Shown here: positions 1-62,553 of the stretch, piece after piece
How positions within the stretch are numbered: the first letter of the stretch is position 1
How the letters are laid out: every line of letters starts with the position of its first letter
IMG/VR virus record: IMGVR_UViG_3300029893_000475
Span: 1-62,553 of that record
Length of the DNA stretch: 62,553 nt
Direction: 5' to 3' (one strand)
Source: a virus
Notes under the pieces: generated by a model
The model's input: only the letters and a program-made list of their open reading frames with translations
What the model was told of the DNA's origin: nothing
Databases searched by the model: none
Made by a program: the position numbers and the translations under genes

Positions 1-1
1 T

Positions 2-532
2 TTAGCTTTAAGCGGCTATAAAAAAGAATTGCAAGTTTATGGTATCCACAAAACTATGGGGCTGGCAGTAGGCGATGAAAGAATAGTTAGAGCTACATCA
101 GAAATAGAAGCTGTTGGTATAACAGTAAGTTTGGGATTTTTAGCACAAAGGACTGTAGAAAAGGCCGGTAAATTAAACAATGTAGAAATTAAAAAGATTG
201 TACCTAAAGAAACCACTACTGGATTAGTTCCAGTAGAAATAGATTTATATGAAAATATAGATTATAAAGTTGTAAATAATGGTACAACAGTAGAATTTGT
301 TTATCCACCTTCTTTAGATACAATTTCATTAAATGTAAGTTTTGTAAATGCTTTGGATTTAAGTATTATAAGTGGTATATTAATAGGCACAGTAGATGGA
401 GAAAATAATACTTTTATTATACCTAGTGGAACTGTATATGGTTATTATACGCTGAACGGGGATATTATTGTTAGTGGAATGAGTACAATATCAGGTTTAT
501 CTGAACAAAATCAATTTATTGCTATAGTTTAA
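2..532 (+). CDS. Unknown virion-module protein, 5'-truncated by window edge
   Basis: The reading frame is open from base 2 to the stop at 530-532, so the true start lies left of the window. A TTG at 29 is available but has no convincing ribosome site. At least 176 residues are visible, mostly beta-prone, with many Ser-Gly and Ile-Ser-Gly turns like those in the fibre genes far to the right. No family was recognised. It sits 7 bases before the next gene and in the same transcription unit as tail sheath and tube, so a head-completion or tail structural role is plausible. That is inference from position only. Confidence 0.6.
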   Translation, partial: LALSGYKKELQVYGIHKTMGLAVGDERIVRATSEIEAVGITVSLGFLAQRTVEKAGKLNNVEIKKIVPKETTTGLVPVEIDLYENIDYKVVNNGTTVEFVYPPSLDTISLNVSFVNALDLSIISGILIGTVDGENNTFIIPSGTVYGYYTLNGDIIVSGMSTISGLSEQNQFIAIV

Positions 533-539
533 TAAAATT

Positions 540-1238
540 ATGAATATATTATCAGAAGAAATTAAATTTAAAAAACAGGCTGCTTTTGATACATTGGTCA
601 ATGTTTTAAGAAAAGCAGATATGGTGGCTGGAGAAAAAGGATTAAGAAAAGGCCTAGAATTTTTAGAAAAATATAAATCTCCTTTAAATACTTTATCTAA
701 AGGACAATTAAATAAACCAATATATCAAAAAGCCTATGGTAAAAATACAAAATTTTTTGAAAAATTTATATTGGAACAGATAGGTGATATGGCACATGGT
801 TTAAATAGAGTTACAAAAGGTGTAAGTCAACAAACACCTTTATTAAAAAATGTAAAGATGGTAGGAAAAAATTTTGCACAGCTATTAGGTGATCAAGTTA
901 GAGGATCTATGTACAAGGTAGTATCACCAGAAGATGTAAAATTGGTAAAAAATAGAAAAGCAGTGCAAGGAAAAGGTTTATTTAAACATAAAATGTTTGA
1001 TAGACCTATAGTAGGAAAAACAACACGTGGTGATTATATAATTAAAAAAAGAAAAGCTATGATCCCATTATCGATTGCTACTACACCAGTAGGACTTGGA
1101 GTGGGTACAGCTTTATTTGATTACGATAAAAAAGACAACGCTGTTTCAAGAACAGGCAAAGCCTTAGCTGAAACTGCAAAATGGTCGCTAGTTCCGCCTA
1201 TAGCTACGGCAGAACTTATATATCGTACAATAAAATAA
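540..1238 (+). CDS. Unknown basic protein upstream of tail sheath
   Basis: A 232-residue protein starting with ATG shortly after the preceding stop, with no strong ribosome site, so translational coupling is likely. The N-terminal two thirds is Lys-rich and predicted mainly helical. Residues about 175-195 form a small hydrophobic stretch (around Pro-Leu-Ser-Ile-Ala-Thr-Thr-Pro-Val-Gly), followed by Asp/Lys-rich sequence. No catalytic motif or known family was recognised. Its place directly before the sheath gene suggests a minor virion or tail-completion protein. A membrane or DNA-contact role cannot be excluded. Confidence 0.6.
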   Translation: MNILSEEIKFKKQAAFDTLVNVLRKADMVAGEKGLRKGLEFLEKYKSPLNTLSKGQLNKPIYQKAYGKNTKFFEKFILEQIGDMAHGLNRVTKGVSQQTPLLKNVKMVGKNFAQLLGDQVRGSMYKVVSPEDVKLVKNRKAVQGKGLFKHKMFDRPIVGKTTRGDYIIKKRKAMIPLSIATTPVGLGVGTALFDYDKKDNAVSRTGKALAETAKWSLVPPIATAELIYRTIK

Positions 1239-1255
1239 ATTGGAGGATAAATTAA

Positions 1256-2866
1256 ATGGCATATGTAAAACCGGGAGTTGAGATTGTACAAGAAGCAAAG
1301 ACTACAACTCCAGCGCTTATTACTCCAGAACTTGAAGGTGTTCTTATTGGTAATGGCTTTTATTGGCAAGACCCATCATTAGAGGATTCTGTAGTAAAAA
1401 ATGTTACTTATAAGGGGCAGTCAACTACAATAGCTTTAAGTGGCATTAATTCAGTATTTTATAATGTTACTGGGTTAGAAGATATGGTTGTTGTAGATTT
1501 AATTACTGTTTCGGGAAATGGTATAGGCAATGTAGTTCATTTAGAATATACAACTAATTATACTGTAAGCAACAATTCTGTAACGTTATTAACTAACACT
1601 AATTATCAAAACAATGTATATCAAGTAAGAATAGGATATTTAGCTAGGAAAAATGCAAGTGATTACGGATATAAAACTTTGTACTCATTAGCTGATGTTG
1701 AAGAAACTATAGGAGAACCTGTATCTTGGAATCCTTTAGCTTTTGGAGCTAGACTTGCTATGCTAAATTCTGGCAGAACTATTAATGTTGTAAATGTTTC
1801 CGGAATGACTACAAATGACATAGAAAACGCGGTAGATAGTGTATTAGGTACAAGGGATGTTTATGCTGTAGCTCCAGTAACACATAATGTTTCTATCGGA
1901 GCTATGAAGACACACGTAGATACATATTCTTTGCCTATAAATAAAAAGGAACGAATAGTTATAATGAATCAGGATTTGTCAGGATTTTGGAGTGGTACCC
2001 CATTTTCAAGTAATAATACTGACAAAACAAACACTGTCACTGCTATTAGGGATGCTAACATTTCTCATTTGAACAGAAGGGTAATATTAACACATCCTGA
2101 TGTAGCATACATTACTGAAACTAGGCATATCACGACTATTAGTCCTACCTGGATAACAAAAAGTTTCTTAAATACTTCAGCAGGTTTTGCCTCTTATGGT
2201 TTAAAAGCAAGATTTGCATTTGATACCTTTATTAATAATAAAAAATATAAAGCAGGAACCGAAATAACTACTGCTATTTGGCAAGAATTGAGAGATGCTG
2301 GTTGGGGAGGTAGTTCTGGAAGTGTTACTGTGAAAGTACCTGTACCTGGATATTATTACCCTTGCCTAGTTGTAGGACAAATAGTAGGAGAAACACCAGA
2401 ACAACCATTAACTAATTTACCTACAACAGGATTAGAAGAAACATATGGATCATCTGATTATTATAATGAAGCACAGCTAAATATTTTAGCTGAAGGGGGT
2501 ACATACATTATGGTGCAAGCTAATCCTAATGCTCCTATAGTATCCAGACACCAATTAACTACAGATATGACACAAGTATCTAAACGAGAATTAAGTATTG
2601 TAAAAAGTTTGGATTATGTAGCTAAGTTTATTAGAAAGTCCATGGTTCCGTATATAGGGCGTTATACAATAACACCTGCCTTTTTAAAACTTATTAATTC
2701 TATTTTAATAAGCATTTCCTTATATTTAACAAGAGAAGGCAGAATATCAGACATGAAAATAAATTCAGTATCAGTAGATGAATTATCTCCGGATACAATC
2801 AGAGTTACAGTGGATATTAAGGTAAAATACCCTGTTAATTATATTAAAGTAACCTTATTATTTTAA
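1256..2866 (+). CDS. Contractile tail sheath protein
   Basis: A 536-residue protein with the usual sheath features: an N-terminus Met-Ala-Tyr-Val-Lys-Pro-Gly-Val-Glu, an early segment on 'pro-gly-val' subunits, a variable Gly/Ser-rich centre, and a conserved C-terminal domain from about residue 440 (regular helices around KRELSIVKSLDYVAKFIRKS) ending in a beta-strand that in sheath families joins neighbouring subunits. The sheath polymerises around the tail tube and contracts during DNA delivery. A strong ribosome site (TTGGAGGATAAATTAA) precedes the ATG. The next gene is the tube, as is typical for myoviruses. It defines the phage as contractile-tailed. Confidence 0.85.
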   Translation: MAYVKPGVEIVQEAKTTTPALITPELEGVLIGNGFYWQDPSLEDSVVKNVTYKGQSTTIALSGINSVFYNVTGLEDMVVVDLITVSGNGIGNVVHLEYTTNYTVSNNSVTLLTNTNYQNNVYQVRIGYLARKNASDYGYKTLYSLADVEETIGEPVSWNPLAFGARLAMLNSGRTINVVNVSGMTTNDIENAVDSVLGTRDVYAVAPVTHNVSIGAMKTHVDTYSLPINKKERIVIMNQDLSGFWSGTPFSSNNTDKTNTVTAIRDANISHLNRRVILTHPDVAYITETRHITTISPTWITKSFLNTSAGFASYGLKARFAFDTFINNKKYKAGTEITTAIWQELRDAGWGGSSGSVTVKVPVPGYYYPCLVVGQIVGETPEQPLTNLPTTGLEETYGSSDYYNEAQLNILAEGGTYIMVQANPNAPIVSRHQLTTDMTQVSKRELSIVKSLDYVAKFIRKSMVPYIGRYTITPAFLKLINSILISISLYLTREGRISDMKINSVSVDELSPDTIRVTVDIKVKYPVNYIKVTLLF

Positions 2867-2877
2867 GGAGGAATAAA

Positions 2878-3606
2878 ATGCCAAATGTAAAAAAATTAGA
2901 ACAATGGCTGAATAAATTTACTAGTGAACATGTGCAACCTTTAGATACAGTAGCAGGGGATTTTTTATCTTCTGAGTCTGTTGTATTATTATCTGGACCA
3001 CCAAAATTGGATCAGGGTTATTCTCCTAGTAATTTAATACCCATTGGTCTAGTGCAAAATGCACAAGTAACACAACAAAAACAAATACAGCAATTGTTTG
3101 AGATAGGTTCTAAACAACCTTATTTTGTACCTGGTAGAAATATAATTCAGGTGGGTATAGCTAGAATCTTGTTTGATGGACCGTCATTATTACAAGCATT
3201 ATATGTTTATAGCGATAATGGTGATCAGTTATATATACCAGCAATATCAGATACTACTTCTGCTTTATCTAATCCTGGAGAGCCTTATAATTTAGCTGGA
3301 ACAGACCCTGTACAGATAGGAACCACTACTGGTGGTTTTGATACCACAAACAATGCTGAATTCTTTATAAATCTGGCCTCTGAATTTTTTAATAAACCTA
3401 TGGGCTTAGGAATGGTGTTATACGATATGCAGCAGCAAGCTTATGGAGGGTTTTATTTAGAGGAGTGTTATGTTCAGTCTCATAGACTTTCAGTATCTGC
3501 GCAGCAGACAGTACTTATGGAAGACGTTGGAATTCGTTGTACAGCTATTAGACCAATAAGTATAGATGAACTGGGTGGTAGTTCTTCTGGCAATATAGCT
3601 GGTTAA
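2878..3606 (+). CDS. Probable tail tube protein
   Basis: A 242-residue protein preceded by a near-perfect ribosome site (AAGGAGGAATAAA) and lying 11 bases after the sheath gene. This is the standard sheath-tube order. The sequence is beta-rich in the centre (residues 60-210), with a Gln-rich stretch near residues 63-75, Gly/Thr-rich loops and few charged clusters, which fits a gp19-like tube subunit that stacks as hexamers inside the sheath. There is no enzymatic motif. The strong ribosome site agrees with an abundant structural product. The assignment rests on size and position more than on a recognised signature. A hairpin terminator follows 12 bases after the stop. Confidence 0.65.
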   Translation: MPNVKKLEQWLNKFTSEHVQPLDTVAGDFLSSESVVLLSGPPKLDQGYSPSNLIPIGLVQNAQVTQQKQIQQLFEIGSKQPYFVPGRNIIQVGIARILFDGPSLLQALYVYSDNGDQLYIPAISDTTSALSNPGEPYNLAGTDPVQIGTTTGGFDTTNNAEFFINLASEFFNKPMGLGMVLYDMQQQAYGGFYLEECYVQSHRLSVSAQQTVLMEDVGIRCTAIRPISIDELGGSSSGNIAG

Positions 3607-3618
3607 TTTTTAAGCTAA

Positions 3619-3651
3619 AAAATAGAATAGGGGTATCCCCTATTCTATTTT
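3619..3651. terminator. Bidirectional 15-bp hairpin terminator between converging units
   Basis: A perfect inverted repeat: AAAATAGAATAGGGG (3619-3633), loop TAT, CCCCTATTCTATTTT (3637-3651). It is T-rich downstream on the plus strand and T-rich when read on the minus strand. It separates the tail tube gene (+) from the dNMP kinase gene (-). The kinase stop codon (3640-3642) lies inside the right arm, so the hairpin is partly coding for that gene. Confidence 0.85.
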
Positions 3652-4368
3652 CTTAATTTTTTGTGCAGTTTTTATAGGATTTATAAAAAGTTCGATAAAT
3701 TGATCCAGTTTTTGTTTTAATGAGGGAAGGTCTTTAGCAGTTATAGACAAGTCTGGAGGGTAATTTTCTAGCTCCACTTCTGATTCATGTGAACCACTTC
3801 TATCTGTCGCCCCATACACATTACCAAATTCATCGACTCTTATTATTTTTACATAGTACCCAACATTTAAGTGTAAAGCTTCAACTTCGTTTTTAAATCT
3901 TGTGTCAGCAATTATTATATATTCAGGGGAATTTTCTTTAGCTATTTGTTCTATTTTAGACATTGTTAAATTAATCCAGTAATTTTTGTCACACATGTTT
4001 CTACGGAAATTAGTTCCCCAAAATTGTAAAATTTCGGGATCTTTTTCAGTCATACCCCAATATTCTGTGATGTTTCTTTGCGTAAAAATCTTGTGTAAGA
4101 AAGGATCATTTTTACTTGAAATTGCTACCCGTTCACCCGTACCGGCATCAGATAATACACTGTAATAGGTTTTTTCTGGTGTAACAAATTCTTGTTTTAT
4201 AAGAGGATATTCGTTTCTTTCGTTTTTACATTGTTCGTATAAACTATCTGCCCAATGCACAATTTCAACATTATTTAATTTTTCCTTTAAATACAAAGCT
4301 GCTGAATCTTTACCTTGTCTAGCTTTGTGACCAAATCCTAATAATAGTATATTTGAATAATTTAGCAT
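3640..4368 (-). CDS. Deoxynucleoside monophosphate kinase-like protein
   Basis: A P-loop kinase related to phage T4 gp1-type dNMP kinases, which convert dNMPs to dNDPs for phage DNA synthesis. Near the N-terminus it has the phosphate loop Gly-His-Lys-Ala-Arg-Gln-Gly-Lys-Asp-Ser, then the acceptor-side segment FWGTNFRRNMCDKNYW and the core strand IIADTRFKNEVEAL, all typical of the family. Start chosen at ATG 4368 (242 residues), 13 bases after the polymerase stop, because the longer frame begins with a TTG inside the polymerase gene and adds a non-conserved tail. It is the last gene of the minus-strand unit, downstream of polymerase, dUTPase and ribonucleotide reductase, forming a nucleotide-supply set. 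Confidence 0.8.
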   Translation of the reverse strand: MLNYSNILLLGFGHKARQGKDSAALYLKEKLNNVEIVHWADSLYEQCKNERNEYPLIKQEFVTPEKTYYSVLSDAGTGERVAISSKNDPFLHKIFTQRNITEYWGMTEKDPEILQFWGTNFRRNMCDKNYWINLTMSKIEQIAKENSPEYIIIADTRFKNEVEALHLNVGYYVKIIRVDEFGNVYGATDRSGSHESEVELENYPPDLSITAKDLPSLKQKLDQFIELFINPIKTAQKIKKIE

Positions 4369-4381
4369 TTTCTTATTTGAT

Positions 4382-6172
4382 TTAGTGTAACCAATTTTTA
4401 CCAACTTTCGGCAAAACTTCCATAGGAACAGTATCTGCGTAATGATTAAAAGCTTTTATCATCTCTTCTTGTACAGCTATTTTTACAGCCTCGGTATCTT
4501 CCGGAGCAACTTCTACCAGAATTTCATCATGTATAGCATTTACAATTTTTGCATTATAGTTATTTTTTACTATTCTATTATTCAATCTTACCAAAGCTAA
4601 TTTTATTGTTGAAGCTCCGCCACCTTGAAAGGGCAGGTTTTTTGCTTGATTAATAGCATGTGCTACAACAGCTTTATTATCCCAATCTATATCATCAAGA
4701 TAAACTCTTCTCCCATCCAAGGGTGAATAAGCATATTTATTAGCTTTAACTTGACTAACCACTGAATCCATAAACTTTTTAACATTTTTGAACACAATAA
4801 AATACCTATCCAAAAGACCTTTTGCATCATCATATGATATTTTTAATTGAGTAGATAATTTTTTTGGACCAGCACCATATAATAATGCAAACGTAATGGT
4901 CTTACATTGATTACGTTCTTTTTTTGTTATACTATGGTAATCTTTATTAAATAGTAAACTAGCCGAGAAGGTATGTAAATCTATATTTTTTTGAAGTGCG
5001 GAAATCATTTGTGGTTCCTGACTTATATGTGCAAGTAACCTTAATTCTTGCCCAGAAAAGTCGGCACTTATAAAATTCCATTCTGGATTTTGAACACCAA
5101 AAGGAGTTCTATATTCTTGTTCTTTTGGAAGATTCATCATATTGGGATCATCAGAACTTATTCTGCCTGTTTGTGCTTTAAGCTGTCTGTATTTAGAATG
5201 TATCCTATTATCTACTTTATGGATATAATCTAAAAAGTTAGCTCCATAAGTTGTAATTTTTTTCTGTTCTTGTCTATAATTTATTAAATCAGCTATAACT
5301 TGATAATCATCTTTATAATATTCTAAATATTTTGCATCTGTACTTGTAAGATCTAATCCAGTTACTTCTCTGAGCCTTGGTAAAAGTTGCTTTGGTGAAT
5401 TGTAGTTTATAATAAATTCAACGTCTCCAAACAAATCTATTGTTTTGTTAGTATCTAGAAAATTTTTAAAATGCATATCTAATTTTTCTTTTGCTTTCTG
5501 CACAGCTTCTTTAGCTTTTTCTTCTAACGGAAGCCATTTATTTTTATCTAAGTAAATCCCGTTTAATGTCATATCACCTAAAACAGGAGCAGTTTCATAT
5601 TCTAGCAATGATAACTCTTCCATATTTCTTGCATTTAGTAATTTTTGTATCTCATAATAAAGAGGTACTAAGTATTCAACATCTTCAGCTGAATATTTTA
5701 ATTGTTCTTCACTGAAGGTATTACCATATTCTTGCTTACTAAAACTTTCTCTGATAGATTTGTCTAGTACCTTACCTAAATATTTTTTAACAACGCTGTC
5801 TAATCCAAAACTTACTTTACTTTTACCTTGATTTAATAATTGTTCACCCAACATCGTGCATTTAGTATTATTTAAAGCAATGTTAAAGTTGCTTTTTATT
5901 TGCATATAATCAAAAATAGAGTTATGAAAAACTTTTATTAATGTTGGTTGATTAATTTCTTTCAAAAATAATTTTATTTTTTCTTTACCTATCTTTGCTA
6001 CATCTATTACATATTGTCTTGAAGTATTACCTATTTGTATTAATAATACTTCACTGGTTAATGGATCTAATGAAGTTGTTTCTGTATCAAACCCTAATAT
6101 AGTCTGTTCCAAAATCCATTTTTTTACATTTTCTAATTGTGAAGTTTCTGTTATATAAAATATATTTGACAT
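4382..6172 (-). CDS. Family A DNA polymerase with 3'-5' exonuclease domain
   Basis: The replicative polymerase of the phage, 596 residues. The N-terminal DnaQ-like proofreading domain has Asp29/Glu31 (FDTET), Asp88 in HNSIFDY and Tyr160/Asp164 (YSAED). The C-terminal palm and fingers show motif A Asp371-Arg378 (DFSGQELR), motif B Arg420...Lys424...Tyr432-Gly433, and motif C His548-Asp549-Glu550. All catalytic residues are present. There is no 5'-3' exonuclease domain, so it resembles phage and mobile-element PolA forms rather than bacterial Pol I. ATG at 6172 is one base from the sigma-factor stop, indicating tight translational coupling. Confidence 0.92.
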   Translation of the reverse strand: MSNIFYITETSQLENVKKWILEQTILGFDTETTSLDPLTSEVLLIQIGNTSRQYVIDVAKIGKEKIKLFLKEINQPTLIKVFHNSIFDYMQIKSNFNIALNNTKCTMLGEQLLNQGKSKVSFGLDSVVKKYLGKVLDKSIRESFSKQEYGNTFSEEQLKYSAEDVEYLVPLYYEIQKLLNARNMEELSLLEYETAPVLGDMTLNGIYLDKNKWLPLEEKAKEAVQKAKEKLDMHFKNFLDTNKTIDLFGDVEFIINYNSPKQLLPRLREVTGLDLTSTDAKYLEYYKDDYQVIADLINYRQEQKKITTYGANFLDYIHKVDNRIHSKYRQLKAQTGRISSDDPNMMNLPKEQEYRTPFGVQNPEWNFISADFSGQELRLLAHISQEPQMISALQKNIDLHTFSASLLFNKDYHSITKKERNQCKTITFALLYGAGPKKLSTQLKISYDDAKGLLDRYFIVFKNVKKFMDSVVSQVKANKYAYSPLDGRRVYLDDIDWDNKAVVAHAINQAKNLPFQGGGASTIKLALVRLNNRIVKNNYNAKIVNAIHDEILVEVAPEDTEAVKIAVQEEMIKAFNHYADTVPMEVLPKVGKNWLH

Positions 6173-6173
6173 A

Positions 6174-6965
6174 TTATAAATATTCTTTTAGTTGATTAGC
6201 ATATTTTTCTTTTAATTTTTCTATGGTTTTTTCTTTAATTTGTCTTACCCTTTCTCTAGTAAGATTCCAATCTACACCTATTTCCTTTAATGTGTAAGGT
6301 CTAAATTGATCTATACCAAAATACATCATTAAAATTTCTCTTTCTCTTTCACTAAAGTCGGTTAATATAAAATCTAATTCTTCTCTTATATTTTCCATCA
6401 TTGTTGCATTATCAATGTATGATGGATCCGGTATAACATTTTTTAAGCTTTTTTCATCATCTGTTACAGGCTCATCCAGATCAATCATATTATAATTGTA
6501 TTTCAGTATATGAGCAACTTCTTCTTGTTCCGAAAATTCTGCAAGTTCTTCGTTTGTTAATTGTCTGCCTAACTCTTGTTCTAATTCTGCTTTTAATTTT
6601 TGAACTTTAGAAATTTCAATAATAACATTTAGAGGTAATTTTATAACTTTTGCATTATCATGTATAGCTTTCATTATGGACTGTTTTATCCACCATACTG
6701 CATATGTTATAAATTTTACATTGTGGTTTAAGCTATATTTTTCAAAAGCTGTAAGCAATCCTAAATTGCCTTCCTGTATCAAATCTTCTAAAGCTAGCCC
6801 CTGATTCTGATATTGTTTTGCAACACTTACCACAAACCTAAGGTTTCTTTTTATAAGTTCTTCATATGCTTTTTTATCTCCAGCTTTAGCTTTTTCTAGA
6901 ACTATGCGTTCTTCTTCCTTTGTAAATGGAGGAAAATTTTTGATTTCTTTTAAGTATATATCCAT
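6174..6965 (-). CDS. Sigma-70 family RNA polymerase sigma factor
   Basis: A 263-residue primary-type sigma factor that would redirect host RNA polymerase to phage promoters. Region 1.2/2 spans about residues 1-105 and includes the core-binding and -10 recognition helix (GNLGLLTAFEKY, then ITYAVWWIKQSI). Region 3 is about 115-185, with the EISKVQKLKAELEQ helix. Region 4, from about 200 to 258, holds the -35 helix-turn-helix (LKEIGVDWNLTRERVRQIK). There is no long region 1.1. Its start overlaps the upstream stop (TAATG). Placed between the ubiquitin-like cluster and the polymerase, it probably controls a later gene class. It is clearly distinct from the second sigma-like gene at 37462. Confidence 0.9.
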   Translation of the reverse strand: MDIYLKEIKNFPPFTKEEERIVLEKAKAGDKKAYEELIKRNLRFVVSVAKQYQNQGLALEDLIQEGNLGLLTAFEKYSLNHNVKFITYAVWWIKQSIMKAIHDNAKVIKLPLNVIIEISKVQKLKAELEQELGRQLTNEELAEFSEQEEVAHILKYNYNMIDLDEPVTDDEKSLKNVIPDPSYIDNATMMENIREELDFILTDFSEREREILMMYFGIDQFRPYTLKEIGVDWNLTRERVRQIKEKTIEKLKEKYANQLKEYL

Positions 6966-7204
6966 TATTTATTACCTGGTTTTAGGTGTTCAACCGAAAT
7001 GTTGTTTTCTATCATTTCACATATTATACAACCTTTTCCAAGTTTTCTTTGTCTACATTTGTCAGGATTTTCCCAATCATGAAAAATTTTATCCCACTTT
7101 AATTGATCTACCCTCATGTCAGTTTGAATATTCCATACTTCTTTAAAATCTTTAGATTGCCTATTTTGTTGCTGATCTTGTTTTGACTTAAAATAAAAAT
7201 CCAT
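6965..7204 (-). CDS. Small Cys-containing protein of unknown function
   Basis: A 79-residue hydrophilic protein with a strong ribosome site (TGGAGGAGAATT) before ATG 7204, which supports it as a real gene. Cys50, Cys59, Cys62 and His73 near the C-terminus could form a small zinc site (Cys-Ile-Ile-Cys core). The N-terminal half is Gln/Lys/Asp-rich. No family was recognised. It lies between the E1-like gene and the sigma factor and overlaps the latter by one base. It could be an accessory of either, for example a sigma-interacting peptide; this is only positional inference. Confidence 0.65.
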   Translation of the reverse strand: MDFYFKSKQDQQQNRQSKDFKEVWNIQTDMRVDQLKWDKIFHDWENPDKCRQRKLGKGCIICEMIENNISVEHLKPGNK

Positions 7205-7221
7205 AATTCTCCTCCATAAAA

Positions 7222-7830
7222 TTATAATGTATGTACAAATTCTGCTGGATTAGGATCACCACGGAGCCAATTTAGTAAATAACTAACTCCATAAGCAGCA
7301 GCATGTATATTACCTCTTTGTATTATATTATTTTCTAGTTCCCAAGCGTTTTGACAACTTCCATTATCTACATCTTCTGTTGGTAGTGTGCTCAGCATAG
7401 ACTGATAAGTATGTTTATTGCTTTTAGCATACACAGCATAAGATTTACCTTCGCTTCTTAGATCTATCCAATAGACATCCGGGTTATCGTTAAAAACATA
7501 ATCAAAAAAAAGTTTCCTAAATTTTGTATTATCTACTGCTGAAATTATACAATCATAATCTGCTAGATTTTTTTTATCTTCAATTTTATTAACATAAGGT
7601 TCCATATTATATCGTGCTGCTATGGTTAATGCTTTAAATTCAAACAAATCTATTTTTTGAAAATTTTGATAAAGTAAGTTTTTATTTTCTACTGTATCAT
7701 AGTCAGCAATTGTTATTTTTACATTTTCATTTATTTGTCCGTTTTCTGTTAATCTATAAATATCTGGTGCCATCCACGAACCTATACCTCCAGCACCAAC
7801 AATCAATATTTTTATTTGTCTTTTTTCCAT
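7222..7830 (-). CDS. E1/ThiF-like ubiquitin-fold activating enzyme
   Basis: A 202-residue Rossmann-type adenylating enzyme of the E1/ThiF/MoeB superfamily, which AMP-activates the C-terminal Gly of a ubiquitin-like protein. Visible features are the nucleotide loop GAGGIGS (residues 12-18), the strand IADYDTVENKNL (41-52), Lys66 in the position of the conserved Lys after the 'NL..Q' segment, and SAVDN (97-101). Cys159 (DNGSCQNAW) lies where the thioester Cys is found in several short bacterial E1s. The usual Arg of the Asn-Leu-x-Arg-Gln motif is Tyr54 here. There is no ubiquitin-fold or rhodanese domain, so it is a minimal E1. It follows the JAB gene by 3 bases without its own ribosome site, so the two are probably coupled. 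It is shorter than MoeB or ThiF (about 250). Confidence 0.85.
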   Translation of the reverse strand: MEKRQIKILIVGAGGIGSWMAPDIYRLTENGQINENVKITIADYDTVENKNLLYQNFQKIDLFEFKALTIAARYNMEPYVNKIEDKKNLADYDCIISAVDNTKFRKLFFDYVFNDNPDVYWIDLRSEGKSYAVYAKSNKHTYQSMLSTLPTEDVDNGSCQNAWELENNIIQRGNIHAAAYGVSYLLNWLRGDPNPAEFVHTL

Positions 7831-7833
7831 AAG

Positions 7834-8307
7834 TTATTCGATGATTAATTTTGAAGGACCAAACTTTTTTTCTCCTTGAAAAATTGCATAGGTAATGTTT
7901 GGATCTTGAGATCCTTCATTAAACCATGCTTTTATGCTATTATATTTATTCGAATATATTATATATATTCCTGCAACTCCGGCCATTTCTATATCCTGCA
8001 ATGATGGTATAGGAGGCCATTTTGGATGGGTATGAAAAACTCCTACTATAGAATATTTAGCTTGCGGATCCAAATGTTTTGTACTCATTAAAACAGAAAG
8101 ATATTCAGATGGTTCCGGAATATATTCAATTTCGTTATTAGGAGAAACGTTATTTATTGGTACAAAATCATGCATTCTAAATATACCAAGTTCCTGGGAT
8201 ATAATATCTCCAACAATTAAACCACAAACTTCTTTTTCTGTAGAAGTTTTTGCGTAATGAATTAATTTATTTAAATTGTCATATGTTAAATATAATTCTG
8301 AACTCAT
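7834..8307 (-). CDS. JAB/MPN (JAMM) metalloprotease, likely Ubl deconjugase
   Basis: A 157-residue prokaryotic JAB-domain protein. The zinc site is complete: Glu26 (EVCGL), His92, His94, Ser102 and Asp105, matching HxH-x7-S-x2-D (VFHTHPKWPPIPSLQDI). JAMM enzymes cleave ubiquitin-like proteins after the terminal Gly. Start chosen at ATG 8307 with ribosome site AGAAAGGATAGAT; a longer frame from TTG 8337 would begin inside the hairpin. No NlpC/P60 domain is fused, so this is not the usual tail-tip peptidase of siphophages. It lies between the Ubl gene and the E1-like gene. The expected role is release of the Ubl from targets, or editing of intermediates. Confidence 0.88.
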   Translation of the reverse strand: MSSELYLTYDNLNKLIHYAKTSTEKEVCGLIVGDIISQELGIFRMHDFVPINNVSPNNEIEYIPEPSEYLSVLMSTKHLDPQAKYSIVGVFHTHPKWPPIPSLQDIEMAGVAGIYIIYSNKYNSIKAWFNEGSQDPNITYAIFQGEKKFGPSKLIIE

Positions 8308-8327
8308 ATCTATCCTTTCTAAAATAG

Positions 8328-8346
8328 AAGGGGGCAAAGCCCCCTT
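8328..8346 (-). terminator. GC-rich hairpin between Ubl and JAB genes (attenuator candidate)
   Basis: A perfect 8-bp stem AAGGGGGC / GCCCCCTT with a three-base loop, strikingly GC-rich in AT-rich DNA. On the minus strand it lies 5 bases after the Ubl stop and about 20 bases before the JAB start, and is followed by CTATTTTAG, only a weak T-tract. It looks like a partial terminator. No new promoter fits between it and JAB, so JAB and E1 would be made by read-through, giving more Ubl than enzymes. Confidence 0.7.
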
Positions 8347-8351
8347 TAAGT

Positions 8352-8609
8352 TTATCCTCCGACTAGGGCATTAGTTAATATTACATACTCAGACGTAATC
8401 AATTTTTCTACAGTTAATGTAGAAGGATTTTGCATTACACCATCAATATATAACCATTTTTTATTGTTATTTGTTTCTTCTTTAATTCTTTCCAGAGCAA
8501 GAGTAGGTATTTCTTCCCATTCATCATGTCCTCTGGAACTAACTATTCTAACTTTAATCTTTTTTTCTATTGTCGAATTAAAGGTATTTAAATCAGTTTT
8601 AATTTCCAT
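8352..8609 (-). CDS. Ubiquitin-like (beta-grasp) protein with C-terminal Gly-Gly
   Basis: An 85-residue protein whose chain ends exactly at Gly-Gly (ILTNALVGG, then stop). Predicted order is a beta hairpin (KIKVRIVSS...DEWEEI, residues about 17-34), a helix (LALERIKEETNNN), then strands WLYIDGV, a Leu-Thr-x-Glu-x-Leu turn and EYVILTN leading into the tail. This is the compact beta-grasp layout of prokaryotic ubiquitin-like proteins. The tail needs no trimming. Ribosome site AGAGGAAATAAT is good. Immediate neighbours are a JAMM protease and an E1-like enzyme, the known partners of such proteins. Whether it is conjugated to proteins or carries sulfur is not decided by sequence. Fold assignment is by pattern, not by alignment. 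Confidence 0.78.
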   Translation of the reverse strand: MEIKTDLNTFNSTIEKKIKVRIVSSRGHDEWEEIPTLALERIKEETNNNKKWLYIDGVMQNPSTLTVEKLITSEYVILTNALVGG

Positions 8610-8625
8610 ATTATTTCCTCTTTGA

Positions 8626-10725
8626 TTAATTTAATGTGTGAACTTCTTTTGCTATAGCACTATCGTTTGTTAGTGCATATAAGCGATTGATCAATTTATC
8701 TGCACCTACTTGTGAAGTAGATTTATCTACTATACATATATATCTGCCGCTGGGATAGTCGTAAACTTTGCAATCCTTATTATCAATGGCGTAAGTTCTT
8801 AATTTACCTTGTATTATATAACCTTCTTTTATAGTAATTTCGTTCTTCATTACTATATCTATTTTTTTAGTAAGATTTAATGTCTTTTCGGTTTCTTCTA
8901 GAAGTTTTTTACTTCTTTCAACGCTTTGTTCATAAGAACTTTTAGCTTCATCTAAGATATATTTTATATCGTCTTTAGTTACATTTTCAACAATACCTTT
9001 ACCTAGCAAAGCATCAATTACAGCACCTAAACTTCTATTTTTACTTAAATTTATAAACTTATTGGTATCATGAATTTTAATTAATTTATTACCCAAATGT
9101 ATATACATCAAATTCTTAATTCTTTCAAGTGGGAAATTTAGGTATAATACTTCTCCTTTTAATCCATCAACCATGAAGTTTACTCCATTTTGTAAATATC
9201 TATGAAATTTTAGCGAACAGCTACTTACATTAGAAAGAAAACTATCAAAATCTTCTTGATTGGTATAACAAACTGCTCTTCTTAAACAATCCTCTACTTC
9301 TTCCTTGTTAATCCTATAATCATTTAAATAAATTTTAGTACTACTAATTCCTAATGAATTAGTAGTCTCTTTTATTTTTATGGTATATAATACTTCACCT
9401 ATTTTACCAGAAGTTTCTTTGTTAGAAACATTTGCGATAAAAGCATCAAATATTATATCCCAATTCAATTTATCAAGTGCATAAGCATTACTAAGTTTTT
9501 TCATAAATATATATGCCCATGAAGGTGAATCATAGATTTCTAACACTTGATTAGCATACGTGATTGAATTTTTTGTTATAGTCACACCATTTATATTTAA
9601 AGTTTTATTATTATTTAAACTTTCTATTTTGGTTTTTAATTTTTTTACCAATTCTTCTTCTTCTTTTTCCTCAGTATGCTTTTTTTGTAAATGTTCTGCG
9701 TATTGTTTAGTGATAAATTTTATATCAGTTGATGTTAGCATTCTTTCTACTTCATGGTTAGTACTATTATATAACCAATCTATAATTTCTAAAGCAGGAA
9801 AGTCTTCTATATCATCCGAAAAAATAAAATCGGCAGCATTCTTCTTTGTGTAAGTACTTAATGCAAGAAGTTTTCTACCAGCATCAATATAATTATATAA
9901 AGGATCTTTATAAGAAAACATAAAAAGTCTTTTTATGGTAGATAATTTATGTTGATATTCTATACAATGTATTAAAGCAAATCTATAATTGTCATATTCA
10001 TACACTGCCTCAACTATGCCTGCCAAGATTGAATGAGTTACAAAATAGTGTTGATTATTTTTCTTAAGATTTAACTTATCAGTTATATCATAATTACTAA
10101 CTTTAGCTTCTGGTACTAACCAATTCATTGCTTCCTTAATAGCATTTCCTTCTTCAACTGTATATTCACTAATTAGTCCAACTTTTTTTTCTTTTAAAGT
10201 TTTAAACGTGCTTTTTATTGATGTTGCTTCTAATACAGGGTCTAGATTATCTAATATTGCACCATTCAATTTAGGTACTGCATAAATCTGTAATAATTTA
10301 AGTTTTTCTACATTCTTTAAAAATTGATCAAAATCTTTTATATCAAAGTGTCTAACTCTTAATATTGTATCCAAACTATAGTGACTAAAAATTTGAAGCC
10401 CTAGTTCAAAATAGGCCTCTAATTTAGAATTTTCTTTATTAGTATTATCTTCATATTTTTCATCTGTATTTATATATATTTCTAATAAATTTTCTGAATT
10501 TTTATAGGATGTGTTGAAATATGCACTATATGTGATAGTTAGCATACCCTTTTTAATAACATAGTTTACTTCATTAAAGTTTCTCAATATTTTAATACTT
10601 TCTAACTTTGCAAGCTGTTGTTTCACCTCCTTTAAAGCTGCCATATTTTTTTGTAAGTCCTGTTTACTAATGTCTAATTTATAGAAATCTACAAATATTT
10701 CTAATGATTCTGGAGTTACTTTCAT
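8626..10725 (-). CDS. Large unknown protein upstream of the Ubl gene
   Basis: A 699-residue protein with a clear ribosome site (AAGGAATTGT) and no family I recognise. It is rich in Lys, Asn, Ile and Leu, mixes alpha and beta segments, and has a strongly charged coiled-coil stretch near residues 345-375 (EEKEEEELVKKLKTKIE). A second coiled coil lies around 588-621 and is followed by a small beta-rich tail. No signal peptide or membrane helix was seen. It precedes the Ubl gene by 16 bases in the same unit, so it could be an Ubl target, an E3-like scaffold or simply a replication protein. No ATPase, nuclease or RING motif was found by eye. Confidence 0.7.
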   Translation of the reverse strand: MKVTPESLEIFVDFYKLDISKQDLQKNMAALKEVKQQLAKLESIKILRNFNEVNYVIKKGMLTITYSAYFNTSYKNSENLLEIYINTDEKYEDNTNKENSKLEAYFELGLQIFSHYSLDTILRVRHFDIKDFDQFLKNVEKLKLLQIYAVPKLNGAILDNLDPVLEATSIKSTFKTLKEKKVGLISEYTVEEGNAIKEAMNWLVPEAKVSNYDITDKLNLKKNNQHYFVTHSILAGIVEAVYEYDNYRFALIHCIEYQHKLSTIKRLFMFSYKDPLYNYIDAGRKLLALSTYTKKNAADFIFSDDIEDFPALEIIDWLYNSTNHEVERMLTSTDIKFITKQYAEHLQKKHTEEKEEEELVKKLKTKIESLNNNKTLNINGVTITKNSITYANQVLEIYDSPSWAYIFMKKLSNAYALDKLNWDIIFDAFIANVSNKETSGKIGEVLYTIKIKETTNSLGISSTKIYLNDYRINKEEVEDCLRRAVCYTNQEDFDSFLSNVSSCSLKFHRYLQNGVNFMVDGLKGEVLYLNFPLERIKNLMYIHLGNKLIKIHDTNKFINLSKNRSLGAVIDALLGKGIVENVTKDDIKYILDEAKSSYEQSVERSKKLLEETEKTLNLTKKIDIVMKNEITIKEGYIIQGKLRTYAIDNKDCKVYDYPSGRYICIVDKSTSQVGADKLINRLYALTNDSAIAKEVHTLN

Positions 10726-10737
10726 TTTTACAATTCC

Positions 10738-11166
10738 TTATTCAAATAGTTTTACTTTTATTGGTTTTATTTGTTCTTTGTCAATTTGTGGTTTTAGGTC
10801 TTCTTCAGTAATAGTACAAGTACTTAGTACAAGATAATTATTTCTATCTGGGTAAACAGCTACTTTTTTACCTATGAAATCGTTTAATTTATCCACCTTA
10901 TAGTATTTCATAAAATGAGCTAACGCAGACATAGGTGATATCCCATCTTTTCCTACTGAATACCAAAGACCTTTTATTTCTTTATTTCCTTCATAATTTT
11001 CAATCCAACAGTCAGATATAGTAAATGTTTTACCATTTTCATCTTCAACAGTAAATTCTACTTTTTCTGAAACTTTATCAGGCATACTTACACTTTTTAG
11101 TCTTATATCTTTAATAGTAACATCTCTATCTAGACTTCCAATTGATTTATTTAAAAAATCTTCCAT
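10738..11166 (-). CDS. Unknown 142-residue acidic beta-rich protein
   Basis: A small protein with alternating strands (VEFTVEDENGKTFTISDCW; KKVAVYPDRNNYLVLST) that suggest a beta barrel. Residues 1-20 are helical and the last 20 are Lys/Ile-rich. It could be an OB-fold nucleic-acid binder, but no signature was identified. It starts 49 bases after the ribonucleotide reductase stop without an obvious ribosome site and is followed after 12 bases by the 699-residue protein gene. The close spacing suggests those two act together. Confidence 0.6.
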   Translation of the reverse strand: MEDFLNKSIGSLDRDVTIKDIRLKSVSMPDKVSEKVEFTVEDENGKTFTISDCWIENYEGNKEIKGLWYSVGKDGISPMSALAHFMKYYKVDKLNDFIGKKVAVYPDRNNYLVLSTCTITEEDLKPQIDKEQIKPIKVKLFE

Positions 11167-11215
11167 ATTTTTTGTTATGATTAATAGTTTAATTTATGTT
11201 TCGCAATGGTGTTTT

Positions 11216-13768
11216 TTAACACATACTCCAACCACAGTTTGTACAAATTTTACATCCATCCTGGTACTCTAATTTATTAGATTTACAAGATGGACACTTT
11301 ACATTTATCTTTACACCGTTTTTTATATAGCGAGACAGCAATTTTTTTAAGTGAAAAACAAAACTAGATGTTTGATGTGAATATTTATCTAAAACCTCTA
11401 CTATATCTTCAATTTTTATATTGTGTCGTAAAGCCATACCAATTATTCTTGCTATTCTTGTCGTATTTTTCTGGTTTTCATATTTTTTTATTTGTTGTTC
11501 AACTAGATCTTGGGAAATACCTTTTTCTACTAAAAGTTTTTCCATAGAATGTATTAATTCTTCTGTTATTTCATTACTTTCATTATTGTTTGTACTGACA
11601 AATAGAGCATAAGGTTTAGTCAAATTACTATCTACAAATGCAATATTGACATACCATTTTTTCTTATTTCCGTCTTTAATTTTAAAACCTTTAGCAAAAT
11701 ATACATCAGGGATTTTTGTAACATGATGAATTACTTTATCACCGGCTTCTGCGAACTGTTTTTCTAATTCATTTTGATACTCTTTTTCTTTCATAGTATC
11801 TAATACAGCGGTCATAGTACCTTCTCTATAGGTAGTAATTCCTTTAATATTATTTTCCCATGCTAATGAATATAGAGCTTTAAATCCATCATAAGAATAA
11901 TCTTTTGGAAAATTAACGGTCTTAGAATTATTCATATCTGTATAATGAGCAACAATTTTTAAAACATTTATATGGTCTTGTACTGTTAAATCTTGTGTAG
12001 TAGCAAGTTTACCTTGATGTTTTAGTTCTTTAATATTTACATTAGTATTCTTTAAAAAGGTCCAACCATAGTCTTCCACCATAGTGGCCTTTACAAGACC
12101 ACGATTTCTATCAACTTCGTAATCAACATTTTCAAAAGTCCCTTTTAAAATTTGTTCATCTCCCCTTGTTGAAAATTTCATATGTTCTGTTTCAAACCAT
12201 TCACCTTTTAATGGGTTAGGCCATTTAAATCCTTTTTTAATGAGAGCTCTTTTTTCAGCATCATTTACAATAGACCATCTTACATATTCCAATAAAAATA
12301 CAGGTTCTATACCACCACTAACAATTCCTGCATATATACCAGTATTACCTGTAGGGGCATTCATTGACCTATGTGAGTTTCGCATATGACCTATATTTTT
12401 TATGGTTTTTTTAACTTCTTCTGAAATTCTTAAATTTTTCCACCAAAATGTACTAAAATATTTATTTTTATCAAATAACTTGAAACTGCCCTTTTCTTTC
12501 CCTAGTTCTGCTGAAGCTAATAATTCAGTTTCAGCCTTTGATTTATAAATTTTTTCTATTAAATCTAAAGATTCTTCCGACCCATATCTTATACCAAACA
12601 TTAATAACATTGAACCTAATCCCATGTTTCCTAAACCTATGCGTCTCTTTTCTTGTGTAGAATCGGAATATTCTTTTAATGGGGTTCTAGAAATATCATT
12701 TATATTATCTAAAAATCTAATAGCTATTTTTACAACTTTTTTATATTCTTCAAAATCAAAATACAAGGAACCATCATTATTTTGTTTTACAAATTTTGGC
12801 AAATTAATTGATCCTAAATTGCATACACCGGTTGACATACCAATTTCACCACAGGGATTAGTAGCAAATATTTTTTCACAATATGATAATGGATTTAACT
12901 TATTAAAAAGATCCAAAAATATTACACCTGGTTCATTTCTGGTATATGTAGCATACAGAATTTTGTCCCATAATTTCCTAGCTTTAATTTTATCATAAAC
13001 TGTGTACGTATAACCTTTATTTATCCATTCTTCAATATCTCCATTCCATTCTTTATTATAATGGGGGCTTTCTGTATCCGGAAAAATAAGTTCCCAGTAA
13101 TCGTCATTTTTTACAGCTTCCATAAATCCTTCTGTAATGCCAACAGAAATATTAAACTTAGTAAGTTTTCCTGGAGTTTGTTTTGCTGTTATAAAATCCT
13201 CTATTTCAGGATGCCAAACAGAGAGCACTCCCATCTGTGCTCCTTTTCTTATTTTAATTTTTTCGTCCTTTTTTAGGTTTCCTAATATTTTTTCTGAGCC
13301 AGAGGTAATCAGTTCAGAAGATTTATCCCACAGTTCCATAAATTTTATAACTCCGGGAGTCCTGCCTCCAATGCCTCTTACATAAGAACCTGCAGGTCTA
13401 ATCCAGCTAAAATTCATTCCATACCCTCCCTCAGATTTTAAGGTGTGGGCTTGAGCTTTTAACATATCGTATATACCTTCAATAGAGTCTGGATCTGTGT
13501 AATTTATATCTTTTGGATGATGAACATAACAATTAAATAAGGTTGTGGACTTTCTAGAGTCCACACCTAGGTTAGCCATTATTCTACCGCCGGGAATAAA
13601 TTTAAAATCTTCTAATATATAATAAAAGTCATTATATATTTTTTTTCTGTTTTCTGAATTTTCAATTTTTGATGTTTCTCTTGCTAAACGTTTCCAAGTA
13701 TCAGTTATATTTTCATCAAGTGGTGCTTTATAGTTTTCTAACCAAATTTCTTCAGAAAATTTATTCAT
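11216..13768 (-). CDS. nrdJ: Class II (adenosylcobalamin-type) ribonucleotide reductase
   Basis: An 850-residue reductase that makes deoxyribonucleotides from ribonucleotides. Landmarks are redox Cys80 (LFNCYV), the substrate loop GGYGMNFSWIRPAG (114-127), the active-site NPCGE with Cys306/Glu308, CNLGSIN (316-322), and the glycyl-rich phosphate site GNTGIYAGIVSGG. The C-terminus carries a Cys-rich zinc-ribbon-like tail (CPSC...GCKICTNCGWSMC), typical of NrdJ forms, whose Cys residues pass electrons to the active site. No class I small subunit or class III activase gene lies nearby, supporting the B12-dependent class. That would make the phage rely on host cobalamin. Strong ribosome site TGGAGGTTTAAT. 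It lies next to dUTPase. Confidence 0.88.
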   Translation of the reverse strand: MNKFSEEIWLENYKAPLDENITDTWKRLARETSKIENSENRKKIYNDFYYILEDFKFIPGGRIMANLGVDSRKSTTLFNCYVHHPKDINYTDPDSIEGIYDMLKAQAHTLKSEGGYGMNFSWIRPAGSYVRGIGGRTPGVIKFMELWDKSSELITSGSEKILGNLKKDEKIKIRKGAQMGVLSVWHPEIEDFITAKQTPGKLTKFNISVGITEGFMEAVKNDDYWELIFPDTESPHYNKEWNGDIEEWINKGYTYTVYDKIKARKLWDKILYATYTRNEPGVIFLDLFNKLNPLSYCEKIFATNPCGEIGMSTGVCNLGSINLPKFVKQNNDGSLYFDFEEYKKVVKIAIRFLDNINDISRTPLKEYSDSTQEKRRIGLGNMGLGSMLLMFGIRYGSEESLDLIEKIYKSKAETELLASAELGKEKGSFKLFDKNKYFSTFWWKNLRISEEVKKTIKNIGHMRNSHRSMNAPTGNTGIYAGIVSGGIEPVFLLEYVRWSIVNDAEKRALIKKGFKWPNPLKGEWFETEHMKFSTRGDEQILKGTFENVDYEVDRNRGLVKATMVEDYGWTFLKNTNVNIKELKHQGKLATTQDLTVQDHINVLKIVAHYTDMNNSKTVNFPKDYSYDGFKALYSLAWENNIKGITTYREGTMTAVLDTMKEKEYQNELEKQFAEAGDKVIHHVTKIPDVYFAKGFKIKDGNKKKWYVNIAFVDSNLTKPYALFVSTNNNESNEITEELIHSMEKLLVEKGISQDLVEQQIKKYENQKNTTRIARIIGMALRHNIKIEDIVEVLDKYSHQTSSFVFHLKKLLSRYIKNGVKINVKCPSCKSNKLEYQDGCKICTNCGWSMC

Positions 13769-13780
13769 ATTAAACCTCCA

Positions 13781-14221
13781 TTATTTATCAGATGAACCAA
13801 AACCTTTGTCTCCTCGATCAGTTTCATCAAGTTGTTCTACAAACTCTATATTTATTTTAGGAAGGACATTTATTACTAATTGTGCAATTTTTTCGCCCGC
13901 CGTTATTGCTACAGGATAATCTCCGGCATTTTGAAATACTACTTTTAATTCACCTCTATATTCAGAATCTATTACGCCAGCTTTTAAAATTAATGTATTT
14001 TTTAATGAATAGCCGCTTCTTTCTTGAATCATTCCATAATAACCCGTTGGTATAGCAACTGAAAATCCAGTAGGGACTGTATCTCTACCCCCAGCAGGAA
14101 TTTTTACAGTTTTAGAAGCATATAAATCTATACCCGCGTCACTTTCCCTTTCTTTTGAAGGAAGGGTAGCGTTATTATCAAGTTTTTTAAATTTTATCAA
14201 TAATTTTTTCTTTTCCATCAT
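13781..14221 (-). CDS. dut: dUTP diphosphatase (trimeric dUTPase)
   Basis: A 146-residue trimeric dUTPase that hydrolyses dUTP to dUMP and pyrophosphate, keeping uracil out of phage DNA and feeding dTMP synthesis. All five motifs are in order: DAGIDLYAS, the ERSGYSLKN substrate segment, GVIDSEYRGEL with the catalytic Asp and uracil-binding Tyr, GEKIAQLVI, and the C-terminal arm RGDKGFGSS. The start (paired ATGs at 14221 and 14218) overlaps the preceding gene by about 35 bases in another frame, an unusually long overlap here. No good ribosome site precedes it, so coupling is likely. Confidence 0.93.
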   Translation of the reverse strand: MMEKKKLLIKFKKLDNNATLPSKERESDAGIDLYASKTVKIPAGGRDTVPTGFSVAIPTGYYGMIQERSGYSLKNTLILKAGVIDSEYRGELKVVFQNAGDYPVAITAGEKIAQLVINVLPKINIEFVEQLDETDRGDKGFGSSDK

Positions 14222-14471
14222 TTTGTTTTGGTTTAATTAAGTTTAGTTTAAAAACATATTTTATATCTGAAATAGGAAACAAAGCTATTTCATAGTCAAC
14301 TACATGTTCTATTTGTTTTAATAATTCTGGATCTTTTATACCTTGTATTTCGAGACCATCATTTTCGATATCAATACAGGTCACATAACCTATAACCCCA
14401 AGAACTTCTTTTGTAGTTACCCTAATTATATCTCCAGGTGTAATTCTGGTATTTAGGAATGTAGCATTCAT
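14187..14471 (-). CDS. Unknown 94-residue beta-rich protein
   Basis: A small protein with a probable SH3-like or beta-barrel N-terminal part: a TPGDIIRVTTKE start, then a GVIGYVTCIDIENDGLEIQG strand pair. The tail is Lys-rich and hydrophilic. Its ATG overlaps the RecU stop (ATGA), and its 3' end overlaps dUTPase by about 35 bases. No family was recognised. It may be an accessory to the recombination/nucleotide cluster. The start pattern resembles small phage proteins that handle rRNA- or tRNA-like folds, but there is nothing firm. Confidence 0.6.
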   Translation of the reverse strand: MNATFLNTRITPGDIIRVTTKEVLGVIGYVTCIDIENDGLEIQGIKDPELLKQIEHVVDYEIALFPISDIKYVFKLNLIKPKQNDGKEKIIDKI

Positions 14472-14944
14472 GTTAATTCTTTCTCCATTTCAATAACCTT
14501 ATTTAAATAATTTTCGACTTCAATTAACCACTCTAGTTTAAAGTCTTGTATTGGGATAGATTTTCTATCATTACCAATTTTATATTTTTTTATAAGACTT
14601 ATAGGAGTAATAAATACCTTATCAGGATACAACGCCTTAAAATGTATCATAAAAAATGCAATACCACCTAATTTTTGTTGAAATTCCAAATAAGCCAGTT
14701 GATGATCTTCTATGTTTGCTAGGGGAAAGCTAGTTTTACTTAAAGTTTCTTTAGCATCAAAAGCTATTGATTTACCTCCTTTAACTGTTCCTGTATAATC
14801 TACTGTAGATTTTTTTGCAATTAATCCTTTATTAGTCAGTATTACAGGAGTTTCTACTTTTAGAATAAGAGCCATTTCATCTTTTCTGTATTTAATGTTT
14901 TGATGATTTGCTCTCTTCTCTAATTCATTCCCTTTTGATGGCAT
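14468..14944 (-). CDS. RecU-family Holliday junction resolvase
   Basis: A 158-residue resolvase of the RecU type, which cuts four-way DNA junctions during recombination and genome resolution. Conserved features are an N-terminal Gly-Asn-x-Leu-Glu helix, STVDYTG (residues 46-52, with acidic Asp49), FDAKET (62-67, with Asp63, Lys65 and Glu66), the FPLANIEDHQLAYL segment, and GGIAFFMIHF. Start chosen at ATG 14944, preceded by AGGAGAAAAAAA; the longer frame adds 23 residues from a TTG inside the glycosyltransferase gene. RecU is mainly found in Bacillota and their phages, a hint to the host. Confidence 0.88.
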   Translation of the reverse strand: MPSKGNELEKRANHQNIKYRKDEMALILKVETPVILTNKGLIAKKSTVDYTGTVKGGKSIAFDAKETLSKTSFPLANIEDHQLAYLEFQQKLGGIAFFMIHFKALYPDKVFITPISLIKKYKIGNDRKSIPIQDFKLEWLIEVENYLNKVIEMEKELT

Positions 14945-14954
14945 TTTTTTTCTC

Positions 14955-15611
14955 CTAAAGTTGGCTAGACCAATGAGTGATAGTTTTTTTAATACCCAAG
15001 TAATATTTTTCATCTTCTTGCAAATTATTTGGATCTAAATACCAAGTTGTGTGTCTAGCGATATATGGATAATCTGTACGTATAGCCCAACCCCACGCTC
15101 CTTTATGGGTTGGATGAAATAAAGCAAAGGTAGTATCAATCTGCGCTTTCCATAAACCTTCTGCAATTTTTGTTTTCCAGAATTGACTTTCCCAGTCTTG
15201 TACACTATGTTTGTGTGGAAAATGATCCGGAATGTCATCTATTTTTAAGCCGAAACCAACCTTTGTATAAGTAGGGTATTTATTCATAATTTCAAAAAAA
15301 TATTCCATAAAGTTTGGGGGGCATTCGTCTATCGGAACCACATCTGGATCTGTTAAAACATAATAAGATTTATTAAATCTATTTATATGTCCTGAACGCC
15401 ATAGAGCTTCATGTCCCAGATTTGTATTTAGATAAATTATTTCATATGGAAGAGTTTTATAAAACTCTATTAAAGGCTCATAAGTAGAATTATTGTCCAA
15501 AATAATCACTGGATTTTGAATACCCTTCTTTATGAAAAATTCTATTAATTGTTTTAAGCATGTTAACCTGTTAAAACTATTTATTATTATTGGTATTTCA
15601 TTTGGTGTCAT
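14955..15611 (-). CDS. Family 2-like glycosyltransferase
   Basis: A 218-residue GT-A type enzyme. The start IPIIINSFNRLTCLKQLIE is a nucleotide-sugar-binding beta-alpha unit; LDNNS (39-43) and TDPDVVP (88-93) provide acidic residues of the DxD metal site. The second half contains Trp-rich segments (GAWGWAIR) that could be acceptor contacts. Start chosen at ATG 15611, two codons inside a TTG start. It overlaps the preceding gene end by 14 bases. It is the last gene of the glycan island. Donor and acceptor cannot be named. Confidence 0.75.
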   Translation of the reverse strand: MTPNEIPIIINSFNRLTCLKQLIEFFIKKGIQNPVIILDNNSTYEPLIEFYKTLPYEIIYLNTNLGHEALWRSGHINRFNKSYYVLTDPDVVPIDECPPNFMEYFFEIMNKYPTYTKVGFGLKIDDIPDHFPHKHSVQDWESQFWKTKIAEGLWKAQIDTTFALFHPTHKGAWGWAIRTDYPYIARHTTWYLDPNNLQEDEKYYLGIKKTITHWSSQL

Positions 15612-16413
15612 TTTCAAAAAAAGATTTTAACCTTATTAATTGTATTTTTAGTGACGGTACCATAAATTTTTGTTCAGTACAGATCAGGCTTCTGTCACAT
15701 TTTTCTGTAGATTCGGTTTTATTTATTACTAAATTTAAATTATATACCTCGTCTATTAATTTTAGTAAATCATATTTATTTATCGGCAAACTTGCTAACT
15801 GTGTTAATCCATTATTTATAAGATTATTAGTTAGGAGAAATCGAATGTAATTAGCTAATTCCAAAGTAGTTACACCACTCCAAATATGGTTTTCCCAGCC
15901 ATTTACTGTTAAACCTTTTTGTGCTTTTGCCCATTCTAACAGTGAGTACTTGTTATTCAGTTCTTCCCCTATAATAGAAGTACGAATCACCATAGCATTA
16001 TTTAAACAGGCTTCACCTATAGCTTTCGATAAACCATAAATATCATCAGCATCTGGTAAGTCATCGATTTTATAATTACCTTTATTGCCTGTAAATACAC
16101 AATCTGTAGAAACGTGTATCATTTTAATATATGGAAAATATTTGTTTAAATAATTTCCAAGCTGTATGGGAAACCATGAATTTATTTTAAATATTTCTTC
16201 TGTTGTATAATTTTTAATTCTGGGTTTAATTACACCTATACTGTTGACTACTAATACTGTGCTATTTTTAATATATTGAGAAAGATCATTTATGTTATTA
16301 TGCAATACATTAAATTGTTTGGATGTTATAGGAGTTACATCTGCAATATTTTTTATATATTGTGTTAATGTGTATCCCAGCATTCCATTAGCACCTAAAA
16401 TTACAATATTCAT
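15598..16413 (-). CDS. dTDP-4-dehydrorhamnose reductase-like SDR (RmlD-like)
   Basis: A 271-residue extended short-chain dehydrogenase/reductase. It has the dinucleotide-binding loop GANGMLG (7-13), STDCVF (102-107) holding the catalytic Ser/Thr, and Tyr126-x3-Lys130 (YGLSK). The fold order and C-terminal substrate region match RmlD-type reductases, which reduce the 4-keto group of a dTDP-6-deoxysugar. The adjacent cupin epimerase/isomerase gene, overlapping by 4 bases, is the usual partner. Missing from the window are RmlA- and RmlB-type genes, so host-made dTDP-4-keto sugar may be used. The substrate is inferred. Confidence 0.82.
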   Translation of the reverse strand: MNIVILGANGMLGYTLTQYIKNIADVTPITSKQFNVLHNNINDLSQYIKNSTVLVVNSIGVIKPRIKNYTTEEIFKINSWFPIQLGNYLNKYFPYIKMIHVSTDCVFTGNKGNYKIDDLPDADDIYGLSKAIGEACLNNAMVIRTSIIGEELNNKYSLLEWAKAQKGLTVNGWENHIWSGVTTLELANYIRFLLTNNLINNGLTQLASLPINKYDLLKLIDEVYNLNLVINKTESTEKCDRSLICTEQKFMVPSLKIQLIRLKSFFENDTK

Positions 16414-16877
16414 CTTATAGCAACCTCAAAATTATTTGGGTACATATTTTTTTCCTCGCTTTCATTATAATTAATTCTTATATCATCTTTTTTACTTTCT
16501 TGTAAAGTTGCGGATGAGAAAATAACTAGTTTTGTATCTTTAGTTAATGTTTTAAAACCATTTGCATAGCCGCCTGGAATATAAAAAATTGAAGGTAATT
16601 CAGAAGATAAAGTAACTTTTACTCTTTCAGAACTTAATTTATAATTATTACCAAAAATTTCTAATTTACATGCTATAATAATTGCACAACCAGAAGTAAC
16701 TAAAAAATACTTTTCTTCATATAAATGACCATGCCAAGCACGTATAAAGTTTTCACTATGATTAGTGATAGTATAAAATCTCTTGATGTTAGAGAGATTT
16801 AATTCATTATTAAATCCAACAATTCCTCTATCATCAATATAAATTTGACCTGTATATAATTTAGGAAATTTTTCCAT
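16410..16877 (-). CDS. Cupin dTDP-sugar isomerase/epimerase (RmlC/WxcM-like)
   Basis: A cupin-fold protein of about 155 residues with the core FIRAWHGHLYEEKYFLVTSG, in which His-x-His and Glu residues match dTDP-4-keto-6-deoxyhexose 3,5-epimerases or 3,4-ketoisomerases. The opening IYIDDRGIVGF resembles the 'DxRG' strand of that superfamily. Start chosen at ATG 16877; earlier candidates at 16904 (ATG) and 16925 (TTG) lie deeper in the neighbouring SDR gene. It pairs with the RmlD-like reductase downstream and should supply a modified deoxysugar to the island's glycosyltransferases. Epimerase versus ketoisomerase activity is not resolved. Confidence 0.75.
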   Translation of the reverse strand: MEKFPKLYTGQIYIDDRGIVGFNNELNLSNIKRFYTITNHSENFIRAWHGHLYEEKYFLVTSGCAIIIACKLEIFGNNYKLSSERVKVTLSSELPSIFYIPGGYANGFKTLTKDTKLVIFSSATLQESKKDDIRINYNESEEKNMYPNNFEVAIR

Positions 16878-17835
16878 ACAATGTTTCCGCAAAATATTGT
16901 TCATTAGAATATCTTTTACTAGCAAAATCTTTTATTCTTTTTGATTCTACAAGTTCCCGTAATTCATTTATTCCGTCTTTTTCATTATATAAAAAAGTAA
17001 AACCAAAATCATTTACCAGTTTTTCGTTTGAAACTTTATAGTTTCTAGCATCCTGAAATGGGACACTTGTAGTATTAATTTCAAGATTTTTGAATTCTTT
17101 TTTAAATATCCCACCTAAATCCGCTATTTTTATATTTTTATAGCTTAAGTTATAGACCCCTGTATGATTTGTATATATACTATGCACAATTGCTCTTGCA
17201 GCATCTTTAACATGTAATATAGGTCTATACTGATTTCCACCAAAAATTGTTATTTTATTTTGTGTACATGCTTGTACTGTCAACAGATTTATAACTAAAT
17301 CTAATCGAATACGTGAAAAACTATCTCCTACACCAAATAAAGTGCCTAATCTGAAAATTAATGCATTTTTATTTATCAAATAATTTTCTGCATCTAATTT
17401 TGTTTTAGCATAAACTGATAATGGATTAGTCTTTGCAGCTTCGGTTAATAATTTGTCTTGAGCACCGTACACTGAGCAGGTAGAAGTAAATATAATTCTT
17501 CCTTTATAATTTTTTGATAACCAGTTTACTGTTTCTGTATTTATTTCTTGTGACAAAGCTGGATTTATTTGACAAACTCCGTCTCCAACTAAAGCTGCTA
17601 ACCAAATTACTACTGAAGCTTTTTTTAGCAGTACGAGCAACTTATCTTTATCTCTTATATCCCCAAATACAAATTCTACTCCTTCTTTTCTGTAAGAATC
17701 TTCATATAAAAGATTATCATATACAATTATTTTCGTATTATTATTTGATGTCATTCGTGTTAATAAAAAATCAACTACCATACCACCAAGATATCCAGCT
17801 CCACCAACAACTAAAATATTATTAATTTCTTCCAT
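16861..17835 (-). CDS. NAD-dependent nucleotide-sugar epimerase/dehydratase
   Basis: A 324-residue extended SDR. GGAGYLG (11-17) binds NAD, FTSTCSVYG (116-124) carries the catalytic Ser/Thr, and Tyr142-x3-Lys146 (YAKTK) completes the active site. A C-terminal sugar-binding part contains FGGNQYRPILHVKDAARAI, typical of UDP- or GDP-sugar epimerases and dehydratases. The exact substrate is unknown. Its end overlaps the cupin gene start. It lies one base from the upstream methyltransferase stop, in an uninterrupted island of sugar genes. Confidence 0.82.
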   Translation of the reverse strand: MEEINNILVVGGAGYLGGMVVDFLLTRMTSNNNTKIIVYDNLLYEDSYRKEGVEFVFGDIRDKDKLLVLLKKASVVIWLAALVGDGVCQINPALSQEINTETVNWLSKNYKGRIIFTSTCSVYGAQDKLLTEAAKTNPLSVYAKTKLDAENYLINKNALIFRLGTLFGVGDSFSRIRLDLVINLLTVQACTQNKITIFGGNQYRPILHVKDAARAIVHSIYTNHTGVYNLSYKNIKIADLGGIFKKEFKNLEINTTSVPFQDARNYKVSNEKLVNDFGFTFLYNEKDGINELRELVESKRIKDFASKRYSNEQYFAETLYGKIS

Positions 17836-17836
17836 G

Positions 17837-18409
17837 TTAACTTTTTTGATTATTAATTAGTTCGAATACCATTAGTCTATTATTGTATGCAGTATATTTA
17901 TTATTTATATAAAAATACTTTTCTATTAATGCAGTCCAATAATTGATATCTTCTTTTATTCTATGTAAATCAATATTATTTATAATTTCTTCATGATTAG
18001 CTATAGTAAATAGACTATAATTAGCCAATGATGATAAATATTTTAATATCGGGTCAATTTGTTCTTTGTCTAAATGTTCCAAACAATCTAAAGCAAATAA
18101 AAACTTGTGTTTTTCAGAAAAATTTTCTCTATCCTGTACATTATTAAGATCTAATTTTATAAACTTTACTTCATATGGATGGAACTTTTCTAAATCTGTA
18201 GAGACAATATTTTCTTTTGGGTATATATCTAATAGTAATTTGATTAGAGTACCTCTACCACTAGATATGTCTATTATACTATCTCCTTTAGTATAAAATT
18301 TTTTTAAAAAATTTAGTGCCAAAACATACCTCAATTCATTGTCAGGATGCAAATTATATGTTTCTGATTTAAATAAACTTTTATATATATTATTATATGT
18401 CATAGCCAT
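17837..18409 (-). CDS. Class I SAM-dependent methyltransferase
   Basis: A 190-residue enzyme with the SAM-binding motif I IIDISSGRGTL (45-55), an acidic end of strand 2 (STDLEKFH), and FALDCLEHLDKEQ corresponding to motifs III/IV. The pattern resembles small-molecule or sugar methyltransferases rather than DNA methyltransferases, since no DPPY or Pro-Cys motif is present. It overlaps the WecB-like gene by 17 bases. In this context it may methylate a sugar of the phage glycan. The target is inferred. Confidence 0.78.
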   Translation of the reverse strand: MAMTYNNIYKSLFKSETYNLHPDNELRYVLALNFLKKFYTKGDSIIDISSGRGTLIKLLLDIYPKENIVSTDLEKFHPYEVKFIKLDLNNVQDRENFSEKHKFLFALDCLEHLDKEQIDPILKYLSSLANYSLFTIANHEEIINNIDLHRIKEDINYWTALIEKYFYINNKYTAYNNRLMVFELINNQKS

Positions 18410-19481
18410 CCAAAATTGTTTTTAAAATATTTATGATTTTTTCTGATGTTTGTCCATTTCCTAACCAATCTTTATTAGCCTTTTCTTTAGTATCTAACCA
18501 ATTCATTATATTAATAGGGGCCTCTAATATACTATGTATTAAATCATTTACATTGACCATATAAGAACAATTATTAAATACAGACTGAGGTCTTTCTGTA
18601 AAATCACGCGGTACTATTACAGGCTTATTAAATAAAGCGGGTTCTTCTTGTGCTGTTCCAGAATCTGAAATAATAAATTTAGAATTATATTGAAATTTCA
18701 GATAATCTAAATAGGACATGAAAGGTACTATTTTAAATTTATGTGTAATGCCAAATTCTAAAATATTATTTATTGTTCTTGGAAAATACAATAAATATAT
18801 TGGTAGGTTATATATTTTAGATAGATTATCAGCTAATATAAAAATATTTGTTAACCTATTTTTATATTTAAAATTTTCTGGTCTATGAATATCTAATATT
18901 ATATAATTTTCTTTTGGAGTAAAATTTAATATATTAGAATATTTATTAAAAACTTCTACTATAGTATTTCCCACAACAAAAATTTTATCTTCAGGCAAAT
19001 TTTCTTTTATAAGATTATTTTTGTAATCTTCATGATAGACGAAGTGATAATCCGAACAATGATCACAAACTGTTCTGTTTATCTCTTCCAACATATATTT
19101 ATCCCCAGAACGCATCCCAGCTTCTATGTGTGCTATTTTATATCCTTCTTTTTTTAGCACTGCTGAAACAAGTACAGAATTAGAATCTCCTAAAAATATT
19201 ACTAAGTCCGGACGAATATTATTAGATCTAAATAACTCCACTATAGCTGTAGATAAATAAGAGGTTTGATGAAAGTGTTCTTTATTTAGACCTCCTGCTT
19301 CCAATATATAATTTGGAGATCTTATTTCCAGTTCTTTAAAAAAAATATCTGACAATAGTTTGTCAAAATGTTGACCTGTATGTATGAGGATATGATTAAA
19401 ATGATTATCTAATTTTTTAAATATTTCTGACATCCTTATAAAATCTGGCCGTATCCCTGTAATAGTAACAATAGTTTTCAT
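18393..19481 (-). CDS. wecB: UDP-N-acetylglucosamine 2-epimerase
   Basis: A 362-residue GT-B fold epimerase that interconverts UDP-GlcNAc and UDP-ManNAc. Family landmarks are the start TITGIRPDFIRM, HTGQHFD, a 'GDSNSVL' loop, HIEAGMRSGD, LEEINRTVCD, VGNTIVEV, DIHRPEN and the UDP-binding SDSGTAQEEPAL. All are present in order and length is normal. Some positions vary from bacterial WecB (for example TGIRPD in place of GTRPE), so a related sugar cannot be excluded. It could provide ManNAc-type residues for the glycan built by neighbouring enzymes. Confidence 0.85.
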   Translation of the reverse strand: MKTIVTITGIRPDFIRMSEIFKKLDNHFNHILIHTGQHFDKLLSDIFFKELEIRSPNYILEAGGLNKEHFHQTSYLSTAIVELFRSNNIRPDLVIFLGDSNSVLVSAVLKKEGYKIAHIEAGMRSGDKYMLEEINRTVCDHCSDYHFVYHEDYKNNLIKENLPEDKIFVVGNTIVEVFNKYSNILNFTPKENYIILDIHRPENFKYKNRLTNIFILADNLSKIYNLPIYLLYFPRTINNILEFGITHKFKIVPFMSYLDYLKFQYNSKFIISDSGTAQEEPALFNKPVIVPRDFTERPQSVFNNCSYMVNVNDLIHSILEAPINIMNWLDTKEKANKDWLGNGQTSEKIINILKTILDGYDI

Positions 19482-20311
19482 ATTAAAAAATCCTTATAAT
19501 TATTAAAATCCAGTTCTTGAAGTTTTATATTAGTTTCGTGTAATGTCGTGTTGTGATATAAAGCTAAGTTTCGTTGTCCATTATAGGGACTTGCTGTATA
19601 AAATCTTGGATGATATAAATGTATGGCTAAGGGATTATCAATAAAATGTTTTTTTAATTGCAATCTATCAATTCTGATCAATAATTCATTATCATCCCAA
19701 GAATGATCATATTGGTATCTTTCATCAAAGCCCCCTAATTTATATAAATCATCTTTCATTATCGCTGAAATAAAGTGATAATGATTCGGTCTGTAAGTTT
19801 TATGATTATACCAAATTATGTTGCCATCATAAGGATTGTGGCCTGGTTTTACATAATTGGTACTATTAATAATAGGTTGCATAAATTCAGCAATATTTTT
19901 AATGCTTGAAATTTCATATAACCTGTTTGTTGTATCTTCATTTAGCGCTATAGTATGAAATGTATAATAATTATTTAACGTTAAAGCAGATTTCACTTTT
20001 AATAAAATATCCCCCATATGGAAGGTTTCTGGGTTCTGAATAATTATTTGGTCACCGGAAGCAACAGAAAAAGCAATATTATAGGCTATGCATGAATTAT
20101 ACCAAGTTTTTTTATTTTTATTTATTCTAAATAAGACTATATTACCATTTGACATAGTTTTTAATTCGTTGAGATTTAATTGATGAATTTCTTCACTTGC
20201 ATCATCCACTATTATAATTTCATAATCTTTTATTGAAGATTCATTTATAGACTCTATAGTTTTGTATAATTGCTTTTTTCTATTAAAATATGCCATACAT
20301 ATACTAATCAT
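19478..20311 (-). CDS. Family 2 glycosyltransferase
   Basis: A 277-residue GT-A enzyme. The N-terminus ISICMAYFNRKKQLYKTI and IIIVDDASEE (Asp36-Asp37) are the classic GT2 nucleotide-sugar site. A Gly-rich AFSVASGDQIIIQNPE stretch replaces the usual DxD loop. The acceptor-side GGFDERY...SWDDNELLIRI contains the GT2 ED-type acidic motif (Asp-Asp-Asn-Glu). Its ATG overlaps the previous gene's end by 8 bases. It would transfer a sugar in the cytoplasm. Acceptor unknown. Confidence 0.83.
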   Translation of the reverse strand: MISICMAYFNRKKQLYKTIESINESSIKDYEIIIVDDASEEIHQLNLNELKTMSNGNIVLFRINKNKKTWYNSCIAYNIAFSVASGDQIIIQNPETFHMGDILLKVKSALTLNNYYTFHTIALNEDTTNRLYEISSIKNIAEFMQPIINSTNYVKPGHNPYDGNIIWYNHKTYRPNHYHFISAIMKDDLYKLGGFDERYQYDHSWDDNELLIRIDRLQLKKHFIDNPLAIHLYHPRFYTASPYNGQRNLALYHNTTLHETNIKLQELDFNNYKDFLI

Positions 20312-21062
20312 AATATTTAATTAGATCCTCATAATATTGGTTTTCTGGGTAGCATGGACCAGAAGTTAAATTTATTTTCCACTCTTTATATAGCGGATAA
20401 CCACCCTGTCTCCAAACTATCTGTGGAAAATCTCGCTCAAACATATATATATCAGCTCCGTCATTAACTAAATTATTATTAAAAAATTCTGGCTGGCAGT
20501 TATTTAAAAAATTATGTACATAAATACCTTTTAATACGTAAAATGTAAATAAATACAAGTAAGTAAAAAAATACGGTTTATTAAAATTATAATATTTTGA
20601 TAAAACATCTTTAAATTCTTGTACTCCAGCGTATTTAGTTAAGTATAAGGAATAGGAGCCTGCATGTGAATTTTTTAAAAGTTCAGTTATTTCTTTTCGC
20701 TTTGGAAAAAAATTGTTTAAAAAGTCATAACGCCATTCTGAACTATTGTGTACTATTCCTTTAGTATGTCCAAACCATATATAATCATATTTTTTTCCGC
20801 TGTTTTTTAACATTTTTAAAGCACCTTGATAAGCGCTGACGTCTGAAGCAACCTCTAAATGTTTTGGAATTTGAGTATATTGTAAACTTAGTATACTTTT
20901 ATATTGATCTAAAAAATTGATATATTCTGTGCAGCTTTCTCCATTTATACCTACATAAAAATCTGCATCTTTAAAATATTGTTCAAAACATTGAAACATT
21001 TCATCAATGATATACATTTTTCTTTTATCAGGTACATAGCTAGCAAATACTAAGGCATCCAT
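20304..21062 (-). CDS. Unknown glycan-island protein, possibly glycosyltransferase-like
   Basis: A 252-residue protein (ATG 21062; a TTG seven codons upstream is less likely) lying between a methyltransferase and a GT2 gene. It has an N-terminal alpha/beta part with DALVFASYVPDKR and FYVGING, a polar middle with YIWFGHTKGIV, and an aromatic-rich centre around residues 160-190 (TYLYLFTFYVLKGIYV), which could be a buried helix. The WFGHTKG segment recalls rhamnan-synthesis or GT-A-like proteins, but no family can be assigned with assurance. Ribosome site GGGGAGGAATAGG is good, though slightly distant. Confidence 0.6.
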   Translation of the reverse strand: MDALVFASYVPDKRKMYIIDEMFQCFEQYFKDADFYVGINGESCTEYINFLDQYKSILSLQYTQIPKHLEVASDVSAYQGALKMLKNSGKKYDYIWFGHTKGIVHNSSEWRYDFLNNFFPKRKEITELLKNSHAGSYSLYLTKYAGVQEFKDVLSKYYNFNKPYFFTYLYLFTFYVLKGIYVHNFLNNCQPEFFNNNLVNDGADIYMFERDFPQIVWRQGGYPLYKEWKINLTSGPCYPENQYYEDLIKYYD

Positions 21063-21634
21063 AGTAAACCTATTCCTCCCCAATCTAGAGGTGGTTCTAT
21101 TATTTCTAAATTTTTAAAATTATTTTTTACTTCATTCCAAAATTTATATACCGTGGTATTTTGAGCTTTATGTAAATCACTTTCTATTATATCATGCATT
21201 GCTATTATTCCACCTGGTTTTATAAATTGTTTGTAATTTAAAAAATCTTGTTTTACTGTATTGTACTCATGCCCACCATCTATAAAAATTACATCAAATT
21301 TAGTTTGTGGGTTTAATTTAAATAAATTAATAATTTCGGGAGAGGTGCTGTCTCCTTGAATATAAGTAAAATTACATTCTTGTTTAATAATATTTACATC
21401 ATATCTTGGAGGTATATATTCAATTGTTATTAAATTTTTACAAAGTAAACTAAGACTTATGGTAGAACCTCCATCATATGAACCAAGTTCAAGAATATTT
21501 TCTGGTTCTATGTTAGCTAATAAAGCAATAAATTTTAGCCACTCGGTTTCTTTTTGTTGTATCTTAAATAATTTGGCTATATACCAATTATTCATTAATA
21601 CATCATCTGTTAAATGGGCTTGTAAACTTTTCAT
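21050..21634 (-). CDS. SAM-dependent methyltransferase (CmcI/class I type)
   Basis: A 194-residue methyltransferase. ILELGSYDGGST (47-58) is motif I, the acidic residue after ITIEY ends strand 2, and FDVIFIDGGHEYNTVKQDF is the metal/substrate segment typical of the CmcI-like and 'Methyltransf_24' group often found in polysaccharide clusters. GGIIAMHDI follows as motif V. It overlaps the next glycosyltransferase by 32 bases on the upstream side and the unknown protein on the downstream side. Probable role is O-methylation of a sugar; inferred from context. Confidence 0.8.
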   Translation of the reverse strand: MKSLQAHLTDDVLMNNWYIAKLFKIQQKETEWLKFIALLANIEPENILELGSYDGGSTISLSLLCKNLITIEYIPPRYDVNIIKQECNFTYIQGDSTSPEIINLFKLNPQTKFDVIFIDGGHEYNTVKQDFLNYKQFIKPGGIIAMHDIIESDLHKAQNTTVYKFWNEVKNNFKNLEIIEPPLDWGGIGLLWMP

Positions 21635-22274
21635 TACCTGGCATACCTCCCCATTTATTTATGTAATATTGCTGGTTTTTACCAAAACCAGAATTTAACT
21701 TTGGGTCTTTTTTTATTGTCATAGAATTTCTAAATATAGCTGGGTTCATTTCAGGACTATATATATGTTTACTTTTATCTGCTAAAATAATTCTATAATG
21801 AAAATCATTATCTTCAAAATATGCTGGATAAAAATTTTCATCAAATACAAAAGAATCTTTACTTATAAAAAAATCACAACAAGCTCTAGATAACGAGAAC
21901 ATCGACCATAAACAATTACCAGTTGCTAGCCAAAATTCTTTTACATCATATAAATTGTTATGTATTATTTTTAATTGATTTTCGCCTATAACCACATCAT
22001 CATTTAGAAATAACAAATAATCAACTTCTTCAGATCTAGAAATGCCAAGATTCCAGCTACTAGAAACTCCCAAATTTTTAGGCTGTACTAAAATTTCAAC
22101 TTTGTTATCCTTCACTATCTGTAAATTTCTTATATCATGCAGTATATCTTGATTACCATTATCTATAATAATTAGTTTATTAAAATATTCTTGTTGTCTA
22201 TTTATTGGAAGCAGTGCTTCTAAAAGAAGATCTTTTCTATTTATTGTTGGAATAATTATATTGACTTTTTTCAT
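21603..22274 (-). CDS. Family 2 glycosyltransferase
   Basis: A 223-residue GT-A enzyme opening with VNIIIPTINRKDLLLEAL, then IIIDNGNQD and the ILVQPKNLGVSSSWNLGI stretch typical of rhamnosyltransferase-type GT2 proteins. NDD at 91-93 is the metal-binding acidic motif. It is the first gene of the glycan island on the minus strand. The ATG is only about 10 bases beyond the hairpin that ends the DUF669 gene, and no ribosome site is visible in that gap, so its expression probably depends on read-through or an unusual leader. Confidence 0.82.
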   Translation of the reverse strand: MKKVNIIIPTINRKDLLLEALLPINRQQEYFNKLIIIDNGNQDILHDIRNLQIVKDNKVEILVQPKNLGVSSSWNLGISRSEEVDYLLFLNDDVVIGENQLKIIHNNLYDVKEFWLATGNCLWSMFSLSRACCDFFISKDSFVFDENFYPAYFEDNDFHYRIILADKSKHIYSPEMNPAIFRNSMTIKKDPKLNSGFGKNQQYYINKWGGMPGNEKFTSPFNR

Positions 22275-22283
22275 AATAAATAA

Positions 22284-22304
22284 GGGGAGTAATATTTACT
22301 CCCC
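22284..22304 (-). terminator. Hairpin between recombination genes and glycan island
   Basis: A 9-bp perfect stem GGGGAGTAA / TTACTCCCC with loop TAT, followed on the minus strand by TTATTTATT. It lies 14 bases after the stop of the DUF669-like gene and 9 bases before the first glycosyltransferase ATG. It looks like an intrinsic terminator that separates the recombination genes from the glycan genes, possibly leaky because no clear promoter follows. Confidence 0.7.
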
Positions 22305-22318
22305 AGATAATTGGTTAT

Positions 22319-22759
22319 TTATTCAAATAAAGTTTTGCTTGTAGTTTTTGCGAGGTCTCCTGCCTCATCCAAAGATTTAAAATTACTTACTACATTTTTT
22401 GTTTTTGTACCATTACTAGTTTCAACTTGTGCTAAAATAGAGCATTTCCCGCCTACTAACGCTTTTGCAATTTCTTCTGGCTCTACATCCTCTTCTTCTA
22501 TTAAATTACTTTTTATTGCTTTTAGAAGTGAATACAGATATACATAGGCTTTCGGAGTTAATGTGAAATTACTCCAAAGTTTTCTGTTGGTATATTTGCC
22601 TTCAATAACTTCATATGTAACTGTTATCATATCATTGTTAGAGGTTTTTGTTTTTCCAATTTCTGCTGCAGTTATTTTTACGTTATAGCGTCCTTCTGGT
22701 AATGGAGAGTATTCAGTTGTCTGTGAACTTTCGCCAATTTCTTTCAAATTTATTCCCAT
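22319..22759 (-). CDS. DUF669-like ssDNA-associated protein
   Basis: A 146-residue protein that resembles the DUF669 group: a start LPEGRYNVKITAAEIGKTKTS with a strand pair, ITVTYEVIEGKYTNRKLW (the 'G.Y.gR.lw' core), and an acidic helical part. Such proteins are commonly encoded beside Sak4-type ATPases in phages and are thought to help handle single-stranded DNA. Here the neighbour is exactly such an ATPase, 19 bases upstream. The function is inferred from family and context. The C-terminus lacks the acidic tip of classical SSB. Confidence 0.7.
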   Translation of the reverse strand: MGINLKEIGESSQTTEYSPLPEGRYNVKITAAEIGKTKTSNNDMITVTYEVIEGKYTNRKLWSNFTLTPKAYVYLYSLLKAIKSNLIEEEDVEPEEIAKALVGGKCSILAQVETSNGTKTKNVVSNFKSLDEAGDLAKTTSKTLFE

Positions 22760-22778
22760 ATTTATTTTTATGATTATA

Positions 22779-23720
22779 TTATTTATTTTTACTTTTTTCA
22801 GTTAAGTCTTTTATTATTAAATCAGCTTCACTTTCTTTTAGATCTAAAAGTGAATTAACACAAAATTCATCTTGTAATAAATTACTTACTTCATCTTGCC
22901 CTACAGTTTCAGTTAAATTTTCTAGTGCTTTTAATTGCTCCGCTGTTATGCCGGCTGTTTTAATTTTTTTCTTATTATAGGTAATTTCTAAATTTCTTCC
23001 TATACTTTCATTTAATTTCTTTTTTTGGTCAAATATTACAGGTTCTCTTTCTAAACCTTTAATACCTACGTATTGTACAAATGATGAGTATGAAAATTCA
23101 AAAGTGGCTGGTAAAGTATTTGTTCTATCTTTTTCTGTATATGCAATAAAAACTTCTTTACCATTTCTTGTTTCTTTTTTCAGTTGTAGTACAATGTCAA
23201 AGAAATAAGGAAGTTCTTTAGGTCCGTCAGGCTTTGTTCCTATAACTTTTAAATATTCTTCTTTATCCTGACTATAAAGTGTATTGGATCTAGCTGTTAC
23301 AATTACATTCATATCTAAAGCTAATAATCTATCAATAAGATTCTTTACTTCAGCTTTTATAGGTCTATAGTCCTTCGGTTGAAGGAAATAATTAGGTTTA
23401 CCAGTTACTATCTTTAATCTAGTTAAGTGATTATCCATAATTTTTTCGTATATAGGTGTAAAAGGATCTATTACAATTGTTTTGTATCCTTTTGGGTCCT
23501 CTATTAGTTCTTCTATTGCAGCTAGTACTTGTTTTGGATCACTTGTTTCAATCCTATCAAAGTCAAAGAATTTTCCATAATGTTTTGTTCCCTTCTCTGT
23601 ATCTATACAGGCTACATTAGGAAACTGCAGACTAGTTACCGTTTTTCCAGTACCAGATTCGCCATAGACATACATTTTTAGTCTATCTGCTTGTGCTTCT
23701 GCTTTTTTAAATAAACTCAT
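22779..23720 (-). CDS. Sak4-like RecA-fold ATPase (phage recombinase)
   Basis: A 313-residue single-domain P-loop ATPase. Walker A is GESGTGKT (residues 20-27), Walker B-like YKTIVIDPFTP, followed by LDMNVIVTARS. This matches the 'phage nucleotide-binding protein/AAA_24' family that includes the Sak4 single-strand annealing and strand-exchange proteins. The C-terminal 80 residues are helical and Glu/Lys-rich. It is preceded by a 3'-5' exonuclease gene and followed by a DUF669 gene, the usual recombination grouping. It probably replaces RecA in phage recombination or replication restart. Confidence 0.82.
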   Translation of the reverse strand: MSLFKKAEAQADRLKMYVYGESGTGKTVTSLQFPNVACIDTEKGTKHYGKFFDFDRIETSDPKQVLAAIEELIEDPKGYKTIVIDPFTPIYEKIMDNHLTRLKIVTGKPNYFLQPKDYRPIKAEVKNLIDRLLALDMNVIVTARSNTLYSQDKEEYLKVIGTKPDGPKELPYFFDIVLQLKKETRNGKEVFIAYTEKDRTNTLPATFEFSYSSFVQYVGIKGLEREPVIFDQKKKLNESIGRNLEITYNKKKIKTAGITAEQLKALENLTETVGQDEVSNLLQDEFCVNSLLDLKESEADLIIKDLTEKSKNK

Positions 23721-23738
23721 ATTGTTAAATTGATTAAA

Positions 23739-24428
23739 TTAATACTTATTAAATTGATATTGATAATTTTTTAATAACTCATAAATTTTGTAAGTAGCTT
23801 CTACGTCTTTTAGACAATATTCAGCTATCAAATCTATATGCCCTTGTTTAAATTCGTATTCGACGTTTTCAGCTTTAACTGCACCTTCTTTTGGAGATTC
23901 TATTCCTAAATAATCACTTAATAGTCTTAAATTTCCAAAAGCATATTTATCCCAATCTCCAAATACAAGTTTTACATCAAAATGGGGTTTTGTACTAAAC
24001 CTTCTTCTATCTAAAAAACTGTTATTTGTAGGAAGAATGTTGTATTTCATGCTACGCTTGATTATAAATGGAACGTCAAAATCAAGCCCATTAAAGGAAA
24101 TAAATATTCCGTTAAAGTGTTCAAGAATTTTCCAAAAGCTTGTTAAAATTTGTTTTTCTGAACCTACAGTATTAAGTGTTAAAGTCTTTGAATCATATAA
24201 ATAATGATTACTATTTTTAGTTGTTCTATGTAATCCTATACAGATAATTTCACCAAATATTGGATTTGTAGCCATGATTAGTCTTTTATAGTTTTCTTTT
24301 TCTACGTCTGTCCAATCAACATTTTTTGAATACGTTTTTTCTAAGTGTCTTTCTAATTCTTCTTGTTGAATTGTTGTCAATGGTGCTTGTTGTGGAATTG
24401 TTTCTATATCAAACGTTAATGTATCCAA
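23739..24428 (-). CDS. DnaQ-like 3'-5' exonuclease
   Basis: A 229-residue exonuclease related to the PolB-like exonuclease group (ribonuclease H fold). Catalytic acids are visible: TFDIET with Asp7 and Glu9, FISFNGLDFDVPFI with Asp in motif II, and AEYCLKDVEATYKI in motif III. There is no polymerase domain. The start is TTG at 24428, supported by the ribosome site AGAGGTAATAAATA; no in-frame ATG gives an intact motif I. Likely a separate trimming or proofreading nuclease of the recombination set, as the DNA polymerase carries its own exonuclease domain. Confidence 0.82.
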   Translation of the reverse strand: MDTLTFDIETIPQQAPLTTIQQEELERHLEKTYSKNVDWTDVEKENYKRLIMATNPIFGEIICIGLHRTTKNSNHYLYDSKTLTLNTVGSEKQILTSFWKILEHFNGIFISFNGLDFDVPFIIKRSMKYNILPTNNSFLDRRRFSTKPHFDVKLVFGDWDKYAFGNLRLLSDYLGIESPKEGAVKAENVEYEFKQGHIDLIAEYCLKDVEATYKIYELLKNYQYQFNKY

Positions 24429-24449
24429 TATTTATTACCTCTTTTATCA

Positions 24450-25202
24450 TTATAATGTTAATTCATATTCTAAGGGAGCTAAATAGAATTTAGTATGATA
24501 TTGTTTATCAATAGTTTTTTCTATTCTAGCCTTTACCATCTCTGGTGAATTAGTAACGTGTGAAAGATGGCCTAAAATTATCCAGTCTGTTAATTCAAGA
24601 TTTATATTTTCTTTTATATAATCCAAAGTTTGTTGTGTTCCTAAATGACCGAAAGGACTTTTTATTCGATCTTTTAGTATATCATCATACTCGGCCGTTT
24701 TTTCTAATTCATCTTCATCATAGTCCGCTTCTAATAAATACGCATTGCAGTCTTTTATAGCATTTTTTACAGATTTGCCGATAAATCCAGTATCAGTTAA
24801 ATATGCAAATTTTTTATTGGTATTCAATTCCGTAAAAATAAATCCAACGCTTGGTTGATCATGCTTAGTTTCAAAAACAGATATTTCAAGATCATCTATT
24901 AATATTTTGTCTCCGTGTTTTATAAAATTAACTTTACAAGATCTAAATAAATCTGCCTTTTGTTGATATGTTTCCTTTAACATATACAAAGGGGCTTCAG
25001 TTTTTCTTGAAATAATTCCGGCTCCTTTAACATGATCAGTATGAGAATGCGTAATAAAAATTGCAGACAGTTGTTTTAATTTTTCATCTGTTTCTATAAG
25101 ATTTTTATAACTTATCCCGGCTTCAACTAAAATTATTACATTATCGGTTTCTACTTTACAGGCATTTCCGGAAGAACTACTATGTAATGGTCTTATCTTC
25201 AT
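24450..25202 (-). CDS. Metallo-beta-lactamase fold hydrolase (YycJ-like)
   Basis: A 250-residue MBL-fold protein with the metal motif HSHTDH (52-57), an earlier strand ending in LVEAGISYK, an Asp in AYLTDTG and a late His in GHLSHVTNS. The start RPLHSSSSGNACKVE matches the YycJ/WalJ family ('gSsGN' loop), thought to be 5'-3' exonucleases or DNA-related hydrolases in Bacillota. Here it is surrounded by nuclease and recombinase genes, so DNA end processing is the likely role. It overlaps the HJR-type nuclease by 23 bases. Confidence 0.8.
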   Translation of the reverse strand: MKIRPLHSSSSGNACKVETDNVIILVEAGISYKNLIETDEKLKQLSAIFITHSHTDHVKGAGIISRKTEAPLYMLKETYQQKADLFRSCKVNFIKHGDKILIDDLEISVFETKHDQPSVGFIFTELNTNKKFAYLTDTGFIGKSVKNAIKDCNAYLLEADYDEDELEKTAEYDDILKDRIKSPFGHLGTQQTLDYIKENINLELTDWIILGHLSHVTNSPEMVKARIEKTIDKQYHTKFYLAPLEYELTL

Positions 25203-25608
25203 CTGTTTTAGATTGGTTATTTTTTAACTGTAAGGCATTTCCAGAAATTCTAAATTCTTCCCAGAAAATTTTTTTATTATTTATAAGCTGTTTTATTTGT
25301 CGTTGTTTTTCACTTAATTGTGAGTTGCCTGTTTTTATTTCAATGAAAACTACTTTATCATCTTCAAAACTAATCAAATCTATAGGCTGCCCTAGGAATT
25401 TTACATTTTTTGGATCATAGGGAAAATTTTGCAAGAAAGGTGCGATTTGTTCCGAAATTTGTCCTAATTTTATTTCGCTACTTTTTTTCTGATTTAGCAA
25501 TTTTTGGTATGATTTGTTCAGTTCGTTTATTTTTTTATTTTTATAATGCACTATAAATATTATTACAAATATATTTATAAGAGCAATTAAAGTCAAATAT
25601 ATAATCAT
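25180..25608 (-). CDS. Predicted HJR-family endonuclease with N-terminal membrane helix
   Basis: A 142-residue protein. Residues 1-22 are a strongly hydrophobic helix (IYLTLIALINIFVIIFIV), followed by a Lys-rich coiled segment (28-60). The nuclease core then follows: LGQPIDLISFEDDKVVFIEIKTGNSQLSEKQRQIKQ, in which the Asp in 'PID' and Glu-x-Lys ('EIK') match the PD-(D/E)xK motif of the 'Endonuc_Holl' family. The membrane anchor is known in this family. It may cut branched DNA near the membrane. It differs from the soluble RecU resolvase in the same unit, so the phage carries two junction-type nucleases. Confidence 0.75.
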   Translation of the reverse strand: MIIYLTLIALINIFVIIFIVHYKNKKINELNKSYQKLLNQKKSSEIKLGQISEQIAPFLQNFPYDPKNVKFLGQPIDLISFEDDKVVFIEIKTGNSQLSEKQRQIKQLINNKKIFWEEFRISGNALQLKNNQSKTDEDKTIT

Positions 25609-27092
25609 TTTATTTTTTCTGGTTTTAAAATTTTATTACAAGTGAAACCACAATAGACACCACATTTTAGCATTCCGTTTGGAAATATGTCTGCAGAATC
25701 CATTATGTAATCTGCCCATGTTTTAAACAAATGTTTTTTATCTAAAGGACATTGTATTCTATTAACTCGTGTTATAGCTTTTTTTAAGCTTTGTTGTTTA
25801 TTTTTAATAATTCCAGATGTTACCAAAATTTCTAAATATCGTTTTAATTCGATAACAGCTTTTTCCGCTTCTTCTGTGAATTTACTTATCATTGATATAA
25901 GTTCTTCGTCAGTAATATTTAAAACTAATTTATCCCTATACACCAGCGGTAAAAGATTATTAATTCTTTGTCTTAAAAGCTCAATTTTTTCCATACTTAT
26001 GTCAGCTCTACCTGTTCCTAGTCTATCAGCTATTCTAAGATCTAATAATGTATGTATATTTTCATTACCAACTTTAGTAATTAATTTTTTTATAGATAAA
26101 TCTGATTTTTTAGGTGAAGCATCAAATAAGTGGTTTGTGACTAATAAAACAACAGTATTTATCACTGCTTTAGGAAACCCCCATCTATTTAGAATCCTTT
26201 CTGCTAAATAGGCACCTACATTTTCATGATTATAAAAATGAATTCCCGTTTTAGTTGTTATTTTTGTGTAGGGTTTGCCTATATCATGTAATAAAGCAGC
26301 AAGTCTTAATATTAATAAATTATTGTTATTTAATTTTATTGAATCCAAAGCTAACATGATATGTTGATATAATTCCAGTCCCACAGCTTTATTAGATTGT
26401 TCTATACCTACACAATTTAGTAATTCTGGAAAAAAGCTATCAAGAATTTTTAAAGTTTTCATCAGGTTAAAAGCTTTACTAGGATTTTCACTTCTTGTGA
26501 GTAAATTAACCATTTCTTGGTAAATCTGTTTCGGATTTACAGGCACTAATCTTAAACTATGCTCTTTTATAGCTTCCTGTGTTTCATAGTCTATATTCCA
26601 ACCAGACCCGAGTATACTAATTATAACAGGAGCTCTTAAAATACGTACCTTTGATTCAAGTATTCTTTCTAATGGATTGCCAACAAATTTTAAGATTTTG
26701 TTTGCTAAATCTTGTTTTCCACCATGAAAATCCAAAAATTTATCTTCTTCTATATCATAATACAATGCATTTATAGTAAAATCTCTGGAGTTTGAATCTT
26801 CTTCTAAACTGCTTGTGTATTCATAATTATAGTAAGTATTTATAAGAACTATCTTTTTTAAAGGGTATACATTTATAGTATTATCTTTAATATTAATAGA
26901 GATTTTATGATTATACTCGTCTATACTAACCATGTTATTTTTGAATTTTTTTCTTAAATTGGCCAATGTTTCATTTACGCATACATCCCAACTATATGGC
27001 TCCTTTCCAATATAAAGATCTCTTGCTGTACCACCACAAAGATAAGGTTTTAAACCTACCGCTTTAAATGTGCTTAATATTATATTTTTCAT
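25605..27092 (-). CDS. CCA-adding enzyme/poly(A) polymerase-like protein with HD domain
   Basis: A 495-residue class II nucleotidyltransferase. The head shows CGGTARD (19-25), the 'RDFTINAL' motif, FHGGKQDL and a helical RNA-binding neck (RILRAPVIISILG). An HD phosphohydrolase domain follows (LLHDIGKPYTK; HENVGAYLAE), as in many bacterial tRNA nucleotidyltransferases. The expected Asp-x-Asp after GGxxRD reads Ser34-Trp35-Asp36, so the first metal-binding Asp is replaced by Ser. Two Cys clusters occur in the last 50 residues (CPLDKKH; CGVYCGFTC), which could bind a metal. It may repair tRNA 3' ends, or have lost that activity. It overlaps the next gene by TAATG. Confidence 0.8.
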   Translation of the reverse strand: MKNIILSTFKAVGLKPYLCGGTARDLYIGKEPYSWDVCVNETLANLRKKFKNNMVSIDEYNHKISINIKDNTINVYPLKKIVLINTYYNYEYTSSLEEDSNSRDFTINALYYDIEEDKFLDFHGGKQDLANKILKFVGNPLERILESKVRILRAPVIISILGSGWNIDYETQEAIKEHSLRLVPVNPKQIYQEMVNLLTRSENPSKAFNLMKTLKILDSFFPELLNCVGIEQSNKAVGLELYQHIMLALDSIKLNNNNLLILRLAALLHDIGKPYTKITTKTGIHFYNHENVGAYLAERILNRWGFPKAVINTVVLLVTNHLFDASPKKSDLSIKKLITKVGNENIHTLLDLRIADRLGTGRADISMEKIELLRQRINNLLPLVYRDKLVLNITDEELISMISKFTEEAEKAVIELKRYLEILVTSGIIKNKQQSLKKAITRVNRIQCPLDKKHLFKTWADYIMDSADIFPNGMLKCGVYCGFTCNKILKPEKIK

Positions 27093-27430
27093 TATTCTTC
27101 AACAATCCCATCATTTTTTATTTTTTTATCGATCCACAATTGTATTCTTTTAACATTATGCCCGCTAAATTGATATAAATCGCATAACATAGTTACGTGA
27201 GTTTTAAAATATGTCTTTTTTAATTCTGGGTCTAATTTTTCTCCTTTTACTCTTTTTAAATTTTTATTACCTGGGATAGGATATTTACAATATCCTCTAT
27301 ATCTACTTGCGCTTTTTGTTATAAAAAATTTACAGTTACCACAACACCTTGTTAATCTAAAATTTACCCTACTAATTTTTTCGGGCTGTTTTTCAGGATT
27401 TTCAAAATTATAATCTATTTCTATTGCCAT
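27092..27430 (-). CDS. Small Cys-cluster protein, possible zinc binder
   Basis: A 112-residue protein with Cys29, Cys30, Cys33 (RCCGNCKFF), Cys48 (GYCKYP) and Cys83 (MLCDLYQ), spaced as in a small treble-clef or ribbon metal site. The C-terminus is basic, with a helix ending in Lys/Asp. There is no close family by eye. It lies 4 bases from the peptide deformylase stop and shares a TAATG overlap with the CCA-enzyme-like gene; a tRNA or nucleic-acid binding accessory is possible. Confidence 0.62.
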   Translation of the reverse strand: MAIEIDYNFENPEKQPEKISRVNFRLTRCCGNCKFFITKSASRYRGYCKYPIPGNKNLKRVKGEKLDPELKKTYFKTHVTMLCDLYQFSGHNVKRIQLWIDKKIKNDGIVEE

Positions 27431-27434
27431 TTTA

Positions 27435-27962
27435 CTACTTTTTTATTAATTTACCTAATAAGTGATCGTATTCATGCTGTATTACGATGGCATTAAAATC
27501 CACTTTGCCAAACAGCTTAACAGTAATTTTTTCTAAACTGGTTAAAGTTTGATAAGTTACTGTAACATTTATTTTTCTTTTGCAGCTTTTTCTATATTTA
27601 GGCACACTTAGACATCCTTCCTCTATAGTAACTGTTTGCCCACTTGGCTTAATTAGAGGGTTTATAAGTTCTTGGTAAACATAGTTTGGATTATCCATTG
27701 TACCTATGTTTAAACGTAAGACAAATACTGCAGGACAAGGCGTATCTTTCCACCATATTTGTGGAGCCGCTAACCCCAATGTATTTTGGGAATCTGACAT
27801 AGCAGTGTCCTTTAAATCCTGTACTAATTCCACTACTTCATCAGACCATAAATTGTTATTTCCTTCAACCTCACTTAAGAAAGAAATATTTTCTTTTGGT
27901 AAACAAGGTACACAAGGAATATTTAGAATTTTATTACCATAAATATTTATTTTTCTGACCAT
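27435..27962 (-). CDS. def: Peptide deformylase
   Basis: A 175-residue metalloenzyme that removes the formyl group from the N-terminal Met of new proteins. All three motifs are intact: GLAAPQI (63-69), EEGCLSVP (114-121) with the metal Cys117, and QHEYDHL (162-168) with His163, Glu164 and His167. The chain ends soon after motif III, giving the short C-terminus seen in viral deformylases. It overlaps the helicase by 16 bases. Phage deformylases are known from marine phages, where they are thought to keep protein maturation going during lysis or raise host efficiency. It lies next to another translation-related gene. Confidence 0.92.
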   Translation of the reverse strand: MVRKINIYGNKILNIPCVPCLPKENISFLSEVEGNNNLWSDEVVELVQDLKDTAMSDSQNTLGLAAPQIWWKDTPCPAVFVLRLNIGTMDNPNYVYQELINPLIKPSGQTVTIEEGCLSVPKYRKSCKRKINVTVTYQTLTSLEKITVKLFGKVDFNAIVIQHEYDHLLGKLIKK

Positions 27963-29323
27963 AAATTTTTATAAATTTTATTTCGTTTATAGAATTGATT
28001 TTTTAATAGTGAGATTTTGTTGTCCACAAAATCTATTAAAATTGCCTCTTTTTTAGTATTTGTTTTTCTCATTAGTCTGCCTAATGTTTGTTTTAACCTT
28101 GTTTCTGATTGAATGGGGGCACATAGCACAATTAGATCTAACTGTGGTATATCTATCCCTGTACTAAAAAGTGAATAAGTGGAGATAATTTTCTTACATT
28201 TGCCATTTAACACTTTTTGCATAATATCCTTTCGTTCTTTTTTGTTTATTTCAGAAGTTAAAATTTCTGCCTCTTCCCCTAATTTTTCTTTCAAAATTTT
28301 TATTTGTGACAGTCTGTTGCACAATAAACACATGTTTTTATCTTTATATTCTTCTCGATTTATTGTATCAACAATAAATTGATTTCTTTCTTCGTTTTCA
28401 GACAAATCAGTAATTAAGGTTTGATATTCATTGCTTGAAAAAATAGGAAAATTATAATTGGTATCTATCCTTACAATATTTGGTTTTATAAGAACATCTT
28501 CTAATTTAACAAGCGGTACGGCATAAATTTTTGGCCCTGTTGCAAAATGTATAACTTCTGTTAAGCCATCATCTCTGTATGGAGTGGCTGTAAATCCGAA
28601 TTTATACTTAGCAGAAAGTTTTGTCATAGTGTTATAATATGTGTTTGCTCCTACAATATGAACTTCATCTGCTATTATTTGTCCAAACCACTCATTTATT
28701 AAATTAAATTTTTCATCATCCATTTTTGCCATGCTCTGGTGTAGAGCTACTGTTATAGGTCTAATAACTAATTTACCATCACCAATAAAGCCTATATCCT
28801 CTTCTTTTAAATTAGTAAAATTTGTAAAGGCTTTAATCGTTTGATTCGCTAATTCTATTGTATGTACTAATATTAATGTGGGTTCTTGTCTTTTAACCGT
28901 TAAAGCCACAAAAATTATAGTTTTACCAGAACCTGTCATAGCTTCTATTATACCTATAGTTTTTTGCATGCATATATCCACTACATCTTTTTGATAATCT
29001 CGCAATTTACCAGTAAACACTATTTTATTAAAAAATTCTGGATCAGGATTAGATACGCGATTGTCAATAATAGTTATATCGGTTATTTTTTCATTTTTAG
29101 CAGCTTCTATAATAGAAGGCAATATTCCTACAGGCACAATAATAGACTCTTTTCCTAAGATAGTATAATAACTTAATACCGAGTGTATATTCCACAAAGA
29201 TAGACCTAAATCTAATCTTTTAAAAAATAGAGGATTATCTATAGTTAAAATATTTTTTATATAATTTTTAAAATTATTTGGAATATCACTGATAATAGCT
29301 TTACTCGAAACTATTATTAACAT
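27947..29323 (-). CDS. Superfamily 2 DNA helicase (UvsW/RadD-like)
   Basis: A 458-residue DExH helicase. Motif I AMTGSGKT (128-135), motif II DEVH (219-222), motif III FGFTATP (about 241-247), with motif VI GRLMRKTNT preceded by IDIPQLDLIV. The first 100 residues are unique, and LRDYQKDVV forms the Q-motif-like entry. Its role is likely branch migration or replication-fork remodelling as in T4 UvsW. It is the first gene of the whole minus-strand unit and begins 141 bases from the divergent late unit. ATG at 29323, with AT-rich leader and no strong ribosome site. Confidence 0.85.
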   Translation of the reverse strand: MLIIVSSKAIISDIPNNFKNYIKNILTIDNPLFFKRLDLGLSLWNIHSVLSYYTILGKESIIVPVGILPSIIEAAKNEKITDITIIDNRVSNPDPEFFNKIVFTGKLRDYQKDVVDICMQKTIGIIEAMTGSGKTIIFVALTVKRQEPTLILVHTIELANQTIKAFTNFTNLKEEDIGFIGDGKLVIRPITVALHQSMAKMDDEKFNLINEWFGQIIADEVHIVGANTYYNTMTKLSAKYKFGFTATPYRDDGLTEVIHFATGPKIYAVPLVKLEDVLIKPNIVRIDTNYNFPIFSSNEYQTLITDLSENEERNQFIVDTINREEYKDKNMCLLCNRLSQIKILKEKLGEEAEILTSEINKKERKDIMQKVLNGKCKKIISTYSLFSTGIDIPQLDLIVLCAPIQSETRLKQTLGRLMRKTNTKKEAILIDFVDNKISLLKNQFYKRNKIYKNLWSEK

Positions 29324-29464
29324 AAAAAATTTTGATTAAAATTTTAAATAGCCTTAATGCTACTTCTCTTCTTATACCAATATTCTTGGCTTACTATTGA
29401 AAAATACAAATTAAATACTTATATTGAATATATAGATATTTAACCTAAAATCAAAAGGAATAAT
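29324..29464. promoter_or_regulatory. Divergent intergenic control region
   Basis: 141 AT-rich bases between the two opposing transcription units. It contains the late-type promoter at 29397-29425 for the plus strand. A minus-strand promoter for the helicase operon should also lie here. Candidate -10 boxes such as TATTTA or TAAAAT are present when read on the minus strand, but no convincing -35 box sits at the right distance. No inverted repeat operator was recognised. Confidence 0.6.
29397..29425 (+). promoter_or_regulatory. Sigma-70-type promoter for tail/baseplate unit
   Basis: TTGAAA (29397-29402), exactly 17 bases, then TATATT (29420-29425). It lies 39 bases upstream of the tail assembly chaperone ATG, whose ribosome site is AAAAGGAATAAT. 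Five of six -35 bases and five of six -10 bases match the consensus. The same layout recurs at 45706. Whether host or phage sigma reads it cannot be told. Confidence 0.75.
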
Positions 29465-29872
29465 ATGACAGAAACAGCAAGAATTTTAGAAGAGATTTTT
29501 GACAAGGGTTTTGCTACAAAAGAAGTGGAAGTTATAGAAGGTAAATTAAAGGCTGTAATTTCTACTTTAGCAGCAAAAGATCAGTTGGAAATTGAAGAAT
29601 TCATGAATCGAGACAAAATTAAAAATAATCCGGCAGCTTATGTAATACATTTATACAGTATAAAATTATTGTCTAAAACAATTGTTTCCTATGGAGATAA
29701 AAAATTTAAAGATGCTAATGAAGCATATGATTTTTTAGGCGGGTTGGCGAATGCAATTGTAGATAAATTAGTAAAAGCTCAAAATGCGTTAGAAAAGGAT
29801 GTTAGAAAAGCACTAAATTCGGAGACGATTGACGAAAATTTTTCCGTTCCGGGTTCCTCTTCAGGAAATTAA
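29465..29872 (+). CDS. Tail assembly chaperone, short form
   Basis: A 135-residue helical, acidic protein, the first gene of the tail/baseplate unit. It ends in a Ser/Gly-rich tail. It lies directly before the reading frame of the frameshift extension and the tape measure gene, the layout of lambda gpG and its relatives. The AAATTTT heptamer at 29836-29842 near its end allows a fraction of ribosomes to enter the -1 frame. Short and long chaperone forms then coat the tape measure protein during tube assembly. Identification rests mainly on this architecture. Confidence 0.8.
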   Translation: MTETARILEEIFDKGFATKEVEVIEGKLKAVISTLAAKDQLEIEEFMNRDKIKNNPAAYVIHLYSIKLLSKTIVSYGDKKFKDANEAYDFLGGLANAIVDKLVKAQNALEKDVRKALNSETIDENFSVPGSSSGN

Positions 29873-30246
29873 GAGCAGCAACAAAAACAGATTTAGGTGA
29901 ACCCGGTAGTCTAAAAGAAGCTTTACTTATAAAAGCTATAGATAAAGAATATGAATTACGTTATATAGAACATTTATTATTGATTAATGCAACTTTAGCT
30001 GCAAGCGGTAAAGTAGAAATTTCAACTGTAAATAAACTTCTTAATGAATATAATAACACTATTTTTGGAAAAGCTACTACTAAACAATCTATATCCGAAA
30101 AAGATACATTGCAGGAAAAAATGAAAGGATTTAGGGCTTTGTTTACAAATAAACAAGTAAAATTTAAACCTGTTGTTGGGGAAAAAATTAAAGCTGAATT
30201 TAAGAATATTGGCTTAAAAGAATTACTTAATATGGAGAAAAAATAA
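29465..30246 (+). CDS. Tail assembly chaperone, -1 frameshift fusion product
   Basis: The long form of the same gene, about 260 residues: 126 codons in the first frame through the TTT at 29840-29842, then 134 codons in the -1 frame to TAA 30244-30246. The -1 frame is open from 29833 and has no ATG or ribosome site in its first part, and its sequence continues smoothly (KLRAATKTDLGEPGSLKEAL, then helices). The only independent start is a TTG at 29980, which would drop a well-ordered stretch. This resembles lambda gpGT. Efficiency unknown. Confidence 0.8.
29836..29842 (+). promoter_or_regulatory. -1 programmed ribosomal frameshift site
   Basis: A canonical X XXY YYZ heptamer, A AAT TTT, in the reading phase of the tail assembly chaperone (Glu-Asn-Phe codons). 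After a one-base slip both tRNAs re-pair with AAA and TTT. It lies within the 40-base overlap of the two open frames (29833-29872). No strong downstream stem was evident by eye. Confidence 0.8.
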
Positions 30247-33200
30247 GTGTTAGATGATCCTATTATAAATGCAGAAGAGAATGTTGTTACTTATAAGGTA
30301 GTACTGGATCCAAGTGATATAGCTAGACAAGCGGAAGAAATTAGAAATCAGTTAGATCAAGCCTTAACTGTAGACAACACCACACAATTTGTAGGATCCA
30401 CAGAATTTGTTACTCCACAATTTAATTATCAGTCTCCGGAATTTACACCGCTTATCGGTAATTTTTCACCACCAGTTGATGCGGAAGGTTTTGAGAATGT
30501 AAAAGCTCAAATAACCTCTATATATGAGGACATTGCTACTGGATTAACTAAAATAAGACAGGATATGTCTATGCTAGTTGATGGGACTGCAAATCTTACT
30601 CAAGGCAGTTTACCTATAGGTGGTTTTGCTGAAGACCGCTATGCAACCTTATTACCAGATACTTTACCTGAAAAGATTTTAGCTTCATTGGGGTTAGGAG
30701 GAGACATTACCGGCCCTATAGCGCCTAGTGAATATCAACAATATGCGGAAACATCATTACGTGAAGGTTTTAAAGACGTTTTACAAAATCCAGGAGAGTT
30801 TATATCAAGTGTAACGGACGACTGGGCAGGAGCTGGTCCTGTAGGTTTAGCTACATATTTAGGAGCGCATTTTTTACCGGTGGTAGGTCCAGCTTTAACT
30901 GCTGCAGAAACTATAGGCTTAGCAGATGAATGGTTATCAGGTGCTTATAACAAAAGAGAAGATTTGGCAGGTGGTTTGCAAGAAATAGCAGCCCAACAAT
31001 TTGGTGTAATAAGTGACAAAGAAGCAAGAAGTATGGCACAAAATGTATTAGATTTTGTGAATTCTTATCAGGGGTATGCTCAGGAATATAGTATAGAAGA
31101 GGTATCTTCAAATATATTACAATTTGCAAATGAGGGTGGTTTTGCTAGTACGACTAATGCAAAAGAAATGCAAAATTGGATAACCACTCTGACAGAAGAA
31201 ATGCGTCAAATTGCTAGAAACTTGGGAGTTTTTCAGGAAGAAGCAGTAAGTATTGTAGCAGAGCTTGCACAAAAATCTATGGTTACTTCAGAAACTATTA
31301 GAGATCTTACTGAACAAGTGAAATATTATGGAGGTATATTACAGCGTGATCCTGTTGAACTTCTGCAGGGGGCAGCAATAACAGCGGAACAATTTAGACA
31401 AACCGGAATGTTCCAAACTCCAGAAACAGCTATGCAGATTTATTTTGACGCTAATGTCGAAGCCCAAAGATTAATAAAAAGCAACGACCCCTTTGTGCAA
31501 TCTTCTGTATATAGAATGGGAGGGGTTCAAGGGGTAACACAAGGTCTTATTTCCATGTATGGTTCTTATCAAAATTCTATGCTAGGCGATTATACTACAA
31601 TGTTTCAGTCTGTGGGTGGTTCAGGTAGTAATATTAACGATGTTATAGCCGGTATTGGTCAAAATTTTTCTAATCTGAATGATTATACCTGGTATTTAGG
31701 CCGAGGTAGAGAACAAACATTAGCTAAACAAGATGTAATAGAAGCACAATTTAATTATATAGAAACTTTAGCTAGTATATATCAAACATTAAATGGAGAA
31801 ATACCTTCTTGGGAACATCTAGAAGGTTTTGCACAGCTGCCTGGTATTAAAGAAATGACAGGAACAAATTTAACCTCGGATCAAATTAGAACAGCTGTAC
31901 AAACTGTAAAATCCTTAGTAACTGAAACTTTAACAGGAAAAAATCCTCAAGAAATGTTAAAATATGGAAAAATTGTTTCTTTATTAAAATCCGCAGAAGA
32001 AGAAGCACAAACCACTCTTATTGGTGAAATTAACGCAAATACTATTAGATATATTGATGAATTTGGTAGAGAAATTTCTTATGGTTATGGGGGCCTAAAG
32101 AAAGAATCAGTAGATCAATTAGAGAGTCTTACTACCCATAGAATAGATACATATGGAAATCGTACTTATGGTGGCTTTTCATTACTTAAATCTGCTGTTG
32201 AAACTGGGTTATCGAATGTTTTTGGAGGCAGCTCTCCATTTTCTCCTCTAGAAAGTAGAGATGAGCAATTAAAAAACGGAGATTACACAATATATGTTGA
32301 TCTTGACACAGAATTTGTCAGAAAGCAGGTTAGTGCCGGTCGATATAGTTTAGTAGGACAAGATATCGAAAAGAAAATTAGAATGGATAAAGAACAAGAA
32401 GCTATAGATTTTTTAAGTAAGAGGTACAATATTAATATAAAAGATAGAACAGAATTATATACTAAAGATATACAAAATCTTTTAAAACCACAAAAACTGG
32501 ATCAAGCATCAATTCAAGCTTTTCAGGATATGATGTGGGGGGTAGATAGTAGCATTACCGAGGATGAAAAATTTGCTATGAAGATGTGGAGTAATACACC
32601 TGTCATATCAATGAGTACTCAATCTTATTATAAGGAACAGATTGAAGATTTTATTGAAAATAATATGGACGCATTAAAAGATGAGCAGGGCAATTTTTAT
32701 TCTTTAGAAACAATTATGGATATTTTTGCTAGTAATATAAAACCTCCAAAAGAAGGTATGTCCGATAATTTAATAAAACAAATTATTTTTCAAGCAAGTG
32801 AAGAACAGACGAATCAAGAATTTAGACAAAAAATGATTGATAAAGAAGAAGCTAAGTCAAGAGGACGTAAAGTTTGGGATATTTTGGAAGAAGGGGATAA
32901 ATTAAGAAACGAATATTTTGATAATTTACAAAAGAACTATGATAAGACCATTGTTGCTGATAAAGAAGCTTTAAAAAAACATTTACGAACTTCTCAGATG
33001 CAATTGGAAGGTACAGTAAGAGAAAGATATGAAAATATAATTGAACAAGTTTTAGATGAATTTTCTACATCAAAAGAACAACTAAGCCCTGAAGAATTAG
33101 AAATAAAATTTTTAGAACGAACAAAAGAACTATATAATCAACAAATAACACAATTAAATAAAAATTTTCCTGGAGTAAATAATTATGCAGAGTGGGACGA

Positions 33201-33759
33201 CACAAATTTAGCTACAACTACTCGCAAATTATTTGCTTCTGGTGTTGGTGGTGACATATTTAAAAATTTCACCGAAACAATAAGTAAACGTAATGTTGCT
33301 GAAACACAGCAAGCTGTTTACAAAGCTGTAGAAGAAAGAGTAAGTAAATACAGGGATGCTACACAGTTAGACTTAAATTCAGCCGATATTGCTACCGCTT
33401 TATATACAATATTACCACAACAAGCTGCTTCTGGTCAAGGCATAGACATACCCAACCTAACAAATCAACAGCTTGAAGCAGCATCCAGACTAGTGAATGC
33501 CTTAAAAGAGAGTACAGATTTAAGTGGTGTTACTGTTGATGCTATAAAAAATTTTGCAAAACAATATAATATAGGAGAAAAAGATGTATATGATAAATTG
33601 AAAATTACACAGGAACAAATTCAACAGGTAAATGATAAAGAAATAGGTAACAATGTAGATAAAATAAAAACTGATCTCGAAAGGATCAGAATTATGATAT
33701 CTGGCAAATTGAATTATAAATGGGAACCAACTAGTACAGGTAAACAAGAAAAACCATGA
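30247..33759 (+). CDS. Tape measure protein
   Basis: A 1170-residue protein directly after the frameshifted chaperone, the invariant position of tape measure genes, starting with GTG immediately after the preceding TAA and using GGAG upstream. It is long, mostly helical, with Glu/Lys/Gln-rich regions. Residues about 196-227 form a hydrophobic segment (VGLATYLGAHFLPVVGPALT) of the sort that inserts into host membranes. The length should scale with tail length; by the usual rule of about 1.5 Å per residue, this would give a tail in the 150-180 nm range. No lysozyme or peptidase domain was recognised. Confidence 0.8.
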   Translation: MLDDPIINAEENVVTYKVVLDPSDIARQAEEIRNQLDQALTVDNTTQFVGSTEFVTPQFNYQSPEFTPLIGNFSPPVDAEGFENVKAQITSIYEDIATGLTKIRQDMSMLVDGTANLTQGSLPIGGFAEDRYATLLPDTLPEKILASLGLGGDITGPIAPSEYQQYAETSLREGFKDVLQNPGEFISSVTDDWAGAGPVGLATYLGAHFLPVVGPALTAAETIGLADEWLSGAYNKREDLAGGLQEIAAQQFGVISDKEARSMAQNVLDFVNSYQGYAQEYSIEEVSSNILQFANEGGFASTTNAKEMQNWITTLTEEMRQIARNLGVFQEEAVSIVAELAQKSMVTSETIRDLTEQVKYYGGILQRDPVELLQGAAITAEQFRQTGMFQTPETAMQIYFDANVEAQRLIKSNDPFVQSSVYRMGGVQGVTQGLISMYGSYQNSMLGDYTTMFQSVGGSGSNINDVIAGIGQNFSNLNDYTWYLGRGREQTLAKQDVIEAQFNYIETLASIYQTLNGEIPSWEHLEGFAQLPGIKEMTGTNLTSDQIRTAVQTVKSLVTETLTGKNPQEMLKYGKIVSLLKSAEEEAQTTLIGEINANTIRYIDEFGREISYGYGGLKKESVDQLESLTTHRIDTYGNRTYGGFSLLKSAVETGLSNVFGGSSPFSPLESRDEQLKNGDYTIYVDLDTEFVRKQVSAGRYSLVGQDIEKKIRMDKEQEAIDFLSKRYNINIKDRTELYTKDIQNLLKPQKLDQASIQAFQDMMWGVDSSITEDEKFAMKMWSNTPVISMSTQSYYKEQIEDFIENNMDALKDEQGNFYSLETIMDIFASNIKPPKEGMSDNLIKQIIFQASEEQTNQEFRQKMIDKEEAKSRGRKVWDILEEGDKLRNEYFDNLQKNYDKTIVADKEALKKHLRTSQMQLEGTVRERYENIIEQVLDEFSTSKEQLSPEELEIKFLERTKELYNQQITQLNKNFPGVNNYAEWDDTNLATTTRKLFASGVGGDIFKNFTETISKRNVAETQQAVYKAVEERVSKYRDATQLDLNSADIATALYTILPQQAASGQGIDIPNLTNQQLEAASRLVNALKESTDLSGVTVDAIKNFAKQYNIGEKDVYDKLKITQEQIQQVNDKEIGNNVDKIKTDLERIRIMISGKLNYKWEPTSTGKQEKP

Positions 33760-36347
33760 ATATACAACAACCAAAAGTAGATTTAAAAAATAATTTTGAG
33801 TTATATCTTGAAGGTATAAAAGTGGATTTTTTATCCATAACAATTTCAGAACGTGAAGGTAACATACCTGCAGCTAATATTGTGTTTCCGTCAAATCAAA
33901 ATGTCCTAAGAATTTTACCTGGTACTATAGTACAAATATTTGGCTATTATTACCTAGAAGATAAATACTTTTTGTTGTTTGAAGGTGAAGTTACAGGCAT
34001 AGCTGTTGAAAAAACCGGTTCTAGTAAAATAATATCATTAAATGCAATCTCTTTACTTGGTTCAATGATTAAAGCCAAATTTCGTCCTTCGGATGCGATA
34101 TTGACAAAAGAATTAAAGGATGCTACAGGAGTACAAGCAACAAATGTACAAATATATAATAACAAGGGAGAAAACAGCTCCATAAGTCCAACGACTTCTG
34201 GAGAATTAAAAGATATAAAAAATGAAAAATCAACTATTATTAATGGTTCATCTAAAGAAAAAGGTATTAATGCTGTTTTTAAATTAGTAGATGATTTTCA
34301 AAAAATGCTAGCAGATGATCAACCTGGGGGAAAAGGTGATTTTATTCCGATGCTTCAACAATTTAATATTTATTTTGAGAACAATGATTTATACTACGGT
34401 TTAAAATCTTTATCATATAAATTTGGGAGATCTATTTTTGCTTCGCCTAATCCTGAACTATTAAATAAAATAAAAATAGATTTATTTTACGAAGTTTTAA
34501 ATGCACTACAGTCAGGTATCTCTGATGCTTTTGGGGAAACCCCATACACACTAATGCATGTTTTAACAGAGTTTCAAAGATACTTACATTACCATTTCAT
34601 ATCCCCTGCAAGTTATACTGCTTGTAAGCCTTTTTATATTAACACTATCCCAGTAGATTGGGAACCTTTAAGAATTATTTACACTCCTAGATTAGAAGCA
34701 GGACCTCCTGCTTTATGTAACATTTTCTTTCCGGAACAAGTGGATAGTTCTACTTATGCAAGAGATATGATGAACGAACCTACCAGGGTTATAGGAAAGG
34801 CTACTATACCATTATTAAATAACCTTAACAAAGTAATAGATTTTTCTCCTATTGCTGTCTATCCTACATTAAATTTTGATCCGAATAAGGCTATAGGAAA
34901 TTTTACAACAGAGGAAACTTATAGAGGTATAAACTACAAAATTGTTAGTTACAGTAATTTGCATAGTGACGTAGTTAGTAAAAAAACCATTGATACAAAA
35001 GATGGTAAAAAAACAACTAAATATAGAAAAATAAATTCAGAAGAGATGGAAAAAGGTGAAATAGGTTATTTAATAAGACCTTTCGCCTATATGGATTATT
35101 TGGATTTAAAATATGCTTCGCGAAATGTAAGTATCAATAGTGAATGGAATCCTTATAGAATGATAGGCTTGCCTGGATTATTACTAGATTCAGATGGTAT
35201 ATCTTTTGTTGGGATCGTAAGTTCAATTGATACAACAATTTCAGCACAAGGGCAAGCATGGTCTAGAGTAAGTTTTAGGAATGCTAGAATTGTTTTTGAT
35301 GATGAGTTTGAAACTTCTGTTTTTTCTAAAACACCAACTGATAATCAGGAAAATTTAGAAAAATATGTTATTCACGATTTAACAAACGACGGAATGATAG
35401 CAACAAATGAACTTTTATACAATCAAGATTTATATAGTTTTGAAAATATAGGTAAAGATGTTTATACATATATTACTAATGGTATGCTTTCACCTAATGA
35501 AGGTTTCTTAAATGTAAAAAATAAATATGGTATTTTTACTTATACTGAAGATAAATTAGAAAATAAAAATTTTAATTTTAATATTTATAATAAAGAAGAC
35601 AGTTCAATTCTATTTTTCTTACCTGTAAAAGATGGAAAATATAATTTTGAAATCCCAGAATTATATAACACAAAAACAGAAATAAAAAACACGTATTTAC
35701 TATATAAAGCAATAAAAGAATTAAGAGCCCTATATGAACAAAAGAAATATAAAATTGTTAACAACGAAAAACAATATGATATGAATCAAGTCTATAATTT
35801 CATTTATGCAATAAACAGGAGAAATGTTATTACTAAAGAATCATATTTTAATTTTATAGGCGCAAATCCAAATAGAAAGTCATTACTTGATGATGCACAC
35901 GATGCTAAGAAAATTTTTGATGAAGGTGCTTCTAAATTAAGGGATATAATATTACAAAATTCTGGGCAACAGTTTGAAAAAATTATAACCAACTCTAAAT
36001 TGGAGGAAGAGGTCTTAAAAAAGAAATTAAAAACTTTAAATAAACAATTGGAAAAAAAATTAGCCGAATTAAAACTAGCAGAGCAGCTTTATAGTGGTAC
36101 AGCAACATCACATTCAAATATAATTTCAGATTATGAGAACGAAATAAAAGCTATAAAAACAGAGATAAGTCAAATAACCCAAGACTTAAAAAACAATACC
36201 ATTAAACTACAGCCTGAAGAAATAAAAGAAACTGAGATGTACAAACCTTACAATATTACAAGGCGAATGCATGTTATTTATGCATTAAAAGGTATTAATG
36301 ATTTAATTATTAATGATGATAAACTAAAATTAACGGTGATGAAATAA
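33756..36347 (+). CDS. Probable baseplate hub/late-control D-like protein
   Basis: An 863-residue protein just after the tape measure gene (ATGA overlap). Residues 1-110 have the hub signature: short beta strands with LPGTIVQIFGYYY, FLLFEGEVTGIAVEK, and a following SLLGSMIKAKF, which recalls the barrel fold of gp27- and gpD-type hub proteins. The middle is beta/alpha mixed with Trp/Pro motifs. Residues about 735-813 are a long Lys/Glu coiled coil. The C-terminus is basic. No lysozyme domain is visible. A hub role is inferred from position and the N-terminal pattern. Confidence 0.6.
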   Translation: MNIQQPKVDLKNNFELYLEGIKVDFLSITISEREGNIPAANIVFPSNQNVLRILPGTIVQIFGYYYLEDKYFLLFEGEVTGIAVEKTGSSKIISLNAISLLGSMIKAKFRPSDAILTKELKDATGVQATNVQIYNNKGENSSISPTTSGELKDIKNEKSTIINGSSKEKGINAVFKLVDDFQKMLADDQPGGKGDFIPMLQQFNIYFENNDLYYGLKSLSYKFGRSIFASPNPELLNKIKIDLFYEVLNALQSGISDAFGETPYTLMHVLTEFQRYLHYHFISPASYTACKPFYINTIPVDWEPLRIIYTPRLEAGPPALCNIFFPEQVDSSTYARDMMNEPTRVIGKATIPLLNNLNKVIDFSPIAVYPTLNFDPNKAIGNFTTEETYRGINYKIVSYSNLHSDVVSKKTIDTKDGKKTTKYRKINSEEMEKGEIGYLIRPFAYMDYLDLKYASRNVSINSEWNPYRMIGLPGLLLDSDGISFVGIVSSIDTTISAQGQAWSRVSFRNARIVFDDEFETSVFSKTPTDNQENLEKYVIHDLTNDGMIATNELLYNQDLYSFENIGKDVYTYITNGMLSPNEGFLNVKNKYGIFTYTEDKLENKNFNFNIYNKEDSSILFFLPVKDGKYNFEIPELYNTKTEIKNTYLLYKAIKELRALYEQKKYKIVNNEKQYDMNQVYNFIYAINRRNVITKESYFNFIGANPNRKSLLDDAHDAKKIFDEGASKLRDIILQNSGQQFEKIITNSKLEEEVLKKKLKTLNKQLEKKLAELKLAEQLYSGTATSHSNIISDYENEIKAIKTEISQITQDLKNNTIKLQPEEIKETEMYKPYNITRRMHVIYALKGINDLIINDDKLKLTVMK

Positions 36348-37462
36348 TGTCAGCTACAGAATTATTTATATTATCTGATATGAAAAATAGATTATCAGAG
36401 CCACAAAATGAAAATTATTTACAAGAAATTCTTGGTGGTGAGCTTACTCTACAAAAATATGGTCAAATTATAAAACCTTTTATCAAAACTAAAAGTGCTC
36501 CAGATAATTTATCTGATGAAATACATACAAAAGCAAATACAGAAGCCGTTATTATGGTTTTGGAAAAGTCAGGAATTATAAAATATATTACTAATAAATT
36601 TTACCTTTCTTCTATGCAAATGTCTATGAAAGAAAAACTTCAATTAATGGAGACATTTGGTGCTGCAAATATTTCATTTTTTGGAGAAACTGCCAGAGTA
36701 TATACCTTTTCAGCAACAACCATTGATTCTGCTAGTCAAAGTTCTGGGATAGAACGAGGTAAATATTACTATCAAAGCAGTATATTAAAAATGTATAATG
36801 AAGTTCTTAGAGGATCACAACTTATTAAGGAAGATAGAATAGCAGTTATAAAGGTAACCAATCATTTAATATATGGTTATCCATTAAATTTACAGGTTAA
36901 TTATAATGCTTCTAATGATCCTGTTACTTCTTTTGCGTTTAGTTTTGTAGTTGCTGAACATTCATTAGAATTACCAGACGTAGTAACCGAAAAATACTTA
37001 GAAAAAATGTATTCTACTGATGCACATATAAATAATCAAGCTATATTTAATTTTTTACTTAAAATTGATCATCTAATATTAAAAATAAACAACATACTGG
37101 ATACCAGAGTAAATGGTGAAGACTATGGTACAACTGGTACAATAGAATCTGTGCAAAATTCTCCTTTTACTTTTTATAAACATCAGACACAACAAATGAA
37201 AAAAGCTTTCTCCAGTTTATTATTAAGTAATATATCTGCTTTAAAGACTGCTATAGGTAGTGCCCTTGATGGTGAAATTTCTCCTCTGGTTCATTCTAAG
37301 GTGCCTCCACATATATTAGATAAATTACTTGCTTTAATTCCTAACATGTTTGACTCTGAAGAAACATATAATAATGTAGCAACAACTTTAAAAAGTTTGA
37401 GTATTTTAAAAAAAGAATTGATTATATTTAAATCTTATAGAATGAATAGGAGTGTAGATTAA
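36347..37462 (+). CDS. Baseplate-associated structural protein, function unknown
   Basis: A 371-residue protein joined to its neighbours by TAATG overlaps on both sides. N-terminal 110 residues are helical. Residues 110-215 contain beta strands (NISFFGETARVYTFSATTI; LIYGYPLNLQVNYN) followed by a FAFSFVVAEH strand, which resembles baseplate tail-tip attachment modules of Bacillota phages. No catalytic motif is visible. A virion role is inferred from tight placement between the hub-like gene and the baseplate wedge genes. Confidence 0.55.
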   Translation: MSATELFILSDMKNRLSEPQNENYLQEILGGELTLQKYGQIIKPFIKTKSAPDNLSDEIHTKANTEAVIMVLEKSGIIKYITNKFYLSSMQMSMKEKLQLMETFGAANISFFGETARVYTFSATTIDSASQSSGIERGKYYYQSSILKMYNEVLRGSQLIKEDRIAVIKVTNHLIYGYPLNLQVNYNASNDPVTSFAFSFVVAEHSLELPDVVTEKYLEKMYSTDAHINNQAIFNFLLKIDHLILKINNILDTRVNGEDYGTTGTIESVQNSPFTFYKHQTQQMKKAFSSLLLSNISALKTAIGSALDGEISPLVHSKVPPHILDKLLALIPNMFDSEETYNNVATTLKSLSILKKELIIFKSYRMNRSVD

Positions 37463-38184
37463 TGTCAAAAAATATTTATAAAGAGCGAGAAATTGAATTA
37501 TATAATCAATGGAGAATGGGAAAAGAAGAAGCTAAAACCGAATTATTAAGCTCTTTAGAACCATTAATAAAAAAACAAGTTAGTAAATTTTATAATTCTG
37601 GTTTACCTGAATTTGCTATTCGTGCAGAAGGTTATAGATTAGCTGATACAGCTTTAAGTACTTATGATCCTAATAAAGCACAACTAAATACTCATATAAC
37701 AAATTACTTAAAAAAATTAAGTAGATTTGTTACTAATTATCAAAATGTGGGGCATATTCCAGAACCTAGGGCTTTAATGATAGGTAAATATAAGACTATA
37801 TATTCTAATTTAGAATCTTATCTAGGCAGAGAACCGACAGTATTAGAACTTTCTGATGCCATGCAAGTTTCGCCTGCGGAAATTGAAAGATTGCAAACAG
37901 AGCTGCGAGCAGATTTATCTTTAACCTTATCTGAAGAAGATGAAGATGAAGGAGGCTTTTATGAATTTACACAGACTGAGCCAGATCCTAGAGTTAAGCA
38001 AGCAATAGAGGCTGTTTATTTTGAAGCGGACCCGATAGACAAAAAAATACTAGAATATCATTTTGGTTTGTATGGTTCACAAAAATTAAAAAGCAGAGAA
38101 ATCGCAAAAAAACTTAAACTAAATGATGCGGAACTAAAAGCTAGAAAAACTAAACTAAGTAAAGAAATAAACGAGTTAATTTAA
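37462..38184 (+). CDS. Second sigma-70-like protein inside the tail operon
   Basis: A 240-residue protein whose layout follows a small sigma factor. Region 2-like helices span residues about 20-92 (AKTELLSSLEPLIKKQV; DTALSTYDPNKAQLNTHI). A region 3-like unit is at 120-146, with GREPTVLELSDAMQVSPAEI, a segment very typical of sigma factors. A region 4-like helix-turn-helix is at 192-238 (KILEYHFGLYG...SREIAKKLKLNDAELKARK). The aromatic -10 melting residues of region 2 are weak. TAATG overlaps join it to structural genes on both sides. It may be a late sigma, or a sigma-derived protein used in assembly. Confidence 0.75.
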   Translation: MSKNIYKEREIELYNQWRMGKEEAKTELLSSLEPLIKKQVSKFYNSGLPEFAIRAEGYRLADTALSTYDPNKAQLNTHITNYLKKLSRFVTNYQNVGHIPEPRALMIGKYKTIYSNLESYLGREPTVLELSDAMQVSPAEIERLQTELRADLSLTLSEEDEDEGGFYEFTQTEPDPRVKQAIEAVYFEADPIDKKILEYHFGLYGSQKLKSREIAKKLKLNDAELKARKTKLSKEINELI

Positions 38185-40304
38185 TGGCTGTAAATTGGGA
38201 AAAAATTAAGCAAGGAACACTAAGTGCCCCTACAGATATTATAACAATAAGGGATACTTTAGCTAGTTTGGGAATAGATAATATAAATGTCTGTAATTCA
38301 GATGCTGTGTTGGAAGCCCTGGATAAATTAGTAAAAACTTGGTGGGAAGATGTAAAAAAATCTATTGATAATATTTCTTTTGAAATGGTTGGTAATTTTT
38401 TAACAACTTTAGGAATTTTATTAAGTAGATTACTGTCTACAACAGCCGCTGCCTTTACTAATATATTTTTAGTTGAGATGTTGGCTGGAAATATACTAAA
38501 TAGTATAGTATCCGCCGTTGTTTTTGCTTTAGCTCTATTACCAGGCGGTGAATTAATTTTACAGTATTATTTAATATCAACTTTAAAAAGAGATTTAGTA
38601 AGAAGAAATCAACTGGGCCAAATTTTATACAAACAAATAAATATTTTAATTGAATTGTTTGCTTCATTTTACAATTTATTTAAATTTGAAGAAGATTTAT
38701 TATATACAGATTTAAAGAAAGCTTTAAAAAATATTCGAAGGGCAGAAAATATTTTAGGTAGAGAAATTTCTAAAAATTTTTACGGAGATAAACCAATAAC
38801 TATAAACCAAATTTCGCAAGTAGATTTTTACATAGAAAAAGCTATACAAAATTTAACACATGAGAATTATAATGCCGTATATAATTATATAAAATTAATA
38901 AATAATGAATATGGTATAAACGCTGATGTTCCTTCTGGATTGGATATTTTAGGATGGACTAATTATTTTAACACAATACAAACACAAATTGCTTCTACAT
39001 TTTTTACTTATACAAATAATTATGGTACTGTAGAATATGATAATGAAGTGGAAGCAAAAACTTTAAGATATAGGCAATTTATCAGCGCTATGATAAAAAT
39101 TATGCCACCGATACTCCAAAGAATTATCTTAAATGCTACTTTTAAAGATGCTTCACAAATATTATTTGAAAGAATACCGATTTGGACAAATAATGTAAAA
39201 TTATTAAAAGATTTAAAAAATATTTTAGATAATTCAGTTTCTGTTCCTAATAAATTTTTGAACACATACCTAAGCATAAATAATGTATCTAAAACTCCAG
39301 AACCCGCTCTTTTTAGGAACCCTGCTACTAAAGACATTACATGGAGAAATATAACTTCTAAAATTAGTATAGAAGAAGCAAGCGTTCTGCTATTTCCCTC
39401 TTATTGGAAATATATTAGAAACGTTGGAAGTTTATTACAAAATATGCTTCTCCCAGTATTAACAATTTTGAAAAACGTAGATTCTGAAATAGAAAGTACA
39501 ATAAATAAAAAAACAAATTTTAATATTGCTGAATTATCAGTTAATCAGTTTAAATGGATAAATGAGTTAACTGGCGCACGAACAATTTTATCTGCAATAA
39601 TTAGTTCACAAGAATTACAAACAAACTATGGTAAATTAAATTTGGATCCTATTACAATTTATAATACCACAGTGCAAGCCGAAATTGCTATGAACAATAT
39701 TAAGCAATTTATTCGAGACAAACATTTTGATAATAAAACTAATTCTGAAAAAGTGCAAGCTGCAGAAACTGTTTATGAAACAGCACAAAAATACCTTGGA
39801 AATCTGTTATTAAATATATATATTATAGTAAATCCAACGGCGGCAAAAAACACAATTTCAGGATTGCAGGCTATGAAAATAGCTTTAAAACAGCAATTGA
39901 TAGAAGATAGGAGAGAGCTGGCTTTATGTAATGTTTTTCTAAATACTGTGGAAGCGAATCCTTTATTTCAAACTTTTAAACCTTATTTAGATCAATTGTT
40001 AAAAGAATTAGAACAAACAAAAATTGGCCATGATATTGCAAAACAAATCCGTACCGGAGATTTATCAGGCATAATAAACATTTTAGAAGGGTACTGGGCT
40101 ATTAATAATGTTGAAAGGCTAATAACATGTGAAGGTAAAAAAACGGGAGAATACACAGATACTTCAAAATTAGGTTTTGGTGAAAATGTAAGTCTGGAAA
40201 CAGCTACTAAGATAGAAAGATCTTTATCTCAATTACGTGATCAACAAAATATTATAACAGATACAATACCTAAAATTATGGAACAGTTAGAGAGTTTACA
40301 ATGA
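38184..40304 (+). CDS. Unknown large tail-module protein with hydrophobic segments
   Basis: A 706-residue protein. Residues about 66-131 hold two or three hydrophobic helices (NFLTTLGILLSRLLSTTAAAF-type, then SIVSAVVFALALLPGG). The rest is helical and Asn/Ile/Lys-rich, without recognisable motifs. It lies between the sigma-like gene and the gp25-like gene with overlapping ends. It may be a baseplate or ejected internal protein that contacts the membrane. Confident only that the gene is real. Confidence 0.6.
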   Translation: MAVNWEKIKQGTLSAPTDIITIRDTLASLGIDNINVCNSDAVLEALDKLVKTWWEDVKKSIDNISFEMVGNFLTTLGILLSRLLSTTAAAFTNIFLVEMLAGNILNSIVSAVVFALALLPGGELILQYYLISTLKRDLVRRNQLGQILYKQINILIELFASFYNLFKFEEDLLYTDLKKALKNIRRAENILGREISKNFYGDKPITINQISQVDFYIEKAIQNLTHENYNAVYNYIKLINNEYGINADVPSGLDILGWTNYFNTIQTQIASTFFTYTNNYGTVEYDNEVEAKTLRYRQFISAMIKIMPPILQRIILNATFKDASQILFERIPIWTNNVKLLKDLKNILDNSVSVPNKFLNTYLSINNVSKTPEPALFRNPATKDITWRNITSKISIEEASVLLFPSYWKYIRNVGSLLQNMLLPVLTILKNVDSEIESTINKKTNFNIAELSVNQFKWINELTGARTILSAIISSQELQTNYGKLNLDPITIYNTTVQAEIAMNNIKQFIRDKHFDNKTNSEKVQAAETVYETAQKYLGNLLLNIYIIVNPTAAKNTISGLQAMKIALKQQLIEDRRELALCNVFLNTVEANPLFQTFKPYLDQLLKELEQTKIGHDIAKQIRTGDLSGIINILEGYWAINNVERLITCEGKKTGEYTDTSKLGFGENVSLETATKIERSLSQLRDQQNIITDTIPKIMEQLESLQ

Positions 40305-40735
40305 AAGATATAGAAATATTAAGATTTTCTGAAGACGGAACTTCTTCCGAATTTACAATAAAAGCTCCCTTAAGCTATGTTTCAAATAGAAATGGGCTTG
40401 CTCAACGTATTATCAAAATTATGTTTACTCAAACTGGGAGTGATATCTATTCTAAAGAAACGGGAACAATCTTGTATGAATTAATAAAATTATACAGAGA
40501 AGATGAACTAGAAAATGTTAAAAACATGTTTCCTGTAATTATTAAAAGTTTAGAAGAACAGGTAAAAAAAGAACAAACCTTAGATTTAATAAATGGTTAT
40601 TTGTTAAATGATGATGAAATCTTAGAATCTTTAGTTTTAAAAAGTTATACATGGGATGAGGTACTGGGAGGATGGATATTAACAATAGAGGTTAATACAA
40701 AAAGTGGAAATCAAACTTACGTACAGATTCCTTAA
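40301..40735 (+). CDS. gp25-like baseplate wedge protein
   Basis: A 144-residue protein with the gp25/IraD-like order: an N-terminal strand region, helix RNGLAQRIIKIMFTQTGS leading into the 'GxxxxxxxxGT' turn (DIYSKETGTIL), then a charged helix and a final strand pair (WILTIEVNTKSG). gp25 helps form the baseplate core and initiates sheath assembly. It lies immediately before the J-like protein gene, the usual gp25-gp6 order, and is translationally coupled to its upstream neighbour (ATGA). Confidence 0.75.
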   Translation: MKDIEILRFSEDGTSSEFTIKAPLSYVSNRNGLAQRIIKIMFTQTGSDIYSKETGTILYELIKLYREDELENVKNMFPVIIKSLEEQVKKEQTLDLINGYLLNDDEILESLVLKSYTWDEVLGGWILTIEVNTKSGNQTYVQIP

Positions 40736-40746
40736 GGAGTGAAAGA

Positions 40747-43700
40747 ATGATAAATATACCAAATTATATTCGTGAAAAAATCAAACAGTATAATCCAGAA
40801 TTAGATACTAGAGAAGGCTCAGTATTGAGAGATTTTCTAATAAATCCTTTGGTATCAATTTTAGAACCTTACCAGCAAGAACATTTAAAAATTTTAGAAC
40901 AGATGTCTTTAGCTGACATAAATGATCTTAATGAAGACCAAATGAATGCAATTGCTGCAACATTTTTATTAGAAAGAAGAACAGGAACCAAAGCCGTCGG
41001 ATATGTCAAATTTTATTATAACTCACCCAGAAGTATAACTATTCCTAAAGGTTTATCATTAATTAGTAATAATATCACCTTTAAAACTACTAGCGATTAT
41101 TTTATAACAAAAGCACAAATGGAATCTGATCTTTCTCAATATCCTTATTATGTTACAGAAAATATACAAGTAGTGGCTGATGATTATGGGGTTACAGGTA
41201 ACTTAGAAGCAAATTCACAATTTAAAGTTGTAGGCCAACTTTCATCTACTCCAGTAAAAATTATAAATGTAGAAGCTTTTTCTGGGGGTACAGACATTGA
41301 GACAAATTATTCATTATACAACCGTATAAAAAACACAATACACGGGAAATCTTTAGCTTCATCTACAGCCATAAAGGAAACAATAACGGATAATTTTAAT
41401 GATGTGATTGATGTTGAAGTCATTGGTGCTGGACATCCTTTGATGACAAGAGATTTAACATATTATATACAAGATGTAGAAAAATACAAATCCATTGATT
41501 TTTTATATACATATTCTGGAATGCACAACGGTGAGTATGATTCTAAACATATGGCCTTCAGTGGTAATTTTTTAGATTTGGATGAAACCTCTGATGTACA
41601 ATTTCCTTCAATAACTGGCTGGACTCATGAATTTTCCAATGATATGTACAGGGGTATATATAAATTATATGATATGAATTATGCACAGCAAGACCAATAT
41701 ACATTAATACGGGAAGATTGGGGAGATACTTTTTATGATCCTTTACTAAGTAATAATCCGGATTTGCAAATGATACTAGCTTCGGGTCAATGGCAAATAC
41801 ATGATGGGGCCCATCCAGACAACACTTTATTTTATTTAAATGAATTTGGTATTGTTAATAATAAATTAAGAATGGGAAAAACATTAAGCCCAGAAGCCGC
41901 TTCTGCAGTAGCTATCCCTCTTGCACAAATTTCAGGTATATATGAAATGCTACTTTCAGGAGAAGAACAACAGATAGAAGATGCTCAATTACAATTATTT
42001 AATTATATAAGTCCTAGTACTTTTAATAATTTATCCCCTATTATACACAAACCTATTGATCAGCATTTAGGGATAGAAATATTCTGTGAAATGATGACTA
42101 CAGATAATACTGAAGATGGAGAAATGGCTTATATTACAGTATTAAGAAATTCAGAAATTTTTCTACCGCACGATGGTTTTGGTATTGCATGGAGAAAACA
42201 ACCGGAATTTTTGTTACGTATGGATAGAAATTGGTCTAGACCTGCGATTGCACCATTAAATACAGGGGGTCAGGGAACGGTTTCTAATAATTCCAATATT
42301 TATTACACTGTATTGCCGGATTCAGCATACAAAGCAGCCGACTTGTTAAAATTCAGAGAAATATACGGATATACCCCAAATATAACTGGACCGGGTTATG
42401 TAAAAAGTCATCCTGAATTATGGAGATATAATGTTTATTTAGTTGATAATGATATTTTACAAGAAAATGTTTGGGTAGGATATGATCAGTTATGGGATCA
42501 AACTTCCGGTAAAAATCAATTTTTACAAGCAGCAAAAGTGTGGATTGAGCCAGAAATTACTTATCAATTTAAAATAAAAATTTATCAAAATATGGGAGTG
42601 GAAGCATGGATCTTTGATTTGGATAATCCACCAAATGATCCTTATGCCAATGTTAATAAAGTTATAGATAGAGGCCAAACATATCCACCCTATCTTCCAC
42701 AATCTGGAGATAAAATCCAAACTGATGCCGGATTTTATATTTTAGAAAGTTCTAGAAATCATTTTGGTATAGCTGTTTCAGAAACTAGAAACTGTGAATG
42801 GTATGTAGATAATCTATTAGTAAAAACTTTTTCTGAAACTTTTCCAATGCATTTGTTCAGAATGAAGCCCGACTTACTATATTTTGACCCGAATAAAGCC
42901 GCTCAAGTTAATTACTATGGTGTTGGTTTTGACCCAGAACAATTTTTATTAAATGGGGAAACAGGTCATAGCAAAGTAAAAGTAGGTGTTTATAATACGC
43001 AAACAGAGGCATGGGAAATTGGCGGTACAAATACTGCCACAATTAATGATACGAGAGATAAACAAAAAATAAGTGTAAATTTGAATCCTCTTTTGAACTA
43101 TTTGGACGCTGAAGGATATGTTAATATAGCAGCAACAGCTGCAAATAGTGGTGTAGATTTTCCTAATGATACTGATCATACATTAAGATCATATTACATA
43201 GAAATGAACAATGTCTTAGAAAATGGAGTTCATAGAGGAAACGCTGTAGATGTCTATGTGCATGATCCAAAAAATATAAAATTAGGAACAATTACAGTTA
43301 TAATGCCTGGTAGTACTATAAATTTAAGTACCATTCAAAATATACAACCATATATAGTTGAAATAGTAGATATTAAAGAAGGTATTTCTAAAGTAACTTT
43401 TGACAAATCTAGCTATACTATTAATAGTTTTCATAGTAGTAAATCATATTCTGATAACATCGATATATCTATAAGTTTTGATATCGAAAATATGGAAAAC
43501 ACACTGATCGAAATTACTTATTACTATTGGGCTAATGGTCCTCTTGTTAATGCTTTAATCAATGACCCTGATTTTAGATATCCTGCCTCTGATATAATGA
43601 TTAAAGCTATGCCTCCTACTATAGTGACCATAAATAAACTAGAATATTCTGGAGGACTGAATACCGAGGAAATGAAATTAAAAATAGTAAATTATTTTAA

Positions 43701-43926
43701 TACGCTGAATGATACAAGATTTGACGTTTCAGATCTCATAAATGTTATGTATGAAAATGGAGCTACATATGTAAATACAGATATGGACATATCTGTAAGA
43801 GAATACAATACTACTTATGAAATAACACAAACTTCCTTAACAGGTTCTTTTTATTCTATAGACCCGAATAATATAAGTAGATTTTTTACAAATATAAATG
43901 AATTATATGGAGTAATACAACTTTAA
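40747..43926 (+). CDS. Baseplate J/gp6-like wedge protein
   Basis: A 1059-residue protein whose first 230 residues carry the baseplate J-like domain: LDTREGSVLRDFLINPL, then AVGYVKFYYNSPRSITIPKGL, the SGGTDIETNYSLYNRIKN motif and a DVIDVEVIGAGHP strand. These residues form the wedge arm that connects baseplate hexagon units and triggers sheath contraction. A long insert follows (about 250-860), beta-rich with Pro/Trp/Gly, probably decorating domains. The C-terminal 130 residues (TIVTINKLEYSGG...NTEEMKLKIVNYF) again resemble J-like. The size is well above the usual 350-660 residues. Ribosome site AAGGAGTGAAAGA is strong. Confidence 0.85.
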   Translation: MINIPNYIREKIKQYNPELDTREGSVLRDFLINPLVSILEPYQQEHLKILEQMSLADINDLNEDQMNAIAATFLLERRTGTKAVGYVKFYYNSPRSITIPKGLSLISNNITFKTTSDYFITKAQMESDLSQYPYYVTENIQVVADDYGVTGNLEANSQFKVVGQLSSTPVKIINVEAFSGGTDIETNYSLYNRIKNTIHGKSLASSTAIKETITDNFNDVIDVEVIGAGHPLMTRDLTYYIQDVEKYKSIDFLYTYSGMHNGEYDSKHMAFSGNFLDLDETSDVQFPSITGWTHEFSNDMYRGIYKLYDMNYAQQDQYTLIREDWGDTFYDPLLSNNPDLQMILASGQWQIHDGAHPDNTLFYLNEFGIVNNKLRMGKTLSPEAASAVAIPLAQISGIYEMLLSGEEQQIEDAQLQLFNYISPSTFNNLSPIIHKPIDQHLGIEIFCEMMTTDNTEDGEMAYITVLRNSEIFLPHDGFGIAWRKQPEFLLRMDRNWSRPAIAPLNTGGQGTVSNNSNIYYTVLPDSAYKAADLLKFREIYGYTPNITGPGYVKSHPELWRYNVYLVDNDILQENVWVGYDQLWDQTSGKNQFLQAAKVWIEPEITYQFKIKIYQNMGVEAWIFDLDNPPNDPYANVNKVIDRGQTYPPYLPQSGDKIQTDAGFYILESSRNHFGIAVSETRNCEWYVDNLLVKTFSETFPMHLFRMKPDLLYFDPNKAAQVNYYGVGFDPEQFLLNGETGHSKVKVGVYNTQTEAWEIGGTNTATINDTRDKQKISVNLNPLLNYLDAEGYVNIAATAANSGVDFPNDTDHTLRSYYIEMNNVLENGVHRGNAVDVYVHDPKNIKLGTITVIMPGSTINLSTIQNIQPYIVEIVDIKEGISKVTFDKSSYTINSFHSSKSYSDNIDISISFDIENMENTLIEITYYYWANGPLVNALINDPDFRYPASDIMIKAMPPTIVTINKLEYSGGLNTEEMKLKIVNYFNTLNDTRFDVSDLINVMYENGATYVNTDMDISVREYNTTYEITQTSLTGSFYSIDPNNISRFFTNINELYGVIQL

Positions 43927-45698
43927 TGTTTAGTCCAGACAATAAAACAAATTTCGAAGCCTTTTGGAACAGACTTTCTACGTTTTATAATTTTGTGCCT
44001 AAAAATGAAAAAACACTAATTGAAAATTATTGGAAACAATTATTTAATGGAATGGAAGGATTACCTTATGATCTTGCCCAAGTAACTTTGGCGGGCTATC
44101 TTGATTATTCACCGGGCTATATAGAAGACCAATATCAAGAATATGAAATTGTTTTTAATGGAAGTGATAAAAACGTTGAAATAGAAAGATATCAGACACC
44201 AGTTATAATAAGTGGTTATAATATACCCTCTTCTGACAGAACTATATATAATTATAAAATTACCGCTCTGGATTCTAATGGGGAAACTTTACCTAGTACT
44301 TCAGTTATTATAATAAGTGGTCAAAATAATTTACTTTCAAATAATAACACAATTATATGGGAAGCTGTAAGTGGTGTAAATAGTTATAATATTTACGGTC
44401 GTAGACAAAATGAATACTACTACATAACTAATACAACTAATACTTATTTTTCTGATAATGGCCTTATCCCAGTTAATAGTGGTATTACTCCACCTTCAGA
44501 GAATACAACTATAGCAAGTTATTTATATAAAATTCCTAATGATTTTATTTATTTAACTATGCCTGTATTAAGTGGTGTATATTCTAATATCACTTTAAAT
44601 GAAGGTATAGATTTTAAAATACAAAATTTACATTACCTAAAATTTTATAATAATCTAAATGTATATAGTATTCCTGGATTTAAAGAAACTTTTGTAATAC
44701 CTAAAGCTCTATTTTTATTACCTTCTCTCACTAATATCTATTTTAAAGCTTTTGGTGAATTAAATAATCCAGAAGAAGTTATAAAACAAGAAGCATATAC
44801 GCCGTATATTAATGGGTGGTTAACAGATAGCTTTAATTTTTTTGAAAAGAAAAGATATTATGCTGAGCATTTAAAATATTTGTCTCAAGGTCTTACAAAC
44901 GCTCTTTCTAAAGGACCAAATTTTAAAAATTTAACAACAGCATTTTGTTTAATATCTGGCATGCCTTTTTGCTATGAATCTGGCATAGTAAATAATATAT
45001 GGCAAGATAGTAACTATAATTATGTTTCAATTTCTGGTGGCAATACTTATCAATTTCCTTTACCATTAACAACTTCTGTCCAAATAGGAGAACCGGTTTC
45101 AAGATTTCAAATTTTAGCTTCTGGGATACATTTACATGATTACGTAAGTTCAAGTGGTATTATAGAGCAGCTTACACAAATAAACCCTGAAGAATTTTGG
45201 TATACTCTTGGAATACAACGTAGTTGTAGAACATACGGATTAAGTCATTACCAGCCTTTTGTGGATTATTATACTAATTATATATTACCAGCAGGCTTAA
45301 TAATAAACTATTTTAATTTACCTCCATATGGCTATATATGGTCTGCTAATAATTTTTATAACGGAGGCACATTAGCAACTTTTTCCGGAGTAGTTACGGA
45401 CCCTGAAAATGATATTTTGACATTTTTTTGGGAGCATATATCACCTGTTACTAATTATTTGGGTAATACAAATTTAAAATGTACTATTAATAGTCCCAAT
45501 ACAATACAAACTACCACACTTTTAACAACTCCTCCTGTTGATCGCTACTATTTATTTAGATTAAATGTAAAAGACTGTGATAATTCTACAGATATAGATA
45601 TTGAACAAAATGTACATGGTACCTATTCTTTTACTTCTTGGGGACAAACCGTTTTTATCTTAGGAGATGCAGAGTTAAGATATTTGTATTTAACGTAA
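43926..45698 (+). CDS. Tail/baseplate protein with FN3-like and PKD-like domains
   Basis: A 590-residue protein. The first 75 residues (NKTNFEAFWNRLSTFYNFVP) are helical and probably dock to the wedge. Residues about 98-185 form a fibronectin type III-like domain (YNYKITALDSNGETLPST; WEAVSGVNSYNIYGRR). Residues about 468-571 form a PKD-like beta sandwich (GVVTDPENDILTFFWEH; FRLNVKDCDNS). It follows the J-like gene with a TAATG-type junction and closes the baseplate unit. The decorating domains suggest surface exposure. A promoter for the fibre unit lies just after its stop. Confidence 0.65.
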   Translation: MFSPDNKTNFEAFWNRLSTFYNFVPKNEKTLIENYWKQLFNGMEGLPYDLAQVTLAGYLDYSPGYIEDQYQEYEIVFNGSDKNVEIERYQTPVIISGYNIPSSDRTIYNYKITALDSNGETLPSTSVIIISGQNNLLSNNNTIIWEAVSGVNSYNIYGRRQNEYYYITNTTNTYFSDNGLIPVNSGITPPSENTTIASYLYKIPNDFIYLTMPVLSGVYSNITLNEGIDFKIQNLHYLKFYNNLNVYSIPGFKETFVIPKALFLLPSLTNIYFKAFGELNNPEEVIKQEAYTPYINGWLTDSFNFFEKKRYYAEHLKYLSQGLTNALSKGPNFKNLTTAFCLISGMPFCYESGIVNNIWQDSNYNYVSISGGNTYQFPLPLTTSVQIGEPVSRFQILASGIHLHDYVSSSGIIEQLTQINPEEFWYTLGIQRSCRTYGLSHYQPFVDYYTNYILPAGLIINYFNLPPYGYIWSANNFYNGGTLATFSGVVTDPENDILTFFWEHISPVTNYLGNTNLKCTINSPNTIQTTTLLTTPPVDRYYLFRLNVKDCDNSTDIDIEQNVHGTYSFTSWGQTVFILGDAELRYLYLT

Positions 45699-45705
45699 AT
45701 ATTCA

Positions 45706-45734
45706 TTGATTTTTCATAGAAAATATATTATATT
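45706..45734 (+). promoter_or_regulatory. Sigma-70-type promoter for fibre/glycosyltransferase unit
   Basis: TTGATT (45706-45711), 17 bases, TATATT (45729-45734). It lies in the 65-base gap before the collar-domain fibre gene; the ribosome site is TTAGGAGTTTTAA. It has the same spacing and -10 box as the promoter at 29397. It makes the fibre and collagen-like cluster separately controllable. Confidence 0.75.
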
Positions 45735-45763
45735 AAGTTATAGATTATAATTAGGAGTTTTAA

Positions 45764-47563
45764 ATGGCTACAATATTAACTGTTTCCGGTACGCATACAC
45801 CAAATGAAGGTCGTGTTATTTGGAATAACAATTTTACTAATTTAAATGGAGAAGTAGTAGGACTTTCTTCGTTAATATCTGCAGTTACAGGCGATATAGT
45901 AGGTACTACTGCTACTCAGACCCTTCAAAATAAAACAATCTCCTCTTTAAATAGAGGGGGTAACAACTCTATAATTATATCCAGAAAAGACCTAGAAAAT
46001 ACGTCATTTTTATTAGTAACTTCAGACTCCGGTTCTGTATCTGATATAAATGTAACTGCAGCTTCTCCATATTCACTTAAAATTTTTGGTTCTGATAGTA
46101 TAACAACTTATGTATCTTCTAATACCTTGTATATAAAAAATAAGGAAATTTGTATACTAAATGAACCTGCACAGGTATTAGGTGTAAAAGTAGCTTCAGT
46201 ATTAGGCGGCAATGTTGCACAATTTGGAGGAAATGTTATTATTAATAATTTTTTAGCTGTAGGAGCAGGGCATACAGCAGCTGCCAATGCTGAAATTCAT
46301 ATTAAAGATGCAACACCTGAACTCAGAATAGAAACTACTGGAACAGAGGCTTATTTAAATCTTACTGATTCTGTTTCAAATTTTAAATTTACAGCGGATT
46401 TAAATTCAGAAACTCTATCACTAACCCATGATAACAATAGTATTGTTTCGTTTCGAGATGACAATACAACAATAACAAGTAACGTTATTTTTTCTAAAGT
46501 AGGTGGCACGCATACTATATATGGTAATATAAATGTTTTAGGAGTTTTAACAGCCTCTGGTCTAGTTGCTACTGCTACAGACGTGGTTATAAATAATGGA
46601 CCTGTTACAATAAGTGGCGGACAATCCTACATAAAAGATAATTCTATTGATCATCAAAAATTAAAAAATTTAACTTCTGGATATTTATTAATTGGAAATA
46701 GCTCAAACATACCTACAGCAACTCCATTAACAGGAGCTATAAGTTTAACAAATACTGGCGTTACAAGTATAAATGATGGAGCAATAACTTTACCCAAATT
46801 ATCGGCACAAACATTAAATACATTCTTAATGGGAAATGATACCGGTGTTGTTGCAAAAAGTTTAAATTCAAATAGCGATGTGATATTAAGTTCAGATAGT
46901 AATACATTTACATTATCACTAAAAAGTGGAGTTATTATAGATGCAGATATTAGCCCTTCTGCTGCAATTAATATGAGTAAAACTGCTTTTACTGTGAATA
47001 TTAGTGGCCTTAGGATGAATGGTAATAGTTTAGAACTTGATTCTACTGTTAAGCCAGATATATTTTTTAGAAGTGTGCCGGTAGGAACTATAATACCTTA
47101 TGCTGGAAATAAACCAGTTTTATCAGGTTCTGTAGAAGATGAAGTTATACCTGGTTGGTTACATTGTAATGGCTGGCTTGTTAATAATTCTAAATATCCT
47201 GAATTATACTCAACTTTAGGAACAGCGTGGGGTAGCGCAGGAAAATTACCAGATTTAAGAGGAGCTTTCTTAAGAGGTGTGGATGTTGATAGAGGCTTAG
47301 ATCCAGACTATGCTACAAGAACAGGCGGAGGTACTTCTGTAAAAGTTGGTAGTTTTCAAGATGATGCATTACAAGCACATACGCACTCATTTATTGATAA
47401 TTATTACCAATTAGCGGATCAATGGGCACAGGGTGGTGGCGGTCTTAGCACAGTAAGGCCTGTAAATTCTACGTTAAATGGTGTATCCGATACTACAGAT
47501 AGTACAGGTGGATTAGAAACAAGACCAGTTAACTATGCGGTCATATATTTAATTAAATATTAA
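45764..47563 (+). CDS. Tail fibre with C-terminal phage tail collar domain
   Basis: A 599-residue fibre. The N-terminal part has the fibre motif ATQTLQNKTI (about 51-60) and the following beta-rich repeats are the shaft. From residue about 440, VPVGTIIPYAGNKP begins a tail collar (MdpB/microcystin-dependent type) domain with WLHCNGW, LPDLRGAFLRGVD and the final His-Thr-His segment, ending ETRPVNYAVIYLIKY. The collar domain typically precedes or forms the fibre tip and binds divalent metal or glycans. This is the first gene of the fibre unit with a strong ribosome site. It probably trimerises. Confidence 0.88.
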   Translation: MATILTVSGTHTPNEGRVIWNNNFTNLNGEVVGLSSLISAVTGDIVGTTATQTLQNKTISSLNRGGNNSIIISRKDLENTSFLLVTSDSGSVSDINVTAASPYSLKIFGSDSITTYVSSNTLYIKNKEICILNEPAQVLGVKVASVLGGNVAQFGGNVIINNFLAVGAGHTAAANAEIHIKDATPELRIETTGTEAYLNLTDSVSNFKFTADLNSETLSLTHDNNSIVSFRDDNTTITSNVIFSKVGGTHTIYGNINVLGVLTASGLVATATDVVINNGPVTISGGQSYIKDNSIDHQKLKNLTSGYLLIGNSSNIPTATPLTGAISLTNTGVTSINDGAITLPKLSAQTLNTFLMGNDTGVVAKSLNSNSDVILSSDSNTFTLSLKSGVIIDADISPSAAINMSKTAFTVNISGLRMNGNSLELDSTVKPDIFFRSVPVGTIIPYAGNKPVLSGSVEDEVIPGWLHCNGWLVNNSKYPELYSTLGTAWGSAGKLPDLRGAFLRGVDVDRGLDPDYATRTGGGTSVKVGSFQDDALQAHTHSFIDNYYQLADQWAQGGGGLSTVRPVNSTLNGVSDTTDSTGGLETRPVNYAVIYLIKY

Positions 47564-47576
47564 TTAGGAATTTAAA

Positions 47577-50306
47577 ATGGATAGAATAAAAGTACCTTCA
47601 GGAAGTATACAAAAATTAGAAACTGTTTTTGATGATTTACAAACTTTTGTTCATGGGAATTTAAATAAACGTGTAAGTTTTTTAACAAATAAATATGGTA
47701 TTTTAAATTCAGTTATAAATAATACACAAGATTCTAATTTTACAGGCTTAAAAGTATCTATCACAGATATAAATACACAAACTATGACAATACAGCCAGG
47801 CATGGCTTTACTTCCTAGTGGTGATGTAATTTCTTTAAAATCTGCTTATACTTTTTCTCTTTCTGATATATATGACGGTAATATAACTGCTAATACTTTT
47901 TACCAAATTCATGTACGTTATATAGAAGTTGGTACTAACCCTATAGTTACACAGAACGCTTTTTTCTTTGATAGAGCAGGATTAACGCCATATTCAGAAA
48001 GATTTACTAGATGGAATGATAGTTTTGAAATTATTGCATACATAAGATATCCAAATGTTGACATAGATGTGCCAGAAAATGAGATACCTGTCGCTATAGT
48101 AAAAACAGCTTCCATTCCTTCAAAATTATTAGATGGAAATTTTACCTTTCAGGACATTGATGAACTAAGATCAGCTTATGATAGTGTTATTGATATAAGA
48201 AAAAACTTTACATTTAGATTAGATCATAGTCTACTAGATGATAATTTTATATTATTCAAAGATAGAGATTCTTTGGGAACAAATAAAATAAATGCTTCAG
48301 TAGAATTTAACAATTTATATTCTCAAACTATGGTTGTTTCTGGAATAACGACTCTAGGGACAACATATATTAATAATATTTTAAACGTAAATAATTCTAA
48401 TTCAAGTATCATAAAAATTTCCTCTGGTAATCAATATAATTGTGGAATTATTTTTTCTGATGCACTTTCACAACGTGGTTACACAGTTTTCGATCATAAT
48501 CATAATTATATAATAGGTTTTACAACTTCATTTGCTGACAATGGTGAAGGTATATCACCTAATTCTACTCCAACAGCTTCATTTGTAGTTACTCAAAATG
48601 GTTTTTTTGGTAATTATATTTCTCCTACAACAGAGCTTGATATAAAAAATAGTTCTATCAACGCTAGTCAAACAATGATCAGATTATCACATGTTCCTTC
48701 AGTGGCTGCACAATCAACTATATTTAATATAGGTGTTGAATATACAAATAACACGGATCCTGCTTATGGTAGAGGCTTTGTTAAGCCAGAAACTTATAAT
48801 AGACCTTTTGAATTTTTAGATTATAATAGTAATTATGTACTTAAAATAGATAATGCGAATAGAAAAGTCTATCTGTATTCTTTAGAAGTACCAAATACAA
48901 GTACATTAAATACAGCTAATATTACCACAGCTACTATAAATCAAGCAACAATTACAAATCTTATAACTAATAATGCAAATATTGGGTATCTAACTTTATC
49001 CGGATTATATGTAAGTTATGACTGTGATCAAATTAATTTACCTGGAACAGCATCAACTACATTTAGGGTAGGTGTGGGAAGTACAGAATATCCAGAAGGT
49101 CGGGAAGTATTATTAGCTGATCCTGAAGTTAATACACCGGCTAACTTTAGAATTTACGATGTAAGTCCTACGACAGATAGACGTGAATCTATGAGTTATG
49201 TCCATTTAAAATGGAATTGGGATGGATTAAATGGAACAAAACAGGGAACAAACCAAATTGTCTTAAATTCTGAAACTACTACCGGAGAAGCATTAAACTT
49301 AACTTCTGGCGCTGCCGTAGTACGACAATTTTATTTTAGTTCTTCTGGTAATATATACAATATTTCTTCTTATAATGAATCTACTAGGACAATTACTTTA
49401 TCTACAAATTTTCAAGCTGGAGATGTTATTTCTGATATATACCCTGCAAAAATAATTGATCCAAACGTTACCTATTATACAATAAGATGTATAGAACAAA
49501 ACGTGGATGATGGAAGTTTAACTAAATATTCTGTTTTGGTAAATTTAGATTATGATAATATAGCTATAAACCCAGAACATATATTAAAGTTAGAATTAAA
49601 TAAAAAATGGTCTTTATCAATAAAAGCAGGAAATAAAACTTATTCAAGTTCTTATGTTACCATGCTACCTGGTACTTATGATCCAGATCATGTAGCAAAT
49701 GGTCAAGCTGGGCACGGCTATTCTTCTCCGTTCTATAATAAATTACCTTATATTGATGGAGCTTCTGGCCTTTCAACCCCTTCCTTAACGTTAACGTCAA
49801 CCGCATATGGGTTTAAATTGGACATAGAAGGTTGGGAAGGTAATACAAGGGATATTTCTCCACATGAATTTGAAATAGCATATACAACTTTAAGTGGCAT
49901 AACTTGGGAAAATTCTAGTTATTCTACTACTAAAAAAAGTGGGGCTTCTTTTATTAGAACTGTAAATCGTACCTTGCAAATAAGTACAAACCAGAGCACT
50001 ACATGGACAGTTGGCGTAAGACCTATACAGAATAATCAACCAGTAGGTACTCCTATCACTGGAACCGTACAATCCGGAGGAGGAGGAATAGTTCCTCAAG
50101 ATGGTATTGTAGTTGGTCCTTTTGAATTTAATATTTTGGTTACTTCTGGAATATTTGTTCAAAGTGGTATATACACAGATCAATATATAATTTCTGGTTA
50201 CAATAATGAGCTTTGGGGAGAAAATGCTTTAGCTGGTGCTATAGTTTCTACCGGGTCAGAAGAAACAATTATTTTATCAAATAGTTTAAGATTTACGGAG
50301 GTATAA
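47577..50306 (+). CDS. Tail fibre/adhesin-like protein
   Basis: A 909-residue, beta-rich protein. The N-terminal region (FDDLQTFVHGNLNKR; IQPGMALLPSGD) resembles fibre docking and first shaft segments. The centre (about 440-475) contains NTANITTATINQATITN, a short trimer-forming pattern of repeated Thr/Ile. From about residue 730 there is an Ig/FN3-like domain (FKLDIEGWEGNTRD). The C-terminal 60 residues (VRPIQNNQPVG; SGIFVQSGIYT) are Gly/Ser-rich. It lies 13 bases after the collar fibre, so it may be its partner or second adhesin. Confidence 0.7.
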   Translation: MDRIKVPSGSIQKLETVFDDLQTFVHGNLNKRVSFLTNKYGILNSVINNTQDSNFTGLKVSITDINTQTMTIQPGMALLPSGDVISLKSAYTFSLSDIYDGNITANTFYQIHVRYIEVGTNPIVTQNAFFFDRAGLTPYSERFTRWNDSFEIIAYIRYPNVDIDVPENEIPVAIVKTASIPSKLLDGNFTFQDIDELRSAYDSVIDIRKNFTFRLDHSLLDDNFILFKDRDSLGTNKINASVEFNNLYSQTMVVSGITTLGTTYINNILNVNNSNSSIIKISSGNQYNCGIIFSDALSQRGYTVFDHNHNYIIGFTTSFADNGEGISPNSTPTASFVVTQNGFFGNYISPTTELDIKNSSINASQTMIRLSHVPSVAAQSTIFNIGVEYTNNTDPAYGRGFVKPETYNRPFEFLDYNSNYVLKIDNANRKVYLYSLEVPNTSTLNTANITTATINQATITNLITNNANIGYLTLSGLYVSYDCDQINLPGTASTTFRVGVGSTEYPEGREVLLADPEVNTPANFRIYDVSPTTDRRESMSYVHLKWNWDGLNGTKQGTNQIVLNSETTTGEALNLTSGAAVVRQFYFSSSGNIYNISSYNESTRTITLSTNFQAGDVISDIYPAKIIDPNVTYYTIRCIEQNVDDGSLTKYSVLVNLDYDNIAINPEHILKLELNKKWSLSIKAGNKTYSSSYVTMLPGTYDPDHVANGQAGHGYSSPFYNKLPYIDGASGLSTPSLTLTSTAYGFKLDIEGWEGNTRDISPHEFEIAYTTLSGITWENSSYSTTKKSGASFIRTVNRTLQISTNQSTTWTVGVRPIQNNQPVGTPITGTVQSGGGGIVPQDGIVVGPFEFNILVTSGIFVQSGIYTDQYIISGYNNELWGENALAGAIVSTGSEETIILSNSLRFTEV

Positions 50307-50758
50307 TGGCTATATCTAATTTAACACAAACGTTTACAATAAAACCTTTAACATCCGATCCTTCAGGACAACAGTGGATAACAGGCACCACAAAAACTGC
50401 TAGAAAAATAGGGGAACAGAATTTACCTGCTGACTATGTTTTAACTGAAATCCAAGTTTTGTGTACTTCTATTATAGGTGCTAATGGTTCCAATCCTGCT
50501 ATTATTCGTGTATACCAAAGTGGTAGAGAATCATCTGCAGCAATTATAGAAATTCCTGGTGTAGGATCTTATGTTCAACCTATAAATTTAGTAATAGCTT
50601 CCCGCTATGGCTCTGACAGAAAAGTAATAATCGATGCCTGGGATCCTGATACAGGATCGCCTAATAATACTTGTAGTTTAAAAGGTAAAGTGGCAGTTGC
50701 TGGCAGACCTTATATTTTTGTAGGAGGGGCTACTATAGGAACAAATACAACAGAATAA
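50306..50758 (+). CDS. Small beta-rich virion protein of fibre unit
   Basis: A 150-residue protein with a strong ribosome site (GGAGGTATA) and a start overlapping the upstream stop. It is almost entirely predicted strand, with SGRESSAAIIEIPGV and KVIIDAWDPDTGS. It may be a jelly-roll head or adaptor of the fibre complex. No family recognised. Confidence 0.6.
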   Translation: MAISNLTQTFTIKPLTSDPSGQQWITGTTKTARKIGEQNLPADYVLTEIQVLCTSIIGANGSNPAIIRVYQSGRESSAAIIEIPGVGSYVQPINLVIASRYGSDRKVIIDAWDPDTGSPNNTCSLKGKVAVAGRPYIFVGGATIGTNTTE

Positions 50759-50760
50759 AC

Positions 50761-51819
50761 ATGGCCACATATAAAAATTATTTACGAGATAAAGCCGGTA
50801 TACCTATATTAGGGGCTCAAGCTTGTCTATATGATACTGCCGGAAATAAGGTTGATGTAGATATCACTGAAGATGATGGATTTTTCTATTTTACTAATAT
50901 AAAAACAGGGCACTATCAAGTAAGATTTTTTGGAAAAGATCTGACAGAAAAAGACTGGTTAGAAATAGATATAGTTGATGAGTTTCCCATTTCCAGTGGT
51001 ATTGTTTATGATCCTATAATATTTATTAATTACCCAACACTATCCGTAATAGAAGATGAAGCTAGAATTACTAAACAAGGAGAAATTACTACTGTTTCCT
51101 ACACTTTAACAAATTTAGCTACTTCAAAAGGAAAAATATCTTCTATATCACTTTATGTAAGAGAAGAAGGAAATTCAAAATGGCGTTTATTAGATAATTT
51201 AAATATAGATTCTAATAGCACTGCAACTGATACTAATATAACAACTATTACTGGTTTAACTGAATTAGAACTTATTGATAAACCTACTTTATTTTATTTT
51301 AAAACAGAATTTTTTAATCAAGTTGGTGATATAGCTGTTTTAAATGAACAAGTGGTAAGCCCATCTACATTTCTATTATGTTATGGAATAACTGACTTAA
51401 ATGAATATGTTGGGGTAACAAATTTAACTACAGTTAATACTGTAACAGTTCCAGGAAAATATTATCTAACAATACCCACAGATGAATTAATCTGTTCTTG
51501 GGATGATATGCGATCTTCAACTAGAACAAATTTTTTTAATGCTTTAGGACAAGCAGTTACTTTATCTGCTAAACAATTAAAAAGTATAGTAGGTTATTCT
51601 ATTTTTATGTTTATAAGTAAATTAGGCTATCCGCCTAGCTATCCTTGGCCTTATCCATCCAGCGATCAAAATGGTGAATGGTATTTTGTAAATACTGTAC
51701 CTACAAACAGGGCTATAATACGAATACCTAAAAATAAATTTGTAAAAATTTGGGTAGGGTTTAAAACCGAAAAAACAGATATTACTACAAGTATAACTAA
51801 AACAGAATTTAAATATTAA
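50761..51819 (+). CDS. Fibre-unit protein with carboxypeptidase-regulatory-like domain
   Basis: A 352-residue protein starting two bases after the previous gene. Residues about 10-75 form a CnaB/carboxypeptidase-regulatory-like beta sandwich (GIPILGAQACLYDTAGN; GFFYFTNIKTGHYQV), common in phage decoration proteins. Residues 80-190 look like another Ig-like domain (YTLTNLATSKGKISSI). The C-terminal 140 residues (LICSWDDMRSSTRTNFF...) are of unknown fold and could be a receptor-binding tip. No enzyme motif was seen. Confidence 0.62.
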   Translation: MATYKNYLRDKAGIPILGAQACLYDTAGNKVDVDITEDDGFFYFTNIKTGHYQVRFFGKDLTEKDWLEIDIVDEFPISSGIVYDPIIFINYPTLSVIEDEARITKQGEITTVSYTLTNLATSKGKISSISLYVREEGNSKWRLLDNLNIDSNSTATDTNITTITGLTELELIDKPTLFYFKTEFFNQVGDIAVLNEQVVSPSTFLLCYGITDLNEYVGVTNLTTVNTVTVPGKYYLTIPTDELICSWDDMRSSTRTNFFNALGQAVTLSAKQLKSIVGYSIFMFISKLGYPPSYPWPYPSSDQNGEWYFVNTVPTNRAIIRIPKNKFVKIWVGFKTEKTDITTSITKTEFKY

Positions 51820-54800
51820 TGGCTATTTATTATGTAGATACAAATAATCCTGTAGCAAATGACTCAAATTCTGGGACAGAGGTGAGTCCTTGGAAAACTA
51901 TACAAAGAGCATTAAATACTATTGTAGCTGGAGATACTGTCTATATTAAAGCTGGAACATATAATCAAGCGGCATTAATAATGACTAATTCTGGTACAAG
52001 CGGGAATCCTATAAATATAAGTAATTATAACAATGACAAAGTTATTGTAGATTTTTCGTCAGGTGTAGGTACTGGTTGGAATTGGAATGGTTATAAAAAT
52101 AACATAATATTAAATGGGCTTGAAATTAGAAATTCTAAAGGTAAAGGAGTATTAATACAGGGCAGCAATAATAAAATAACGAATTGTGTAATTTATAATT
52201 GTGGTGTTGTAAACAAAACTCCGGGAATTTCTTTAGAAGGAGGATCTTATTGCACTATAGCTTCTAATGAGATTTATAATTCTGGTACAGACGGAATTTA
52301 TATTGAAAACAGAGCTACTGATGGAGCGGCTGGTTTTGCAGATAATAATACTATAGCATCAAATAAAATCCACAATAATGGTGGGAACGGAATCTCTATA
52401 ATTCCAAATTCAACAATGTTACAAATTATTTTATATAATAACACTATAAAACAAAATAAAATATATGCAAATAGTAATCATGGGATATATTGTAGAGCCA
52501 ATGAAAATACAGATATTTTTTCAAATTTAATTTACGATAATTTAAAAAATGGTATTGAATTTGGTTGGAGAGATTCTAATGATGGATTACTTAGTGGTAA
52601 TATCAATATTATAAATAATACACTTACATTTAATGATATAGGTATAGTAAATAGAAATTTATGGTTTTTAATTATCAAAAATAATATATTAGCATACAAC
52701 ACACAATTCCAGATTTTTTACGATGGTTATGGTACAGAACCTTATGTATCTAATTATAATTTATATTATACTGAAAATGAATATTTAATAGCTACAGAAG
52801 GTGGGGCTAAAGTTTTTCCTAATTTAAATGAATTTTCTGATAGATATAATCTAGAAAGAAACGGCTTAGAAGGAATCCCTTACTTTAAAAATATTTCTCA
52901 AGATGATTATAGATTATCTCTTATTTCACCGTGTATAGACAACGGAGAAACACAAGCTTCCAAATTTTTAAAGGATCTTGATGATACTTCCAGGCCTTTG
53001 GGCAATTTTTGGGATATAGGTGCATATGAATATATATTTCCACAAGTAGGTAATTATTATGTGGATAATGCTTCTACAGGCAATAATACTGGTCTTTCAT
53101 GGGCAAACGCCTGGAAAGATTTTTCATTTGTTCAATGGGATTTATTAAAACCTGGATCAACCCTGCAAATTTCTGGAGGTACTAATTCTAAAACCTACAA
53201 ACTTGAAAATACTATACAAGTTGTAGCTTCAGGAATTATAATACAAAAAAGCTCTGATGTTGGGCATAACGGTGAAGCCATTTTATCTTGTGAAAATTTT
53301 GTAGGGAATGCAATTCTTATAAGTGGAATGAACAATGTCACAATTGATGGTATCACAATACTTGATACCTCTACTACTACAATAAGTGAAGAAGGGGCTA
53401 TTAAGTGCATAAATTCTTTACAACCTACAATAAAAAATTGTAAAATTAAAGTAAATAGAGGTGCTGCTGTAAGTTTTGAAAATGTAACTTTAGGACTTAT
53501 TGATAACATTAATTTGACTACAAAAACTTATTCTACCTATCTAACAATATTAGCAAAAGTTTCTTCTGGAACTTCTAACACTATTCAAAATTGTACCGCA
53601 ACTATTTCTAATTATTTTCCTTTTGTAACTTTAAAAGCAATTATAGCTAATTTTGAGTCTAATATAACAATACAAAAAAATAGAATTTACTTTAATACAG
53701 GGGCTACAGAAATTGCTCCTAAATATGGAATATACTGTGAAAATATCAATGGCTATGCAAATATATATAACAATTTGATATATATCAATGATATAGCAAT
53801 TGGAGCAGGGATTAGTTTTCAAACTACTAATATTAATTATTTAGGAACAGCAAAGATATTAAATAATACTGTATATATCGAAAAGCAAAGCTCTTTAGCT
53901 GTAGAATTAAAAGATACTGTTAGTAATAATACAGATAGAATGTCTATAATTGCTAATAATATATTTTACTTAGCTGTATCTGGCTTTGTAAGCTATTATC
54001 CTAACACCTTTTTTAGTAACGATGCCTGTGATTTTAATATTTATTATAATACAGCTGGAGATGTAATAACACATTCAAGTAGTACCGAGTCTTTCGTGGC
54101 TTGGCAATTAAAGGGGTATGATACTAATGGTTATAATGGTATTCCGACATTTTTAAATAATTTTAAATTAGCTGGTAATTCTTTAGGTATAGATGCTGGA
54201 TATAAATACGCGGAAATAGAAGAAGATATCGATGGTGTAAAAAGACCGCAGGGAAATAATGTAGATATTGGTGCATACGAATCAAGGAAAGGATATTATG
54301 TAGATAACGAGGTTATAAGTGGTACAAAAGATGGAACCTCTTGGGAAACTGCTTGGCAAAGTTTTTCTGAAATAGATTGGAATCTGTTCCAGCCGGGGGA
54401 TTCTTTATATATCTCTGGGGGGCCGGAAGGTTATTCTAAAATATATTATGAACAGTTAAATGTAAATGCGTCTGGTATAGAAAATCTTCCTATTTATATT
54501 TTACCTGGTGAAGATTTAGGACATAATGGTAATGTAATTATTGATGGATTAAATCTGATAAATAAACACGGTCTATTTATAGATGGATATGATAATATAA
54601 TTATCAGTGGTTTAACATTCAGAAATTCCTACAGTGCAGAAATACTATCTAAAAGAGCTGATAATATACGTATTTATAATTGCAATATACTATTTTATGG
54701 CAGAGGCATAGATCTAAGATACGGTTCAAATTGTGTTATAAGTGGGTGTACACTAAATTCGCCTCTTTTTATAGGTGCTGAAACTGATGGAATATATGTA

Positions 54801-57110
54801 CAAGATTCTGTAAACTCTATTATAGAAGATAATTATATAGCTGTATTTAATTCTTACGTAGATGGTGAAAATGATTGTATACAAATTTTTAGAAATAATA
54901 ATTCTATTATAAGAAATAATTATTGTATACAACATACAAATAAGCTAGAAAAATCAAGAGGAATTTATGGCAGTAATTGTAATGGAAATATTTATATTTA
55001 TAATAATGTAGTTAATATGAACGATACAATCAGTGTAGGTATAGGTTATGAAAATTTGATTGATGGTACTGCAGATGTATACATATTAAATAATACTGTT
55101 TTTGGAAACAAAATATACAATGGAATATCCGTAACTGGTGTACCAGATCCCAAAATAAAAAATAATATTATCAAAAATACAGTAGGTCTTTATGTTTTAA
55201 ATTTAGCTGATTGGAATGGTAATACAGCAAATATAGATTATAATCTTTATCATAATACCTTAAATTCATATTTAATTAATTTTGAAGGCGATCTTATTGA
55301 TTTTAGTTTTTGGCAAGGGTACTTGTTTGATGAACATAGCTATAATTCGGATCCAAAATTTGTAAGCGAAAAAAATGGTAATTTACAACTTCAGGATATT
55401 TCTCCTGCTAAAAATGCGGGCACCTCTTTATCTGGCATATTTACTTATGATATCAATTATATAACTAGACCTCATGATGCAGCATGGGATATAGGAGCTT
55501 ATGAAGGGCCAGGATTTGATATAACAAAGCCTAGACTAACTAAAGCAGAGATTTTAAATGCCAATTCAGTAAAGCTAACTTTTTCTGAAAAATTGGTAAA
55601 AAATGAAGCAGAAAAACCAGAAAATTATAGTATTTTAAATATTGGTGAAATTGGTAATGCTGCCCCTGTTGTAATTTCAGCTACATATGATGATTTTTCA
55701 TCCATAGTGTATTTATACACGAGTAATCATTCATATAGTACTTTTACGGTTAAAGTAGAAAATGTTAAAGATTTAGCTGGGAATACTATAGATCTAAACT
55801 ATAATACTTATAATTATTACTATTATTATATTGACATTGTCAAACCAAAACTTTTATCTGCAAAATTGCTGGAAGATACAATTGTTAAATTAACTTTTGA
55901 TGAAGCTTTAAATATCAACACGGCACAAGATTCTAGAAACTATTCAATAACAAATAAACAAGTTTTTGCAGCTATTTATAATCCTGCAGATTTTTCTGTA
56001 GTTTTATTAACTAGTACACATACTTATGGTACATATACAGTTACAGTAAATAATATCACAGATTTAGCTGGGAATTTTATAGATCCAGATTATAATTATG
56101 CCATTTATAATAAAATATTTATTGATACAGAAGGTCCTAAATTAATAGACGCTTTACCAAATATAAGTGGTACTTCAGTTGATGTGTTTTTTTCAGAGTC
56201 TATACTAAGTTCTGGTCTAGAAAATATAAACAACTATTCTATATCTGGTATCAATATATCCGGATTATTTAATTTTAGTCAATGGGATGACAAGGTAAGA
56301 CTTTTTGTTGATCCTCCTTTTGTAGATCAGTCTTATTATACATTAGTTGTTTCATCCGGCATAAAAGATATTTCTGGAAATCCAGTAAATCCAGCATTTG
56401 ATACAATAACTTTCTTATATACAAGTTCTCCAGAAATTGTTTCAGTTTCTGGTGTTAGTGTTTCTTTAATTGATGTAAAGTTTTCACATAAAATGAATGT
56501 TGAAACTTTGTCTGATCCTGTTAATTATATTATAACTGGGCCTGGTGGAGCTGATGTACAAGATATTATTATCAATAATGAATATTATATTACTTTAAAA
56601 ACTTCAAAACATACTGCTGCTGGAGTATATACTTTAATGATAAATTATGCATATGATATTTATGGTAATGCTTTAGATGCTCCTAATAATCAGGGTAATT
56701 ATGAAATTTTTGGAGATTTTACTCCACCCAGTTTAATTACAGCAACTTTGTTATCTGCAAATAATTTGAAACTTGAATTTAATGAAAGATTAGATGTATT
56801 AGAATCACAATATACAGATTTATATCAAATACAAAAATTAACAGTTAGTGGTTATTTGGCTATATATTCTGTAACTATATCGGATAATGCTGCTTACTTA
56901 ATAACAGCCCCGCATGCATATTTAAATGAATATAAAATTACTGTTAGTGGAATTCAAGATTTATATGGCAACATATTAACCACACCAGAATATATAAACT
57001 ATACTTATACTGTATCTGGTTTAGATTTAACTTTATTTTCTCCTGTTGGAGGAGAAACATTTTATAATGGACAATATAAACCGATAACTTGGAATTTAGA
57101 TGAAAAATAA
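51819..57110 (+). CDS. Giant triple beta-helix protein with Ig-like domains
   Basis: A 1763-residue protein with three related right-handed beta-helix modules beginning near residues 4, 411 and 825. Each opens with a Tyr-Tyr-Val-Asp start followed by a Gly-Thr/Ser-Trp segment and many Asn-rich strand turns (NNTIKQNKIYANSNHGI-type). Such domains occur in tailspikes and pectate-lyase-like depolymerases. From about 1232, five Ig-like SbsA/Big_5-type repeats follow (starts near 1232, 1340, 1437, 1537, 1633). A final GGETF...ITW domain begins at about 1738 but stops after 25 residues, continuing in another frame at 57100. Likely surface adhesin or glycan-degrading spike. Confidence 0.82.
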   Translation: MAIYYVDTNNPVANDSNSGTEVSPWKTIQRALNTIVAGDTVYIKAGTYNQAALIMTNSGTSGNPINISNYNNDKVIVDFSSGVGTGWNWNGYKNNIILNGLEIRNSKGKGVLIQGSNNKITNCVIYNCGVVNKTPGISLEGGSYCTIASNEIYNSGTDGIYIENRATDGAAGFADNNTIASNKIHNNGGNGISIIPNSTMLQIILYNNTIKQNKIYANSNHGIYCRANENTDIFSNLIYDNLKNGIEFGWRDSNDGLLSGNINIINNTLTFNDIGIVNRNLWFLIIKNNILAYNTQFQIFYDGYGTEPYVSNYNLYYTENEYLIATEGGAKVFPNLNEFSDRYNLERNGLEGIPYFKNISQDDYRLSLISPCIDNGETQASKFLKDLDDTSRPLGNFWDIGAYEYIFPQVGNYYVDNASTGNNTGLSWANAWKDFSFVQWDLLKPGSTLQISGGTNSKTYKLENTIQVVASGIIIQKSSDVGHNGEAILSCENFVGNAILISGMNNVTIDGITILDTSTTTISEEGAIKCINSLQPTIKNCKIKVNRGAAVSFENVTLGLIDNINLTTKTYSTYLTILAKVSSGTSNTIQNCTATISNYFPFVTLKAIIANFESNITIQKNRIYFNTGATEIAPKYGIYCENINGYANIYNNLIYINDIAIGAGISFQTTNINYLGTAKILNNTVYIEKQSSLAVELKDTVSNNTDRMSIIANNIFYLAVSGFVSYYPNTFFSNDACDFNIYYNTAGDVITHSSSTESFVAWQLKGYDTNGYNGIPTFLNNFKLAGNSLGIDAGYKYAEIEEDIDGVKRPQGNNVDIGAYESRKGYYVDNEVISGTKDGTSWETAWQSFSEIDWNLFQPGDSLYISGGPEGYSKIYYEQLNVNASGIENLPIYILPGEDLGHNGNVIIDGLNLINKHGLFIDGYDNIIISGLTFRNSYSAEILSKRADNIRIYNCNILFYGRGIDLRYGSNCVISGCTLNSPLFIGAETDGIYVQDSVNSIIEDNYIAVFNSYVDGENDCIQIFRNNNSIIRNNYCIQHTNKLEKSRGIYGSNCNGNIYIYNNVVNMNDTISVGIGYENLIDGTADVYILNNTVFGNKIYNGISVTGVPDPKIKNNIIKNTVGLYVLNLADWNGNTANIDYNLYHNTLNSYLINFEGDLIDFSFWQGYLFDEHSYNSDPKFVSEKNGNLQLQDISPAKNAGTSLSGIFTYDINYITRPHDAAWDIGAYEGPGFDITKPRLTKAEILNANSVKLTFSEKLVKNEAEKPENYSILNIGEIGNAAPVVISATYDDFSSIVYLYTSNHSYSTFTVKVENVKDLAGNTIDLNYNTYNYYYYYIDIVKPKLLSAKLLEDTIVKLTFDEALNINTAQDSRNYSITNKQVFAAIYNPADFSVVLLTSTHTYGTYTVTVNNITDLAGNFIDPDYNYAIYNKIFIDTEGPKLIDALPNISGTSVDVFFSESILSSGLENINNYSISGINISGLFNFSQWDDKVRLFVDPPFVDQSYYTLVVSSGIKDISGNPVNPAFDTITFLYTSSPEIVSVSGVSVSLIDVKFSHKMNVETLSDPVNYIITGPGGADVQDIIINNEYYITLKTSKHTAAGVYTLMINYAYDIYGNALDAPNNQGNYEIFGDFTPPSLITATLLSANNLKLEFNERLDVLESQYTDLYQIQKLTVSGYLAIYSVTISDNAAYLITAPHAYLNEYKITVSGIQDLYGNILTTPEYINYTYTVSGLDLTLFSPVGGETFYNGQYKPITWNLDEK

Positions 57111-57933
57111 AATAGATGCCTTATTACTTATAGAGTATAGCAACAATGGTGGAGCTACTTGGTCCACCATAGTTTCTGGTTATGGTGTCACTTTAGGCTC
57201 GGGATACTATGATTGGATAATACCTAATGAAGAAACTGTTTCTGGAGTAATAAGAATTACTGATTTAAATTCTTCCCAAATTTTAGCTACAAGTAATTTG
57301 TTTACTATAAAAAAATTTGATAGTATTACCGATTTAGTAATTAATAAAACAGAAGATACAAAGTTAGTAGAATTACGTAATTGGGCATTAGCTACAAGTT
57401 GGTGCTCTAGAGCTATAATTGAAACATTTCAAACTACAGATAATTTGGAGTTATACAAAACTAATTATAATTTAATTGTTGATGAGTATAATCGAGCAAG
57501 AACTCCAGATAACGCTTTGCCTAATACTTCATATAGTTTATATTCAAAAGTATATATTTTTAATACCGATGAGTTAGCTGAAGAAGCAACAGTTAGCATT
57601 GCTTCAACAAAATGGACTATGCAAATAAGTGAAAATCATTTTGGAAATTCTAACGTAAAAATGGAATTATGCACCAATCCCGGTTCAACAGATGAAGTAT
57701 GGTTTACATGGTATGATACTTCTATAAAAGGCTCTACACTATTAAAACATTTTCCAAATGGATATTTAGATTATAGTAGATTAGAAATGATTGCTTATCA
57801 GGGGGATATTTTTGGGAAAGGATTATTACCTACAAATTCTGTGCAAATAAGATTAACAATTACAACAGATTCTGCAGGCAATGGAGGTTATATTGATTAC
57901 TTTGTATTGCTTGCAGATCCGGATTTATTTTAA
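57100..57933 (+). CDS. C-terminal continuation of giant beta-helix protein, out of frame
   Basis: A 277-residue frame overlapping the previous gene by 11 bases. Its first 75 residues (ALLLIEYSNNGGATWSTIV; GYYDWIIPNEETVSGVIRI) complete the GGETF...ITW Ig-like domain whose first half ends the upstream frame. Removing one A from the five-A run in GATGAAAAATAAAATAGAT would join both frames into one protein of about 2030 residues. No ribosome site precedes ATG 57100. The C-terminal 200 residues hold a beta-rich region of unknown fold that may be the spike tip. Could be a real frameshift, slippage, or sequencing error. Confidence 0.65.
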   Translation: MKNKIDALLLIEYSNNGGATWSTIVSGYGVTLGSGYYDWIIPNEETVSGVIRITDLNSSQILATSNLFTIKKFDSITDLVINKTEDTKLVELRNWALATSWCSRAIIETFQTTDNLELYKTNYNLIVDEYNRARTPDNALPNTSYSLYSKVYIFNTDELAEEATVSIASTKWTMQISENHFGNSNVKMELCTNPGSTDEVWFTWYDTSIKGSTLLKHFPNGYLDYSRLEMIAYQGDIFGKGLLPTNSVQIRLTITTDSAGNGGYIDYFVLLADPDLF

Positions 57934-57951
57934 TATTAATCAAATTAATTA

Positions 57952-59763
57952 ATGGACTATTTAAAATTCAAAGAAATAACACAAAAATATAGAGAGGGCG
58001 ATACCTCTGAAGATATTATAGATTATATTAAGAATTTCTATAAAGAAAGAAAGGATGTTTGGTTAGATGACATTAATAATCCTTTGATTCAAGCAAGATT
58101 TAATTGGTTAAAAAATAAAATCACTAAGTATCAATATAATATATCTATATTAGACGTTGGAAGTTGGTCAGGTACTATAGCTAATAGTATATATTCCCTC
58201 GGTTATACGAATATTGATTGTTTAGAAATTTGTACGGCTGCATGTAAATTAGGCAAGGAAACTTTTCCACATCTGAATTTTTTAAATGAAGATGTGTATA
58301 CGTTCAAAACAGAAAAAAAGTATGATATTATTATATTATCAGAAATACTTGAACATTTACATAATCCTATAAATATTATAAAAAAATATCAAAATATGCT
58401 AACTGATAATGGAATATTATTAATAACCATACCAACACCACAATCTGTGTTCAAAACTAACTCTAGTGAACATATAACATTTTTAAAACTAGAAGAATTA
58501 GAAAAATTTGGTTTAGTTGATTATATACGTTATGACGATGTTTGGAGTTGGTATGCTGTTTCTATATCTCCGGAATCAAAATATAAAAAACATCTTACTT
58601 GGCGATTTCATTTACTAGGTTTTCCGAACTATAAAATAGGTTGGGAAAAAGCTCCTAACAATCCATTTAATACCAAACTTATTTATCTTGCTAAAATGCT
58701 AAAAGATCTAGGTCATGAAGTGTTGTGCTACGGTGTGGAGGGATCTGATACTGAGTATATTGATAAATTTATACCAGTAGTATCTAATACAACCTTTGAA
58801 AAATTATATGGAAATAGAGATTATAATGCACTGGATAATTTACAAGAGGAAGCAGGACCTGCTTTTGACGAATTTAATCGAAACAGTATAAAAGAGATCG
58901 AAAAAAATATCCAAAATCCCGGTAAAGAATTTTTGATAAATTTTATGGGTTATATTTATAAACCTATTACTGATCATTTTAAAGACAAATTAATTTCATT
59001 AGAACCAGGTATTGGCCATAATGGCAGTTATTTACAAAACAGAGTATTTGAATCTTATGCTTGGCAAAACCATGTTTATGGAAAAGAGTGTCAACCTAGA
59101 CAAAGCTATTTTCCAAATATGTATGATACAGTTATACCTGCTTATTTTGATCCTAAGGATTATCCGTTTGTAAATAATAAATCCGATTACTATGTATATA
59201 TAGGACGTATTATTTGGGGCAAAGGTGTTTCTGTGGCCATAGATTTAACAAGAGAGTTAAATTCCAAGTTAATAGTTATTGGTGGAGGTAATATTAAAGA
59301 TGTTTTACCTCCTGATTATAATCAAAATTTAGATCATGTAATACAAACCGGAGTATTGTCTAAAAAAGATAAGGTTAAATATTTAGCTAATGCTAAAGGT
59401 TTAATATATTTTAGTTTATACGTAGAACCTTTTGGTCATGCTCCTATAGAAGCTATGCTGTGCGGTACTCCAGTAATAACAAGTGATTTTGGTGCATTTA
59501 CAGAAACAGTTATTAATGGTATAACAGGTTATAGAGTTAATACATTTAATGAATTATATTGGGCTGCCAAATATTTAGAAAAATTGAATCCTACTAAGAT
59601 CAGGGAGTATGCTATAAATAATTATGGATTAGATAATATAAAGTACAAATATCAAGAATATTTTACAAAGTTATATAATTTATATACTGGAAACGGGTGG
59701 TATTATTTAGATAAAACTTTTCCTATAAATTTAAATCATTTAACCAAATTTATTCCATGTTAA
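57952..59763 (+). CDS. Fused SAM methyltransferase and GT4-type glycosyltransferase
   Basis: A 603-residue two-domain enzyme. Residues about 60-200 form a class I methyltransferase with ILDVGSWSGTIA (motif I), LEICTAACKLG, IIILSEILEHLHNP and GILLITIPTP. From about 215 onward, HLTWRFHLLGFPNYKIGW starts a GT-B glycosyltransferase: YIGRIIWGKGVSVAI (about 416-430), VIGGGNIKDV and EPFGHAPIEAMLCGTPVI (about 491-508), the GT4 donor-site signature. It lies in the fibre unit next to the collagen-like gene. It may methylate and glycosylate virion fibres. It overlaps the next gene by 7 bases. Confidence 0.85.
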   Translation: MDYLKFKEITQKYREGDTSEDIIDYIKNFYKERKDVWLDDINNPLIQARFNWLKNKITKYQYNISILDVGSWSGTIANSIYSLGYTNIDCLEICTAACKLGKETFPHLNFLNEDVYTFKTEKKYDIIILSEILEHLHNPINIIKKYQNMLTDNGILLITIPTPQSVFKTNSSEHITFLKLEELEKFGLVDYIRYDDVWSWYAVSISPESKYKKHLTWRFHLLGFPNYKIGWEKAPNNPFNTKLIYLAKMLKDLGHEVLCYGVEGSDTEYIDKFIPVVSNTTFEKLYGNRDYNALDNLQEEAGPAFDEFNRNSIKEIEKNIQNPGKEFLINFMGYIYKPITDHFKDKLISLEPGIGHNGSYLQNRVFESYAWQNHVYGKECQPRQSYFPNMYDTVIPAYFDPKDYPFVNNKSDYYVYIGRIIWGKGVSVAIDLTRELNSKLIVIGGGNIKDVLPPDYNQNLDHVIQTGVLSKKDKVKYLANAKGLIYFSLYVEPFGHAPIEAMLCGTPVITSDFGAFTETVINGITGYRVNTFNELYWAAKYLEKLNPTKIREYAINNYGLDNIKYKYQEYFTKLYNLYTGNGWYYLDKTFPINLNHLTKFIPC

Positions 59764-61817
59764 ATAAAATAGCTATATTAATAATAACTTATAAAACTTA
59801 TGAATTAACTGAAAAATTGGTTAATCAACTAAATTATTATAATTCTGATTTATATAATTTGACCATAGTTGACAATAGTGAAAATAATTTAGGATTCGAC
59901 CAAACAGTTATTAAATGGATAAACGAAAAAAAATCAGAAGATTATTTAGGATATTGGGTAATTAATAATGATATAGAACTAGATCTAAATCAAAATTATT
60001 TACAAAAATTTATTGAATATATAAAATTGGATGATAATATTGGTCTCATTTCAACAAAAATAACGGATGAGCTTCCTTATATAATACCACAAAAATTCAA
60101 TTTTAGTGTTCCGATGTTAGTTAAATATGTTGATTTTCAAAGTAGTGTTATTACCAGACATTTAATTAATAAACTTGATTTTGACAATGCTTTTTATTTT
60201 TTTGGTGGCCTGGATTTAGATGTTACAACGTGTGCATTAGAAAACAATTTAGATATTGTAATAGATTATAGATATACAGTACATCATAAATTTCATCAAT
60301 CATTTAACAAAAAAGAGCCTTTAGAAGATTTGTTTTTACATTTAACCAAATATAATATCAATATTGATAAAGGTTTAACTTTTGATGAAATTAATGGTTT
60401 ATTAATCTCAGATTGTTTAGTTAAAAGATATCCAAAACTTTTGGCTAGGCCACAAAACACAATATTAGAAAAATGTACGAGTTATAAACAAGATTTAATG
60501 AATGCACATGTATTAAATTATGCTGAACAACGATTTATTAAAGGACTTAGTTTTTACAATAATGCTGCTTATGAAGCATCAAAACAATATTTTAAACAAG
60601 CTTTTTGTGCTGGATATACAGAAGCTGTTTCTTATTTAATAGGTGCTGCTAATTTTACTTCTAATTTTACAGATATAGCAAGCTTTCTAAATACATACGT
60701 TGATCGTAATTCATATGAAATTGAAAGACAATCCTATGAGTATGTGAAAACTCAGGAAGAACATTTTAATATTACATACAATAATCAAAAAACTTATGTA
60801 TTTTATGTAAAACCAGACGCCGGACATCAATGGGACCCTCTACATACAGATGTAGGAGTAGGAGGTTCAGAAATTGCTGTAATTAATTTAAGTAGAGAGT
60901 TAGCAAATTTGGGTCAGAAAGTTTTTGTTTTTAATAATTGCAAACAGCCGGGAACTTATAATAATGTAGTTTGGGATAATATAGAAAATTTTGATGTTTT
61001 TGAAAAAAATACTCATATTGATATTTTAATAGTGTCTAGACTACCTGAATTTCGTTTTATACAGCCTAATGCAAAAGTTTATTTTTGGGCGCATGATTTA
61101 AATTATTATGAAAGAATAACGCCATCAAATTGGCAATATTTTGACAAATTTTTAGTATTATCTAGATATCATTATAGGTTTTTTTCAAATGCCTATCCAT
61201 GGATACCGAAAGAAAATTTTGAAATTTTACCTAATGGTGTTGATTTGAAAAGATTTGAATCTACAGTTTGCAGAAATAACAAAAAATTAATATATTCAAG
61301 TAATCCTGATAGGGGTTTAGTTATTTTATTTGATATATTTGAAGAGCTGCATAAATGGGACCCTGAGTTAGAATTACATGTATTTGGCTATTACCCCGAT
61401 AATGTAAGAAAACATCCTACTTATTGGAGAGAATTACCTGGAGTTATTTATAGAGGTTATCATAACCAGGAAGATTTAGCAAAAGAATATTTATCTAGCA
61501 AGTTATGGTTATATCCATGTACATGGCTTGAAACATATTGTATTACAGCTTTAGAAGCTCAAGCAGCTGGAACTCCGGCTGTAGTTAGTGATTGGGGACC
61601 TTTAAGAGATAGAGTGGGTAATGCCGGAATTGTTATAGAAGGTTTTGAAAAAAATTTAATACATAAAAATAAATTTATAGAAGCTGTAAAATTATTATTA
61701 ACCGATGATAAATTGTGGAACGAATTTTCAGTAAATGGTAGAAATCAAGCTATGTTTTCAACTTGGAAAAATTCTGCTTTAAGATTAATAGAAATAAGCA
61801 ATAAATGCCTATATTAA
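59757..61817 (+). CDS. Fused GT2 and GT4 glycosyltransferases
   Basis: A 686-residue enzyme. Residues 1-200 are a GT2-like domain (LIITYKTYELTEKLV; VDNSENNLGFDQ; NNDIELD as the DxD region). A short tetratricopeptide/Sel1-like helical hairpin (FIKGLSFYNNAAYEASKQYF) lies at about 260-285. From about 345, VGVGGSEIAVINLSRELA starts a GT-B domain, with YFWAHDLNYYERI, NPDRGLVILF and TYCITALEAQAAGTPAVVSDW (about 594-612). It is the second transferase before the collagen-like gene, sharing a 13-base overlap with it. Possible glycosylation of that protein is inferred from adjacency. Confidence 0.83.
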   Translation: MLNKIAILIITYKTYELTEKLVNQLNYYNSDLYNLTIVDNSENNLGFDQTVIKWINEKKSEDYLGYWVINNDIELDLNQNYLQKFIEYIKLDDNIGLISTKITDELPYIIPQKFNFSVPMLVKYVDFQSSVITRHLINKLDFDNAFYFFGGLDLDVTTCALENNLDIVIDYRYTVHHKFHQSFNKKEPLEDLFLHLTKYNINIDKGLTFDEINGLLISDCLVKRYPKLLARPQNTILEKCTSYKQDLMNAHVLNYAEQRFIKGLSFYNNAAYEASKQYFKQAFCAGYTEAVSYLIGAANFTSNFTDIASFLNTYVDRNSYEIERQSYEYVKTQEEHFNITYNNQKTYVFYVKPDAGHQWDPLHTDVGVGGSEIAVINLSRELANLGQKVFVFNNCKQPGTYNNVVWDNIENFDVFEKNTHIDILIVSRLPEFRFIQPNAKVYFWAHDLNYYERITPSNWQYFDKFLVLSRYHYRFFSNAYPWIPKENFEILPNGVDLKRFESTVCRNNKKLIYSSNPDRGLVILFDIFEELHKWDPELELHVFGYYPDNVRKHPTYWRELPGVIYRGYHNQEDLAKEYLSSKLWLYPCTWLETYCITALEAQAAGTPAVVSDWGPLRDRVGNAGIVIEGFEKNLIHKNKFIEAVKLLLTDDKLWNEFSVNGRNQAMFSTWKNSALRLIEISNKCLY

Positions 61818-62553
61818 AAAAACAAGAAGAAGGTTTCTTTTTAAAAAGAAAATTACCTAGTGAGGGTACTACAGGATACTGTGGACCTGTAGGGGTATGT
61901 GGTCCTGTAGGTTTTTGTGGAACAAGAGGTTGGTGTGGACCACAAGGTTATTGTGGTCCATCCGGTCTATGCGGTTTACAAGGTCTTTGTGGTCCTCAAG
62001 GATATTGTGGTCCTCAAGGATATTGTGGTCCATCAGGCATGTGTGGACTACAGGGACCTACAGGATTTTGTGGGCCTACTGGCTATTGTGGTCCCACAGG
62101 TTTCTGTGGTCCATCGGGTCCGTGCGGTTTGCAAGGTGTATCTGGTTTTTGTGGTCCAGCAGGTTATTGTGGTCCGATAGGATTCTGTGGTCCATCGGGT
62201 CCGTGCGGTTTGCAAGGTGTATCTGGTTTTTGTGGTCCAGCAGGTTATTGTGGTCCGATAGGCTTCTGTGGTCCATCAGGTCCATGCGGTTTGCAAGGTG
62301 TATCTGGTTTTTGTGGTCCAGCAGGTTATTGTGGTCCGATAGGCTTCTGTGGTCCATCGGGTCCGTGCGGTTTGCAAGGTGTATCTGGTTTTTGCGGTCT
62401 AGCAGGTTATTGTGGTCCGATAGGCTTCTGTGGTCCATCGGGTCCATGCGGTTTGCAAGGTGTATCTGGTTTTTGTGGTCCAGCAGGTTATTGTGGTCCG
62501 ATAGGCTTCTGTGGTCCATCAGGTCCATGCGGTTTGCAAGGTGTATCTGGTTT
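61805..62553 (+). CDS. Cys-rich collagen-like protein, 3'-truncated by window edge
   Basis: The frame opens with ATG 61805, 13 bases inside the preceding gene, and runs to the window edge (249 codons) without a stop. After a Lys-rich leader of about 20 residues (KKQEEGFFLKRKLPSEG) it becomes an uninterrupted Gly-X-Y repeat. Cys stands in the Y position of about every second triplet (GYCGPIGFCGPSGPCGLQG), four Cys per 27 residues in the last part. Collagen-like stalks are known in phage fibres, but such regular Cys is unusual and would allow dense interchain disulfides or metal binding. The start lacks its own ribosome site and depends on coupling. Confidence 0.85.
   Translation, partial: MPILKKQEEGFFLKRKLPSEGTTGYCGPVGVCGPVGFCGTRGWCGPQGYCGPSGLCGLQGLCGPQGYCGPQGYCGPSGMCGLQGPTGFCGPTGYCGPTGFCGPSGPCGLQGVSGFCGPAGYCGPIGFCGPSGPCGLQGVSGFCGPAGYCGPIGFCGPSGPCGLQGVSGFCGPAGYCGPIGFCGPSGPCGLQGVSGFCGLAGYCGPIGFCGPSGPCGLQGVSGFCGPAGYCGPIGFCGPSGPCGLQGVSG
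62105..62553 (+). repeat. 81-bp in-frame tandem repeat (5.5 copies, continues past edge)
   Basis: Copies start at 62105, 62186, 62267, 62348, 62429 and 62510, exactly 81 bases (27 codons, nine Gly-X-Y triplets) apart. Copies differ by a few, mostly third-position, changes and one Pro-to-Leu change near 62398-62400, so they look recently duplicated. The repeat keeps the frame of the collagen-like gene. Earlier triplets (61880-62100) follow the same Gly-X-Cys-Gly-Pro theme but are more diverged. Confidence 0.95.

Follow-up and report, generated by a model that had tools for sequence, protein, structure and literature searches.

Phages and marine archaeal viruses carry a beta-grasp ubiquitin-like protein (Ubl), an E1-like enzyme, a JAMM protease and an obligate partner, here called Y, that are inherited together. 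The recurrence of this set in both groups suggests that unrelated viruses tag proteins during host takeover, and we consider a viral Ubl protein-conjugation system, either E2-less or assisted by Y, to be the best explanation (probability of about 0.55). A complete Ubl/E1/JAMM set with a constant new partner is thus kept beside an initiation factor gene in viruses of two domains; if our reading is true, these viruses use a ubiquitin-like tagging of their own for takeover. Prokaryotic cellular Ubl systems are known from metabolism, plasmids and defence. Literature searches returned no report of such a system in viruses of comparable kind, and the magrovirus and jumbo-phage papers examined, Philosof 2017 lying outside that scope, mention no Ubl, ThiF or JAB system; a prior mention is possible.

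The locus and its recurrence in related phages

The window, that is the whole 62.5-kb viral record analysed here (62,553 nucleotides), carries the Ubl, JAB and E1 genes on the minus strand, and the three genes and motifs of the original prediction were confirmed. The features of the region are the following.

4382 to 6172, minus strand: family A DNA polymerase (PolA), linked neighbour (DNA_pol_A, 1.5e-89)
6174 to 6965, minus strand: sigma-70 factor, linked neighbour (Sigma70_r2, 7e-18, plus r3 and r4)
6965 to 7204, minus strand: 79-aa protein with a C-x8-C-x2-C...H pattern, between E1 and sigma, conserved in L002 and L004
7222 to 7830, minus strand: E1/ThiF-like adenylating enzyme (E1), 202 aa, Cys159 codon at 7354-7356 (ThiF, 6e-13)
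7834 to 8307, minus strand: JAMM/JAB metalloprotease (JAB), 157 aa from the ATG; a TTG start at 8337 is also possible (Prok-JAB, 1.3e-11)
8352 to 8609, minus strand: ubiquitin-like protein, 85 aa, C-terminal Gly-Gly (invariant G27/G84/G85, AlphaFold2 pLDDT 83, Foldseek against PDB)
8626 to 10725, minus strand: protein Y, 699 aa, no recognised fold, Cys664 codon at 8734-8736, constant partner of E1
10738 to 11166, minus strand: conserved 142-aa protein with no assigned function, between Y and RNR (73-77% identity in L002/L004)
11216 to 13768, minus strand: ribonucleotide reductase (RNR), linked neighbour (Ribonuc_red_lgC, 1.4e-100)

As had been claimed, RNR lies upstream of the trio, and sigma-70 and a polymerase lie downstream; the latter belongs to DNA polymerase family A and is not an RNA polymerase. 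RecU, dUTPase-like and dNMP kinase genes are also found around the trio, and sheath- or tube-like genes stand at one end of the operon (judged by eye). The setting is indeed a replication/transcription operon and not a tail or CBASS locus, and the archaeal viruses repeat the components beside TFIIB and RNR. The trio holds as a cassette, but the conserved unit is larger, since Y, directly upstream of Ubl, had been missed.

The 79-aa protein gave no family match in the Pfam, PHROG, NCBIfam and PADLOC scans and is a possible zinc binder. Small proteins with a CxxC and further C/H ligands adjoin the set in the window (6965-7204), in L045 (3861-4028) and in L036 (3695-3865); in phages and archaeal viruses alike they are possible zinc-finger adaptors. 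Elsewhere the window encodes a CCA-adding/poly(A) polymerase-like protein with an HD domain (25605-27092), a peptide deformylase (27435-27962) and, within the structural gene cluster, a second sigma-like protein (Sigma70 region 3; 37462-38184), and the reading frames at the record end (61917-62528) are highly repetitive.

The homology search in related phages recovered a conserved unit, Y-Ubl-(JAB)-E1. The near-identical contigs L002 and L003 and a third relative, L004, share the order 142-aa protein, Y, Ubl, 81-aa protein, JAB, E1, 79-aa protein, sigma, PolA, dNMP kinase and tail tube, which is that of the window plus one additional small gene (81 aa). Identities to these relatives are 62% for Ubl, 67-71% for E1, 49-50% for JAB and 41% for Y. 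All genes of the set show a dN clearly lower than dS, by which measure the set is under purifying selection; the dN of the 142-aa protein is 0.12-0.18 (L002/L004). In L004 (797-4285 and 10856-11668), judged by eye, the RNR gene has an intein-like insertion and an ORF similar to homing endonucleases splits PolA.

The sigma-70 gene occupies the equivalent position in L002 and L004 and is one gene more distant in L013 and L090. The latter is a contig in a Methanomassiliicoccaceae MAG, yet it has a sigma factor and tail genes; its order is Y, Ubl (ending MGG), JAB, E1, small gene, sigma and PolA, and its JAB reading frame is broken in that contig. L013 has Y, Ubl and E1, with sigma and PolA one gene later, and L014 has Y, Ubl and E1; Prok-JAB is not detectable in either record.

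Properties of the four proteins

Ubl terminates in NALVGG and is alone among the 111 window ORFs of 40-130 aa in having a GG ending; G27, G84 and G85 are invariant in its family (37 members). Its AlphaFold2 model runs strand-strand-helix-strand-strand-short helix-strand and ends in a free tail, meaning a predicted, not solved, beta-grasp fold bb-a-b(b)-a-b with a terminal GG. Foldseek comparison with the PDB gave almost only ubiquitin-family matches, the best being NEDD8, ISG15, ubiquitin and SUMO, with E1-bound NEDD8 at the top (E 1.2e-3, probability 1.00, TM about 0.44). The TM-scores are modest (about 0.4-0.5) and the best E-value misses 0.001; the assignment is nevertheless solid, given the topology and how uniform the matches are, and the model agrees with the original prediction that the 85-residue protein is a Ubl, its predicted fold being like that of ubiquitin/NEDD8. 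At the sequence level nothing exceeded the cut-offs in Pfam, PHROG, NCBIfam and PADLOC, a single-protein search of the phage collection returned no match, and the searches run revealed no significant relation to known Ubls, archaeal SAMP included; the comparison with ThiS was uninformative (10.7% probability). In 17 archaeal Ubls the Pfam model Inhibitor_I24 gave matches (best 1.4e-4), and here the fold search favours ubiquitin.

The claimed GAGGIGS motif and Cys159 of E1 are present: the protein has the GxGGxGS nucleotide loop and the ATP-site K and D of the E1/ThiF superfamily. Among 58 sequences, G12, G14, G15, D43, D45, K50, N51, K66, D100, N101, R105, D123, R125, C159 and Q160 are conserved at 98-100%, with C159, K66, D100, R105 and R125 kept in all of them. 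The NLxRQ of E1/ThiF enzymes reads NLxYQ in all 58 viral E1s, a Tyr replacing the canonical Arg (Y54 in the window). E1 has neither of the two CXXC zinc motifs found in E. coli ThiF/MoeB, its only cysteines being C94 and C159. The invariant C159 aligns with the SC motif of PRTRC ThiF; its correspondence to the catalytic ThiF Cys184 is ambiguous in the alignment.

All residues of the JAMM site (E, HxH, S and D) are present in JAB, whose motif HTHPKWPPIPSLQD corresponds to the predicted H-x-H-x7-S-x2-D; the site is thus intact by sequence and protease activity is predicted. Of the NCBIfam models, the haloarchaeal desampylase NF041370 comes nearest (4.3e-14, below the model cut-off), and the closest solved structures are those of JAMM1 (5lda/5ld9; 9.9e-7 for 5lda). 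JAMM1 and desampylase remove Ubls from proteins, and judged by these nearest relatives JAB is of the deconjugating type.

Protein Y is present in all 54 E1 loci that have more than 5.5 kb of upstream sequence. Its Cys664 is invariant (45/45 sequences), as are G640, N687, D688 and T697 (window numbering). Iterative profile search and synteny connect the phage and archaeal forms of Y, and one hhalign comparison aligned them over 298 columns (90%, E 1.8e-7). Y gave no match above the cut-offs in Pfam, PHROG, NCBIfam and PADLOC, and none when searched in plasmids and phages. Residues 367-699 are modelled with a pLDDT of 90; Foldseek found no PDB fold for this model and matched only three unnamed viral proteins. 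Y is the one component with neither a recognised family nor a recognised fold.

The original prediction had recognised no E2. This stands for the Pfam and NCBIfam scans of the neighbours and for the Foldseek matches shown for Y, none of which contained an E2, and no E3 homologue was found either; what had been overlooked is Y, a partner of E1 with an invariant cysteine. The last 115 residues of Y are predicted to form a helix, four strands, a Cys loop and a helix, which is the order of the UBC/E2 core. We considered Y as an E2, but Foldseek shows neither an E2 nor a PDB fold, the hhalign probability with PRTRC B is 0.3% or less, and no Prok-E2 match occurs among the matches listed for the 45 Y members; E2 homology of Y is therefore not claimed. 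A weak match around the cysteine is to DUF7737, which is found at the C-terminus of long bacterial proteins (E 2.2e-5, below cut-off, in a single genome); hhalign gives it 48% with phage Y and 0.5% with archaeal Y, so that a relation to Y is suggestive only.

The set in magrovirus-like contigs

A single-protein search of viral contigs with E1 returned no match, and the wider family was reached only by searching with an E1 alignment, which gave 73 viral loci. Most of these lie on contigs of marine type that carry TFIIB, class II RNR and a GroEL-type chaperonin (checked on representatives), a content reported for magroviruses/Aoguangviridae (PMC10768690; PMC5332604). From this gene content, not from a tree, we assign them as probably magrovirus-like.

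The usual order, in dozens of these contigs, is Ubl, RNR, Y, TFIIB, E1 and JAB. Among the 54 E1 loci whose upstream sequence exceeds 5.5 kb, 49 have Ubl within the fetched stretch, and it was found in the four of the other five that were searched over the whole record. An initiation factor gene, which is sigma-70 in the phages but TFIIB in the archaeal viruses, and RNR are found beside the set in both groups.

Most distinct archaeal-virus Ubls (27/32) have one or two residues after the GG, and all 27 come from loci with JAB; the Ubls of two JAB-less contigs end exactly at GG. If JAB matures these Ubls, extra residues beyond GG are expected solely in loci that have JAB, as seen; with just two JAB-less cases, the pattern is suggestive of such a role. 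Since the window Ubl already ends at GG, JAB would there act on conjugates. The set is a small, expressible four-protein system in which this distribution provides a natural test of maturation.

Proposed conjugation, its alternatives and known systems

In a conjugation system, E1 would adenylate the GG terminus of Ubl, which may then be held in thioester linkage at Cys159. Transfer of the GG terminus to lysine residues on proteins of the virus or the host would follow, possibly via Y Cys664 or directly, and JAB would trim the Ubls having extra residues (archaeal viruses) and strip Ubl from its targets. From the linkage to sigma-70 or TFIIB we infer that the transcription-initiation machinery is the first candidate target. 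The presence of an initiation factor beside the set in viruses of two unrelated host domains speaks for conjugation; the linkage may also reflect only operon sharing of early genes. Archaea offer a precedent, since Haloferax TBP2 is reported to carry ubiquitin-like isopeptide bonds (PMC4895103). Against conjugation stand the failure to find an E2 or E3 homologue, the two records with no detectable JAB (L013 and L014) and the modest TM-scores and best E-value of Ubl. Y is a candidate for a new kind of E2 or ligase; alternatively, it could act as a sulfur-acceptor enzyme or itself be a substrate. A bolder reading appears unlikely as a whole: it would make Y a non-UBC thioester-transfer enzyme or ligase of a new type, and a Ubl-E1-Y-JAB cascade common to phages and archaeal viruses would reversibly tag basal initiation factors, namely sigma-70 or TFIIB of the virus or its host.

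The main rival is sulfur-carrier chemistry, with parallels in systems of the ThiS/MoaD/QbsE/CysO type. The E1-activated Ubl would become a thiocarboxylate giving sulfur to a nucleotide, tRNA or cofactor, Y being the acceptor enzyme and JAB exposing the GG. An E2-less Ubl-E1-JAB arrangement is indeed the usual prokaryotic sulfur-transfer layout (PMC1779556), E1 also matches ThiF/MoeB models, and the RNR neighbour and invariant cysteines could fit sulfur chemistry. However, the ORFs scanned contained no gene for a rhodanese, cysteine desulfurase, PP-loop ATPase or cofactor pathway, with no thiamin/MoCo gene among those of the window; E1 lacks the MoeB/ThiF zinc motifs, JAB is nearest to JAMM1/desampylase and Y matches no known sulfur acceptor. 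We rank conjugation higher for three reasons: neither an acceptor nor a donor of sulfur was recognised among the genes, the nearest relatives of JAB are deconjugating enzymes, and transcription factor and RNR linkage is seen in viruses of two domains; sulfur transfer is a tentative possibility.

It is very unlikely that the set serves counter-defence, competing with or reversing a host Ubl defence (BIL/Bub/CBASS-II or archaeal SAMP) with JAB stripping host tags. Host Ubl conjugation can block phage assembly (Hor et al. 2024, as cited in PMC12660748), and many deSAMPylases occur in Borg elements; but JAB alone would suffice for this, yet Ubl, E1 and Y are retained together, two contigs have no JAB, and the set sits in a replication/transcription operon. 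The BIL/Bub and type II CBASS (Cap2/Cap3) systems share with the viral set a homologous E1 domain (Cap2, BubCD) and a JAB. The viral set differs in being virus-encoded and in having no CD-NTase and no E2 (UBC) domain, which places it outside these E2-dependent systems.

A PRTRC-type operon moved into a phage is an extremely improbable origin, even though the plasmid PRTRC system (operon type 6d of Iyer et al. 2006) likewise has separate genes for Ubl, JAB and a ThiF-like E1. The comparison made in the original prediction holds for E1: its best NCBIfam match is PRTRC_ThiF, hhalign aligns 174 columns (99.4%) and pairs Cys159 with the SC(Q/S) cysteine, and the plasmid-borne cellular proteins related to E1 are PRTRC ThiFs (25-31% identity). 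Yet the score of 58 bits is far under the cut-off of 144.75, and by profile E1 is a distant PRTRC-ThiF homologue. The comparison fails for Ubl, JAB and Y, which stay below 1% probability against PRTRC C, A, B, E and F (0.1% for Ubl with PRTRC C, and 0.1% for JAB with the one PRTRC A, a JAB with JAB-N, compared); no match to PRTRC B (E2-like), E or F was obtained, and the PRTRC Ubl tail is of KG type where the viral one is GG. A tail-assembly module like lambda TAPI/TAPK, in which a phage Ubl and JAB serve tail maturation, is scarcely credible: the best PHROG matches of JAB are tail proteins, but the lambda genes are tail genes with no E1, and the viral set has a separate E1 and no NlpC domain, lies outside the tail module and is conserved in a replication operon in several lineages.

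The archaeal SAMP/UbaA/HvJAMM1 and JAMM1 systems also combine Ubl, E1 and JAMM with no E2, and it is to JAMM1/desampylase that the viral JAB is nearest; in contrast, the viral genes are clustered with Y in a viral operon and the viral E1 is not of UbaA type (below cut-off). Adjacent JAMM-motif and E1/ThiF genes exist in other phages too (crAss001 gp77/gp76; Salmonella phage Arash gp247/246), but neither Y nor a stand-alone Ubl of the viral-set family was detected there. Such pairs, annotated structural or hypothetical, were seen in L007 (the Arash pair), L006 and L009 (Vibrio phage D69). In crAss001, a JAMM-motif gene immediately precedes gp76 (L005, 4491-5648), and the N-terminus of this E1 contains ...GIIIQTAIVGGSTYAP, which is like the C-terminal tail of archaeal-virus Ubls (Ubl profile E 0.068) and is possibly a Ubl remnant or part of a Ubl-E1 fusion.
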